NCBI RefSeq assembly: GCF_018143015.1
Contig: NC_054758.1
Location: 2,647,001 to 2,711,000, forward strand
DNA from: Lytechinus variegatus
Taxonomy: Eukaryota; Echinodermata; Echinoidea; Temnopleuroida; Toxopneustidae
Reading direction: 5' to 3'
DNA: 64,000 nucleotides
Below the pieces are notes generated by a model, which saw only the letters and a list, made by a program, of their open reading frames with translations, made no database searches and had not been told where the DNA came from. Positions 1-64,000 of the stretch are shown here, in pieces; the first letter of the stretch is position 1; each line of letters opens with the position of its first letter. The position numbers and the translations under genes were made by a program.

Positions 1-1215
1 GTTTAATAACAGAAACAGGAGGAATTAAGAAAAATGAGAAAGTTTGTGCGAAGTATTCGTTAATAATTTTGTTTAAAGGATACACAGTATTGATAACAGT
101 GGAAATGTCGAGGTCATTATTTACGTGTTGGTATCAATGGATCAAAGTAAATAATGTAAACAATTTTTAAATCTTTACCGTTTTTATCCTATTTTATATA
201 AACAAACTAAACATAGGCCTAACCGTCGGTTGGAGTTTTATGTTGTCTTACTATTACTGTACTTGACGTTCATAATTATGTTAAATAATTATTAACTTAA
301 TATAAAGTGACAAAGTGGTTTCCAGTCCTCACAATAATTTTGAAAGAAACTTCTACCTCGATCTTCAAGATTACCTGTCAACTTCAACCATCATGAACAC
401 ACTGAGAGTGGGTTCATGACTCGCAAAGAATCAGGAAACTCCTGCATCGCAACCACAGGAAAAAAACACAAGGAAAGTAGCAAAATTCTTCATATTCTCA
501 TGAAAAACGATACTTCTTCCGGGTTTATAATGAATGTACTTACCGTGTGGGCTTTCCCATGACGTAGCCGGAGTATACAGTACCCCCCCCCCCCAAAAAA
601 AAAAAAAAAAAAAACAGGAAACAGGGGCTTTATCGGACAAAATTTATAAAGAGCTGCGAGCCGAAAAAATATTGTAGGCATTTTTATTACAAAAATCAAA
701 CGTTGTAACATAATATTCAGAAAATAATGTCATATTTCTCCCTTCTCGCCTTACTTTTGCTTCAGCTTTTCTTTTTTTTCTCGGTCTATACATGCTATAT
801 ACTTGGGGCAAGTGCCACAAAGCCCCTATCGAAAAAAAAAGTAGACCGCCATTTACCTTCTCAAAACAATACATGCCTTATAAGGTTGTACTCATAGCAG
901 AACAGTTTTATTGGAAGGAGGGGCAAATTAAAACTATGTTCAAGAAAGTGTTTCCAAGCGAGTGAGTGAAGCGACCGAGCTGATTGCGAGATTTTTTTCC
1001 AATTTTCAAATGAAATGTAGTGATCTGATTAACTTCGGGGTGAAATATTGTGAACATTTGCAATGAAAATATGGGTTTTGTTGCCGCCTGTCTCCGTCTC
1101 TTCTTTTCGTAATTTATGGCAATCTGTGGAGATTTGCTCATCAATAATCACACTTGCGTATCCCTTCAAAAAGTTAATAAGCCAAGACGAGACAGCTGAC
1201 TTTATATCCATTATA
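1..1215. other. No gene seen; AT-rich sequence with a C/A homopolymer composite
   Basis: Both strands carry only short ORFs without recognisable similarity. A run of C directly followed by a run of A occupies about 582-614. No splice-joined coding pattern or repeat family used elsewhere in the window was recognised. Confidence 0.5.
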
Positions 1216-1638
1216 GTGCAATAATGACCGACCGTTTGATATTATTTCATATCCGCTTGAAAATCATGTTATAGTTGATTATATTTTCCAAGTGATCTGA
1301 ATACGATCAAAACATCTCAACTATTGTACATGAATCGCTGATGCATATTCACAATTTATCAGTGCAATAATGACCGATCGTTGGATATTATTTCATATCC
1401 GCTTGAAAATCATGTTATAGTTGATGATATTTTCCAAGTAATCTGAATACAAACAAAACATCTCAACTATTGTACATGAATCGCTGATGCATATTCACAA
1501 TTTATCTCCAGTGCAATAATGACCGATCGTTGGATATTATTTTATATCCCCTTGAAAATCATGTTATAGTTGATGATATTTTCCAAGTGATCTGAATACG
1601 AATGAAACATCTCAAACGTTGTATATAAGTCGCTGATG
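1216..1638. repeat. Tandem repeat, ~148-bp unit, ~2.9 copies
   Basis: The unit starts GTGCAATAATGACCGATCGT and recurs at 1216, 1362 and 1511 (spacings 146 and 149). It runs through ATATCCGCTTGAAAATCATG to the GCTGATG near the end of each copy. Copies differ by a few substitutions; the last diverges at its end. The array is flanked by unrelated sequence and lies in no gene. Confidence 0.9.
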
Positions 1639-1639
1639 G

Positions 1640-2771
1640 AAAGAGGAGGAATCCCCCCCCCCCCTCAAAAGAAAAAAAATAGAAAAGAAAGAAAAAGAAA
1701 GTACAAGGGTAAGATCTAATCATTTTTTAACATGTTTCTAACATGTTAAAACATCTTATTAAAAATGAAATATTTTTGCTCACTCACTACGTTTGCTCTC
1801 CGTTTTTCAGAATTTTTGACCAATACACCAAGTATGGCACCCTGACATTTTTTAGTTCATTACTCCTCTGCTATAGGAATCAGTTTAGAGGACAGAGAAT
1901 GATGATGGGCTCTGTCTGGCCTTGTTTGGATTGGAGGGAAGTAAAATGAGGCACGAAAAAATGTTTGGAATATGAAGCAAAATTTCATTACGCGTTCATG
2001 ATGAAATTAAATGAGAGCAATCCTTATCAGATTATGGCACACTGGCCTGCGACATTACTTACAATAACATGAAATATTGTAGAGAATTTCCCTGAAAGAT
2101 ATTGAGTTCAATAATTCTGATGGAGGGGGAAATTTTGCCTCCCGTTGGCCATTTTAAAACAGGCATCTCGTTTAGTATTTTGTTTTGTTTCTAGCCCGCT
2201 ATTCGCGAGGGTACATTTCCAAATTTATACCATGTACCTAGAGAGGCTTGTTGTGAAAGAAAGCAATAAAGAGTTGGGGTCGCATGCCGATTTTGGCACG
2301 CGCGAGAGCTAGGCTTCTCCGGGGAGTGCCCCGGGGATGCCAGACAGTCGCGTGCCTTATTTAGATTCATGGGGCTACTTTAAAGTCATGAAAAAAGATT
2401 TATAAGAAATTATTGATAATAGTATTCTGAATGTTCTTGTCTGAAAGGGATATATAAATGAAGGGAAGAAAAGAAGTGTCGAGATTAAAGGATGTGTGTT
2501 CGAGGGAGGGGAGTGATAGGGGATAAAGAAGAGAGCGATTGGGAGTTGAAGAGAGATCACCTTGGAGACTGTGGGAGAGAGAGGGGGCAGGGGGGTATGC
2601 AGAGGGTGGAAAGAGGAGAGAGAGACAAGAAGTGAGGGGTATGCCAACCAATAATCTTCAATGCAGCTAGTCTGATGATTAATCAATATGATTTCTGATT
2701 ATAACGATACAAAAAAATACACGAATCACCATGATCAAGTTCCATCCTGTATTATACAAGAGGTCTATTAA
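1640..2771. other. No gene seen; polypurine tract at ~2450-2640
   Basis: A C-then-A homopolymer composite lies near 1652-1680. Strand-asymmetric GA-rich sequence runs from about 2450 to 2640 and produces a spurious Ser/Pro/Leu-rich minus-strand ORF. Nothing else is recognisable. Confidence 0.45.
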
Positions 2772-2965
2772 GGGGGAAGTTCACCCTGTTTGTTGTAAAA
2801 AAATAGCAGAAAAATAACAAAAATATTATTGGTAGACGTTTTATGAAAATCCGTTAAAGATTACGAAAGTTATTGGAACTTCAAGTTTTTGATTTGAGAC
2901 GTCATAAACGAGCAGCTCCTCGTATGTTCTGTAATATGAAATGCATACATTTCATTTGTTTATGA
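2772..2965 (+). mobile_element. Left half of a TTAA MITE (GGGGAAGTTCACCCTG family)
   Basis: It begins right after TTAA (2768-2771) with AGGGGGAAGTTCACCCTG and continues through the word AATAGCAGAAAAATAA to a GACGTCAT-type motif. It matches the left arm of the complete copy at 41385-41883. No right arm is visible, so it is truncated or diverged. Confidence 0.6.
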
Positions 2966-3504
2966 TGATTTTTTTTCTATGTTCCTTTTAGAAGCGAGTG
3001 TTAAATAATTTGTGCAATTACCTGGCTTACATGCATGTCTTATTAAAATCATGTCGCTTATTTTTTTTACTATACAAAACATATATTTTCAACAAATAAT
3101 GATACAAATAGAATTTGTGTAAATTCATATATCAATTTCTAATAAATGAGAGCAGGGACTGCTCACAGGAACCTCCGCATCTTTACGTAGATCCATCTGC
3201 GGTTTAAGAGACTGCTATCACCACCTTTTCGGCCGCGACTTATTGCTATAAAAAATAATAAGTATAATGAAAAATTCCATCACTTGAACTGCCATGACAA
3301 AGCCATATGCTTCAGGGAGATGAGACTTATTAAGGGTCGTTTCATAAAGGAACAACGGCTTTATGGATTTATGGAAAGCCAAGTGTGACGCTCGACAAAT
3401 ATTAACAAGCCGTTCGTAAAGTCATGCGTAACCTTATTATCATGGACCTATTTGTAATAGGTCAATGCTTATATGAACAGCTTTAGGACCACACCAGTAA
3501 ACTG

Positions 3505-3861
3505 CCAATTCGTCTATTACCAACTCGTCCACTCATCGCAAGGTCTACTTTCATCTAGTCTAATGCCATTCCGTCCATCAACATTTCGTCTATAACAACC
3601 ATTTGGTCCGATAATCGCTTCGGCTTTCACCATTTCGTCTATGACCATTTCGTCTCATAATCAGTTGGTCTAATATCCATTTTCTTTTCATTCATTTCGC
3701 CTAGTCAACACTTATCCAAATAGACCAAATGGTTTATGAATTAAATAGACAAAATAGTGAGCAATTAGACCAAGTGGATAGCGGACGAATTGATGATAGA
3801 CCAAAATAATAGTAGACGAGTTGGTACATTAGACTAATGGCATTAGACCGTGACCAATTGG
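3505..3861 (+). mobile_element. TU-like foldback element, copy 1
   Basis: Both arms consist of degenerate ~15-nt units ending in GTCTA or GTCCA, such as CCATTTCGTCTA and CCATTTGGTCC. The right half carries the complements (TAGACGAGTTGG, TAGACCAAATGG), so the element folds on itself. Its left half aligns, units in the same order, with the reverse complement of the right half of the copy at 63355-63752. The shared centre reads roughly AACACTTAGTCCAATTAGACC-like sequence. Foldback ends made of tandem 15-bp units are known for sea-urchin TU elements; membership is inference from architecture. Confidence 0.75.
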
Positions 3862-3886
3862 AAATTAACCGAATAAATAATACCTC

Positions 3887-4143
3887 ATAAAACAAAGGTT
3901 AGTGTTTAATTGTACCAAGGAGCTTCCATGATTGTGCACTTGATTTTTCACGATTCAATGCAATCAATCATAAAATTGCAATACGATCATTGCTAAGCTT
4001 TGTGTTACGGGCCGCAGATTTAGCAAACATTTTGAACACAGTTCGACTACACAAATTTTAAACATGTTAAATGTTGGCATAGATGGCTTTCCATAGTCGT
4101 GATTGATAGGATCAATCGTAACGCTTTGTGAGACGGGGGCCCT
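3887..4143. mobile_element. Two adjoining foldback MITE remnants
   Basis: Positions 3887-4016 form a foldback with ends like AACAAAGGTTAG and CTAAGCTTTGTGTTACGGG; similar ends occur at 54266-54400 and 60402-60520. Next to it, about 4075-4143 matches the right end of the GGGCCCTGTCTTAC family (GATTGATAGGATCAATCGTA ... GAGACGGGGGCCC). Confidence 0.55.
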
Positions 4144-4458
4144 AGAAGACATTACAAACAATAAGCACCACTTTTTTCGGGAACGCATGAAGCTTGGCAC
4201 GCCAGAAGGCGCATATCTTCACAGACGATGGTGATGATGATGAGTTGTTATTGATTGATGTCTTTTAAGATGTTGTTGCCCCTGGTGATGAGATGGAGCA
4301 TATTGGGGGCGGAGCAAGAACCAGGATCAAGGGAGGGGCGGGGACATTGACATCATTGTAGATGAGAGGACACGTGATGATCTCTCACCCCTACCTTTTT
4401 CTTTATTGTTGCCTATGTCTATTTTACTTTGAGAGAAATACACCCCTCCCCCGAAAAA

Positions 4459-4700
4459 AAAATAATAATAATAATAATGATAATAGATAATAATCAAATA
4501 GATAAATAAATGAATAAAAGAAAAGAAAAGAAATAAATGAATAAATAGATAAATAAACCAATAAATGAATAAATAAATAAGTATGTTAATAAATAAATAA
4601 GCAAATGAATATATATAAATAAATAAATATACAAAGATAAATGAATAAGGAAATAAATAAATAAATTAATTAATTAATTAATTAATTAATTAATAATTAA
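4459..4700. repeat. Simple repeat, AATA/AAATG-type and ATTA tract
   Basis: Almost uninterrupted (AATA)n-like sequence with scattered G and C ends in a run of ATTA units around 4665-4695. A C/A homopolymer composite follows near 4886-4904. Confidence 0.85.
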
Positions 4701-5258
4701 TAAAAGTAATGTAAAGTGAAAATAAAATGTTTCATGACTAAGAAAAGGGAGAAAAATTGGAAAAGGTTGAAATATGAAATCTCTTTCCGGAATATGTCAA
4801 AATCTATTAATTCGCTTCTAGTATTAAAAGGTCTCAAGTTTTGCTTTGCCGATTCACTCCCCGCTTCACATACGCCATGTCTGCCCCCCCCCCCAAAAAA
4901 AAAGGAATTTGGTTCACTGGTTTGGTGAATTTTCCTTTCAAAGTGATAATAGCCAAACAAGAGAGTCTAAAGATAAATATAACGGTGAAAAGATTGTATG
5001 ATTCTGCTTTAAAGGCTTTAGTATATATATGCGACCACGGCATGTAGACTGGCTTTACACGTGTTACATGTGGACGAAGCCATGTGCTATGTAACCTTCA
5101 TTAGTAATATGTCTCGAATTAGCCTATTATCTTTCATTATGGGCGACGGTAGTCCAACTTTAATCAATTAGATCATTGGGTGCCTGGTAAGTTGGCTACA
5201 GTCCCATTCGCTATCACGGATGTTGGTTCCTGTCGTACATGTCATCGATGGTGTTTAA

Positions 5259-5690
5259 AGGGGTATACCAGGCTGGAAATATGGTGATTTTGAACAGATA
5301 AATTAAAATCAGACAAACAAAACAATGGAAATTTCATTCAAATCGGACAAAAAGTAAAAAAGTTATCACATTTTGAATTTTACAGTTCTGTGCATGTCTC
5401 CATGAATATGCAATGAGCAAACAAATGAATGTCATCTCCTCTTAATAGTTTTAGTATCATTGTTATTATTATCATATGAATTATTAGTTTTTCCAAATGT
5501 TTGTCCTACCGGGATCAAGACAGTTGGATTGACTATTGATTTAATGCCCAATATAATCACCACTGGAAATCATTTTTTGTTATTATATAATAGGGAATGA
5601 CTGTGTGAAAAATCACAGTTATGATTTCAAGTATAAAAAAGGGGAAGTGATGACATGACGTCACTCAAGGCGTAGCAACTCCCCGAAACG
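5259..5690 (+). mobile_element. Degenerate TTAA MITE with AGGGGTATACC end
   Basis: TTAA at 5255-5258 is followed by AGGGGTATACCAGGCTGG and by words shared with other MITEs here (TTCATTCAAATCGGACAAAA, AAAAAGTTATCAC). The right part has GTGATGACATGACGTCACTC. No matching right terminus was identified, so the end is approximate. Confidence 0.45.
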
Positions 5691-6237
5691 GTCAATATTT
5701 CCTCCAAGCAAAAAAAAACATTATATGCTCACAAAAAATGGTAGGGAGCCTAGACATTTTCCACATTGTCAGATTAGGGGCGGTGGTAGTGTGCAACCCC
5801 ACTCACACCTAGTTCTGATCATTTTATCGCATAATTTCTTGAGGACAATCCGCCACTGTAATTTTGAATGACTGAAATTAACAAAACATTTCCAAAATGC
5901 AAAAGTTTTAATTTGATTCCTCCCTCGTATGCATTAATTTTATCACCCTTAATCATTAGTCAATCGACTTAATTCAGCTCCAAGTGTTTTCATAACATTT
6001 TCCCTCCATGTCTGTCGCTCTTTTGAGAGGCATTTGCATCGTTTATAGCCCAAGGAAATTCACTATAACATGGCAGACAACGCCCCCGGCTCAGCAATTA
6101 TTCATGTCGACTATAAATAAATCAATACATTTGAAGGTGCTAATTGATCAGGTCGCGATGTCGAGGCCTGCATTTGGAGGTGACGATACTGGGAGTACTG
6201 GGGCGACCCAACCCCCTCCCTTCGCCATGTGGTTTAA

Positions 6238-6700
6238 AGGGACGTACGTTCACCCCGAAAAAAAGTTTCATTTCACCTGTAGACTGGCTAGCCAGGGTAG
6301 TACAGGAGCGCCTTGAGCACCTGGCAATGTGGATACGTGCGCTATACAAACCCTATACTATTTTTAAATTGTCAAAAACATTATTAGATTATTGGTTTGA
6401 AAATTCATCACAGATCTAAAAAAATAGAATTTTTATTTTGGGGTTTGTGACGTCATATGATACCAGCTTCCCATCTATCGTTAATTAAAAACAATCAATG
6501 AAATGCTATTTTCTAAAAGAAAAATGAAAATGGGATTCATTGTACCTTCAGGATATCAACAGAAAAATTATTTCACGTCCGCTCCTGAAAGATTTTTTTT
6601 GTCATCATGAACCGTTTAAAAATTGAAATTTATGCATTCATATTGCATAACATAATGTGGGGCAGCTGCTCGTATGTATAATGACGTCACAAATTAACCC
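6238..6700 (+). mobile_element. TTAA MITE (GTTCACCC family) with a SINE tail inside
   Basis: It starts after TTAA (6234-6237) with AGGGACGTACGTTCACCCCG. The interior from about 6436 matches the 41385-41883 copy: TTTGTGACGTCATATG, AATCAATGAAATG, GGGCAGCTGCTCG and TGACGTCACAAAT. About 6279-6362 does not match and resembles the 3' tail of the window's SINEs (GCGCCTTGAGCACC ... GTGCGCTATACAAACCC), so it is probably an insertion. Confidence 0.55.
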
Positions 6701-6762
6701 CACCCCCATCACCACCCGTATACGCCATTGTTACCCTATACGTGTCATCACACAAGAGGTCT

Positions 6763-6910
6763 GGGGTCTGTTGCAGAAGGAGTTGCGTTTAAACGCAAGT
6801 CAAAAAATCAATCGCAAGTCCCAAATGCGTGCTGGTGATTGGTTGAAAATCAAGTTACGCATGATTTTTTAGAGTTGCGATTGATTGCAACTCTTTCTGC
6901 AACTGGCCCC
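6763..6910. mobile_element. 148-bp foldback MITE (TTGCAGAAAGAGTTGC family), copy 1
   Basis: Ends GTTGCAGAAGGAGTTGC and GCAACTCTTTCTGCAACTGG are inverted repeats. Internal palindromic words GCGTTTAAACGC and GATTGGTTGAAAATCAA follow. The copy at 8397-8544 has the same length and differs at a minority of positions. Confidence 0.8.
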
Positions 6911-7789
6911 TGATCAAGGAGCTTGGCTATGAAAGATTAAAGAGATTAACGGTGAAGGTAAATAATTAGTCTTCCGTTGTTTCATTTGGAATGGGTAACT
7001 TAGATAATGTTATCTGTTTTCATATACCAAGAAAGTCTTTCAAGTTTCGAAGTCAATCGCCCCTCTTCCTAAAATCCCCGAAATTGATTAAAGAAATTGT
7101 ATACCATATTTCGACTTCGTGTTCAGACTATGAACAGATTACCTTTTTGTTACCCCTATTCTTAAACGGTCGTATGAAGCCCAAAACCATTAAAACAGGG
7201 GATGGATACGTTTTGGATACGGTACAAAGTCAGAGTCATGAAATCGAACAAGCAAAAATAAAAACATTGAAACGAAATATTTTTTATATATAATATAGGC
7301 CCTGTATAATTAATGATGAAATTTGTCTTTTTGAGAGATGGGGGATCTTCTTCTCCCAAAACAAAAAAAGGACACAATTAAAATAATAGATGAGTCTGAG
7401 GTCGAATTCCCGATAATGAAATGAAACTATAGATTACGTAACAGCAACAAATGACCAACCCGGCCCTGTCTCCAAAATGTCGAGCAGCTGATATTACAAA
7501 TGTTAATTGGTCACAGACGAAATAAGCGTTGGAACATTCTCACAAGACATGAATAGATTAAGGTGAGTTATATGAGATTATACACGCTTAGATTAAAAAT
7601 GAGATTGTTGTCATAATTGTCGACGCGAGGGCAGTCTGTCCGCCCTTACAAACGATTCTTTGGCGTTATGAGAGAGCTGTATAAAAGGAACAAGAGAGGA
7701 AGGTTTGTTTCCTGTTTGGATCCGAAGAACTAACATCATTAATCCCATTCATGTGACTCAAAACACGAGACGAAACATGAAGATGCATT

Positions 7790-8055
7790 CGAAGCACACT
7801 CCACTCCTCTCCCTCCCCCTCCTCGTTCCCTTTTCTCTCCCCCTGCCTCACCCCATCTATTCCATCGCCCCCTCTATCCACCCTCTCTCTTTCACTTCAT
7901 CTTCATCTATTATCCATCCTACCTCTTTCTCATTCTATATCTCATTTAATTCTGCCTCTTCTCAACTCCCTCTTATCCCCCTCCTTCCACGCCCCCCCCC
8001 CCCCTTACACACACACACACACACAGAGAAACACACACACCACACCCATATAAAT
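7790..8055. repeat. Polypyrimidine tract with a short (AC)n run
   Basis: C/T-rich on the plus strand with almost no purine runs, then a C homopolymer and (AC)n at about 8007-8048. The Pro/Leu/Ser-rich ORF spanning it is a composition artefact. Confidence 0.7.
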
Positions 8056-8396
8056 GCCCGATCATAATTATTTCATCCACATTTATACTCGGTTTGTTTC
8101 ATTCAATAATTTCATCATTTCAGATCATTGGTTACATATAGCATATACCCTTGAAAAGTCATCATGAATGTTCTCAAGTTCAATTATTAGTCACTCCATT
8201 CAAAACATTATCAAGGTGCGCACCAATCGATATGAACTCCTTTGTATAATATACGCGTTAAAATCGTTATGCCCAGTCCACACTGCCACCATTAGCGCCA
8301 CGATTTTTTTGTTTGTAATCTTTATTATTCATTCACTTCAAATGAAATAACGATTGAAACGGTGGTCTTAATCGTGGAGTAATCATGACCATATCA

Positions 8397-8544
8397 GGAG
8401 CCCGTTGCAGAAAGAGTTGCGTTTAAACGCAAGTCAAAAAAATCAGTCGCAAGTCCCAAATGCGCGCTGCTGATTGGTTGAAAATCAACTTGCGCATGAT
8501 TTTTAGAGTTGCGATCGATTGCAACTCTTTCTGCAATGGGCCCC
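8397..8544. mobile_element. 148-bp foldback MITE (TTGCAGAAAGAGTTGC family), copy 2
   Basis: Same ends and interior as the copy at 6763-6910. The conserved core CGCAAGTCCCAAATGCG and the right end GCAACTCTTTCTGCAATGGG identify it. It has no coding capacity. Confidence 0.8.
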
Positions 8545-10106
8545 AGATCATAATTGGATCAGTTGAGGCAATCGTATTGATCGTACAAAAAATTGAACGG
8601 TTCAGAAATTTTGTGACCTGCTACGAAGGCCCCTCGTGCATGCATTCGTAACGGATTTAACGACAGTGGGAACATTTGGAAGGAGGTATAAGATAAAAAA
8701 AATGAAACCACATGAACGTTCCTCGAAACAGAACATAGAAATCTATAATGGTTTATGTACAAGTGTCATGAAATAAATGACTCATGGTGACCAATATAAG
8801 GCCTTATCTACTGAAAATGATGAAATAATTGTAATCCTTTCTTTATTTCAAAGAAAAGCGGTATACAAATGAACAAGGCGAACCAATGAAAGTATATCAA
8901 GTAAACATTTTTTCATATCAGTGATAGAATGATTTTGGTTAGCGCATAATTATATTCTTGTTTGAATGAGAAAAACCAAACAACATCAACAAGTTTCACA
9001 AAACTCACCCGAACTGAGATGGGTTATGTATGAAAAAAGGTAAGCAACATTATTTTGTTTAAGCATTCAAACATTAAATACAATCATGCGGTGTGTTCAA
9101 ACATACATACAAATTCATAAAAATATAATAGAAACCAAAAATGATTTCAGATCAGTAGAAAATAAATTCCAGATTTTGTTACATCTTTACATCTTACATC
9201 TACAGATTTAAAAAAAGAAATTTCAATATCGTTTTGTTTTTGTTTTTGATTTTTTTTAATTGAAACATAGGCCTACAAAACTATTCACACTTAACTCAAC
9301 TTATAGATAGGCCTATACACAATACAGTTTTTGTATGAGTATCAATTATGATACAAACATGACTTACAATACTTGCCTATTACTTTAATTCATCAACTTT
9401 AATACTCAACATAATATGAAAATGCACATTGAAATATCAGAACTAATTTTAAATCATGAAATGACACAAAATACAGCTGTTTGAAATTCAAATTGAAAAT
9501 GAAATGTGGAAAACGTTTCTCTCTGAGAAGAAAATCAAATGTATTGAGTAATAAATGCTCGGGAATACCGGTAAATATACCTTGTGACTATACGTCGGGG
9601 AATTCTCATCATTATTTCATCACTTTAGAGGGGAAGTGAGTGTCTCAAAAAGAAAAGCAATTAACACCAAATCTTCAAATCTTATCATTTTAGATAAGAT
9701 CCAACTTTAATTACTACCTCGATGATTTCCGTCCCATTGACGACCTATTGTTTGATTTGGAAATCCGTAAAAACCCAAATGTTCTAATTTTGTATAGTAA
9801 GGCTGCCAACTGGAGTATACTGATGCAAATAGAGGGATAAAATAACTCAGTTTTGGAAGTTTTGCGGCTCCGTAAAATGGTGGTGTGTAGAGTATTAAGT
9901 CAAAAGGGTTTTTTGCCATAGAAAGGGAAGACGATAACAAAGCGGAACACAGGCGGTTCCAGGGTATTTTTTGCGGGAAATCAAGCCCCCCCCCCTATCT
10001 ATCTATTCTATTCTTGAAAAATTTGCCTCCGTGAACCCGTTATTACACTGCATAATATGGACGTTGTGAATGATATTACTACGTATTCCCGATATCTCAA
10101 ATCAAA
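8545..10106. other. No gene or recognised repeat
   Basis: AT-rich sequence on both strands; the longest ORFs are under 80 codons and carry no recognisable motif. Short TAGGCCTA-type words occur near 9270 and 9310, as elsewhere in the window. Confidence 0.5.
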
Positions 10107-11267
10107 GGGATGGTCCGGGCTGAAAGTATGTACAGCTTAAAGGAAAATACCTTTGGAACAAGATAGCTTGTGTGAAAACAGAAAAATCAAAGAAACAGAT
10201 CAACGAAAGTTTGAGAAAAATCGGACAAATAATGAGAAAGTTATGAGCATTTGAATATTGCGATCACTAATGCTATGGAGATAGCGAATTGGCAATGCGA
10301 CAAAGATGTGTGATGTCACTTGTGAACAACTCTCCCCATTACTTTAGTATATATTTCTCTAGAATTGCCTCTTTTATCACATCTATCCATAAATCATGTG
10401 TTCTGTCTACATGAGGGCATGTAATACATATTTTTAAAGAATACATCATGGATAAAGAGTTTGTATCATCATAACAAAAAGCAAAAAGAGACATTTTGAG
10501 GGTATTTTATAGTCCACCAAAGGGAAAGTTGTTCATCAGTGACATCACACATCCTTGTCGCATTGCCAATGTGAGGATCTCCATAGCATTAGTGATTGCA
10601 ATATTCAAATGCTCATAACTTTCTCACTATTTGTCCGATTTTTCTCAAACTTTCTTGATTCTTATTCTTTGATTTTTCTGTTTCTACACAAGCCTATTTG
10701 TTCCAAAGGTTTCATTCCCCTTTAATAGATAGAGTAGAATTCACTGAGGAAAATGCCTAAAATTTCATCAAAATCGGATAACAAATAACAAAGTTATTGA
10801 ATCTTAAAGTTTAGCAATATTTTGTGAAAACAGTCGTCATGAATATTCATTAGATGGGCTGATGATGTCACATCTCCACTTGTTCTTTTGTATTTTATTA
10901 TATGGAATTAGGTTTATTCATTTTTTCTCCTCCAAGAACTAGAAAAATTGGATTGACAACTAATTTAGTGCATTAGATATTTATTGCTGCCACTTATTTC
11001 GTTAAAAAGGGAGACATATTATTCACACAAGTATGAAATAATGAAATAATTATGATTTTATGTAATAACTCTTAAGAAAACGGAGATGTGACATCATCAG
11101 CCCACCTAATGAATATTCATGACGACTGTTTTCACAAAATTTTGCTAATCTTTAAACTTCAATAACTTTATTATTTGTTATCCGATTTTGATGAAATTTT
11201 CGGCATTTCGCTCAGTGAATTCTACTCTATGTATTAAGATATAATTATTTTCAGCCCGGACCATCCC
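10107..11267. mobile_element. Foldback MITE, GGGATGGTCCGGGCTGAAA family, interrupted by another MITE
   Basis: Terminal inverted repeats are GGGATGGTCCGGGCTGAAA at 10107 and its complement ending at 11267. The arms pair over several hundred bases (GAGTAGAATTCACTGAG, TTTCATCAAAATCGGATAAC, GATGTGACATCATCAGCCCA). The left arm is broken at a TTAA by the element at 10141-10721; removing that and one TTAA restores the right-arm sequence. A half copy of this family lies at 61320-61555. Confidence 0.85.
10141..10721. mobile_element. TTAA MITE inserted in another MITE
   Basis: Flanked by TTAA at 10137-10140 and 10722-10725. The arms are inverted repeats: ACCTTTGGAACAAGATAGC on the left and the complement of CCTTTGGAACAAATAGGC on the right. 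They continue through AATCGGACAAATAATGAGAA and a GTGTGATGTCAC-type word. It is 581 bp and non-coding. Confidence 0.88.
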
Positions 11268-11944
11268 ATTAAGCCGCGAACTCCACTTGTTTTACTGTTT
11301 CAAAGCGACCTCATCAATAGCCGGATGTTTTTAGTTCTACGGGTCTTTGCTTATTAAATACATGGAATATGGCCAAAACAGAGACGGCATCAAGGAAAAG
11401 GGAAACTGCAAAGATTAAGTCTACGAAAAATTGCATTTTCATGTTAAAGCTCACGGTCGATGAACTATTTTTGTTTTTATTGTTTGTTATGTTTTGTTTT
11501 AAATATTTATCCTCAAGGATGGCTCACTGCACGCACAGCTTCAATCAAGGACTTTTTAAAATGAATTACCGGTACATGTATCCCTAGTCCAGTGAGGCGC
11601 AGAAATTTGTGAGAGTATTTTGGATGATTGGACTCCATATCGAGAAAGATAAAGAGCGCCATCTCGTGGTTGGTGTCTGAAACGACCTCTTGCAATCAAT
11701 GAAACAACGAATTTCTGTGCAATGAACACAGCAAGGGCTTATTTTCCTGACCCCCCCCCCCCCACTCGCACATTCAGCTACTCATCTGCCCCCACATGCA
11801 CGCTCCCCGATTCTTTTTTTTTAGGAAAGGGGTATACTTAGGGGCTCAGTTCAGAGAGGGAGGTGATGATCCTGAAGAATTATTGAAATGGGGTATTTTT
11901 TTTATTTTCCCGCAAGGGGCCTCATTTTCAATTTTTCTAGTAAT

Positions 11945-12122
11945 CCTGGTGGGTGTTTCATAAAGCTGTTCGTAAGTTAAGAGCGACTTTAAGAACGACT
12001 GGTGATCCTTTCTTATGCGCTTAACCATCGCCAATGAATATACCATTTACCACAATAAAGGATCACCAGTCGTTCTTATAGTCGCTCTTAACTTACGAAA
12101 AGCTTTATGAAACGGCCCCCAG
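11945..12122. mobile_element. Foldback MITE, GTTTCATAAAGCTGTTCGTA family, copy 1
   Basis: The arms GTTTCATAAAGCTGTTCGTA / AGTTAAGAGCGAC and ACGACTGGTGATCCTTTC are mirrored as complements about 60 bp further on. The whole element is nearly a perfect hairpin of about 178 nt with a short loop around 12030. Copies also lie at 12470-12624 and 35590-36503. Confidence 0.85.
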
Positions 12123-12469
12123 GAATATAGTTTTCCTTCCAATTACCTTTATGGTATGCTTTTGTTGGCTAATTCGTTAATTTTCAGAACAGTGAGTGTG
12201 AAACAGGATTGAATATCAGGGGTGGGAGTATTTCTTTTTTCTTTCTTTCGTTTCAACATCTCCCAGCTTTCCTTTCTAAACCATGGAACACTCTTTATCA
12301 TGTTTACCTACTTGGCTTCATGCTTAGGAAAGTCACTTTGTAGGTGTTTATGATTACACCCCCCCCCCCCTCTCATTATTTCACTCTATTTTTCTAGCCC
12401 TCCCACACTTCTCTCTTTTGCATCATTCCGTCTGTCACTCCCCTATCGCTCTCTCTCTCCCTCTCGAGT

Positions 12470-12624
12470 TGAGAGCGACTTAAATGACTGGTGAACCTTT
12501 CATGCGTGCTAAATAATCACCAATAAACATTGAAAAGTGAATATCATTCACCACAAGAATGAATCACCAGTCGTTCATTAAGTCACTCTTAACATACGAA
12601 CAGCTTCATTAAATACCCACCAGG
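12470..12624. mobile_element. Foldback MITE, GTTTCATAAAGCTGTTCGTA family, copy 2
   Basis: It starts inside the left arm (GTTGAGAGCGACTTAAATGA), passes through CACCAGTCGTTCATTAAGTC and ends at AATACCCACCAGG. The outer part of its left arm is missing or replaced by a CT-rich run. Confidence 0.75.
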
Positions 12625-13494
12625 TCCTTTATTGCAAAATATTATATGCCCAAAATTTAGCATATTTCTTTCTCCTTATAGCCCTCTATAAGAACAAAGC
12701 ATCCCTGTAGATCGTATTCGGAAATAGGACGAAAAATTAATACTCTAGGAATAATCAGGCCAGACTGAGGGTGACAGGACAGTGAATTTTTAGTGCCTTC
12801 CACTAATTTTTTTTGGGGGGGATGGACTGATGAAATAAATTTAGTGTCAACAAATATTTGGAAAATTAACCTGTTAAAGAACTAAATTGTCTTATATAGG
12901 TTAAAAGTTGCCAATATCATAGGGTCAAACCTTTAGTCATCCACTGGGAGTATGGTAAAAAGATAACCAAGCATTTCTCAATTTCCTTACTAAAATTTAC
13001 TGGCATGTATGATGGAACATTATATTATTGCATAATGGATGGGTGTGGCCATACTTGTCATTTGTTTGCAATTAGTCCACTGGTGTCATCACCATCTCAG
13101 GGCAAGGAGCGGAGCTAGTATTCGTAAACATGCAAAGGTATTGTAACATCATGGGCCAATAACTTTAAGCAAGAAATCTGACAACTCCAGCCTGCTTATC
13201 TAATTTCCATAATACACTTGGTTGAAATCTTGAATCATATGAAATTTTCAAAGAAATTGAATTCTTATACTTATTTTTTCAGATAGTTATGTTATTTGAC
13301 ACTTATGCATTTCTTTATTTCATCGGTCCACCGAGAAATTGCACCAATCATAAGCAGTATCAAACGAGCACCAGCAAACTGATCTGCTTCACTCTAACCT
13401 GATCAACAGCGCATCTGGGCATTCCTAGTAGACTCAAAACAAACACAATGCATCAAGATAAAAAATGATACTTTTGTGGCGAATAATCTGCAAA
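12625..13494. other. No gene seen; downstream flank of RPL36A
   Basis: AT-rich sequence without a credible ORF or recognised repeat. A second TTTATT (AATAAA on the minus strand) lies near 13314 and could be an alternative poly(A) site for RPL36A. Confidence 0.4.
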
Positions 13495-13500
13495 TTTATT
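13495..13500 (-). promoter_or_regulatory. Candidate poly(A) signal of RPL36A
   Basis: TTTATT on the plus strand reads AATAAA on the gene strand. It is the first such hexamer downstream of the RPL36A stop and implies a 3' UTR of about 430 nt, long for a ribosomal protein mRNA. Inference from motif and position only. Confidence 0.4.
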
Positions 13501-13726
13501 CATTGTTCCAAGATGTCATAGATTTAGTGAGATTTCATCTGCATTCAATATGGTGAGAGTTCTCAAAGTTATTCACTGCCCACCTATTATCATCCATAGC
13601 CGACAGAAAAGCCACTTCCTCAAGAGCTTCTGAGCTTCTCCATGAAGACAATCTCCAAATAGAGAACATGGCAGGCTTTCACAGGATATCCTCAAAACCA
13701 GCAGATGGGTCATCTGTTTGGAGTTG

Positions 13727-13765
13727 GAAGTGCGTCGACCCCTTTCCAATGGGTCAACGCACTTC
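13727..13765 (-). other. 15-bp hairpin in the presumed RPL36A 3' UTR
   Basis: Plus-strand arms GAAGTGCGTCGACCC (13727-13741) and GGGTCAACGCACTTC (13751-13765) flank a 9-nt loop. In the minus-strand transcript all 15 positions pair, one as G-U; on the plus strand that position is a C-A mismatch. A shorter hairpin (CAGATG...CATCTG) lies at about 13702-13716. Pairing is seen directly; any function is unknown. Confidence 0.55.
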
Positions 13766-13932
13766 TACTTTTGAAGACATCAATTCCCTGATGACAATGA
13801 TCGATGATGGAATAGAAGGTTCATGGCGGTGATAACCATAGGTAGACAGGTCCAGAGCGATTGCGAGGTTGAAGGGAAGTATGTGGTGAGATGAACGCGA
13901 GAAGGCCGGTTGATAATCTGGATGTTGCACAT

Positions 13933-16900
13933 TTAAAACTGGATCATTTGTCCCTGCAAAAGAAAAGAATGGAGGTGATAAGTTTCTGACGCAGACATGT
14001 AACATTTCAACTGAATAGTAATGATATTAAAGTCAATTTGGCTTTCAGTCTCACGTATCTATTGAGAACAAAATTACAACTCGCAGTTATACCTGATTTT
14101 AAAGTAATGAATGATTATGTAACTGTGCTTAACCCCCCCCCATGGGCTCCAATTAATGTGCCATGACACTTTCTTTCACAAAATTTACCATTTTAATGCT
14201 TCAGCTGGAAAGATAATGCAAAATGTGATTTCAAATTCCAATTTCTCAAATTAAACTGAATTTGAAACTCACATTAATGTCTGAGTGACTCATTTCTAAG
14301 AGTACTCAAACTTAAATTGAGATTATACCCATTTCATTCAGCAGCAAATATATGGCCAGATCAATTCTGAAGTTCAATTTGAAGATGAAATGGAGTCAAC
14401 TCACACCCAACAACAATCCAAGTCATATTTCACTTCTCAAAATAGGAAAGTAGACAAAGGTTGTTGACCAATCAAAATTAAAACCTCATAACTGATACAA
14501 ATCAAAGTCAGATTTTATTTTACCCCCAAAAAATTAAAAACTCAACAGTACCCTCTAGAATCCAATGAGCATGCACCTTAAAGGACAAGTCCACCCCCAA
14601 CAAAAACTTGATTTGAATAAAAAGAGAAAAATTCAACAAGCATAACACTGAAAATTTCATCAAAATCGGATGTAAAATAAAAAAGTTATGACATTTCAAA
14701 ATTTCGCTTCATTTCATAAAAACAGTTATATGAACGAGCCAGCTACATCCAAATGAGAGTCGATGATGTCATTCACTATTTCTTTTGTTTTTTATTGTTT
14801 GAAATATGAAATATTTTAATTTTCTCGTCATTGTCAATTGACATGAAGTTTCATTCCTCCCTGAACACGTGGAATTCCATTATCTTCAGGCAAGGGGGTC
14901 CTAAGCGTCAAATTCGTAAAAATTGAAATATTGTATAATTCAAACAATAAAAAACAAAAGAAATAGTGAGTGAGTGACATCATCAACTCTCTCATTTGGA
15001 TGTAACTGGCTCGTTCAAAACAATTTCGTTAAAAATAAGCGAAACTTTGAAATGTCATAACTTTCTTATTTTACATCTGATTTTGATGAAATCTTTAGCA
15101 TTGTGCTTGTCTGATTTTTCTCTATTGATTCAAATCAACATTTTTCTGAGGTGGACTTGACCTTTAAAATGTAATTTGAAGTACAAATTTTGAAGAAAAA
15201 AAAATACATTTTAGACATTTTCTTTATGGAAGTACATGGAAGAGTAACCCTTGCCTTACATCACTGTGACATCACATAAATGCGCCCAATCAATCGCTAA
15301 TTTTTACAACTTAAATAATTTGTATCTTGCTTATTGTTTGTCTGATATTACACAAACTTTCATCCAATCAACTTGCCTGATTTTTCTTTTTCCTATGTAA
15401 CGGATATTTACATGGGTAGGATTCTGCAATATAAGATGAACATGCCCTCTAGAATCCAATGTACATGCCCTTTTAAAGACTATTTTACTTACCTTCCTCT
15501 TCTTGTCTCCTCCCAATTCAAAATGCTTACACCTCTTGATTGGAAGCTGTTTGCGGAATTTACAATCCATGCACTCCATCCTCAGTACAATCTTCTTGGT
15601 CGTCTTGGCCTGGTAATTCATAAAAGAGAATATTTCATTGAGCAAGGTTCACTAGTACTTCATTAAAGGACAAGTACACCCCCAACAAAAAGTTGATTTG
15701 ATTTTGAATAAAAAGGAAAAAAATCCAACTAAATTGTGTATAACTATTTCATGAAAAATAAGGGAAACTTTGAAATGTCATATATCTTATTTTACATCCG
15801 ATTTTGATCAAATTTTCAGCATTATGCTTGTCTGATTTTTCTCTATTTATTCAAATCAACATTTTCCTGAGGTGGACCAAAAAAGAAGAGAATGTTTCAT
15901 TGAGCGAGGCACACTAGTACTTCATTACACTGTATTGCATTGCATGAGTACCCCATAGGATCAATTCTTTACTAAATAAAGTGGTAGCGGAAGGTCATGC
16001 TTCAGCTGGGGATCAAACAAGGGTTCCACAATATGCTCATTGGCTCTGGTCTTCGTATCTCAGCGGGCATAGGATTAGAGTTAGGATTGTAACAGAGATT
16101 TGGGTTTAGAAAAATATGAAGATAAGGATAATGATTTATTTAGTTTGGGTCAGGTTTTGTTTTGCTTAACATGCAGAAATTCCATTGTTGCAAATGTCAT
16201 GGAACCTAAATCCATTTATCTTTACTTTGGCTGCCTATGTTTGAGAAACATCTACAATGAATTTCATGGCCACAATGAATTAACCCCCTTATATAGAGGG
16301 ATGATCAAACTAGCCCAGTACAATAATACAATAAGGGTTCCAGAAATGATTACAAACTTAAATTCACCACTTCTGCTGCTATCATAGGTTGTACAAGAAA
16401 AGGGGATTCATGAAGGGCAAATGGTCTGAGCGATGTGAGCAATGGAAAACTTGAATGGTTCTATGACATTTGCTCTGGCGACAATTGCTCCGCTCTCAAT
16501 TCCACACACCACCGGGTAATTTCAAGTCCGTTGGTGTTGGAAGCGAAATTTGGATTGCTTCCCCTAGCTCCAAAATCTATTCCGAGTTTGTAAAACTGAG
16601 CAAGATCACATTTTTCCTGACATCTACCTGCAAACAAAAGCAACTAGTAAAAGACTTTTCAGGACCATCTTCATTTTATGTTTGGTTTTATACTCGTGCA
16701 AAAACTTGACCCGACACCAACACCAAAGGGTCAACACCAAACTTGAAATCAACCAATCGAATGACCAACTTCAACCCTGGGTTTAACAATACACCATACC
16801 TTCTATCTAACATATAACACCATTGTAACCTTAACCCCAACCCTACACCTTGGACGAAATTAAGCCCGGAGTAATTGTCGCAGGAGCAAATGGCGTGTTA

Positions 16901-18322
16901 CCAATCAAATAACCATGGATACTGGATAGTACAAGTAAGTTAGTCACAATGGGAGATTGATGATAAACTCACCTTCTTACGGAAGATAGGCTTGGTCTGA
17001 CCACCATATCCCATCTGCTTCCTGTCATAACGCCTCTTACCTAAGATGGGAATGAACAAATCAGAAATGAAAAAAAAATCAACATACAGCACAGCTTTTA
17101 CTTTCTTGCAAGCATAAACAATTGCAATGAGTCCATTGTTGCTGTGATAAACTTGATGCCAGTTAACTTGAGGAAGTTGAGGTATGGTCTAAATCTGTGG
17201 TGTCAATATGGGCTGAGCAATGCAAGACTAATCTGTACCGATAATCTTTACATAAATCCCACCCTAGAGCCATCCAGACAAACTTCATTTTTCAAAGTTA
17301 TCATGACTGCAGTAAATGACAACAGGCACTTCATTAGAAACAGGGATACAGAATGGTTTTGAACGTGCGGGGGGGGGGGGGGGGGGGGGGGCAAAGCCTC
17401 TATATAAAACCATAGTCAAATTGACCTGGGCCTGTCTTACAAAGAGTTGCAATTGATCTGATCAAACACAACTATGGCAAACCAGTGACGTCAATTAAAA
17501 TGCACGTTTGTTCTAAATATTTTCTAGAGATGTTGTATATTCAATACATTCATCATTTTCTTGAAAATTTAGATTGTTTCTCTTTGTTTAAAAAAGGGCA
17601 CATTGCCCAAAGAAAAAACTATGGCATTGATGGATTTCCATGTATTTGAGATTGATTGGATCAATTTTAACTCTTTGTAAGATGGGACCTCTATGTACTT
17701 TGTACAGAAAGAGTCCTGTTCATGTAGGCAACCGGTCAATTTGTTAAAGAGAAATTCCAGTAGTTGCAGAAAACACTGATTTCATGAGAAAGTCTGTAAA
17801 ACAAGGCTTGATTGTCAGTATATCATCGAGGATCTAGATCTGATATAGTTACATAAACTGAACTTTGTGAAATCTTGAAATCTACGCTGAAAAATGTTCA
17901 GACTGAAGATCCGAACACAGATAGGTGCACATGGGACAGTGTATAATTATTGCCTCGAATGTCGGGCCCCACGCTCTACCCGAATCCTGTGCTCATTTGC
18001 TGATTTCTCAGCAATTACACAATTTCTTCCAGAATCCTTTGGCACATACGTTTTATTTAAACAAACCGACACTTCAGTGGTAATTTCATTGGATTCTGTA
18101 CGAACTCATATTGATATTGTTACCAAAATTAGAATTTATAGGGGGTAGATACACGGTGGCGTAAGTACAATGGCCTTTACATGTACAGAAGCTCCTCTCT
18201 TCTTTTTAGGACTTACCTTGGGTGTATAGTGAAGCTTTGCCAGCCTTGTACTGGGTAACCTTATGGTTCATGTGCTTCTTGCACTTCTTGCAGTAAGTGC
18301 GGCGATTCTTTGGAACATTCAC
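13933..18322 (-). CDS. RPL36A: 60S ribosomal protein L36a (eL42), ATG exon not located
   Basis: Encodes eL42, a small basic zinc-ribbon protein of the large ribosomal subunit near the E site. Coding exons on the minus strand, in gene order: 18217-18322 ([18 protein letters not shown]...), 16973-17040 ([16 protein letters not shown]...), 15493-15609 ([17 protein letters not shown]...) and 13933-13953 (GQMIQF, stop). Joins are GT-AG and in frame, giving 103 residues plus the initiator Met, 104 in all. Human has 106; the two missing residues lie in the ECMDCKFRK stretch, as I recall for insect orthologues. The zinc ligands CxxC (YCKKCKK) and CxxC (ECMDCK) and the signature [15 protein letters not shown] are intact. 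The first exon seen starts at Val2, so the ATG must lie in an upstream exon at higher coordinates, as is usual for this gene; no convincing ATG|GT site was found up to CCT2. Introns are full of MITEs. Confidence 0.95.
14582..15163. mobile_element. TTAA MITE, AGGACAAGTCCACC family, complete
   Basis: Lies between TTAA at 14578-14581 and 15164-15167 in the last RPL36A intron. Left end AGGACAAGTCCACCCCCAAC; right end is the complement of AAGGTCAAGTCCACCTCAG. The arms are inverted repeats with shared words TTCATCAAAATCGGATGTAA and TGGATGTA(A/G)CTGGCTCG. 582 bp, no coding capacity. Confidence 0.85.
15667..15879. mobile_element. Internally deleted copy of the AGGACAAGTCCACC MITE
   Basis: It follows TTAA with AGGACAAGTACACCCCCAAC and ends in TTTTCCTGAGGTGGACC; the middle of both arms is gone. 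A ~40-bp direct repeat of host sequence (CATTGAGC...ACTAGTACTTCATTA) lies on each side, at about 15624-15666 and 15887-15926, far too long for a transposition footprint. Confidence 0.75.
17369..17391. repeat. G homopolymer of 23
   Basis: An uninterrupted run of G in an RPL36A intron (C on the gene strand). The length is likely to be unreliable in an assembly. Confidence 0.9.
17428..17690. mobile_element. Foldback MITE, GGGCCCTGTCTTACAAAGAG family, copy in RPL36A intron
   Basis: Left end CTGGGCCTGTCTTACAAAGA, right end AACTCTTTGTAAGATGGGAC, with a GTCCTTTGTAAACAAAG-like middle replaced here by a diverged segment. Related copies: 24836-25109, 46824-47064, 62584-62856. Confidence 0.7.
17748..18146 (+). 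mobile_element. TTAA MITE, AGAGAAATTCCAGTAGTTGC family, copy 1
   Basis: It starts after TTAA (17744-17747). Diagnostic words: GATTTCATGAGAAAGTCTGT, AATTACACAATTTCTTCCAG, CCTTTGGCACATACG and GGATTCTGTACGAACTCAT. An 84-codon ORF inside is a by-product. The right end (TTTATAGGGGG) differs from the CATTTACC ends of the other copies. Confidence 0.8.
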
Positions 18323-18468
18323 CTAAACAGAGGGTTAGACAAGTGTTATAAATCATCTTAAGTATTTACTAAAGGTAAAACATCTAGGAAAGGAAACTCT
18401 TCGTATATAAAAAATCAAATCATTCTTGCATTCTTATAAGCATGCCAAAAATCTCATGAAAAGTTTAA

Positions 18469-19227
18469 AGAGAAATTCCAGTAGTTGCAGTAAACACTGA
18501 TTTCATGAGAAAGTCTGTAAAACAAGGCTTAAAGGTATTGATTAACTTTGTGAGCAGCCAATTTAAAAAATTCTCAAACCAAGATAAAACATGTGTACAA
18601 GTGCATGTATTAGAATAAACCCTGAAAACAACCATTATTGAGAATGAAAAGCTAAAGCTACAAGGCAAACCCCAATTTTGTAAGTAGGCGTCTTATAGAC
18701 ACCTAAATACTACACATAAGTGTATGGGATGTAAATAAGATGGTGTTTCCGGTCACTTTATATTTCAATTTTTGAAGCACTTAATAATTATTTTTTAAGG
18801 CAATTTTTTCTGGGCTTTGTTTTTGTAACATATCACAGACACAGGTGACCTTCTAGCTCAGATTTTTTTTTAAAAGTCAAACCAATGTTAACCAATCACT
18901 TTAATTGTCAGTATTTTATCGAGGAACTAGATCTGGTACAGTTACATTAACTGAACTTTGTGAAATCTTGAAATCTATGCTGAAAAATGTTCCCACCGAA
19001 GATCCCCAACACAGATAAGTGCACATGGGACAATGTATTATTATTGCTTAGAGCGTCAGGCCCGACGCTCTACCCGAATCCTGTGCTTATTTGCTGATTT
19101 CTCTGCAATTACACAATTTCTTCCAGAATCCTTTGGCATGTGCGTTTTATTTATACAGACAGGTGGTCATTTCATTGGATTCTGTACGAACTCATTTTGA
19201 TATCGTTACCAAAACTAGCATTTACCT
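18469..19227 (+). mobile_element. TTAA MITE, AGAGAAATTCCAGTAGTTGC family, copy 2, split by an insertion
   Basis: Flanked by TTAA at 18465-18468 and 19228-19231. The family sequence runs to 18532, stops, and resumes at 18905 (TTGTCAGTATTTTATCGAGG). The gap is the element at 18533-18900. The element lies upstream of the first RPL36A exon seen. Confidence 0.85.
18533..18900. mobile_element. 368-bp TTAA MITE inserted in another MITE
   Basis: TTAA at 18529-18532 and 18901-18904. Terminal inverted repeats AGGTATTGATTAACTTTG and (complement) AGTGATTGGTTAACATTG. The empty site is seen in the sister copy at 44801-45195, which reads GGCTTAATTG with a single TTAA. Confidence 0.85.
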
Positions 19228-21142
19228 TTAAATTGAAAGTGTAAAGACTCTAGAGATGTATTTCTGACCAGTCTCGTTTTACTTAACACAAAAATTTACT
19301 CATCAGAGATAAAGAAAAAAACTTTGCAAAATCCTCCATAGGGAATTTGAATAGAAAGATGATGAGAAAGGGTTAAAACAACTTTTCAAAGTCTTTATTT
19401 TCTCGAAACAATCAAAGGTCAAAATAGCCGATTGGTAATGTGTATTTTCCAACTTTTACAACAGAAAACACACGTTCAGAATACAATACACCATTTTCAA
19501 GTGACCAAAACATTTCACGCATGGAGAGGGATACGTTCAGATGCTGATGGAAGACAACTGATCTCAGCAAAAAAGTCCATCTTTATTTATTGTACTGTAG
19601 GTAGGCCCTCCTATATGGATTACAGTACTATTTGTGTGTCAGTTTTAAATAAATTTTAAGGAAATCTTGCATTCAATATGATTGAATTTAGTAAAGTGGT
19701 CAGTAAATAGACTACGATCATTTTTGGCCTATATTCTGTAGTGTAGGGATCTGTTAGACCTCATTATAACTTATTCATGAAATTTGTTTCAAGGTATGAT
19801 CAACACTGATCAAACTTCAAAGATTCATCATTCAAGCCAGTGATTTGAGTTAATAACATCCTTGACCTTCAGGCTTCACTTCAGTTCACCACCAGTGTTA
19901 AATTGGTGCATGGTGCAAGAGCTGCCGACTTGCAGTTTGCAGTGCACTGTACAGCAGCGCCAGCAGTCACAAGCAGCATAGCGGTCTAATTCAGGCAAAT
20001 TACAAATTTGTCAACCGTAGGGCCTACTGCAAAATTACATAGGCCTAGGAACAATTCAACTGTTCACTTCAAGGATCTGCAATATGTGCAAGCTTCGCTC
20101 GGCATATTTTGACATGGGCTGAAGTTAGCGACCAAAAGATTTGCCTGCAGCAGCTCACCCATTCGTTCGCATGATTTTTAATCTAAGTTAAGTCCATTTT
20201 CATCATCAATGTCTAGAAAGATGTCTGACAACAAGTTCGACGATGAAATCAACGCATTGGGATCAAAGCTGAAAATCGCAATATTTGGAAGCAGTGGGCG
20301 TATTGACAATGTCAATGATTCAGAAAAATGACAGCGTGATTTGCCATGACGTTTGCAAACAAAAATTTCTGAACTGAAAGTCTGAAGTGAAGAAATTTAC
20401 TCAATCAAAATCGGTCAGCGTGCAACTGCAAGTTTTCCAGAAGTTGCAAAACTGATTCAGCATGGTTTTATTTGACCGTACGGCGTACCACCCATGATTT
20501 ATCAACTTTTGAAAATTTTCTACTCAATAAATCATGTAAATTCCGTTGTACACGCCACCTGTCCACCACCCCAGGATTACACAGTAATCGAGCCTTCACC
20601 AGAACAGTCAACACTGCCACTGGCTGCACACGTACACGAAGGCTCTGTGCAGTAAATGCATTGTACTAGCCCAGAGGCAAAGGCAGACAACGGAGCTTAG
20701 GCGAAATTTTAAGTGCAATTATTCTTTCATGAATACAAAAAAAATAAAATTGGACTAATAAATGTGATCCTAACATATCTTATTTAACTTGAAACTGTAT
20801 AAATACTCTTATTTGTGAAGGATGATTAAGATTGAGGGAGATTTAATGAACACTAGACATCGTCCGTACCATTTTGAGAGATATCTCACGTCAAGAGAAC
20901 TCGCAAACACCCAAATAAAAGAGGCTTTCTTATTGGCCAAAATCTTTGATCATTTTCATTCGCAACTTCTGATTGGCTGTATACTTAATGCTAAGGTGTC
21001 CTTACAGATGCAGCATGTAAAGATTTTTTTCTGAACTGGTGAAAAGGAAGGAATCTCTGTAAATGTTTCTATTTTGTTTCTCTCTCTCTCTTTCTCTAAT
21101 GTTCTTTCGAATTGTCATTCATTAATGTGGAATATTGAATTC

Positions 21143-21330
21143 AGGGGCGGATTTAGTTGTTTTTTTCAAAGGAGGGGGTTTGACCGGTTTGACAGGTTTG
21201 ACCCCCCCCAAAAAAAAAAAAACGTGGGGGGCTTCAAAAAGCTTTTGAAAAAAATCATTAAAAAAACAGATTTCACTACAAAATGAATAAAGGTAATTTT
21301 GCATTTTGGTACTGAGAAATTTTTGACATG
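21143..21330. mobile_element. Remnant of a CAGGGGCGGAT-type element
   Basis: CAGGGGCGGATTTAG is followed by G-rich then C-rich and A-rich homopolymers. The complement of a similar end (GGATCCGCGCCTGG) lies at about 22659-22672, closing a second fragment at 22385-22672. The flanks do not form a target duplication, so I treat them as separate copies. Confidence 0.4.
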
Positions 21331-22384
21331 CAAAAGTTAGAGAGAAAAAAAAGGTTGACTATTTCATAATAAAATGAAGGTAATTTAGGTTAATGGCTCC
21401 AAAATGTAGGTCATTACTTATTTTTTACTTGGCAGCCCGAGGGATCGGTGGTTATAAGGTTAAGAAGAAGAAGAAATGATTTTTTAATTATAATTTTCCC
21501 CCTCGAGTTTCCTATGATTTTAATAAAATTTTCAGCGTTTTTCTTCCTTATTTCTTCTTCTTATTGTCTATTGATTCAAGTTTTACCATGTTTACTGGAT
21601 GGGGTGGACTTGATGTTTATCCAGGGCCGTGTTAAAAGCTGAAAATAATATTTGAGCAGATAAAATTAATTAACCTTCAAAAATAGGGTTAATCCTAAAC
21701 ATAATTAAAAATTCAAGACCTATACCAATTCCAACTAGGAAAGATTATCACATGACTAAAAGATTAAAAGAACAAGATTGTTTCTCGGACATTCCAACCT
21801 TTTTTTTCTTCAAAATAATAATTATCATCCTATCAGACACAGCGACGACTTTCATCTGTCTATGCTAGAACTCTTTTTGCTCAAAATACTTTTTTTTTAC
21901 CGGCCAAAATATTGGAATTCTCTCCATAAAGATATTCAACAGGTCTGCTCCATCAACTCCTGAAGAGAAACCTTAAAATATTTGTTACGCAGGGGCCGCG
22001 GAAGCGCCGGGGGGGTGGGGGCTGAAGGGCGGCCCCTGATTCCCCTTCCCTCACTTTTTTCCAAAACCATGTACAAAAACTTAAAAATGACCATATGATT
22101 GTGATTTTCTGCATGGTCAACCCCCCCCCCCCCCTGAAAACCGTTCCACGGCCTACGTTAATTTTCTGTTTGAAGGTGTTACCACTTGTCTGTCATCGAA
22201 TGGGCAGTGTTGGGTCTTTTCTCCCTCTCCATTTTTTTTAGACAAATGGGGGAGGCGAGAACATTAAGACCCCTGCATGGATCCGCGGGTTTTTTGTATA
22301 TTAAATGTGTGGAAGTTAATTTTACGTTTTAAAACTCACATTGATCCATCCAGCGTCAAATCCAGCTTAGTTTGATTATTGATT

Positions 22385-22672
22385 AAGGGGGGGGGGGGGC
22401 AAATTTTCGGGAGGATATTTCTTTCTGCAAAAAATTTTGACAAGCCGCTGAAAAAAGGGGGCTTCAACCACAAATGAAGGGTATTTATAGCAAAAAAAAA
22501 GGTTTTCAACCAAAAATTATGAAAATTATGGGTTTTTCGTACACAAAAAAAGACAAGCAAAAAAAAAGGGGGGGGCACACCTATGTTTTCATGGCATTTT
22601 TACATTATAAATTTTTAATTTTGCTACTCAAAAGGGGTGCCCCCTGTGCCCGTGCCCTCCGGATCCGCGCCT
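22385..22672. mobile_element. Remnant of a CAGGGGCGGAT-type element, second copy
   Basis: Begins with a G homopolymer, has A-rich runs and ends in GTGCCCTCCGGATCCGCGCC, the complement of the family start. It lies about 200 bp upstream of the CCT2 ATG. Confidence 0.4.
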
Positions 22673-22739
22673 GGCCTATGTGGGAATCAATTTGTTTTTC
22701 ATACGAGTTAGTAGGCCTATTATGTTAGGCCATTTTACA

Positions 22740-22871
22740 AAATGTTCGAGACGGTTCTACTGAGCCGATCCTCTTTCAACGCACGTCGCCCTCTGGTGTT
22801 GAAAATTTTACAGTTCCTCGTGCTGAAGAAGTAATCGTAAATTCATTCGAAACACACCCTAATTCTTCAAA
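22740..22871 (+). promoter_or_regulatory. Probable CCT2 5' leader and core promoter region
   Basis: This stretch directly precedes the CCT2 ATG, which is followed at once by the donor GTATGT. It is richer in CpG than its surroundings. A pyrimidine run CCTCTTTC near 22777 could be an initiator, but no TATA box is evident. The leader is inferred from position only; the transcription start is not visible in the sequence. Confidence 0.4.
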
Positions 22872-25800
22872 ATGGTATGTATTTTAACTGTTTGTATTTG
22901 ATTATCGTTAAATACGAATTTAGTTCGTATCCATGAGATGGATTTTATTTTACGCATGATTGTCATACGATGTTTTTAATTACATGAAGTGTCCGCCTGT
23001 CATAATTGCTTGGCAACCGCAAATTACACCGGTCCCGCCTATTGATTTTTGTGTATTTTCCCCAAAATGATGATTTCGCTATGGATGAGCGCTCCCTTTT
23101 CTAATTGTACTTTTTTGATAGTGAATTGGGATAACAATTAGGTCTATCTCAATTATGAAAATTTAGTGGTGAATTCTGTATTCTTTGTTGCCCTAAATTT
23201 TTTGTCAATTCCAGCTCCAGAGCTGCCTTCTTCATGTTATTGAAAGTTGAAGTTGAAGAATGAAAGTTATGCAGATTAATCATGTGGATGTGGAAAGTCA
23301 AGTGAACATAAAGAAAGTGTCGTTAGTGTGTGTGCGTGTGCCGTTGTTGTTTCCAACTGCAAGGCAAGCAATCATGCATGTACTATGTAGGTGATCAAGA
23401 TGAAGGGAGAGGAGATTGCCGAAAAAGGGGAAGGAAAGAGGAAAAGAAAATGGAAAGAAAAATGGGAAGAAGAGTGAGAGAGAAAAGAAAGTGAGAAGGA
23501 AAAAGAGGTTTTCAGGGGAAAAGGAGAGATTGAGACAGTCATTTTCCATTTAAAAAAAATGGTCTTTTACGTTTCTGAAAATCTGTATTTCCGTTTCTAC
23601 TTTATCTGCAAATGGAAATTAGGTAGGCCTATATCGCTAATCAAAACCGCAATACATTATGGGATCGCAAATGGGGCATGTCCGCTAGTGCACGTGCGCA
23701 ACAGCCCCTTTTGCGATCTCATAATGAATTGTGGTTCTGATTAGCAATATTTGTCACTATCACTGAAAATGCACTTGTTCACTGCTACCACCCTGCCTGT
23801 GGGGAATCTACAGGTAGGACTATGGTATGCCAATGTTGTACAGGGCACACACTTTAAAAAATCATTAAAATATCACTTTTGTGACCAAAATTACTAATTT
23901 CCATACAGTTGCAATTTATTTTTCATTAGTAACTTGGGAATAATTTTTGTATTCACCAGAGCGCTCAAAAACTTGAATTTTGGGCATATTTTTGGGTACG
24001 CCCTCTATTGGTAGAAAGTAATATGGCAAGAAAATTTTCATTTTTTATCTCTATTTTTAATTAAGAAAAAAATGATTTAAAGAATCAAATTTAAATAAAA
24101 GCCAAGTTATATGAATAATAGGTGTAATGGAAACTGTCAGTGTAAAAAAATTAAGCATTTGCCCCAAAGAAAAAGAGAAAATAAGCCAAACATTGCCACC
24201 CTTATTTTGCCACACATGGATATATAACTGAGAACAAGGTTATATTATAACCTTGTTCATTGAATGAGTGTGAAAATGTACACAGCCAAAACCTGAATTC
24301 CATTTTTCAAAGGTGAATTCCATGAATTTTAATATGAAAAGTGTAAGATCCACACAGAAAATCACTGGCCCTAGAGAGAAGAGGGGAAGAGAGGAGAGAA
24401 AAAAGCTGGGGGGGGGGGCAAATTCATGTTCGACCTTTTGGGACGCCAAATTGACCTTAAACTAGGGGGGAGGTGGAAACCATACTGATGTTTGACCTTC
24501 AAATGTAACGGGTCTATGGATCATTCTCATAATCGATAGGAGATGCATGTATTATGCAGTATATAGGCTTCAATTACAAGATAAAACGTAATAATTAGCC
24601 ACTCACATTATTGCGAGGTTAGTATACTTAAGAATCCAGATGGAGGTCAAAGGGTCCGCCCCCAGCCCCCACTCCTATCGGCAGGCGCAAAAAATGGGAA
24701 AAGGATGAAAATATGGAGGTACTGTAGGAGGGGAAAAAGGAGAAAAGAGGGATATTGATAAAAGTGAATGAAATAAGGGGAGGGGGAAACATTGGAAAAT
24801 GGACAAACTGCTGTATTCACTTTACATGTACATCTGGGCCCTGTCTTACAAAGAGTTATGATCGATCCAATCAATCGTAACTCTATAGAAATCCATTAGT
24901 GTCATAATTTTTTTATACAGATATTTGTAGAATGTCCTTTGTAAACAAAGGAGAACACACAAATTTGGCAAAAAATCTATGAATTTTATGGATGTACATT
25001 CATATCTAAAAAAAAATTTGAACAAACATGCATTTTATATGTTGACTTTGCTGGCTTACCATAGATGTGATTGATCAGATCAATTGCAACTCTTTGTAAG
25101 ATGTGCCCCAGGTGTTCTTCAAAATAGATACCTTTATATTTTTGCCAAACCAGGCTTTGTAGTGAAACTTTTTCTTCTTTTTCCTGCTTAAAAAAGCAGC
25201 TTAATATCAGCATCAATTTACTTTTACATGTCGACCTTGCTTTAGGTTTTTTCATAATACAAGTTTTATTAAATGGCATTAATAATATATATACTTTTTT
25301 GAATGAATGTGTTCTGGTACCCAATGTATTTACATTGAGCATTATCAACAAGGACATTTTTTAATCAGTAGAGAGACAACATGATTTAAGAAATCTTTGT
25401 ATGTTTAATTTCCACGTCTTATTGTTTGTCCTAGGTATCCCTTCAACCTGTACAGATTCTAAAGCATAATGCAGAGGAGGAGAAAGCAGAGCTGGCTCGT
25501 ATGTCGTCTTTCATCGGCGCCATCGCGATTGGAGACTTGATCAAGAGCACACTAGGTCCCAAAGGAATGGTAAGCTGTTCTGCCTGGAAAAAGGAATTTC
25601 TTTCTAAATAATAATGACAATAATCGGCATTTTTATATATATATATAGCGCCCAGCGTTCTCGCCAGTGTATAACACGCATGGTGCAAACACCATGCGTG
25701 CGGAAATGGAGACCAAGTGGAACCATGCGTAAAATTTCAGCGACATGCGTGGAAAAATTAAATGGAAATATTCAGAAAAAAATAATACACTCCATGAACT

Positions 25801-28800
25801 CATCTTAGTGATAGCAACTTCATTTATCGGGTTGCGCCGAAGTCCCACCAACTTAAGACCACTTACAGGCCTACTACGGCTAGGAAAGTGGCAAGGCGCC
25901 CAGCTAGCTCGCGGCTGCTATTGCGGGCATATGACGGCACGGTACGGTCGTTCCGTTGACTATTCCCCCGTCTGCCCCGCACATCACACCGGCTATGCTC
26001 CATGACCTACCGGTAGCTGCGCTTACTGATATGATGGGAGTGGAACTTGGAATAAATGCATTGTATATACAAGGAACATGTACTTGTACTGTGTTTGTCA
26101 TTTATCCCGCCCTCTATACACACAATGAACGAATAGCAAAGGAGTTTGAGAACTGTGCGTGACCGCTATGGTGCATGGATGTTAGGCCTGGGACGATTGT
26201 CATTTTTACCATTCAATTATTTCCTGAAAAAATAATCGAATGATTCGATTGTTCGTCGGGAATCAGGTCTTTTAAGTCACAATAGTTGACCTACTTTATG
26301 GTGAAATCTCCATCAAAGTCACATGTTTAGAATAAATGAAAGTAGGACCTTTTTCCCCTTCTCCATGATATTTATATCAAAAGAAACTACATGAAATGAG
26401 ATTAAAACTTTCAGTTTATTGTTCCAATGAAAATCCTTCCTAAATCCATGCTGGTACTCTGGTATTATGCATGCATCCCTCCAAGTGCCACACCCCTGCA
26501 TATGAATGAATCAGCCCAGATCAGCCAGTGCAAAGTCCAAATCCCAAAGATGTAAACAACTCATTCATGAACTATTCTTTGAGACTGACCCCAGGTGGAG
26601 CATTTCTTGAACAATTTCATCCCTTGCCCACACCATGTCCCCGCCCCCACTTGTGGCACTGCCCACGATTCTACACATGTATTTCAAAAAAATATTTTGC
26701 AAAATATTTAATTTGAAATACCTTATAAAATTACGATTTTTTATCATTTGAACCTACATGTATAACTGGGTCTATTTTTGGAGACTAGTCGAGAAAGTAC
26801 CGGTGAAGACGGGCGCATGTTGGAATGTAGTTTTCATTGTGTGAGGGGATAGAAAAAAGGTTGCATTATTGTTTTGAAACAAAGGTATTCTCCGGCTCCC
26901 ACCCTTATCTTTCTCTAGCTCTCCCTCACACACACACAGATGGGGGAGGGGTCAATTTATTTCTGAAGTCATGACCTCTCCTGATAAGGGAACCACTGCC
27001 TTCTTTGTTTCCCCAAAAGTTTCATTGGCTATCCGAAGGTCCAATCAGCTCAAGTGAGCTTGGTTGTGTGTTTTCTTATTGTTTTGTGCACGCAGACAAT
27101 GAACTCATTTTGTGTATCGAGGGCAAGGTTGGGTGGGATTAAAAAAAATTCGGAGCGCTTTCATGTTGGTGTGTAACTGTGAATGTAATACAATCATTGA
27201 TTATTTTTGAAAAATTATCTCGGTAACATAATTTTTAAACCTGTATGAAGTGTCATCATTGTTTTCTTGTCATTTTGTTATTATTACTTGGGTATTTGAG
27301 TTCTCCCAATGTCATAATCGGGATCTGCCGAACATTTGATTTGTGTAAATTTTGCTTATCGATTGGTGATTGACGGCATGCCAATCGAACCATTTGATCA
27401 ATCGATGTTTACTCCCAGGCCTAGCATTCATGTGCATTTGTGTGGGCTTAAAATACGCCACAATGGGGCTCCCTTGGCGTCTCTATTTCATGAAAAGGCC
27501 GTCGCTTCCGCGCTCCGCACCCACCCCCCGGGAGTGGCAGCAAAAGTCCCCGACATGGGTGAATTTTTTTCTGGCGAGAACGCTGATAGCGCCATCTATC
27601 TAGAAATATCCTATTCCGAGGCGCATTGTTAACTATTATTATTACCCCAGCTTTAGCTATAGCTGCCTTTCGGCGCTCAGTGCATTCAAGGAATTAATCC
27701 TGCCGGGTACCCATTCACCTCATCTGGGTTGAGTGCAGCACAATGTAGATAAATTTCTTGCTGAAGGAAATTTCGCCATGGCTGAGATTCGAACCCACGA
27801 CCGCAACCCTGTTTTAAAGTCAGAAGACTAATCCACTTGTACCCTTTTTACACAGGATTTTCTTAACCCTGGACTATCGCTAACCCCGTACTATCCTTAA
27901 CCCCATACTATTTTTTTTCCTTTTCACACATGCCAAATTGTTATTGCTAACCCCGGATAAGGAATGCTTGCTTTTCACACACGAAACTCGCTAACCCCGA
28001 ACTAGTGGTTTTTGTCGATCATTCGTAGTACAAGTACTTCACTCGTACACTTTTTACACACGCTACAATTTCCTTAACCCCATACTATAGGTGGGGCCAA
28101 ATTGCCATTTAGCCCCACCTATAGTACGGGGTTAAGCTTAGCCCACTTTCTTTTTATACTAGCGATCTTAACCCCGTACTATCGCTCTTAGCACCGCAAT
28201 TGCTGGGATAACCCTGCTTTTTTGCAGGGCCAAATAATCCCATACTAAAGGTGGGGTTAGCCCACTTTGCAAAAATGCTGTGTAAAAAGAAAGTGGGCTA
28301 AGCTTAACCCCGTACTATCATCATCATCATCATATCAGCCATGTTCAGCCCACTGCAGGGCGAAGGCCTCCTCAAGTTGGTGCCAAAGGTGCTTGTCTTG
28401 TGCTGACGCAATCCAATTTATACCAATGAATTTTGTGAGCTCGTCACTCCATCTCAATTTCTGTCTAACCCGATTTCGTGATCCTAGCCATGGTCTCCAT
28501 TCTGTTTTTTCTTTTAACTTCTTCCAGTTGTTCATGATCCATTCTGACATGTTGCCCAAGGTAGATATAATGATCTACTCTCTCGATTTCAGAATTATCC
28601 ATTATGATTCTTTGACAGGCCCGAACTATAGGTGGGGCTAAATGGCAATATAGCCCCACCTATAGTACGGGGTTAAGGAAATTTTAGCGTGTGTAAAAAG
28701 GGTATTGGCCACAATGCTCCAAGCTAAAGATGATCACCTTGTATTCTTAAAATTCATAATGATCTAAAAGATGGATTATTGGAAAAAAAATCAGGACAAT

Positions 28801-31800
28801 GATGAAAAACAACAATGCTGATCATGTTTTATCCTGTATATATATATATAATTTTACGTATCTATATAAATAAGTATTCTTCGACTTTTCATAGAAGCAT
28901 ATAATGTTAGATTTTTTACACTAAACCTATTTCTTTTTGCTCTCATAATAGTGAAATAAATGTGGTCTTTGACTCTCTATAATGCTATAAAACATTAAAA
29001 GCACAGAACATTTGATGTTGTGAAAGTGCCTCACCAAACTAATTTGACGATTTTAACTTTTTATCCCCAGGACAAGATCTTACAGAGTAACAGCCCGACA
29101 GCACCACTCACTGTCACGAATGATGGTGCCACCATTCTGAAATCCATCGGAGTAGATAATCCAGCTGCTAAGATCCTAGTTGGTAAGCTGGATTGATGTT
29201 ATTTGATTTTTTTTCCTTTGGCTGTTGCATCGGTGTACTTAGTGTAATTATCATTATTCATTGTGTATTTTAAACTCGGTAGCCCCTTTTTATAAGCTCT
29301 GCTTTCTTTGGGGTCACCAAACCATCGTTCTATTGTCATATTTAGTATTTGAATAATGATTTATAGTATTTATGTAATTGTCTGTACCTGGTGATGGTTG
29401 AATTTAAAATGAATTGAATTGAAGTTATCAATATTCATGTGTATGCATGAACATGTACATTCATGTGTTTCATTGCTTGACCTATTTTGGTATCTTGAAA
29501 GGAAATGGTTTGACCAGGGAAGGTTGGTGTAGGTTAAGAGTACATTTTTTTGTTGCTTATCCCCCCCCCTGCTCAGAATCTCATCTGCTAACCAGTTGCA
29601 CCAAATACCAGCCTGTATGACATAATTCGGATTCGGTTCTAACAAAGATGAATGCCTGAAATGAGAATTATGCTCTAAATTTAAATCATATAATTAAGGT
29701 CCAAATACAATAATCTTTGTCAGATCTCAATGTTCTTTGTAGTCAGAAAATGTCTTATGAAGAACATAAAATTAATATCCTATGTATTTTATGGAGCAGG
29801 GGGGGGTATTGTCAACCTGCTTATATAAACTTTTTCATATGACTTGTATGGACTAATTAATTCATTTTTTTTGTTATAATCAGATATCAGTAAGGTACAG
29901 GACGATGAAGTTGGTGATGGAACTACCTCGGTCACAGTACTCGCCTGTGAACTTCTCAAAGTAAGTCATCCTACATTTGAAGCCCTTTGTAGTTTCAAAG
30001 TCATACTTTTCACACCATTCTTCACTGATATTTGAGTATGGTCATATGACAATCCCCTCCCACCTTGTCAAGCAATGTGACATGTTTTTTATATCCATGC
30101 ACTATAGTGTTCTTTTAGCAAAGAAAAATCAAACAGGAACTACATGTAATGATTTTTAAAAAGTAAGAGAAGGAATTCTTAGGCATTTGGTACACAGTGA
30201 AATGGAATCTCATGTCACTCACCATAGAGCCATGTACATTACCTTTTCATAGTCTTGATACATCATACCCTTTCACAATACAATCAGGAATATATGATGA
30301 CTTTTGGTTTCAAAAACGTGATTCTTATTCCATTTTCATTGAAACCTAAGGAATACAGAGAAGCACACTAAATATTCAATTTCATGTAGTGGTTTGACTG
30401 TTGCAAAGAGTGGAAGAAAACTGTGGCTCCTGGGGAAAAAAAGAGAGGTCCCTTTTGAGAAATCTGGGTCTTGAGCATCAATACATGTGACCAGGCACCA
30501 CACAAACCCCAGAAAAAGTCGTTAGGAATGAAATTTTAGTGAAGTAGCCTTTCGAAAGAGGAGATTTTAAGCTTTATATTGATATACTCAGTTATAAAGA
30601 TTGATACTAACACATACAAGTACATGTAAGAGGAGAATATTCACTACCACAGAACACTCCTTTTGAGAAAAAAAGGGATTAAAGTTCCTAGTCTATTGAA
30701 GAGCACTTACTCTTCCACTATTGTGTATTGGAGACATAAGGAAGATTAAAAATAAATAAAATTTCAAAAGAAGGAATTATCAGATAGCCCCCCAAATACA
30801 CACAACAATTAGGTACATCCTGTCCATTAGTTTGAACAAGTATCAATGTTAGAACTTATCCTGTTATATATTTTTATGGACTAAATACGATAAAAATAGG
30901 TCTAATAATAACACTAAAAAAATACACTTTAGGTTTGATTGGTACAACTAAATTTTTACATTAAATAGGGGGGGGGGGAGTATACTCTTTCAGAAAACAC
31001 CAAATCTTAAATTTGAACATTCTGACCGAAATACTTTTAATTGGCTCCAATTATCACACAGTACGAATTTTGTGAGTTTTGGGGTCACATATAAAAAAAT
31101 GGATAGAGCAACAACCCTTTTTTTAAGCCACTGGAGACTCTTAAACTCCAAAAGGTCACACGCACACAAAGTTACACACTCTTTTCTCTTGCTTGTGCAT
31201 GTTGTTTTTTCTTCCGTGTTGGTATTACCCCATATACTGTTAACTGGAGTACTTATAATGTAGCTTCAAGGTCGTGTGTGCCACAGCATACAACAAGCTG
31301 TGTCCAGTTGTTTTTATATCAGTGGTCTTTTGCTGGTGTTGTTCATTGTACATGCAGCTTTGGTATACTGGCTTTGATATTTAACATTCAAATTTCTTCA
31401 TAACAGGAAGCAGAGAAGCTTGTTGGTCAGAAGCTCCACCCTCATACGATCATCGCTGGTTGGAGGAAAGCCATCGATGTCGCTGTAGCTGCACTTACAC
31501 AAGCATCTGAAGATCACAGGTATAAATGTTGGTCAAGCCCCTGTGATAGGCTGTAAAACCATCCATTTAATTTACAGGACATTTAACCCTATCATTAACT
31601 GGGCAATTTCAGACCAGTATATACTGGGGGGGGGGGCAATTTGACCCCCCTCAGATCTCGGCTGCTGATCGCACGGTCGCCGCAAAAATTTACACGCGCT
31701 TAGAGCCGGATGTAAACTACAAGACTGTATAGTGTATGGTAAAATAAAATAAAAAAATTCTTTATATTTTTAATTAATTATGCTAATAAGTGTATGGAAT

Positions 31801-34800
31801 TTGCCCTACAATTTTTTGTGTATGTTTTTGCATTTGACTTAATTTATATAGCTAATAAAATGCTAATTTTTGGTTGGAGTATCAATTATTACATTTTTAA
31901 CAAATATCTACAAAAAAATTGTAAGAATATGATTAATTTCTTATGTATTTTATTGTTTTTTTCCAATGAACTTTGTCGGGGACGCTTCTGCAATCATAAA
32001 TAGCATAAAATAAATCCATTTAAACCAACAAAAGTAAAAATAATCATACATCTATGATTTCTGGTTGAAAAACACAATTTGCATTGACTTTGTACACGGA
32101 ATCAAGTTTTTGAGCAATTTCGGGTCTGACATGCAATTACAAAATGTTGCGTAATTTCAGAATCGCGTCCCCGGGTGTCGCAATTTTGGTGTCAAAAGAT
32201 GCGCAAGACTTGGAAGTAAAAAGTCAGTGAGCGGCGTGATAAAAAAACTTTGCGCGACGGCGTAGTGATGAAGTTTGTCGAGGGGGGTCGAATTGACCCC
32301 CCCCCCCGTTTAATAAGAGTTAATCTTGCAGTAGTTGAATCAGTGCACATGATCCAGGGTTGTTTCATGATTCTTGGAATTCATTTGCATTGCAAGGATA
32401 CGACTTCTAGGTCTCGTATTCTGAACTCTTGGTCACAAATGTTAATGATTAATCATATACTTGATTTTCATGATTTATTGTAAACTGTTAGTCAATGCAA
32501 CCAATCATTGGAAAATATTTTATAATAATTGCTAAACTTTGTGTTATGGGCTTGAGGTTAAACTCGTGTCATAATTTAAATATGGATAACCAATCATGAC
32601 ATAAATCTCGAACAGTATGATTAAATTTACCACCTCATATCTCTCTCAAATAATTCCTTAAATGATGACTAACATACTTTTATTCACTGTAATATAAGAA
32701 ATTTATAGGATGTAAACATGGTTTCAACATTTTAGCTTCACCATACTTTCAGCACATATATAGACCATGGCCTGAGATTAAATCTCAGATTCAAATATTT
32801 TTATCTTGTCTTTCTGTTAATGCCCACAATCATATTGATTATTATGGCATATGAACATCAAGATTGACTTGGCCAGAATTTTGCTGGGACTGGCAGGTAC
32901 TACACCGGGTGAACACTCTACTCTTTGACGAATAGTGTATTGGTTTTAACGTGCTTAGGTTGTGACTCTCCTTTACACGGGACCAACATTTGCGTCCTTT
33001 CCGATGGACGGAGTGTTTCCTAACTGCATTCACACCTGCACTGAATACAGTGGCAAGGCACGCTTACACTTAACGCAATAGCTTCTGATTTTTGTTAGAC
33101 TTGTTTCGGCATGAGCGGGACTCGAACCCCTCACATTGAGATCTACGATCTCTTCCCAATTATGCGCTCTTGCCGACTGAGCTATGCTCCCTCCCTGTCC
33201 ATGATGCAATAGTAAATCTGGAAATTCAATTGGTTCACTCAAAACAATTTGAAATATATTGTATACACAAGAAAGATTACATTGTTTCAAAGAATACACA
33301 CATAAACATTCTGAAAATAAACAAAGAAGAGTGAAACAGGATTTCAGAATACGGACCAATATGGTTGCCGTCTTTAGATACAATCCCATATATTTTATTT
33401 GAAAATTGATCAGTTAAAATCGGTCCTAATGTTTATATCTTGTATACATTTATATCTTTTTTCCTTGTTTTTCTTTATAGTGATGATCCTGAGAAATTCA
33501 AATCTGATCTGATGAAGATTGCATACACTACACTAAGCTCAAAGATTGTCAGTCATGACAGAGACAAGTTCTCTGCCCTCTGTGTTGATGCAGTTCTACG
33601 ACTGAAGGTAAGTCATTCCCATGACATGCCAACTCAGTGGCATGGGGGTAGGACTGAGCACCAATTTTGGGGTGGGGGATGGACACAAACTGACCACCCC
33701 CCAGCATATCCTAGTCTGAAATAGTCCATTTAAATTAGAGTTTAAGTCAAAGATATCTCCCCACCAAAAAATAAATATATAAAAATCTGTCAGTAATCAA
33801 TAGAGAAAGTTACCCTTTTGTTTAAAGAAAAGGTTACCATAGTAACTTTTTATAAAATGTCCCCTTTAATTTCTCAATATTTTTCAGTGTTGGTAGGTTT
33901 GCTCATATTTCACCCCCCCCCCAAAAAAAATGTTAACATTTGACCTTCAATGCTTATCGATCTTGTTTGTGTTTGTACCACAGGGCAAGACTGATCTTCA
34001 TGCTATTCAAATCATCAAGAAGCTCGGTGGGAACATGAACGAGTCCTACCTTGATGAAGGGTTCCTATTGGACAAGAAGGTCGGTGTTAACCAACCCAAG
34101 AGGATAGAGAATGCTCGCATCTTGGTGGCTAACACACCCATGGATACAGACAAGATTAAGGTTAGTCATTATAATACGCAATAAGAATTCAAATCAGTGA
34201 AAAATGGAAGGGCCTAAGTTGAAAGCAGAGCTTGTGAGTTATAGGCCCCAATGGAAGAAGGAGATAAGATATAAGGCTATATAGTTATTAAAAATAGCAA
34301 GGTAAAAGAAACGCACAAGTTTATGAACCAATTGGTTTAATCACATCTGTAGCACGCCCTGTAAGGAACGTAATGTTTTAAAGGGAGGTATGGTGGTAAA
34401 ATGGAGCTGCTGAAAGGTTTAGATATCTACTGCTGATGAAAGATTAAAGTAACTTACCAGGTGGGAGTTTCATAAAGTTATTTGTAAAGTTACGCCTGAC
34501 TTCATGAACGACTTGTACATGTTCTAAGGTGCTAGTCAGCTTGAAAGAGATTATCATGTACATGTAGCATGAGAAAGAATAATGATAATAATAATGATAA
34601 CAAGAATGATTGGCTTTAATATAGTGCTTTATCAATCTACGACTGCTCAAAGCGCTTCACAATTATTATTACCCGCTCACTGGATTCATAGCTTTTTAGC
34701 AGCCTGTTGGGCGCACACTTGCTAAACCAGTCACAAGGACGGTTGTTTCCTACTGATACCAAATAAGCACCTGGATGAGAGTGGAATGTGTGGATTGACG

Positions 34801-37800
34801 CCTTGCCAAAAGGGGCTAGGCCATGGTGGGATTCGAACATACAACCCTCTAATTATTTGTATGAATTAATAATAATAAAATAATTAATAAATAAGAAGTA
34901 TATGCCAAACCAATAATTCCCTTGGAAAAAACTTACTCAATAATAGAAAAATTAGCTATGCATTTTTGCTTGTCAACTGCTCTTGCAATAAGTGGCATCA
35001 TGAGTTGCGATAAACTTATTTTTGTCTTTGTTTATTCTTTGCATTTGGATCCGACTGCAAAGCCGAGTGTGTACCTTCATATGATGAAAGTTTATTTTTC
35101 TTGTTTTTCAGGTTTTTGGTTCTCGAGTGAGAGTAGATTCGACAGCTAAGATTGCAGAGCTTGAACTGGCTGAGAAAGAGAAAATGAAGGAGAAGGTTGA
35201 TAAGATTCTTAAACATGACATCAATGTTTTCATCAACAGGTATGCTATTTATTTCCATTCTGATTGAATAGATACATTGGGCTTAGATTAATTAGAGAGA
35301 CCCATAAAAGGGGCCAGGCTTGACTAGCATTCATGCTTTTTCTGGTTGTTTAGGTCGTTGCTTTTCTGTTTATTCATAACTGATTTGCTGTAAACTTTTA
35401 AATTGTAAGTATCTTTGTATTGGATAATAAATGAATTCATCCAATTCAATATTTTCCCATTTGTCGTAATAAGGAAATGTTCCCTGTCTAAGATGTAAAG
35501 GTATTTACTTTGTTATGATTCATGGTTGTGACTCTAGCTCAGGAACTTTGCTGTAATCCTGTCTTTATTGAATTCAAGATATATACCAGAAGGCCGTTTC
35601 ATAAAGCTCTCTGTGAGTTAAGAGTGGCTTTAACCCTAAATAGACTGGGCTATTTCGACACCTAAGAAGACTGGGGGGGGGCTGATTCAGCCCCCCTTAT
35701 GATCTCGGCCGTCGATAGCGCGATCGCGACGAAAATTGGCACACGCGTTACCTATGGCATTATCTACAAAACTATAACATCAAATTCTGCAAAAAATCTC
35801 ATGTCTCATTAATTATGCTAATTTATGCATAAAATCATAAGTTTGCTCTAATTAATAAAATAATGCCCCAGAAATGCTAATTTTTGTTTTGAGTACTCTA
35901 GATAAGCATTTGATCAAATTGATTTAAAAAAAATTTCAAAATCGCATTTATTTTCTTATGTATTCTATTGTTTTCTAAATTTCTTATGTATTTCTTTGTT
36001 TTTCGACTTTTTGTTTTTTATTGTTTTTTCAATGGAAATTGTCGTGGACTTTATTTTGACCATAAAAAAGATAAAATTAATTGATTTTAAGCAGTAAAAG
36101 GAAAAATAATGATACATTTATGAACTTTGGCTAAGAACACTATTTGCATTGGATTTGTACACAAATTCACGTTTTTGAGTAATTTTGGGTCTGCATGCAC
36201 TTACGAAATGTTGCGTAATTTCGGAACCGCGTACCCGGGGGTCACAATTTTGGTCTCAAAAGTTGCGGGAGACTTGAAAGTAAAAAGTCAGTGAGAGACG
36301 AGGTCAAAAAATTTTGTGCGGCGGATTTATTGCGAAAAATGTCAAGGGGGGGGCTGAATCAGCCCCCCCCCAGTCTTTTTAGGGTTAAGAATGACTGGTG
36401 ATCCTTTCTAATGCGCAAAACCATCGCTAATGAATCATTCGCCATAAGAAAGGATCACCACTCGCTCTTAACTTACGAACAGCTTTATGAAACACCCACC
36501 TGGTCTGTGGTTCTTTTCTCAATGCATGACAGGTCCATCACAAACATACAATACTTTAATGGCATTTTTTTAATGAAGTCATGTACTGCAAGTGCTTTGT
36601 ATCCTCATGGGAAAAAGTGCTATATAAATCCAGCTATTATTATTACAGTTGTGCACATTTCATTTCATGCGCATTTATTGGGCTTAACTTTTCCAAAACT
36701 ATATGATGACAAACATGAAATGCAATCGCACACGACTGACGGGGAATAACTTTCTTGGTATCGCATCGCAATTTGCTCCACATTTTTGAAAGACTGCTGT
36801 GCATAAAGTCTTATGTAGAGCATATTTTTACAAAGGACTGTACATGACTGAGTTGAGAGCTTTTCTCTTATGACCAAAAATGCTATTCAAATTTATAAAG
36901 GATAATTATTCCCTTGGCAGAACATGGTAAATATAGGAAAAATTGCACTGGTTTGAAACCGTACCTTTGTTTGCCATTGCGCCCTCATATTCTTCCCAAT
37001 TCTTTTACATATCTTCCCTTGTCTAGGCAACTGATCTATAACTACCCAGAACAGTTGTTTGCTGACCAGGGCGTGATGGCCATCGAGCATGCAGACTTTG
37101 AGGGTGTAGAGCGTCTGGCCTTGGTGACCGGTGGAGAGATTGTCTCTACCTTTGACCGCCCTGACCTGGTCAAGCTTGGCCGATGTGATCTCATCGAAGA
37201 AGTCATGATTGGTAAGTATTATTGTTATGCGTCTCCTGGGCAGGAGAAGCAAAGGTCCACGGGTCTCTTTTTCCAATGTAAAGGGAAAAAGGAAAGCAGT
37301 TACACAAAGGATAATATTTCCAATTTAAAGAATGAAAACTGATCAAATTTCATTGCATAAATCTCATTGTCCTGGGGAGCAGTCCATGAAACAAAGGGTC
37401 AGTACTGTTCACTGGCACCTGTTATAAGCTACTGAAATCCTTGCATCTGATTGGACGAGACCAAAAAAGCCTGAGAAAATCATTGTCGGAAGTCTGCATG
37501 ACATGCTTCCCTGATTGAGTTCAAGGATTGAATGTTAGTGTAAACCATTTTTTTTTCAAAGTTTTTATTGAACAAATCATCCGACATCGCAATAATTAAA
37601 AAATGATTTCGATCAAAAACACATATTGAATGTCAATGTTGATTCTTTTTGCTTTCTCTTCCTTCAGGTGAGGACAAACTGATCAAGTTCTCTGGTGTAG
37701 CTCTTGGTGAGGCTTGCACCGTTGTACTGAGAGGAGCCACCCAACAGATTCTTGACGAGGTCGAGCGTTCGCTTCATGACGCCCTCTGTGTCTTATCCCA

Positions 37801-40800
37801 GACAGTCAAGACCACTCGCACAGTGCCAGGAGGAGGTAGGGCTTTCAAATATTGTTCTGTGTGTACTACTGTCGTGTTGCGAGCTAGAAAGGCATGGAAT
37901 AATGTTTGTTTGCCTTAAACAGAGAGGAGAAAGTAGCTGTTAGTAGGTTAAATGATATTTTTTAAAAGATGAATTGTATAAAAGGCCTTTTTTGGTGTCT
38001 TTTGTTGTTTGTGTGGTGAAGACTCCTGCCATATTAATTATCATAGAGGTGTATGCATATATGATGCAGATGTCAGCGACCACTTTCAGAGGGAACTTGA
38101 ACACTTTCATACATTCATTTATGTATTCTTTGTTAAAATTCAAACCTGTAATGGTTTTTTCTTTTTTCTATTTCCAATTTGCTCTGAAGCATCTTAAGCA
38201 TCTAATTAAGATGGAAATGCGATATATAAATCCAGGGAATAATTTTCAAAGTTATTGCATTGCGATTTCTTCCACATTTTTTAGAGACTACTGCACAAAA
38301 TGTCTTTAGTGTAGGGGAAAAAATGCAGTTGAGAGGTATTCTCTTTTGTCTCAAAGTGCAAATCAAATTTGGTAAGCGGAAGTATTCCCTGAAGTCCTAT
38401 TTATTTATCATTGTTATATTTATTAGGTGCATCTGAGATGTTGATGGCTAATGCCGTCTGTGAGTTAGCGGCTAGGACACCAGGCAAAGAGGCCGTTGCA
38501 ATCGAGGCATTCGCCAGGGCTCTAAGACAGGTAAGACAGTAATTTTCTGGAGATTTGGCAGTCTTTGGGTTGTAAATAATAATATAATAATAATGACGGT
38601 ATATTTACCCAGGGTAGCCACTTCAGTTCTGAAAAATGTTCTCCCAGCTGGGTCTGCTATTACCATCACCCCAGCTTTAGCTTGTTTACCTATAGGCGCT
38701 CATGCATTCAAGGAATTTCTTCCTACCGTGTACCCATTCACCTCACCTGGGTTGAGTGCAGCACAATGTGGGTTAATTTCTTGCTGAAGGAAAACACACC
38801 ATGGCTGGGATTCGAACCCATGTCCCTCTGATTGAAAGACGAGAGTCGTAACCACTAGACCACGACGCCCCAGGCTGGAGGTCTATTGTCACAGGAGTTG
38901 AGTGTATATTACATCCTTGACCTGGCAGTGGTGTAGGCATAGATTTTGACAGTGCAGTTGGGAAGCCAGCTTATATTTCATGGGTTTATGTAAATTAGCC
39001 AAATCTAGATTCTTGATGATATAGTGACATTGACATTTAACTTTGATTGTAAAGACGACATAAAAAATAGCTATTAGCTACAACAACATGGTTGAAATAT
39101 AATGCTAGTCTTGGTAAGGCTGCTGTTGATGGTGGTGACAACGACAAAATTTGTATATCTTTCAATCTCTCTAGCTACCAACCATCATAGCTGATAATGC
39201 TGGATACGATTCGGCTGAACTCGTCTCTCAGCTCAGAGCGGCACACACGGAAGGAAACTACAAGATGGGACTGAGTAAGTCTTATATATCACATTTCTAG
39301 TCCTTCTCTATGAAAAGAAGATAGATTGTATCACTTTCTTTATGAAGATTGAATTATTGTTGTAGCAATTTAGGGAGAACCTTCCATAGCTGCTTATTAT
39401 TGGTTTGGGGGTGGCTTGCCACATATGATGAGACTCTCTATGATTACATTTACCTTGACTAATTCTTGTTATCATTTGAAGTGTTCATGTTCACTAGTTT
39501 TATGATTTTGTGTTCATTCCTATGTAAACAGGCATTATATTCTCTCGATTAAATCTGAATATTTTTAAAAAATTTTTTTATAAATTATCTTATTTTTTTT
39601 AAAATACTTTTTACGTGAGATCCAGTGCCCAAGGACATTTTCTTGCTGTTTTTACTGTTTTTTAAAGTCAAATGAAAAAGCTATCATGCAGACTCGCCTT
39701 GAAAATAAATTCACTTTCAATTTCTTTTCTATGCAAAAGCATGTAACCCCGAATGGTTCGCCTGGGACTTCAGCGGTAACTTAGCGAACCTCAGCTATTC
39801 TTCAGATTTTTTTTCAGATGGGAATATGTCGGGTAAAGCGATTAAAAACACTCGTTAAAGGTGGTATATGAATGCAACATATTATTATCTCACGGAAGCA
39901 TTCTTAACATTTGTTGTATTGTTTTGTTTATAGATATGAATAATGGTACTATAGGCAATACCATGGAACTTGGAGTACTGGAGTCGTTCCAGGTGAAACG
40001 TCAGGTAGTCCTCAGTGCATCGGAAGCCGCAGAGATGATCCTACGAGTTGATAACATTATCAAGGCTGCACCAAGGTGAGCTTCGCATTCACATTAGGAG
40101 GGAATATATGATGAATTATGGCTGAAATGATAGTAGTGGTAGTATTAGTGGAAGAGGTAGACTGGTAGTAGTGGTGGTGGTTGTAGTGGTGTTTGGAGAA
40201 GTAAAAGTCCACATAGTCATCATCATCATCATCATTGTCAATATGGACACCGTAATCATGGACATCATGATCATCAACATTTTAACCACCATGACCATCC
40301 TCATCGTCATCATCATTGTCACAATCACCATTATCATCATCATCACCATCATCATCACCACCATTATCATCATCTTCATTATCATCACCCACCATTACCA
40401 TCATCATCATAATCATCTTCATCATCATCGTCATCTTCATCATCCTCATCATCATCATCATAACCATCATCAGCACCATCATCATCACCATCATCATCAC
40501 CATCATCAGCACCATCACCATCGTCATCACCATCATCAGCACCATCATCATCACCATCATCACCATCATCACCATCCTCATCATAATCATCCTCATCATA
40601 ATCATCATCATCCCAATCATCATCATTTTCTTCATAATCACTATACCATCTGAATTTCATACCAATGTACTCAAAGCGACATACCAAGTATAATCTCACA
40701 TTTTCCTTCTATTTTGAAATAAATGGAAATGAGAGTTGAAGAGGAAGTAGGCCGCATTAAAAACTTTTATCTATTCTACATCCACATGTCATCCCCAACA

Positions 40801-42010
40801 GTTCCAATGTGGTATTAGCAGCATGTACTCATTTCTTTGAACTTTTAGTTGCAATAATACCGCTGGATTCATTATCATAATCTGTGCAGTGTCTCGGAAA
40901 TTGCAAGCCAAAACTGGCATGTGTTGCTAATGAATTGATGTAGAATTTACAAGACTAATGAATAGGAGAAAGAGCTACTCAGAACCCGGAAATGATTTGA
41001 TTCGTTGGGAGCTTGTTTTCTCATCATCTGTTTTGATGCTACCAATAATGATGTTCTTGACTATTTTTGCATCATGTATAGTTACGTGATTGCCTTGAAT
41101 TATTAAAATGCCATTGAAACCATGCTTAGGTTTATTAATACTGGCAGGGAGGTAATAATTCTATGTGGCATTATTTTTTTTAGAATGATGCCTTCATTAA
41201 TTTGTTGTGCAGTTCCTGTAAAAAAAATGATGTCTTGCCCCCATCTTTCTCCATTCTTAGTTTACCTACTGAGCTGTGCAAGTAATGATTGGAGAGCATT
41301 TATAAAACTTTTTATGAACTAGAAGAAATAAAAGACGACAATTTTTTTGCAGGAAGGTCCCCATAAATCGCGACCAAAATTTAATGGGGAAGTTCACCCT
41401 GACAAAAAGTATATTGTAAAAATAGCAGAAAAAATAATAAAAAATATTGCTGAAGGTTTGAGAAAAATTCATCAAATAATCAAAAAGTTACTAGAATTTC
41501 AATTATTTGATTTGTGACGTCATATGCGAATAGCATTCCTACATAGCGAATGGTAAAAAAAATCAATGAAATGTCATTTTCTCACAAAACTGAGAATGGT
41601 TTTCACTGTACCTTTTGTATATCAATAGACAAATCATTTCACACCCGATCAAGAATAGAAAACAAAATTAAGTCATCAGGAACCATACAAAATTTGAAAT
41701 TCATGCATTTTATATTACATAACACATGGGGCTGCTGCTCGGTTATGACGTCACAAATCCAAAACTTTGAACTCTAATAATAACTCTTACTCTTTATCAG
41801 ATTTTCCCAAACCGTCACCGATATTTTTTACTTTTTTTTCTGCTGTTTTTACAACAAACTTTTCTTCAGGGTGAACATCCCCTTTAAGGAATTTCCCTAT
41901 TCACAAATTTTAATCATACTTAACCTGTCTTTTGCTTTGTTTTACAATTTTGTTCATGTAATGATTTCCCTCCTCTATCTTTCAGGCAACGAAACGATCC
42001 CGGTCATTGA
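22872..42010 (+). CDS. CCT2: T-complex protein 1 subunit beta (CCT2), complete, 14 coding exons
   Basis: Encodes the beta subunit of the cytosolic TRiC/CCT chaperonin, the ATP-driven double ring that folds actin, tubulin and other proteins. Coding exons: 22872-22874, 25435-25569, 29071-29182, 29884-29960, 31407-31519, 33481-33607, 33984-34160, 35112-35239, 37027-37211, 37668-37835, 38427-38530, 39175-39274, 39934-40075, 41986-42010. They sum to 1596 nt (531 codons plus stop; human has 535). All introns are GT-AG and all codon phases join. Group II chaperonin motifs are visible: TLGPKGM (40-46), [14 protein letters not shown] (94-99, nucleotide-binding Asp), the apical domain with [23 protein letters not shown] (406-412) and [11 protein letters not shown]. 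The sequence follows human CCT2 almost throughout. Exon 1 contributes only the ATG. The end is RQRNDPGH, unlike the human tail. No frameshift or stop interrupts it. No clear AATAAA signal was found just after the stop. Confidence 0.97.
22875..24835. other. CCT2 intron 1, left part; polypurine tract
   Basis: No second gene is seen. Strongly GA-rich sequence runs from about 23385 to 23530. A diverged inverted pair (GCGATTTTG/CCGCAATACATTATGGGATC against GATCTCATAATGAATTGTGG) lies at about 23636-23745, probably a foldback remnant. Confidence 0.45.
24836..25109. mobile_element. Foldback MITE, GGGCCCTGTCTTACAAAGAG family, copy in CCT2 intron 1
   Basis: Left end GGGCCCTGTCTTACAAAGAG with GATCGATCCAATCAATCGTA, centre TGTCCTTTGTAAACAAAGGA, right end GCAACTCTTTGTAAGATGTG. 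It is about 274 bp and non-coding, and ends about 325 bp before CCT2 exon 2. Confidence 0.8.
25653..27585. mobile_element. hAT-like non-autonomous element with intact 8-bp target duplication
   Basis: Perfect 15-bp terminal inverted repeats, CAGCGTTCTCGCCAG at 25653 and CTGGCGAGAACGCTG ending at 27585, are flanked by the identical 8-mer ATAGCGCC (25645-25652 and 27586-27593). Ends of the CAG.GTTCTC type and 8-bp duplications characterise the hAT superfamily. A perfect 11-bp hairpin (CACGCATGGTG, loop CAAA) lies at 25675-25700. The 1.93-kb interior has short ORFs only and no recognisable transposase. It sits in CCT2 intron 2. Confidence 0.85.
27840..28704. mobile_element. Foldback element inserted in a SINE, itself interrupted by a LINE fragment
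   Basis: Ends TACCCTTTTTACACA and TGTGTAAAAAGGGTA are perfect inverted repeats, flanked by TTG (27837-27839 and 28705-28707), which fits a 3-bp target duplication. The interior consists of hairpins built on TTAACCCCGTACTAT and on CTATAGGTGGGGC paired with GCCCCACCTATAG, repeated several times. A 301-bp LINE fragment occupies 28319-28619. No coding capacity of its own. Confidence 0.8.
28319..28619 (-). mobile_element. 3' end of a non-LTR retrotransposon (RTE/CR1-like), broken ORF
   Basis: Minus-strand translation gives [19 protein letters not shown] in one frame, then [20 protein letters not shown] and [17 protein letters not shown] in another. These are C-terminal motifs of RTE-class reverse transcriptase ORFs. 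A frameshift lies near 28490-28545, and the region usually found between the two blocks is missing. The 3' end is a short (ATG)n tail at 28319-28334. Near-identical 10-mers CCCGTACTAT (28309-28318) and CCCGAACTAT (28620-28629) look like the target duplication. Confidence 0.8.
29961..31406. other. CCT2 intron 4, nothing recognised
   Basis: AT-rich intron sequence with no credible ORF, SINE or MITE terminus. A G homopolymer of about 11 lies near 30967. Confidence 0.5.
31587..32319. mobile_element. piggyBac-like TTAA MITE, diverged copy
   Basis: Flanked by TTAA at 31583-31586 and 32320-32323. Left end CCCTATCATTAACTGGGC; right end is the complement of CTCTTATTAAACGGG. Near each end a G tract and a C tract flank a short spacer (GGGGGGGCAATTTGACCCCCC on the left, GGGGGGTCGAATTGACCCCC on the right). 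The interior matches the other two copies (GAGCAATTTCGGGTCTG, AAAATGTTGCGTAATTTC). No transposase. Confidence 0.8.
32878..33190 (-). mobile_element. tRNA-derived SINE with well kept A and B boxes
   Basis: The minus-strand head has A box TAGCTCAGTCGGCAAGAGCG and B box GGGGTTCGAGTCCCG. The T stem has mismatches and no normal anticodon arm forms, so this is not a tRNA gene. The body includes TTGCGTCCTTTCCGATGGAC-like sequence read on the plus strand. It lies in CCT2 intron 5. Confidence 0.7.
34603..34850 (-). mobile_element. tRNA-derived SINE, head truncated
   Basis: On the minus strand a B box (GTTCGAATCCCACCATGG) leads into a body with AGGCGTCAATCCACACATTC. The 3' part has GTAATAATAATTGTGAAGCG followed by TTGAGCAG and AAGCACTATATTAAA, the L2-type tail used by several SINEs here. 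The A-box half of the head is not seen. It lies in CCT2 intron 7. Confidence 0.7.
35590..36503. mobile_element. Foldback MITE, GTTTCATAAAGCTGTTCGTA family, copy 3, split by a piggyBac-like MITE
   Basis: The left arm GTTTCATAAAGCTCTCTGTG reaches GAGTGGCTTTAA at 35633. The family sequence resumes at 36385 with TTAAGAATGACTGGTGATCC and ends AGCTTTATGAAACACCCACC. The interruption at a TTAA is exact. Confidence 0.85.
35634..36384 (+). mobile_element. piggyBac-like TTAA MITE inserted in a foldback MITE
   Basis: TTAA at 35630-35633 and 36385-36388; ends CCCTAAATAGACTGGGC and TCTTTTTAGGG. CCCTA...TAGGG ends at TTAA are the piggyBac signature. Subterminal perfect palindromes of the form G7-CTGATTCAG-C6 lie near 35676-35697, and G8-CTGAATCAG-C9 near 36346-36371. 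It is 751 bp and has no transposase. It is close to the copy at 45906-46642, which is in the opposite orientation. Confidence 0.88.
36504..36652 (+). mobile_element. SINE 3'-tail fragment
   Basis: Carries AAGTGCTTTGTATCCTCATG, then AAAAAGTGCTATATAAATCC and a TTATTATTA tail, the L2-type SINE/LINE 3' end. No tRNA head is visible. It abuts the foldback MITE at 35590-36503. A shorter tail relic of the same kind (GGAAATGCGATATATAAATC) lies at about 38185-38236. Confidence 0.6.
38585..38871 (-). mobile_element. tRNA-derived SINE, most complete copy
   Basis: Minus-strand head GGGGCGTCGTGGTCTAGTGG (from 38871), a Glu-like anticodon loop CTTTCAA and B box GGGTTCGAATCCC. The body is CAGCAAGAAATTAACCC, CATTGTGCTGCACTCAACCC and GTGAATGGGTACACGG; an AT-rich (ATT)n tail is near 38580. 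The tRNA fold is imperfect. It lies in CCT2 intron 11. Confidence 0.75.
40216..40640. repeat. (CAT)n/(ATC)n microsatellite, ~425 bp
   Basis: Nearly uninterrupted trinucleotide repeat with scattered CAC and AAT units in CCT2 intron 13. It generates His-, Ile- and Asp-rich ORFs up to 160 codons on both strands, all spurious. Confidence 0.95.
41385..41883. mobile_element. TTAA MITE, GGGGAAGTTCACCCTG family, complete
   Basis: TTAA at 41381-41384 and 41884-41887. Ends TGGGGAAGTTCACCCTGA and (complement) AGGGGATGTTCACCCTGA. The arms are inverted repeats with AAAAATAGCAGAAAAAATAA and TTTGTGACGTCATATG mirrored by ATGACGTCACAAAT. 499 bp; it ends 102 bp before the last CCT2 exon, close to the branch-site region. 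Confidence 0.88.
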
Positions 42011-42117
42011 GTCATGCTGACCGCTGTACATATTCATCTTTGGAGCTTACTTGTGGCTTTTGATGTACGCTGATATCCTGTAGGAGTTATAACAGAACAC
42101 CATTTGATAATCAATTC

Positions 42118-42277
42118 CCGGGCCCGTTTCTTCAAGAGTTGCAACTGTTGTAACTTTGCCATTATTGTAACTACCATAGAATCCTTGATTGTGATTGGCT
42201 GATGAGCACCGTTACCATGGTAGTTGCCATAATGATAAAGTTACCACAGTTGCAAGTCCTTTATGAAACCGGCCCTT
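42118..42277. mobile_element. Foldback MITE just after the CCT2 stop, probably in its 3' UTR
   Basis: The arms GGGCCCGTTTCTTCAAGAGT / TGCAACTGTTGTAACTTTGC are mirrored by TAAAGTTACCACAGTTGCAA / CTTTATGAAACCGGCCC. It begins about 108 bp after the stop, so a CCT2 mRNA of ordinary length would carry the hairpin. The transcript end is not visible, so this is inference. Confidence 0.7.
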
Positions 42278-42536
42278 GGAGGCTGTTTCACAAAGCTGTC
42301 TGTAAGGTTATGAATGTCTTCATGAACTACTTGAATACATTCTTGGATACTTAATAGGATTCAATCTTGTTATTAACCAGAATTTAAATGCAAATTTAAT
42401 TATCAGAATTTAATCTATGCTAAAAAAAATCATACCCACTACGTAAACAGCAGGGAAATCTTGTAATTAACCAGAATCATTTAGAATAACTTTGCAAATA
42501 GCTTCATCAAACACCATCCAAGGAGAAGGGGAGGGG

Positions 42537-42700
42537 GGGGGGGTGTTTCACAGAGATTTTAGCATAACTTAGATATGTATTTAAATTCCCATTTGCATTG
42601 GACAATTGTGCTTAGGGGACATGCCCTACTTCATTTGAATCAATTAGATTGCACATTATGTATCATGTGCGCGTCAGTATTTAAGCTTGACTCTTCAGCC
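42537..42700. mobile_element. Diverged foldback MITE, GGGGGTGTTTCACA family
   Basis: A run of G and GTGTTTCACAGAGATTTTAG at the left, CATGTGCGCGTCAGTATTTAAG at the right. It aligns loosely with the near-perfect copy at 43084-43301 and lacks a clear right terminus. Confidence 0.5.
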
Positions 42701-43083
42701 CAGTTAACTCCCACTGAAACACTGCATATTGCACAATTGACGTTTCCTCAAATGCTTCTCAACAATATTATATAACCATTGTCTCTCTCCGCATGTTTGT
42801 TAACATTATGTGGTGCTAGTAAAGCAACTATAGGACTAGAACGGGTGTTGCACCAGTTTCTTTATTGCATACATGTGTCAAAACCTTGGAATCCTAACAA
42901 AATCATAAGAATATCTAGAATGATGATTGATATTTGGATCAACAACATCTAGCAGTGTTTATATTACAACTTGGTAATAAGCAGTGTCATTAAATGGGAG
43001 AAATGCTTCATTCTTGTGTCGCATCTGATCTCACCAAGGAATTGTCAATCGGGGACCATGAAAACAGATGTTGATTGGTATCT

Positions 43084-43301
43084 GGGGGGTGTTTCACAAA
43101 GATTTAAGTATGACTTAGAGTCGCACTTAAATGCCGAGTTGCGTACGGTATGAAAGGCTTGACCGCATTGGTCAGATCGTGCCATGAGGACGCGCACTAC
43201 TGCGTATCTATCTATCAATAAGATCGCGCATTGCATATCATGTACGCGTCGGCATTTAAGTGTGACGTAAATCATACTTAAATCTTTGTGAAACACCCCC
43301 C
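43084..43301. mobile_element. Near-perfect 218-bp foldback MITE, GGGGGTGTTTCACAAAGATT family
   Basis: Left GGGGGGTGTTTCACAAAGAT with TTAAGTATGACTTA, right TTAAATCTTTGTGAAACACC. The inner arms are CACTTAAATGCCGA and TCGGCATTTAAGTG. The element can fold almost end to end, with its loop around 43190. No coding capacity. Confidence 0.85.
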
Positions 43302-43424
43302 TGGTTCAGTAGTATTAAGCACTGTCCATATTACTGCTCTCTCACTAGCAACGCTCTAGTCAGTGTCATATAATGGGAGCAGTATATTATTATCTTGTCA
43401 CATTTCACCAAGTAAATAGCAATC

Positions 43425-43560
43425 AGGGGGACGTTTCATCAATATTTTCGTCCGACAAGTTGTCAGATCTGACAACTTTCCTGGATTCTGATTGGTTGAG
43501 AAGCACTGTTACTATAGTAACTGTCAGATAAAACAGGACTTTTCATGAAACACTCACCTG
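43425..43560. mobile_element. Small foldback MITE
   Basis: The left end GGGGGACGTTTCATCAATAT with GTTGTCAGATCTGACAACTT is mirrored at distance by AACTGTCAGATAAAAC and TTTTCATGAAACACTCACC. Related in its ends to the other GTTTCAT families of the window. Confidence 0.6.
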
Positions 43561-44796
43561 AAAGCATGGAAACAAGCGTGCTTAAAGAACCACCTCGATG
43601 CATGGACTACATTAACATAGCATCCAAAGTGTAGGCTTATTTATTATCTACAAGATGCAGCCTGGAAATTGGATGGGGGTGAAATGTGCTCACTTTCCCA
43701 GGCATGTGTGAGATCTTTATCCGATTAATTGGTCTTCATCGTCTTCTACTTGTTTTGATGAACCGAAAAAGGAATGAATAGTCGGTCATTTCATGGTGAT
43801 GAGGTGGATTTATTGAGATCTAAGCATGCCTTGTGCTAAATTGACATGTGGTTAGTATTAAGTGGCCTATGAATATAGGTTATATAAGAATTTCACTTAT
43901 TCCTTATAATTGAAATCTAAGATGAATGGAAATGGAAGCTACAGAGAAATGAAAGATGGAGATAAAATTGAAAAAAAATTTGTAAGTTCTAATCAAACTC
44001 CGATCAACTAATCCGTGATGTTTCACTGTCACAGCATAGCTCCGATTAATACACATCTTGTCCTATCATTTATTTTATATCATTTATTTTCCTGCTTGCA
44101 CTGAAAGCAAAATCAGGCAATCCCTTCAAGGTTTTGAGCTTTTTGTTCTGGTAATTGGATTGCGATCCAAGTCTGACTTTAATTACTCCTTATAACCAGA
44201 TAAGATTCCTCATCCATGCAGATTTATTAGGAACATGCTGGCAATCACGTGGGCTTGAAACCACAATGAGAATTTGCAAGAGAACACGCGTTCCCCATGT
44301 GCTATATGTACTTTACTGGCCGATTATTCTATTATCTCATTACCGTTGGCAATTTCACTCAAAACGTTACCCTGGAAAAGACAGTTAAATACCCCATTAG
44401 AGCATTTCCATGAATGCGCAGGATACTATTACATGTACCTTATTTCGAAAGACAATAATCTTTTCTCTCCAAAATGTTATTTGGAAAGGACAGATTTTGC
44501 AGAAAATACCCTAAAAAAGCATTTCAATGTATGCACAAGAAGATTAATTGAATATAGTGGTGTGTAGAGAAGAGTTGTAAGGAAATTCTTGAAGCTATGT
44601 GCGTAATGTATACCTGATTTAATTGTAAATGTAGTGATGCGATTGTCTGTTTATTATTATCCGAGTGAGATTGTGTGATTTTTTTTCTTTTGTACTTTCG
44701 AGATAAATTTGAACCAAGGTATGGAAACATTAAATGTGAATGTAAGGATGAAAAATTATGAGTTGTGTATTGTAAACATGTACTGTCAAATATGTG
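43561..44796. other. Intergenic, nothing recognised
   Basis: AT-rich sequence between CCT2 and the next repeat. ORFs up to 97 codons show no recognisable motif and no splice-joined pattern. Confidence 0.5.
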
Positions 44797-44800
44797 TTAA

Positions 44801-45195
44801 AGGTAAATGCTAGTTTTGGTAACGATATCAAAATGAGTTCGTACAGAATCCAATGAAATGACCACTAAAGTGTCTGTTTGTATAAATAAAACGCATGTGC
44901 CAAAGGATTCTGGAAGAAATTGTGTAATTGCTGAGAAATCAGCAAATAAGCACGGGATTCGGGTAGGGCGTCGGGCCCGACGCCCTAAGCAATAATTATA
45001 CATTGTCCCACGTGCGCTTATCTGTGTTGGGGATTTTCGGTGTGAACATTTTTCAGTGTAGATTTCAAGATTTCACAAAGTCCAGTTAATGTAACTGTAC
45101 CAGATCTAGATCCTCGATGATATACTGGCAATTAAGCCTTGTTTCACAGACTTTCTCATGAAATCAGTGTTAACTGCAACTACTGGAATTTCTCT
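44801..45195 (-). mobile_element. TTAA MITE, AGAGAAATTCCAGTAGTTGC family, copy 3, intact
   Basis: TTAA at 44797-44800 and 45196-45199; reversed relative to copies 1 and 2. Ends AGGTAAATGC and (complement) AGAGAAATTCCAG. It contains the single TTAA (GGCTTAATTG on its own strand) that received an insertion in copy 2. A perfect 24-bp palindrome, GGGCGTCGGGCCCGACGCCC plus TA and TA outside, lies at 44964-44987. Confidence 0.85.
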
Positions 45196-45296
45196 TTAAC
45201 AGCCACCTGCCTATAGTGACCACTAAAGCAAATTCCAACTCAGGCAGATTGTGTGAATAAGAACCTGTCTATAGCAGCCACCTGCCTTACTAAGGC

Positions 45297-45719
45297 CAGT
45301 GTTTCCACTCTTCTCGAAATTCGGGAAATTTTGAATTTTTCCAGGAATGGTTCTGGAAATGAAAAAATTCCAGGAAATTTCGGGAAATCCAAAATTTACA
45401 ATAAACAAATGTAGCAAATTTCAATATTCATGATATATTTAAAGAATTGTTTACATGGTTACTTAGATCTTCCTCTCATGTCCTTGCTTAGATCAATAGC
45501 TGAAAAATTTACACTTGCGCTCCACGCTCTCATTAAAGAGGGCGTGAAAAAAAAAAATTCCTTGATTTTGGTCACTTGGACCAAATTTAGGCACGCTGTA
45601 TTATTGCCCGATTTTCGTTTAAAAATCAAACTTGAAAAATATTTTCAGGAAATGTCTATGAATTTCGGGATTTCGGAATTCAGTTTCGGGAGATTTGTTT
45701 TTGATCTGTGGAAACACTG
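45297..45719. mobile_element. hAT-like MITE, CAGTGTTTCCAC ends
   Basis: Perfect 12-bp inverted ends CAGTGTTTCCAC and GTGGAAACACTG, with imperfect 8-bp flanks ACTAAGGC and ACGAAGAC (6 of 8 match). The subterminal parts repeat words such as TTTCGGGAAAT. 423 bp; the ORF inside is not recognisable. Confidence 0.65.
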
Positions 45720-45905
45720 ACGAAGACTATATTTTGTGTTTCCCTTTGTATGGTAGGCAGGTTTCGTTGTATTTCAATTCTAAATCAAAGACATTGATGA
45801 ACAAAACAAATGCCTTTTTATATCCTGATGTGCATTGTATTCATTGTCATTCTCTGATAAAAAAAGAAATATCAGAAAGGAAACAAATTCACGTACACAC
45901 TTTAA

Positions 45906-46642
45906 CCCTAAAAAGACGGGGGGGGGGCTGATTCAGCCCCCCCTCCACATTTTTCGTGATAAATCCGCCGCAGGAATTTTTTTGACCGCGTCGCTCCCTG
46001 ACTTTTTACATTCAAGTCTCGCAACTTTTGAGACCAAATTTGCGACCTCCGGGTACGCGGTTCCAAAATTATGCAACATTTCGTAAGTGCATGCAGACCC
46101 AAAATTGCATGAAAACGTGAATTTGTGTACAAATCCAATGTAAATAGAGTTTTTAGCCAAAATTCATAAATGTATCATTTTCCCTTTTACTGATTGAAAT
46201 CAATTGATTCCATCATATTTATGGTCCAAATAAAGTCCCTAACAATTTCCATTGAAAAAACAAAAACAGAGTCGAAAAACAAAGAAATACATAAGATATC
46301 TAGAAAACAATAAAATAAATAAAAAAATAAATGTGATTTTGAATTTTTTCTTAGGTACATTTGATCAGATTCATATAAAGTGTCTGTGTACCAAAACTTA
46401 GCATGTTAGGGGCATTATGTAGTTAATTAAAGCAAAATTTTGATTTTATGCATAAATTAGCATAACTAATTAGCAATGACATTTTTTGCAGAATTTGTAG
46501 TTTTGTAGATTATGCCATGGGTAATGTGCGTGCCAAGTTTCGTCGCAATCGCGCGATCGACGGCCGAGATCATAAGGGGGGCTGAATCAGCCCCCCCCCC
46601 CCCAGTCTTCTTAGGTGTCGAAATAGCCCAGTCTATTTAGGG
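45906..46642 (-). mobile_element. piggyBac-like TTAA MITE, copy in reverse orientation
   Basis: TTAA at 45902-45905 and 46643-46646. Read on the minus strand it follows the copy at 35634-36384 closely from end to end: CCCTAAATAGACTGGGC, then TTTCGACACCTAAGAAGACT, the G/C subterminal palindrome and TCTCGGCCGTCGAT. 737 bp, no transposase. Confidence 0.88.
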
Positions 46643-46823
46643 TTAAGACATCTGCGACTGAAAAATCATCTGATTTCTATGCTTAGGATTCCAACGTTTT
46701 TTCATAGCTTTTAATATGCACAGGATACTCTGCATAAAGTCTCCCAAAGTTGAATAATCGTCTTACTCAAACTATGATTTCCTCCAGCAAGAAATTCATC
46801 CACATTGTGCTGCACTCTACCCA

Positions 46824-47064
46824 GGGCCCCATCTTATAAAAATTCATAACTCTATGGAAATCCATTCGTGTCATTATTTTATCTACAGGGAATTTGCAAA
46901 ATGTCCTTTGTAAACAAAGAACACACAAAATTGTCATGAAATCAATTTATGGATTTGCATTCATATCTAGGAATTTTTTTTTAACACATGCATTTTATAT
47001 GTTGACTTTGCTGGCTTTCCATAGTTGCGATTGATCGGATCGCATCTCTTTATAAGACGGGGCC
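46824..47064. mobile_element. Foldback MITE, GGGCCCTGTCTTACAAAGAG family, inside a SINE
   Basis: Ends GGGCCCCATCTTATAAA and TCTTTATAAGACGGGGCC, middle TGTCCTTTGTAAACAAAG. It lies directly between two consecutive parts of the SINE at 46776-48269. Confidence 0.8.
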
Positions 47065-47086
47065 GCAGGTGAGATAATGGGAACCA

Positions 47087-48115
47087 GGGGCCCGTTTCTC
47101 AACACCTGGACAAGTTAGTCATATCTTTATCCACCAACCACGGAGTTAGTTCCAATCTTACTAAACCCGTTTCTCGAAAAGGCTTCCTAACTAAAATACC
47201 TTGGTATCGATATTATCGGTAAAAAGAACAGACGAGACGTAGCCTTAGTCACAAAATAGCATAATTTTCAAAAAGAAAAATTATAACAAAATTGCAAATA
47301 TTGTGATGTACTGGGAATTTCATCTTTTAAGAATAATAGCACAGGTATATTATACACCATACATACTTAGACCATGAAGACTTGAGCATTCAATTGCTGA
47401 GAAAATGGAAATATGAATAATTGATCTCGTGACTAAAAAATCACATGTGGACGTTGAGATGAGTACCCCCGGATATCCAATTTTAATAGTTACGAAAGTA
47501 AAACCATAACGGTTTTCGTTGTAAAATGATAATAATTATACGGTATTTTACGATTCCAAACATCATCAAAATATAGTTTAACAATTTTCTTTTAAATCTT
47601 AGATACTGAAACTTACTATTTGACAAATTCTATGCATAAATTAGAGATAGAATTTATCAAAATGTTAATAGGGGTCTGAAAACGACAAATACGAGTCCAT
47701 TTATGGATGGCCTGACGTGGAAGAATCTTTATCAAATAAATTATTTTACTATTTCAAAATGAATGGTTTTGTGGAGTATTACCAACAGTTTTTGTAGATT
47801 CTTTGTATTACAATGATCATAGAATGCATTATCCAACTTGTTTTTTGATGTAATTCCAACATCTTTGATTGATTACGTAAGATTATAATTTTCTCATTTC
47901 TAGGCACTTTTGCATGTCATAGTCTACCCACGTGATGCCACTACGTCATTAAGAAAGAAGTTGTGACAGGTTCGGAGGTGTCATAAATATTTAGTGAGGT
48001 TGTTGTACCCGATCTTGGTAAAGAGGGCTTCGTGAAACGGTTAGCGGACAAGTAGCTCACTATCTCCGATTTAGTCAAGAAGTTAGACTTATGACGGTGT
48101 TGAGAAACGGGCCCC
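47087..48115. mobile_element. 1.03-kb foldback element inside a SINE
   Basis: Perfect inverted ends GGGGCCCGTTTCTCAACACC and GGTGTTGAGAAACGGGCCCC. Weaker subterminal pairing continues (GACAAGTTAGTCATA, TTAGTCAAGAAGTTAGACTT). The centre is AT-rich and has no credible ORF. Confidence 0.82.
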
Positions 48116-48350
48116 TGGCAGGAATTTATTCCTTGAAATGCCAATGTGCTGTAAAAGGCTGCGGGGCTATGAAAAGCCAGGGTAATAATATCCACGTTCT
48201 TTGGAAGCGCATAGGGACATTATGATATAATGTGATATGTGCTATACAAGAACTGCACTATTATTATGATTTCTGACTCAAATATGCTAGTAGCATGTCA
48301 ACACCATCTTTCAAGTCAAACTTTGCCCAAGTCTAAGAGATCTCTGTTGT

Positions 48351-48401
48351 TCTAGGAGATTTGGTCTACCCAGAGACTCTGGGTAGACCAAATCTCCTAG
48401 A
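48351..48401. repeat. Perfect palindrome, 25-bp arms, 1-nt spacer
   Basis: 48351-48375 (starting TCTAGGAGATTTGG) is the exact reverse complement of 48377-48401, with a single A between at 48376. No flanking target duplication was seen. Confidence 0.95.
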
Positions 48402-50209
48402 CCAGAGTCACCTGACAGCCTTTCTCATGCCCAAAACACCAAATATACTTAAAATGAATTTTCACAGAAACGGATCAAATATTTTACAGAGTGAAGCATA
48501 TTTATTTGACACAAAAAATTTACCCAAGAAAACATCGGAATTCTCCAACCTTCTTGTTATCACATACATCAATATGCTACCTCCTGCTAGTAGCCGATAA
48601 CCACATGGTCAAGAAAACAAAATCAACACCTAAAGATTCAATATGGTATACATATGGTTAGATAAGATATAAAAAACACACACACACAGAAAAGAACACT
48701 TGGGACTTCAGAGTCCACACTCACAGGTTCGGCATTTCTACACAAAAACTGACTTCATTTGGTGAATCAAAATGACGGGTCGCCGTTCTTTTAAGTATGG
48801 TATAAAAAGTCATCCCAACTTTCTGTAGCGGCCGCACAGAAACGCTACTGCTAACAGAGCACTAACAATAGGCCCGGTCACATCTGTTGGATTGCAATGT
48901 CAAACATTGATCCAAGATGTAAGTAACGTTTCCTGTAGTAAACAGGACTTCTATTAGCAATAACATATCGTTTGTTAAGCGCTAACATTGTTTAACAGAG
49001 AAGTAGATCAATTTGGGTGAACAAAAAAAAAACGTTTCATAAAGCATTAAACTAACAGGAAATCATTAACTTTGGCAATTTTTGGGTCAGCTTGAAGAAG
49101 AAATGCAAGGACCTGCCTATCTTACAAGTGCAAATTGAGCAATATACAGACAGATCTAGACTTTTTATTTGTGTTCATACTTGGTTGCAAATTTGGAAAG
49201 CAACTTTAAGGTGACAAATTCAATTTCAATGTGCAATGAATACCTTTGCTCTTACGTGTACATGTTTGGTAATAATGCTAGCTTGCGATTTTTAATTCTT
49301 TTGAAATAATTTTTTTTTATGAACTCTATACAGAAAACACAGACTGTAATCATGGGTGTCTTTGCAATCATTTTATCCCCCCCCCCCATAATTCAGTTTT
49401 AACAAGAGTCTCAACTGAATCAAGGTGTGTCGTAAAAAATCAACTAACAAGGAAGGGACATAATGATGCAATAGCTGAACAACAAAATGTGCACTAATTA
49501 CATGCAGCCCATGAACCTTTTTAAAAACTAGGTTTATAATAAACATACTGTATCAAGATTACAGACAAAAAAAAGCAGAATTGCACATTATTTTACAATA
49601 TAAAATTGATAAAGTTTACATTTTTTACATGTACATGACAGAATATTTCTGTCATAAGATTTAGCATTTACAAATATTTTAACTACTAACCGGAAATTTT
49701 TTCTTTAAAAATAACGGTATATTTTTTTATTTAAAAACAACAGCAGGGCCTTCATACCAAATATTAGCAAATTCATAATGTATCTTTATTGGCAGTGCTA
49801 CAGAATATACCTTTCAATATAAAAATTGATAAGTTTAAAAGACTTTTGAATAGTTTGCAACATAGCTGGTTCCACTAAAATAATTTCTTTTGAGAGAGAG
49901 TTGAAATTCAAACCAAACGAATGCTGTGCAACTCCATAATTCAAGAAATGCTTGAAAATTACATTTTCCAACCATTAGTTTCCCTGACTTAATTAAACTG
50001 GGGGAGTTTTGTTTCTTCATTCATTTTGTGTGAGTATTAGCACATCCAAACATCACACTATCTGCCAACATTTTATTGGACGATTAACTCACAACTCACT
50101 GGTTTTAAAAGTGATCAGAAGTGAATGAAACATGGATAGATAATAAACGGTGAATTAATGTTTGGGTGTATTTCATTTACATCATACCCCCCAAACACAG
50201 ATAAATGCC
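48402..50209. other. Intergenic, nothing recognised
   Basis: AT-rich sequence; ORFs are short and unrecognised. A C homopolymer of about 9 lies near 49379-49387. Confidence 0.5.
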
Positions 50210-50540
50210 AGTTGTTGTAACAATTAAAATGAGTTTGTACAGAATTCGATCAAATGACACCACAAGTGTCTGTTTGTACGAGTATGAAATATCTACCAAA
50301 GGACTATGGAAAAAAAATGTGCGATTGCTGAGATAAAAGCAAAAGCATGATATTTCACCAAAACGTCAGGTATTTTTCCAAGCAATAATAATATTCATTT
50401 TCCCACATGCGAATTTTTATTTCAGCCTAGATTTCGTAACTGTACAAGATCTTGGTCTAGGATGATACGATGACCAACTCGTTTTACAGACTTCTCATAA
50501 AATCAGCGTTTACTGCAACAGTTTTCATTTATCTATAAAG
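50210..50540 (-). mobile_element. Old copy of the AGAGAAATTCCAGTAGTTGC MITE family
   Basis: Diverged but collinear with 44801-45195: AATGAGTTTGTACAGAATTC, GTGTCTGTTTGTA, GCGATTGCTGAGA, TTTTACAGACTTCTCATAAA and GTTTACTGCAAC. The termini are no longer recognisable. Confidence 0.65.
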
Positions 50541-50659
50541 GAAAAAGAAACTTAAGTGAAATATCATCCCAATATCATTCTCATCATCATCACTAATTAC
50601 TTTTTTTTTAAAATTCACTTACATGAAGCTATCAAAGACCTTACTCTACCCTTCATATA

Positions 50660-52486
50660 CAGTGCGTCCCCAAAAAAACTATACACTTTTGAAATGGCTG
50701 CCAAATAAAAAATGTAGCACTTTGTGGAAAAAGACTTATAGATATGGAAAGCCAATAAAGTCAACTTTCAAATGACACCAAAAAGTTGGAAAATTATTAA
50801 TGCTTGAGCGAGCACTGCCCACTGAAACAAAGGGTATGCAAATTAGGGTGGGCTGGAATTAGCCTTCCAATTTCTTTCAAATTTTTTGTTTGGTACTTGC
50901 AAAGTTGAAGGTTATTTGGTGAATTAAAGATCAGATGTGATCAGTTTGTTGTTTGTGAAAATTTCATACGTTATTAAATTAAAATTTAATGCATGAGTGA
51001 TCATGAATTGCAATTTTTAGTCCAGCTTTATCATGTGGATCATGTGGATCTCAACAATGTGTTCATGACAGTCAGGAGAAGTGGGGGTAATATGACTCAG
51101 GTAGGTGAATTAAGATGATGGGCTAAAGGTCAACAGAACATTTAGCAACACCTCCCTCCATCTCTACTCCCTCCCCCCACTTCTCTCCTCCTGAGAAACT
51201 AATTAACTTGGCTAGGCTGGGCAGGAATTAGCCATACAGTTTTTTGAGAGGTTAGTCCTTTGGAACTTACAAAGCTACAAGGGTGTTATGCTATTCATGA
51301 GTGAGATAAGTTTTGGTTTTAATAGGCAAATTTCATGAATTACTAAATTGAAATGTAATGCATGAGTGAACAGGAATTGTAATTTTAGTGTAGCATATTC
51401 ATCTTGTGGACATCAGAAGTGTGTTCGTGAGAGTCAGAGTAATGTGATTGTACATGTACCTGTTACAAGCAAGAGGGCGAGATATGCTAAGACTTGGTTA
51501 AAAGGGCATTCCTCTTCTTTTTGTCCTTTTACAAATTAAAAGTCATATGAGTTCATATGTACCCTTCCCTCTTCACCTCCATTTCCCAGCCCCCCCCCCC
51601 CCCCTCTCTTTGTCTCACCTCCTGGATTGTAGACTTTTCAAAACTTAACTGCCAAGTGACCGGTGGCTGATGGTCAGTTTGAATGATTACCAAAAAACTT
51701 AATGATGATGATTAATGAAATAATTTATTGGAAAAAAATGAATGTTTGATTGATCACATTGCACATTGAATGAAATGATTTACTGATAAATTGTTGATTA
51801 AATGATTGATAGGAAAAAATTGATGCCCTAATTCATAATTAATCATTAAACCAACATTCTGCTCTGGACTTCATGCGTACATGAGAATAGCCATCAGTCT
51901 CTCAACCGGAGGGGAGGCCGGGAAAGAGGGAGGGAGCGGGGGCTGAATGTTCTGTTGACCCTTATTTCATCAACCTACTTCTCCCACTTAAGCCCTATCT
52001 CACCCCCTATTCTCCCGACTGGCCGACTCCCATGAACACATTGCTGAGATCTCCATGATAAAGTTGAAATGCTGCCCCAAAAGAGATCCAAATGATAAAG
52101 TTAAAATGCTGCCCCGTAATTGTAATTTGTGTTCACTCATTCATTAAAGTTCAATTTAATAACTTATAAAATTTGGTTAAGTTATCAAAACTGATCACGG
52201 TTGATCATTAATTTATCACAACGCCCTTAACTTTGCAAGTTCAAAAGGATTTGCCTCACAACAACTGAAATAAATTGGAAGGCTAATTCCAGCCCACCCT
52301 AAATTTCATACACTTTGTTTCAGTGGGCAGTGCTCGCTCAAGCATGAATAGTTTTCCAACCTTTTTGGTGTCATTTGAAAATTGACTTCATTGGCTTTCC
52401 ATATATGTGGGTCTTCTTCCCCAAAGTGCTAGATTTTTTATTTGGCGGCCATTTCAAAAGTGTATAGTTTTTTTTGGGACGCGCTG
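50660..52486. mobile_element. 1.83-kb Tc1/mariner-like non-autonomous element with long inverted arms
   Basis: Ends CAGTGCGTCCCCAAAAAAAC and (complement) CAGCGCGTCCCAAAAAAAAC are flanked by TA (50658-50659, 52487-52488). Arms pair for several hundred bases (CACTTTTGAAATGGC, GCTTGAGCGAGCACTGCCCA, GGGTGGGCTGGAATTAGCC). A block at about 50850-51080 recurs as a diverged direct copy at about 51215-51440 and inverted at about 52030-52290. TA target and CAGTGCGTCCC ends fit Tc1/mariner. No transposase ORF was seen. Confidence 0.82.
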
Positions 52487-53827
52487 TAGTGTAATGTATG
52501 AATTTGAAAGCTGTTGGAAAGGAGGTAGTTTTGCTTTGAGATAGTTCTACATTTTTTTCGCAGAGTATTCTATCTGTTTTTCCCTTACTTTATGCATGAA
52601 ACAAAAAACGAAATAGAATTGTAATAGTAAAATTGAAGAGTGATTATTTCAGACCTTGCTGACATTGTAATTCCGTACATTTATCCTAAAATCTCAGCGG
52701 AGAAATGTAATCTATTTTCCTCTTAATAAAACATTGTTGCCAATTTTACGAATCAGAGGTGTAATTTCATACCTTTAAAAAAGCCTCCTAAATTTGATAC
52801 AGATCACCTTATATCGAAGCGGATGTTGAAACATTTGGAACAATTTTTTTTTCAGAAATAGGAAATGTTTCCTCATCTACATTATGTTTATTTATATACA
52901 TTTATACATGTAGATATTTAATATTCATTTGTACTAATTTATATTTTTATTCATATTCATCCATTTATATTCATTTATTTAAGAATATTGTGAAAGTCAG
53001 TAGACCTCGTTGAAATACATGGAGCAGCCTTAAAACCATTTCAAAATGATGTCTTTAAATCTTGCTCCTAGGGATGTGATGGGAGTAGAATTCTAGATTT
53101 ATCTAACCTTTTAGAAACCCAATTATGGCCAGATCACAGAACTGTAAATCCTCAATTAGCTCTTTTTATACCCATCACCATACATACATACATGTATAAA
53201 AATATAACAAAGTGTGATAATTTCGATCTCTCTTTTTTTTGGTGATGCTGTACATTTAATTACATGTACACACATGAGAGGAGATAATTAATTCAACCAA
53301 TTTCCCAGTACACAATTGAAGCATAACAATGGTGCACATATTTTTTTTCACATTCTATTTGTGATTATACAACACCTTCCAAAGGCTTTTACAATTATAC
53401 AAGACACGCTCCACAATATTCACAAACATGCATAATAAAAAGCAATTTATTCACTGCATTGATCAAGGTCTACATATGCACAGACACTTTAATTTATCAT
53501 CATTTAACCATGATCATAAATGGGCTAAAGCCAGGAAATCTTGTGAGATTACATCTTCATTGAATCATACATGAAATATAGTCCAATCTTGCTTATCTAA
53601 CCAGCCAATTAGCACCATCCATCAAAAACTATCTGGCAGGATTATGTACATGGAATGAGACAAACATTGTTTCTGTGAAAATTTATACAAAAGTCATCAT
53701 TTTTCATATTTTCATTTTCTTGATATTCTTGTTGATTATCAAGAATGAATGTCTGTGCAATTAAGTTTAAAATTAGAGTGAAATTAGATGGAAAATTGAG
53801 ATTTTTAAATGACTTGGACGAAGAACG
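52487..53827. other. Intergenic, nothing recognised
   Basis: AT-rich; about 52900-53000 is dominated by ATTTATATTCAT-type simple sequence. No credible ORF on either strand. Confidence 0.5.
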
Positions 53828-54095
53828 TGGTGGTGTTGTGGCTCCCTGAATAACGTTATTGAACCGCAAGGTCCGGGGTTCAAATCTCACCACAGCACTT
53901 GCCTATTATTGCAAGGCATTTATCTACTTTTGACACTCCATCGAGGTGTAGCAAATAGGTATTAGTAAGGAATTCTTTGAATGCTCAATGCACCTGATCA
54001 GGAAAGCCATGCTAGAGCTGGGTTAACAGTATGCAGCGCTAAGAAACATTGTATCAAGCGCTATTAAATGTTGCATGTCATTATCATCATTTTCT
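53828..54095 (+). mobile_element. tRNA-derived SINE, complete
   Basis: Head GTGGTGGTGTTGTGGCTCCC with B box GGGGTTCAAATCTC and closing CACCAC. The body has GCAAGGCATTTATCTAC and ATTCTTTGAATGCTCAATGC. The L2-type tail is GCAGCGCTAAGAAACATTGT with AAGCGCTATTAAATG and an (ATC)n run. The A box is degenerate. Confidence 0.75.
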
Positions 54096-54265
54096 ATTAA
54101 TTGAAGATAGAATAAAGCTCCGAGATGCCACAGGTTTATAAAAGGTAACTATAGATATGGCTGGATATAAAAGCAAGATCAGAAGTTTAATACCCGGATT
54201 GTCTTACAAACTTATCACTAGTAACTGCTTACAACATTTGCCTCAACAGAATAATATAAAATAAC

Positions 54266-54400
54266 CAGGAGTCCATGACACAAAGCTTAGCAATGATCGT
54301 AGAACATTTTTATACGATGGAATGCATCGACTACAATGTATGATCAATCGTAGAAGTCAAGCGTACAATTAATCGCTAACCTTTGCTTTACAGGACCCAG
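54266..54400. mobile_element. Small foldback MITE, ACACAAAGCTTAGCAATGAT family
   Basis: Left GACACAAAGCTTAGCAATGA with CGTAGAAC; right ACAATTAATCGCTAACCTTT with GCTTTACAGG. Related foldbacks lie at 3887-4016 and 60402-60520. Confidence 0.55.
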
Positions 54401-55608
54401 AACTTTCCCCGGCCTATTACGTAATAAATCTCTCTCCTGGATTCATGGATGTCTCTGATAAGAAAAATTTCTGAAATAAGCTGAAATTTTCCAAACCTTA
54501 AAATACCCAATATTCAATCATCTATTTTTGGTAGTCACATTTGATTGAACCTGATGTACATGTCGTTCTCACACTATTTCTTTTTATGAGCCTGCAAGAA
54601 GGATTCTTACATGTACATGTATTTCAATAAGAAAGTATGCTCATTCATTTAGCCACACATGAAAGTTAGTGTTATCTGATTTCATAATGGGTAATAAGGA
54701 AATGAACAGCTGAAGTTCTTACAAATTTGAAATATACCAATGTTAAAGGTATTTTCTTTCAGGGATAGTACAAGATCTTGTAATATATTCACACTGGCAA
54801 AATATCTACTGGGATTCCAGTTAGGTTTACTATAAACCAGAACTTTCCCAGACCTTAAAATACATGTATCCAATTCTCTACTTTTTGGTAGTTTTACCTA
54901 CTGGCATGAAATAGAATCAAAACATGCTACATGTATGGCTCCGTACATGTATACAGGTAATTTACAATGTAAAACATGCTTAAGGCCTGAAAAGGAAGTT
55001 TTGGGGGTAGAGACCTGGCAAAGGACTGGAGTATCTGTGCATAGTATAATCTGATAGTCGTGTTCTTATCTTTACATTAGATTTTATCAGAAAATATTGG
55101 GTATCTTTCATGTTCAGACGAGTATGCTGCCAGAGAGAGAAAAAAACTTTCACGCAATGTGCTCAAGGACTACAATAATCTGTTAGTCTGTTTAGAGACA
55201 CATTACAGACGATCTGTAATGTCAATATACATCCTGTTGTGAGAGACAATGAACACTTCACATGGAAATTCTATAAACAATAATCACAATAAGACTTTGA
55301 CATGATCATATAACTCTATGGTTTTATACACAATATCAACTGCAGAAATTCTTCATCAAGTGCATTGGTATACATGTTCAAGTGAGCATATCATTTAATT
55401 CCATTAGAAACGAAAAAACTGTACATACATTTTCAACTCTGAAATTCAGTGTGGTCCCCACACGCATATCAGAAAAACGGTACACTGATTCAATTCCTGA
55501 TAAACAACAGATGTACATATTTATAGAAACTATATGATAATCAAAGAACGGTAGGTAGCTGAAGGAACTGACAAGCTGCTTGTCCTCAATTCTCTTGGAG
55601 ATGGAATG
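54401..55608. other. 3' flank / probable 3' UTR of the cryptochrome
   Basis: No gene on either strand. The minus-strand variant poly(A) signal ATTAAA at 55394-55399 is about 210 nt after the cryptochrome stop. Words of the ACATGTACATGTA type are frequent. Confidence 0.45.
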
Positions 55609-58600
55609 TCATTGATTCGTAAACTGCCAGTGGGACTGCCAATCAGCCCCTTCGAGTTCTTTGAGCAAGCTTCCTGAGGTGCCAGGGACATCTATCGGAC
55701 TCAAGCCAGTGATCGTGACTGGCATGTGTTGTTGACTCATCTGATGCTGCTGCTGTTGTTGTTGCTGATGTTGTTGTTGCTGCTGATGCTGCGGATGTTG
55801 CTGCGGATGCTGTTGATGTTGTTGATGCTGCTGTATCACCAGAGATGGTTGATAGCTCAAGGTACTACTGCTGCTTCCCGGTAGATGACTCGTAACATCC
55901 GTCACGTTCAACCCACTGACCTCCATGCCCCTGACGTCTGGAACAACCGAGACTTCGCTGACACCCGCTCCGACACCACCTCCCCCGATGCCGCTGGGTT
56001 CGCCCATGTTGCTTCCGGTGTCTCTGCTGAAAGGCATCTGCATGTGGCCCATTCCCATACCCATGAAGCGCATCTTGCTGGGTCGTGGCATGAGGATGCT
56101 GTTGTTTGGAGATTGTGCCACCGGAGCTTCCTGGATCTGTTGCTGATGCTGCTGGTGCTCTGGCATGAGCTTAGAAGACACATTGGGTTTACCCACTTTG
56201 GGAGGAGCAGATGCTGCTTTGGAGCTTGGCACTGATCCCAATATTCCTGTTAGAAGTCAAAGGGTAATTAAACGATAAAGATCATCATCACTCCAAAACA
56301 GAAGCCTCAAAGACACTTCACAAGGAAACACTGACATCACAACAGAAAGAATCAATGCAATATTCCCTTAGTGTGCATTAAGCCCAGAGTGGTCCAGTGG
56401 TTAGCACATTGGACTCATAATTGCAAGGTTGTGAGTTTGAGTCCCAACTCTGCCATTGTCTCCACTTTTAAAAAAGGCCGGAGAGTGATCTCTGTTGTCT
56501 GCAACATCAGCCACTATGACTGATTAACCTAGACGTAAAATGTTTCCTGGGTATACCAGCTTGGCGTTTACCAGCAAAATGCTATCCTGCTGAGTTCCTA
56601 GGGAGTTCCCACAAACAAACAGTGCACGCTATGCGACATGATTGCACTAAGATCCGACTGTAACAAATCAAGCGTGCGCGCCAACCTACAACGATGCGAT
56701 AGAAGAATCACAGACCAACTCTGAGACATTTAACATGTGGAATCTTCCCAAGTTTCTTCTGCAGTTTTGATGATTTGAGCCAATCAAATCGTTTCTAGAT
56801 GATGACATCACAACCTCGGACAAAGCGTAAGAGGAGGTGCCATGGTGATGCAGAGCTATTGCAATGTGTACGCTGGCCTACGATGACATTGCACCCGAGA
56901 TGCGATTGGCAACTTGTTACAGACGGATCTAAGTGCAATCGCATTGCATAGTGTACGTGCTCTGGGCTTAATATACAGCCCAAGGTATCTATATTTTGAT
57001 CCATCTTGAAAGATTATGGAACCTTTTCAATTTTCTACAAGTTGCAACAAGTTAAAAGAATTTAACTCAGTTTACCTGGTCCGCCGTGCCGCGACAAGTT
57101 ATTATAGACCTTCCTCATCCTCTCGATGTTCCGATGAGACGCCTCCGCGTGGTCCACGATTGGGAGCGGATAGTCCTTGCCTGTGGGGTTAGAAAATTGC
57201 GCGCACAAAAAAACGTGAAAACATCAAATCGAAACATATCAAAACTGAAATAAAGATATGTATTTTATCAAACAAATGACTGCAAAATGGTACCTCAAGG
57301 GGACCGGGGTTCAGACAGAGGCAGGGATGAGAACGGGCCGGGGAAGCAAGGGGGGGGGGTGTTAAGAACGGAGAAGGAACTCCACTTACATGAAGTTCTC
57401 TGGTGTACATCTTTCCCACGCTGAATCAGCAATGACTTATACCATACCTCATTTCGATAATGAAAACAGGCCACAGTCAGTCTCCTGGAATCTTCCATTC
57501 ACTTGAAATGGGGTGTTCATTTTTAAAATAATTTTTTCTAGTATTGATACAGTGCTCTTGACAAGCTCCGAATATATTTTCAAATCAAATTCCAGATCCT
57601 CTGAAAGACGTAATAAAAAATTAGTCCTCTCCAAGACCAACTCATGCTATAAAGGTGTCTCTTATCACCGAATGTAGGATATGTTGCATCACCTTTTGCT
57701 TCAGTTCCGTACTGACAGAACTTAAAATTCAGACTCTACCCCCGAACTCAGAATGGTTTGCTCCAAAATGCAGTCATGTGGCCACCTCCATTATGGCAAA
57801 TGGGGGATGGCAAGTCAACTTGCATAGGAAATATCTACACCAGCCTCTAACTCCCATCTTCCTGATGATGTCTGTGCCTTTGGTCAAATCAATGCCATTA
57901 ACCCTTTAAATACTGAAACCGGGTGTTCCCACTACAAAGCCTGTGTTAATTCTATAAATCAGCTGTGAAAGAGTTAACCTCAGGCTTAAAACAAACATGG
58001 CAAACCATGTAGTGTTTAGATGTCTATAAGGGTTTGAAAAAAAATCTTGGAGTTACTATAATGATACAGCATTATAAAGCCTATATAGATTTGTTGGACA
58101 TTTCATATCCTAACATGGGGCCCATGAAATAAATATACATTGTATGTTTTGGATGTAGGAACATAGATAGCAATTTTTATTTGGCGTAGGTATTGGGTTT
58201 AGTTTTAAAAGGGCAGAATTTTGAAAATGTTTTAAAAATGCAATCAGAATAAGAGTCATAGTAATAAAAAATAAGAGTAGAGATCAATAAAAAATGTTGA
58301 AAATTTCCAGATTTTTAATACGATTCAAGTCAAATTTAGTTCTTGTGATAAATTCTGTAACTTTATTAGAATTTGCCAGAAATGCGAATGAAAAAATTAT
58401 TAGGAAAGGAAAGAGGGGTTGTTTACAATTCAGATGTTTTAAAAATACACATTAGTATTCAACAATATTATACCTGACCTACACAACGAGACTTCACCTA
58501 TACATGTACATGGATCTAAAAAAAAAAATCCATGTGCATGTATCAGGTGATTGATCATGTGATATCTCTACCAGTCAGGTGACAGTAGTAGAGTGAGCCA

Positions 58601-61600
58601 ATGACAGACATCATCACAGTGGGGGTTAGATCATCAATATAAGTCAGTGAAACGCAAATTTTACCAGAATCACAGCGCTCTGTATCGCTTTCCAATACAT
58701 AGGCAAGGCCAAATTTGGAAACACTGACATGCCAAAAAAAAAATAATTCTAATAAAAAAAAAAATGGTAAAAATAAAGGTTTGGAATCGGGGACAAAGGG
58801 GACGCTTTTGCGAACTGATTAAAAAAAGAGCAGAATGCTACGATATACATGTACTGTATGTTATTCCTTTTAAAAAAAATGATAATAAAATATTACTGAA
58901 AAGTGTAGAAGTAGAAGCCTTGTGCACATGTTCATGTTGTTTATATACCTTTGCGTTGTGTCCGACAACCCAAAAGAATGTTATTTGTTATATTAAGTTT
59001 TGAGAGTTCATGACAAAGAAATGTCAAGATAAACACCTTCAGAAGGTGTAGAAAAAGAACACTAGACCAGAAAGCTACGTATTAACTCCACACAACTAAA
59101 AGGTATATGAACAACGTGCACAGTGCTATTGTGAAAGAATATTCACGAAATATCGGACATACATGACAGCTATTAAAATAGTTAAAAAAATAAATAAAAA
59201 GCTGACTTTATATCTTACGGAGATTATGTATAGACAATGAAAAGAAATATAAGTACAGATTTGACAGAATAATCACAAGAAAAGACGAAACATAGTTCTA
59301 AAAGAAACAAAGTTCTTAACTTACAGTACACAGAGTCGTATACCTCGCGTCCTTTTTGGAGCCGGAGGTATACGTTTACATTACCCGAAATTACTACAGA
59401 CTTATTCTATTCAGGAGGCTTATCGCAAAACAGCGTGTTAACAGTGACGGCATATCCGGTTGATCTGTCCCCCGCTTGGTGATGAGTGTCCTACCGTTCA
59501 CTTTCGCCGAGACTCAAACGACGAAAGCAACGTATCATGCATAATGCGGGAGAATTTAACGTTATTCCTGTATGAAGAAGTCTTGCACAGGTTTTAGAGT
59601 AGTGACGTGTTAGTGGGATATTAGGACGTTATTCAATAATACACTGTCATCATTGGGTGAGAGCAAGAAGGGCACTCAGTCTTTGTAGGGCTTTCGACTG
59701 TTACGCCTTTCTTAGGCTCAACCAACGGTGAGCGGAATACTAACTCATTTGAAATGTCAAACATACTTTCTGGCAATGAGTCACGCCCGGGAGGACATTA
59801 GATTATACACGCAATAGTCCTTCACGATACCAGAATAATATACAAGTAGGAATTGGAGTCTTCATGCTCGATAGGGGAAGGGAGTTTGGGGTGGGGTAGA
59901 GGGGTTGGGAGGCGGATGAGAAAGGGGTAGGGAGAGGAGGGTGGGGAATGGAGGGGAAGAGGATGGGGAAAGGATCGGGCGAGGGGATAGATGTTGGAAG
60001 GTGGAGCGGGAGGAAGGGGTTGGCACTGGGAGGGTTGGGTATGTGTGGCTGGGGAAGGAGGGGAGGGGGGAAGACAGGTTTATAATTGGAAGGGTTGGGG
60101 TAAAATGGGGGAAAGGAGAGGATGGCTTGTGAAGGAGTTGGGGCGGGGGACTCTGGAGAGTGGGGAAAAGATAGAGGGGAGAGGAAGATAATGACACGGG
60201 GGGAGTACAGAGGATATAAGGGTGGATGAAGCCCAATTTACTTGACATTATCGAGTATGCCAGTGACTTGGACAATTCCATGTATAACACACAAAGCCCA
60301 ATCAGGCATGAGAAAGCAATGTTGACTTTTCAAAGGATGTTAGGTAAAGCAATATTGCAAAAATAAATCAGAAATCAGATTAATAATACAATAATGATAA
60401 TGGGCCCATTACACAAAGGTCAGCAATCAATCGTATGCTTGATTTTTATTATCATCAAACATTCAATCAATGTTTTAAAAATACTCTACAATGATTGATA
60501 AACTTTGTGTTACAGGCCGCAGTCTACTCATAACGATGTATAAACCACAATCAATATTACTGAGCAGAGCCAGGTTCTAAATCCCAATAAAGCAATTCTG
60601 ATAAACAAGATGTTTCTCAAAATCAATTATGAGCCTAAAAAGGGCATTATCCTCATGCTTTTTCCACTTGTTTTGAATTCCAGACCAGTAAGAGTGAGGT
60701 TTGTGGCTATAGTAACTTATTAATGTTGGCCAAGAAAATAGCTCACTCACTCTTCACCAAAACACAGCTGACGAATCTGCGGTGTGATTTCAACCACATT
60801 GCGTGTTTCCATCTACCGTTGCCATAGAACCCAGAGCAATCAATATCCATGACTACCATTATTGATCTCTAACAATCAAAGTTGTTTATGAATCTTTCTA
60901 GAAACGTTCTACCCACCTATAATACACTTTGCTTTTTCTTGGACCTCCAGGGGTGCTGTCCAGGGCTCGAAGATGTACTTTGAAGGGAAGTTCTTGAGAA
61001 ATGGGAGATATTTCCTGCAAAATCAAGAAAAAAATATATTCTTTATTGTATTGTATAATTTCTTATAAATTAGTGGGCCCTAGTATTCATGACTTCTGTT
61101 TTTCAACTGCTCAATTTGTCTGGAAGATAATCCTGTAATTATTAATTTACTCAAGTCTTTTTTTAATCTTGCAAATCAGAAATAAAAAAGAAGTTTAACC
61201 AAACAATTAGTTTAAAATATCATAATGTAAGAATTATTTCTGTAATATATAACATAAAAATAAATCTTAAAAAATATGATCATAATGGAGACACGTCATA
61301 TGCACATTTATAAAAAAAAGGAAACAATTATGATTTCATGTAATAACATAAGAAAAAGGAAAGTGGGGATGTGACATCATCAGCCCAACTAAAGAATATT
61401 CATGATGATGTGCATATAACTGTTTCACAAAATATAGCTAAACTTTAAGATTCAATAACTTTGTTTATTTGTTATCCGATTTTGATGAAATTTTCAGCAT
61501 TTCGCTCTGTGAATTTTACTCTATTTCTAAATATCTTCAGCCCAGAGTATCCCTTTCAACGTATTAAGTGTTTGGTATTGCAAAATAGTAACATGAATCA

Positions 61601-63927
61601 CTAGAATGCTACAGCGAGACAATATATAATAGAACGGAAAGAGACAATAGACGCTTAATGGCGAGCTGTGATTGGCCGTCAAGGTAAGCAATATAGGCTT
61701 TAATAGTACCTGCCATAAATTCAAGCGAAGCAACCGAACACAAGGGTTCTTACGAACTCCTTCTGGCGGCAGAACTTATTGAACAAGTTTGAAAAGGGTT
61801 AAAAGCAACTGATGTCATTCAATCTGATTGGTTGACAGTATCAAATTTGTAACAAAAATCTTGCATTTGCATGTTTTTATAAAACATTTCCCAGACTTAT
61901 TCTAAATTTATAACAAAACATAATTGAACTATTTTGAGACAAATGAAGTTATTTCTAACAACTACAGAAAAACTTTGTACAGAGTAATTTGTTTTCATTT
62001 TAAAATTAACTGCGATTCATTATAAATAATCAGGATTTATTTTTAGAAACCAATTACACTGTTGTATCAAAACTGTCAATAAACCTTGATATCTTTCATC
62101 TCTAGGTCAATGTTATGAGCACATTCAGACTTTGATTTCAAATACATGTACATGTATATCATTGTGAGTGGATGCCATATGTCTATTAAAACCAACATTA
62201 ACATTTGCATAGATCGCTTGAGTGTTGATATCACAAACAAGGACTTTGTATTGAAGGTCATAACATAATAGCATGTGACAAACATTGATAACAAACAAAG
62301 GAAATGTTCAAAACAAAGTAAAGGTGTGCTGGTCATGTGATTAATATCACACTCATTGCAGTTCAACATCCCATGGAATTTTCCACTCAGTGCTCTTGAC
62401 CATGAATTTTGTTCGTTCTCTTTGCTTTGCCTCATTGGGTTATACCAAGTTCTGTGTTGGTGCTGATTTGGTGATACAAGCACAATTTAAATTGCTTCCC
62501 CTAGCCCCCGAAACCATTCTGACATGTACTTTTAGTCCAGATCACATGACGGACATCTTGACACTTAATTAGGCCCATAATCAGGGGCCCGTCTTCCAAA
62601 AAGTACTGATTGATCCGATTAATCATAACTCTATGGAAATCCATCAGTGTCATACATTTTTCTACAAAAAATTTACACAATGTCCTTTGTAAACAAAGAG
62701 AAGCACACTGAATTTTCAAGAAAATAATGAATGCATGAATATTCATCATAATTAGAAAATATTTTGAACAAACATGCGTAATAGATGATGACGTTGCTGG
62801 CATTCCATAGTTACGATTGATTGGATCAATCGCAACTCTTTGAAAGACAGGGCCCTGAAGTCCAGTTTTACTTTATAGTCCAACTCTGTGATAAAACTAT
62901 GGAAAGCCAAACATGTCAAAATTTTGTTTATATTGCATGCGTATTATGTTTACTGTGCTCTTTGAGAATTCTTTAATGGTGAAGAAATCTATCTCATCTT
63001 CCCAGGCATGTATAAATGATTTGAGAGTCGAATGATCCAAAAAATTGAACCTCTATTCACATCACAATTGATTATCCTTAAGTTAAACCACAACTTTACA
63101 TCAGAATTGATCAAAAGCAACTGAAGTGAAATTTCTCCCTGTACTGGAAGTTTGGTGCTATTTCAACATCAAATTTACACCAACACTATAAGTTAACATG
63201 AAAATAACTGACAATCCACATTTCCCTGATCGATGTAATGCCATTAGTGATTAGAGGGAAGTTTTTTTTAAAGAAAAGCTGTATTTTAGAATTATAGCAA
63301 CGCTGGCCCTCTCATATTACTTTCCCCTGTGTATTCCTCAAGTGGTTTATATTTCCAATTCGTTTAATGCAAATTCGTCCAATTGCCAACTCGTTTTCTA
63401 TCATTTGGTCTACCATCAGTTAGTCCACTCAGCAGATGGTCTACTTTCATTTATTATTTATGCCATTCCGTCTAATATAACCAGTTGGTCCAATAGCCAT
63501 TTAGTCCATATACAATCTGGTCTAATTGGACTAAGTGTTAATTGTGCAAACGAATGAAAATGAAATGGAAATTCGACCAACTGGTTTTGAGATGAAATAG
63601 TCATAGACGAAATGGAGATTAGACAAAGTGATGATTGGACTGGTTAATGGACCAAATGGTTGTTAGACGACATGTTGATGGACAGAATGGCATTAGACTA
63701 AATGAAAGTAGACCATGTAGTGAGTAGACAAGTTGGCAGTAGACGAATTGGCAATGCACCGTTCAAGTTACGTACCTGACGTAATCACCGTTTGGGTCTG
63801 TCCGCCTACCAAACTTGACAGGGCAGTAGCAATGGAAGAACTGTTGATAAAATGAGCTGCAGGATAACCAGATCCAGTTCCCAGCGTTGACGCTCCAGTC
63901 GGCATCCAACAGAAACTCATCAAAGAC
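55609..63927 (-). CDS. CRY: Vertebrate-type (repressor-class) cryptochrome, last four coding exons
   Basis: Encodes the C-terminal half of a CRY1/CRY2-like cryptochrome, a flavoprotein relative of photolyases. In animals this class represses CLOCK:BMAL1. Coding exons in gene order: 63776-63927, 60917-61014, 57076-57180, 55609-56246. They join in frame for 330 codons plus stop; the gene continues past the window. Residues 1-50 are the end of the FAD-binding domain: [20 protein letters not shown], then FHCYCP and [10 protein letters not shown]. Next come [18 protein letters not shown] and [19 protein letters not shown], followed by the helix [17 protein letters not shown] that contacts PER and FBXL3 in mammals. 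The conserved core closes at GILGSVPS. The remaining ~205 residues are a low-complexity tail with a Met-rich patch, a Gly-rich patch and a Gln/His run. This matches CRY1/2 rather than 6-4 photolyase or Drosophila-type CRY. A variant signal ATTAAA lies at 55394-55399. Confidence 0.93.
55737..55835 (-). repeat. CAG/CAA trinucleotide tract in cryptochrome coding sequence
   Basis: Encodes a Gln/His-rich run ([20 protein letters not shown], then further Gln) in the C-terminal tail. CAG and CAA are mixed and interrupted by CAT/CAC and CCG/CCA codons, which should make it more stable than a pure repeat. Confidence 0.9.
56382..56967. mobile_element. TTAA MITE in a cryptochrome intron, interrupted by a SINE
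   Basis: TTAA at 56378-56381 and 56968-56971; ends GCCCAGAG and CTCTGGGC. Arms: GATTGCACTAAGATCCGACT on the left, the complement of GATTGCACTTAGATCCGTCT on the right, with TGTAACAA in both. The left arm is broken between GCCCAGAG and CAGTGCACGCTATGC by the SINE at about 56390-56620. Confidence 0.8.
56390..56620 (+). mobile_element. tRNA-derived SINE (Met-like head) inserted in a MITE
   Basis: Head with A box TGGTCCAGTGGTTAGC, loop CTCATAA (Met-type anticodon CAT) and B box GAGTTTGAGTCCC, closed by AACTCTGCCA. The body includes GGCCGGAGAGTGATCTCTG and TGGGTATACCAGC. The B box departs from the tRNA consensus and a SINE body follows, so it is not a tRNA gene. The 3' edge is approximate. Confidence 0.72.
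57181..59329. other. Cryptochrome intron, left part; nothing recognised besides a hairpin
   Basis: Short ORFs only. G-rich sequence lies at about 57298-57360. A 22-bp imperfect hairpin at 58494-58550 is listed separately. Confidence 0.45.
58494..58550. other. 22-bp hairpin with A-rich loop in a cryptochrome intron
   Basis: TCACCT (58494-58499) pairs with AGGTGA (58545-58550). A-T pairing follows with a one-base bulge, then TACATGTACATGGAT (58501-58515) pairs with ATCCATGTGCATGTA (58528-58542) with one mismatch or wobble. The loop is 12 nt, mostly A. Structure is seen directly; expression is unknown. Confidence 0.6.
59330..59830. other. CpG-richer segment inside a cryptochrome intron
   Basis: CpG is clearly more frequent than in flanking intron sequence, and no repeat used elsewhere in the window is present. 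No ORF or splice-bounded exon was recognised. It could be a regulatory element or an unannotated non-coding exon; neither can be shown here. Confidence 0.4.
59875..60215. repeat. G/A-rich polypurine tract
   Basis: A strongly strand-biased GGGA/GGAAGG tract of about 340 bp on the plus strand in a cryptochrome intron. The Ser/Pro/Leu-rich minus-strand ORF of 142 codons over it is a composition artefact. Confidence 0.85.
60402..60520. mobile_element. Small foldback MITE, ACACAAAG...CTTTGTGT family
   Basis: Left GGGCCCATTACACAAAGGTC with AGCAATCAATCGTA; right TGATTGATAAACTTTGTGTT with ACAGGCCGC. Similar to 3887-4016 and 54266-54400. Confidence 0.6.
61320..61555. mobile_element. Right half of the GGGATGGTCCGGGCTGAAA MITE family
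   Basis: Collinear with the right arm of 10107-11267: GATGTGACATCATCAGCCCA, ATTCAATAACTTTG, TTATCCGATTTTGATGAAAT and TCTTCAGCCCAGAGTATCCC at the end. The left arm is absent. It lies in a cryptochrome intron. Confidence 0.7.
62584..62856. mobile_element. Foldback MITE, GGGCCCTGTCTTACAAAGAG family, copy in a cryptochrome intron
   Basis: Left end GGGGCCCGTCTTCCAAAAAG with GATTGATCCGATTAATCATA, middle TGTCCTTTGTAAACAAAGAG, right end GCAACTCTTTGAAAGACAGG. About 273 bp, non-coding. Confidence 0.8.
63355..63752 (-). mobile_element. TU-like foldback element, copy 2
   Basis: Degenerate ~15-nt units ending in GTCTA/GTCCA in the left half and their complements (TAGACGAAATGG, GGACCAAATGG) in the right half. 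Reversed, it is collinear with 3505-3861: CCAATTCGTCTA, TAATGCCATTCTGTCCATCA, CAACCATTTGGTCC. It ends 23 bp before the cryptochrome exon at 63776, next to the splice donor. Confidence 0.78.
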
Positions 63928-64000
63928 CTAATATATATACATGTCAATATTTTATTTTTTTCAATTCCACTTCAAGATAAAATCATTTCATACACACATG

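Follow-up and report, generated by a model that had tools for sequence, protein, structure and literature searches.

TU elements are foldback elements of sea urchins in which the outer domain of each arm consists of ~15-bp tandem units; they generate an 8-bp target duplication, are larger than the elements described below and have a separate inner arm domain and a middle segment. TU elements of Strongylocentrotus purpuratus were reportedly described by Liebermann in 1983. Our literature search on sea-urchin TU foldback transposons found no TU sequence.

The nearest described analogue of the present elements is Tm1 of the nematode Meloidogyne, a Mutator/Foldback element of the Phantom subclass, especially its MITE-like form Tm1-ML. 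The ends of Tm1 are asymmetric (CGGTTAA), its arms consist of 13–15-bp tandem units, and 45 of 53 complete elements have target duplications of 8–10 bp, mostly of 9 bp; a Phantom-type transposase is present in one copy, and most copies are non-coding and MITE-like (in M. incognita 30 of 39, with a mean length of 431 bp) (PMC3169594). The target duplications of Mutator/Phantom (MULE) elements are given as 8–11 bp (PMC6446971), and long Mutator inverted repeats are reported to contain transposase-binding sites (PMC3310237). In the Drosophila element Galileo, which belongs to the P superfamily, the THAP domain of the transposase binds sites recurring in the element's arms; a binding role for the arm repeats of Foldback/Phantom elements is called untested in the same source (PMC3688188).

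The window, the whole 64,000-nucleotide stretch of Lytechinus variegatus DNA analysed here, contains two foldback copies of ~400 bp, A and B. We regard them, with a probability of about 0.85, as members of a high-copy, non-autonomous class II cut-and-paste foldback/MITE family in which the arm units are putative transposase-binding sites. Like TU, the family has arms of ~15-bp units, 11 per arm in its consensus, and an 8-bp target duplication, but the inner domain and middle segment of TU are absent from these short copies, and in the consensus the last unit is followed by a ~45-bp centre and then by the other arm. The element family is likely new, whereas its transposon type is already known; its likeness to TU is one of described structure. 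With Tm1, the family shares asymmetric tips, arms of short units, a target duplication within the 8–10-bp range and short non-coding copies (PMC3169594). However, the unit is CGATTCAGTATCCGC in Tm1 and CCANTTNGTCYA here, the end sequences are also unlike, the duplications are mostly of 9 bp in Tm1 and of 8 bp here, and one transposase-bearing copy is described for Tm1, whereas none was found here among the loci inspected. Because the unit and tip sequences differ, the likeness to Tm1 is one of build rather than of shown kinship. The 8-bp duplication also fits the Mutator/Phantom range (PMC6446971). Galileo resembles the family in its internally repetitive arms, but these are 0.5–1.2 kb in length with long repeats rather than ~15-bp units, and its P-type transposase is known (PMC3688188).

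Structure of elements A and B and of their unit arrays

Both elements are complete, their ends having been set by alignment to other genomic copies. The boundaries proposed in the preliminary description (3505–3861 and 63355–63752) are 9–12 bp too short per end. That description also treated the two intervals as a pair, which holds insofar as A and B are related and lie in opposite orientation; however, A and B are independent copies 60 kb apart, each of which contains both arms, and do not form the two halves of a single element. The features are as follows.

3496–3870, + strand: element A, complete, left-type end first, AGTAAACTGCC ... GGAAATTAACC, by alignment with genomic copies
3496–3674, + strand: left arm of A, with GTC cores at positions 17, 32, 48, 63, 78, 93, 111, 142, 157 and 173 of the element
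3675–3719 (approximate boundary), + strand: non-repetitive centre of A, from its sequence compared with the consensus
3720–3870 (approximate boundary), − strand: right arm of A, carrying its units on the opposite strand
63336–63343, + strand: left target duplication of B, CCTCAAGT, 6/8 to the right copy
63344–63760, − strand: element B, complete, right-type end first on the + strand, GGTTTATATTTCC ... GGCAATGCACC
63761–63768, + strand: right target duplication of B, GTTCAAGT, 6/8 to the left copy
63776–63927, − strand: putative cryptochrome/photolyase exon, a 51-aa part of which matches PF03441 FAD_binding_7 (E = 1.2e-13)

In the self-alignment of the window, A and B match in opposite orientation (3503–3746 with 63753–63499, 79% over 258, E = 1.75e-41). 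The left end of A agrees with the end model at 32/36 positions and the ends of B at 31/36 and 32/36; the right end of A, broken by an insertion, falls below the cut-off. The target duplication is imperfect around B (6/8) and absent from A, whose flanks match at 1/8. When one mismatch was allowed among the nine informative positions, the motif CANTTNGTCYA occurred 17 times in A (11 on the + strand, 6 on the − strand) and 19 times in B (8 and 11, respectively). Eight Markov-1 resamplings of the window yielded at most 3 motifs in any 375 bp, and clusters outside A and B never exceeded 2 in a scan of the whole window. Folded as single-stranded DNA, A gave a z of −3.6 (1/100 shuffles folding equally well) and B a z of −8.4 (0/100). 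The motif clusters, the opposite-orientation alignment and the folding together bear out the earlier proposal that the structure is a real foldback built of ~15-nt units. Stop-to-stop frames of at least 90 codons are absent from A; a 100-codon stop-to-stop frame (63255–63554) overlaps B and its flank.

The architecture of the arms is best seen in a consensus of 401 bp derived from 45 copies, to which single copies are 86–95% identical. Each consensus arm contains 11 units, 15–16 bp apart (mean pitch 15.5 bp), and the distances of the units from the tip agree between the two ends within 1 bp, the GTC cores being located at 17, 32, 48, 63, 78, 93, 109, 125, 141, 156 and 172 in the left arm and, in the right arm numbered inward from its tip, at 17, 32, 48, 63, 78, 94, 109, 124, 140, 156 and 172. 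The last units of the opposite arms are separated by the ~45-bp centre. Among the 45 individual copies, each left-arm core position recurs in 18–32 and the first five right-arm positions recur in 22–40 (28 at position 63, 22 at 78); the right-arm core at 94 is found in 19, and farther in the cores scatter, with at most 11 of the 45 copies sharing any exact position. The even unit spacing is therefore clear in the consensus and in left arms, whereas individual right arms scatter beyond about 94 bp.

Four positions (C-6, G0, T+1 and C+2) are invariant in all 22 consensus units, and A-5, T-2 and A+4 are present in 21 of the 22; the remaining positions are loose, with -4 and -9 nearly random. In 9 of the 11 ordinal unit pairs, the two arms have the same base (T or C) at +3. 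When the GTC core was left out, arm-to-arm unit identity was 0.66 in register and 0.62 in the best shifted register (permutation p = 0.064), and strict unit-by-unit homology of a copy's two arms is thus not established. The resemblance among units could partly stem from past unit duplication. Among copies, variability was 0.06–0.09 at motif positions and 0.115 in spacers (non-CpG, p = 0.043), which may reflect subfamily history or a weak constraint after insertion.

Genome-wide dispersal and evidence for transposition

The genome searched comprises 869.6 Mb in 33 contigs. With A as DNA query, at least 52 matches were obtained, 40 of 4,015 candidates having been scored. With up to 3 mismatches allowed, the left-end 34-mer matched at 1,981 sites (977 + 1004) and the right-end 34-mer at 1,494 (761 + 733), figures that count ends rather than elements and are inflated by duplicated regions; the reversed-pattern controls of both 34-mers yielded 0 matches. 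The copies are dispersed over many contigs, and their ends are fixed and asymmetric (GGTAAATTGCC... on the left and ...GGAAATAAACC on the right).

Left and right ends were paired by script (opposite-type ends 200–800 bp apart) at 57 of 62 places, which consist of 60 loci plus A and B, locus L001 being A itself. A was left unpaired owing to the insertion in its right end, and B because its slice stopped at the window edge; at the other unpaired loci, the left end is degraded (L031) or the element is complete by BLAST (L057). The consensus set was drawn from the 62 places by omitting three unpaired loci (L001, L031 and L057), 11 duplicate or poor copies and three long copies; A and B were included by hand coordinates, and L019 and L023, which represent one duplicated region, were both kept. 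The three long copies (L044, L046 and L054; 702, 558 and 503 bp) contain unrelated inserts or replaced stretches and no gene. No facing left and right ends 1–15 kb apart were seen by eye among about 100 of the 1,494 + 1,981 end places.

Similarity between the two flanks peaks at exactly 8 bp, with a mean match of 0.56 at k = 8 compared with 0.23–0.35 at k = 4–7 and 9–12. Among 44 independent copies (the 57 paired copies without 7 from duplicated regions and 6 in which the ends were poorly reached), the 8-bp duplication matched at 6/8 or better in 19, at 7/8 or better in 14 and at 8/8 in 6, whereas shuffled flanks reached at least 6/8 in 0.79 copies on average and in 5 at most. When the 6 badly ended copies were kept, good target duplications were present in 19 of 50. 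One empty site was also recovered: the joined flanks of the L046 element align across the junction to L036:1050–1227 (80% over 180 bp). The L046 element is flanked by two copies of GATTAATC and the empty site has a single copy of the related GATTAAAT, so that the element interrupts a repeat of which an uninterrupted paralogous version is present in L036. This target repeat is presumably tRNA-derived, judging from a motif. The survey thus recovered what the suggested mobile family of short foldback elements would predict, namely more copies whose ends agree, target duplications and one empty site. A DNA transposase that cuts with an 8-bp stagger is a well-supported agent of the dispersal, although it counts against this reading that only 19 of the 44 copies, and not A, have a good target duplication.

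In a comparison of 43 copies, opposite arms had an identity of 0.627 when taken from one copy and of 0.626 when taken from different copies, and same-side identity was 0.79 for left arms and 0.71 for right arms (shuffled sequence, 0.53). Since the arms within a copy are no more alike than those of different copies, the copies derive from a master in which the arms had already diverged. This bears out the earlier view, reached from two copies alone, that the array was copied as one element and did not arise by local expansion.

Candidate transposases and a possible role of the units

P, Merlin, KDZ and hAT elements commonly produce 8-bp target duplications, and a transposase of one of these types, or an undescribed one, is a credible mover with not quite an even chance of being correct. 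The duplication size fits all four, and profile searches of the genome returned 42 P-type (PF21787) and 51 Merlin-type (PF12762) matches, including genes with long open frames of both types, as well as two pieces of KDZ (PF18758) at a single locus. Galileo provides a P-type element with repeat-bearing arms (PMC3688188). However, family arms were found neither near 6 of the 51 Merlin loci nor within 2 kb on the 3′ side of 11 of the 42 P matches, and they are not part of the KDZ locus. The family's ends begin with GG, unlike the CA/TA-type ends of hAT elements.

A Mutator-like transposase of Phantom type (FLYWCH + MULE), as in Tm1, is an alternative mover of only slightly lower probability. Tm1 combines asymmetric ends, arms of 13–15-bp units, 8–10-bp duplications and MITE-like members (PMC3169594), and FLYWCH + MULE proteins are encoded in the genome at two loci (L074 and L075). 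Nevertheless, family arms are absent from these two loci and from the 3.0–4.8 kb fetched around 14 of the 31 MULE matches (PF10551), and the unit and end sequences of Tm1 are unlike those of the family. Host-made arrays, whether clusters of protein-binding sites or local tandem/satellite expansion with no transposon, would account for the regularity of the units and the slightly lower variability of the motif than of the spacers among copies, but they are highly improbable. The target duplications and the empty site already contradict them, and the fixed ends, the dispersal over many contigs and the lack of arm homogenisation within copies are also at odds with them.

Within the inspected transposase loci, the best match to the family's ends was 22/36, and motif clusters did not exceed 4 per 375 bp except at the KDZ locus, whereas each of the 60 family loci reached at least 9. 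The KDZ locus (L061) contains 10 motifs in 375 bp, with units on both strands, and these belong to a decayed foldback built of similar units (L061:350–680), which lies about 0.8 kb from the KDZ piece at the only KDZ match locus of the genome and which we read as a separate insertion. The motif score of 4 at one P locus (L085) is due to an unrelated minisatellite with units of roughly 90 bp (L085:850–2001), which directly follows the P-type transposase frame. Two local groups of transposase matches were also observed, each on one strand: a cluster of ten Merlin-type PF12762 matches in 13 kb (G000:C8:32784114–32796853) and six P-type PF21787 matches in 12 kb (G000:C6:18108691–18120167).

For the non-autonomous cut-and-paste family that we favour, we propose the following mechanism. 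A transposase encoded elsewhere would bind the CANTTNGTCYA units of both arms, several molecules per arm, pair the two element ends and cut at the GGT termini, and the excised element would then be joined into an 8-bp staggered break. At a pitch of 15.5 bp, close to one and a half turns of the helix, neighbouring cores would face opposite sides of the DNA. Specificity would come from many weak sites per end, beyond the reach of a single short site. That the units serve as transposase-binding sites is suggested by their position-specific conservation and, by analogy, by the Galileo and Mutator precedents. A more speculative and rather improbable version is that the arms form a phased scaffold with eleven one-and-a-half-turn sites per end, placed equally far from either tip, on which an undescribed transposase would assemble as a two-faced filament, recognition being by periodicity and not by one end sequence.

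Foldbacks with unit-array arms occur with different transposase classes, and the role of the units is mostly untested. The present family offers >1,000 natural copies with a sharp motif, regularly pitched units and a defined target-duplication size, and the idea of units as transposase sites is therefore directly testable once the partner is found. Copies are also located close to gene parts, as with B, which starts 15 bp into an intron of a putative cryptochrome-type gene, counted from the splice donor. Apart from these points, it is an ordinary transposon family.

Genes and repeats around the elements

B is located in the intron that follows the putative cryptochrome/photolyase exon, with the splice sites read from the sequence. 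Elsewhere in the window, an exon on the + strand (37643–37915) matches the TCP-1/cpn60 chaperonin family (E = 7.2e-17), and two other long inverted repeat pairs were identified (35630–36388/45902–46646, 86% over 764; 17742–18138/44804–45201, 91% over 398). In several cases, an insertion of the family is found twice on one contig, megabases apart, with flanks 87–99% similar: L038/L039, L043/L045 and L028/L047 on contig C2, L055/L056 on C3 and L019/L023 on C4. A bindin search likewise gave four genome matches (best E = 4.0e-66), including two places 6 Mb apart on one contig (C13, 18.60 and 24.95 Mb). Bindin is an echinoid protein, and its presence supports an echinoid host; 14 named control genomes yielded 0 matches, a control that does not by itself set echinoids apart from other animals. 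The doubled insertions and the doubled bindin would be explained either by segmental duplication or by haplotype copies left over in the assembly.
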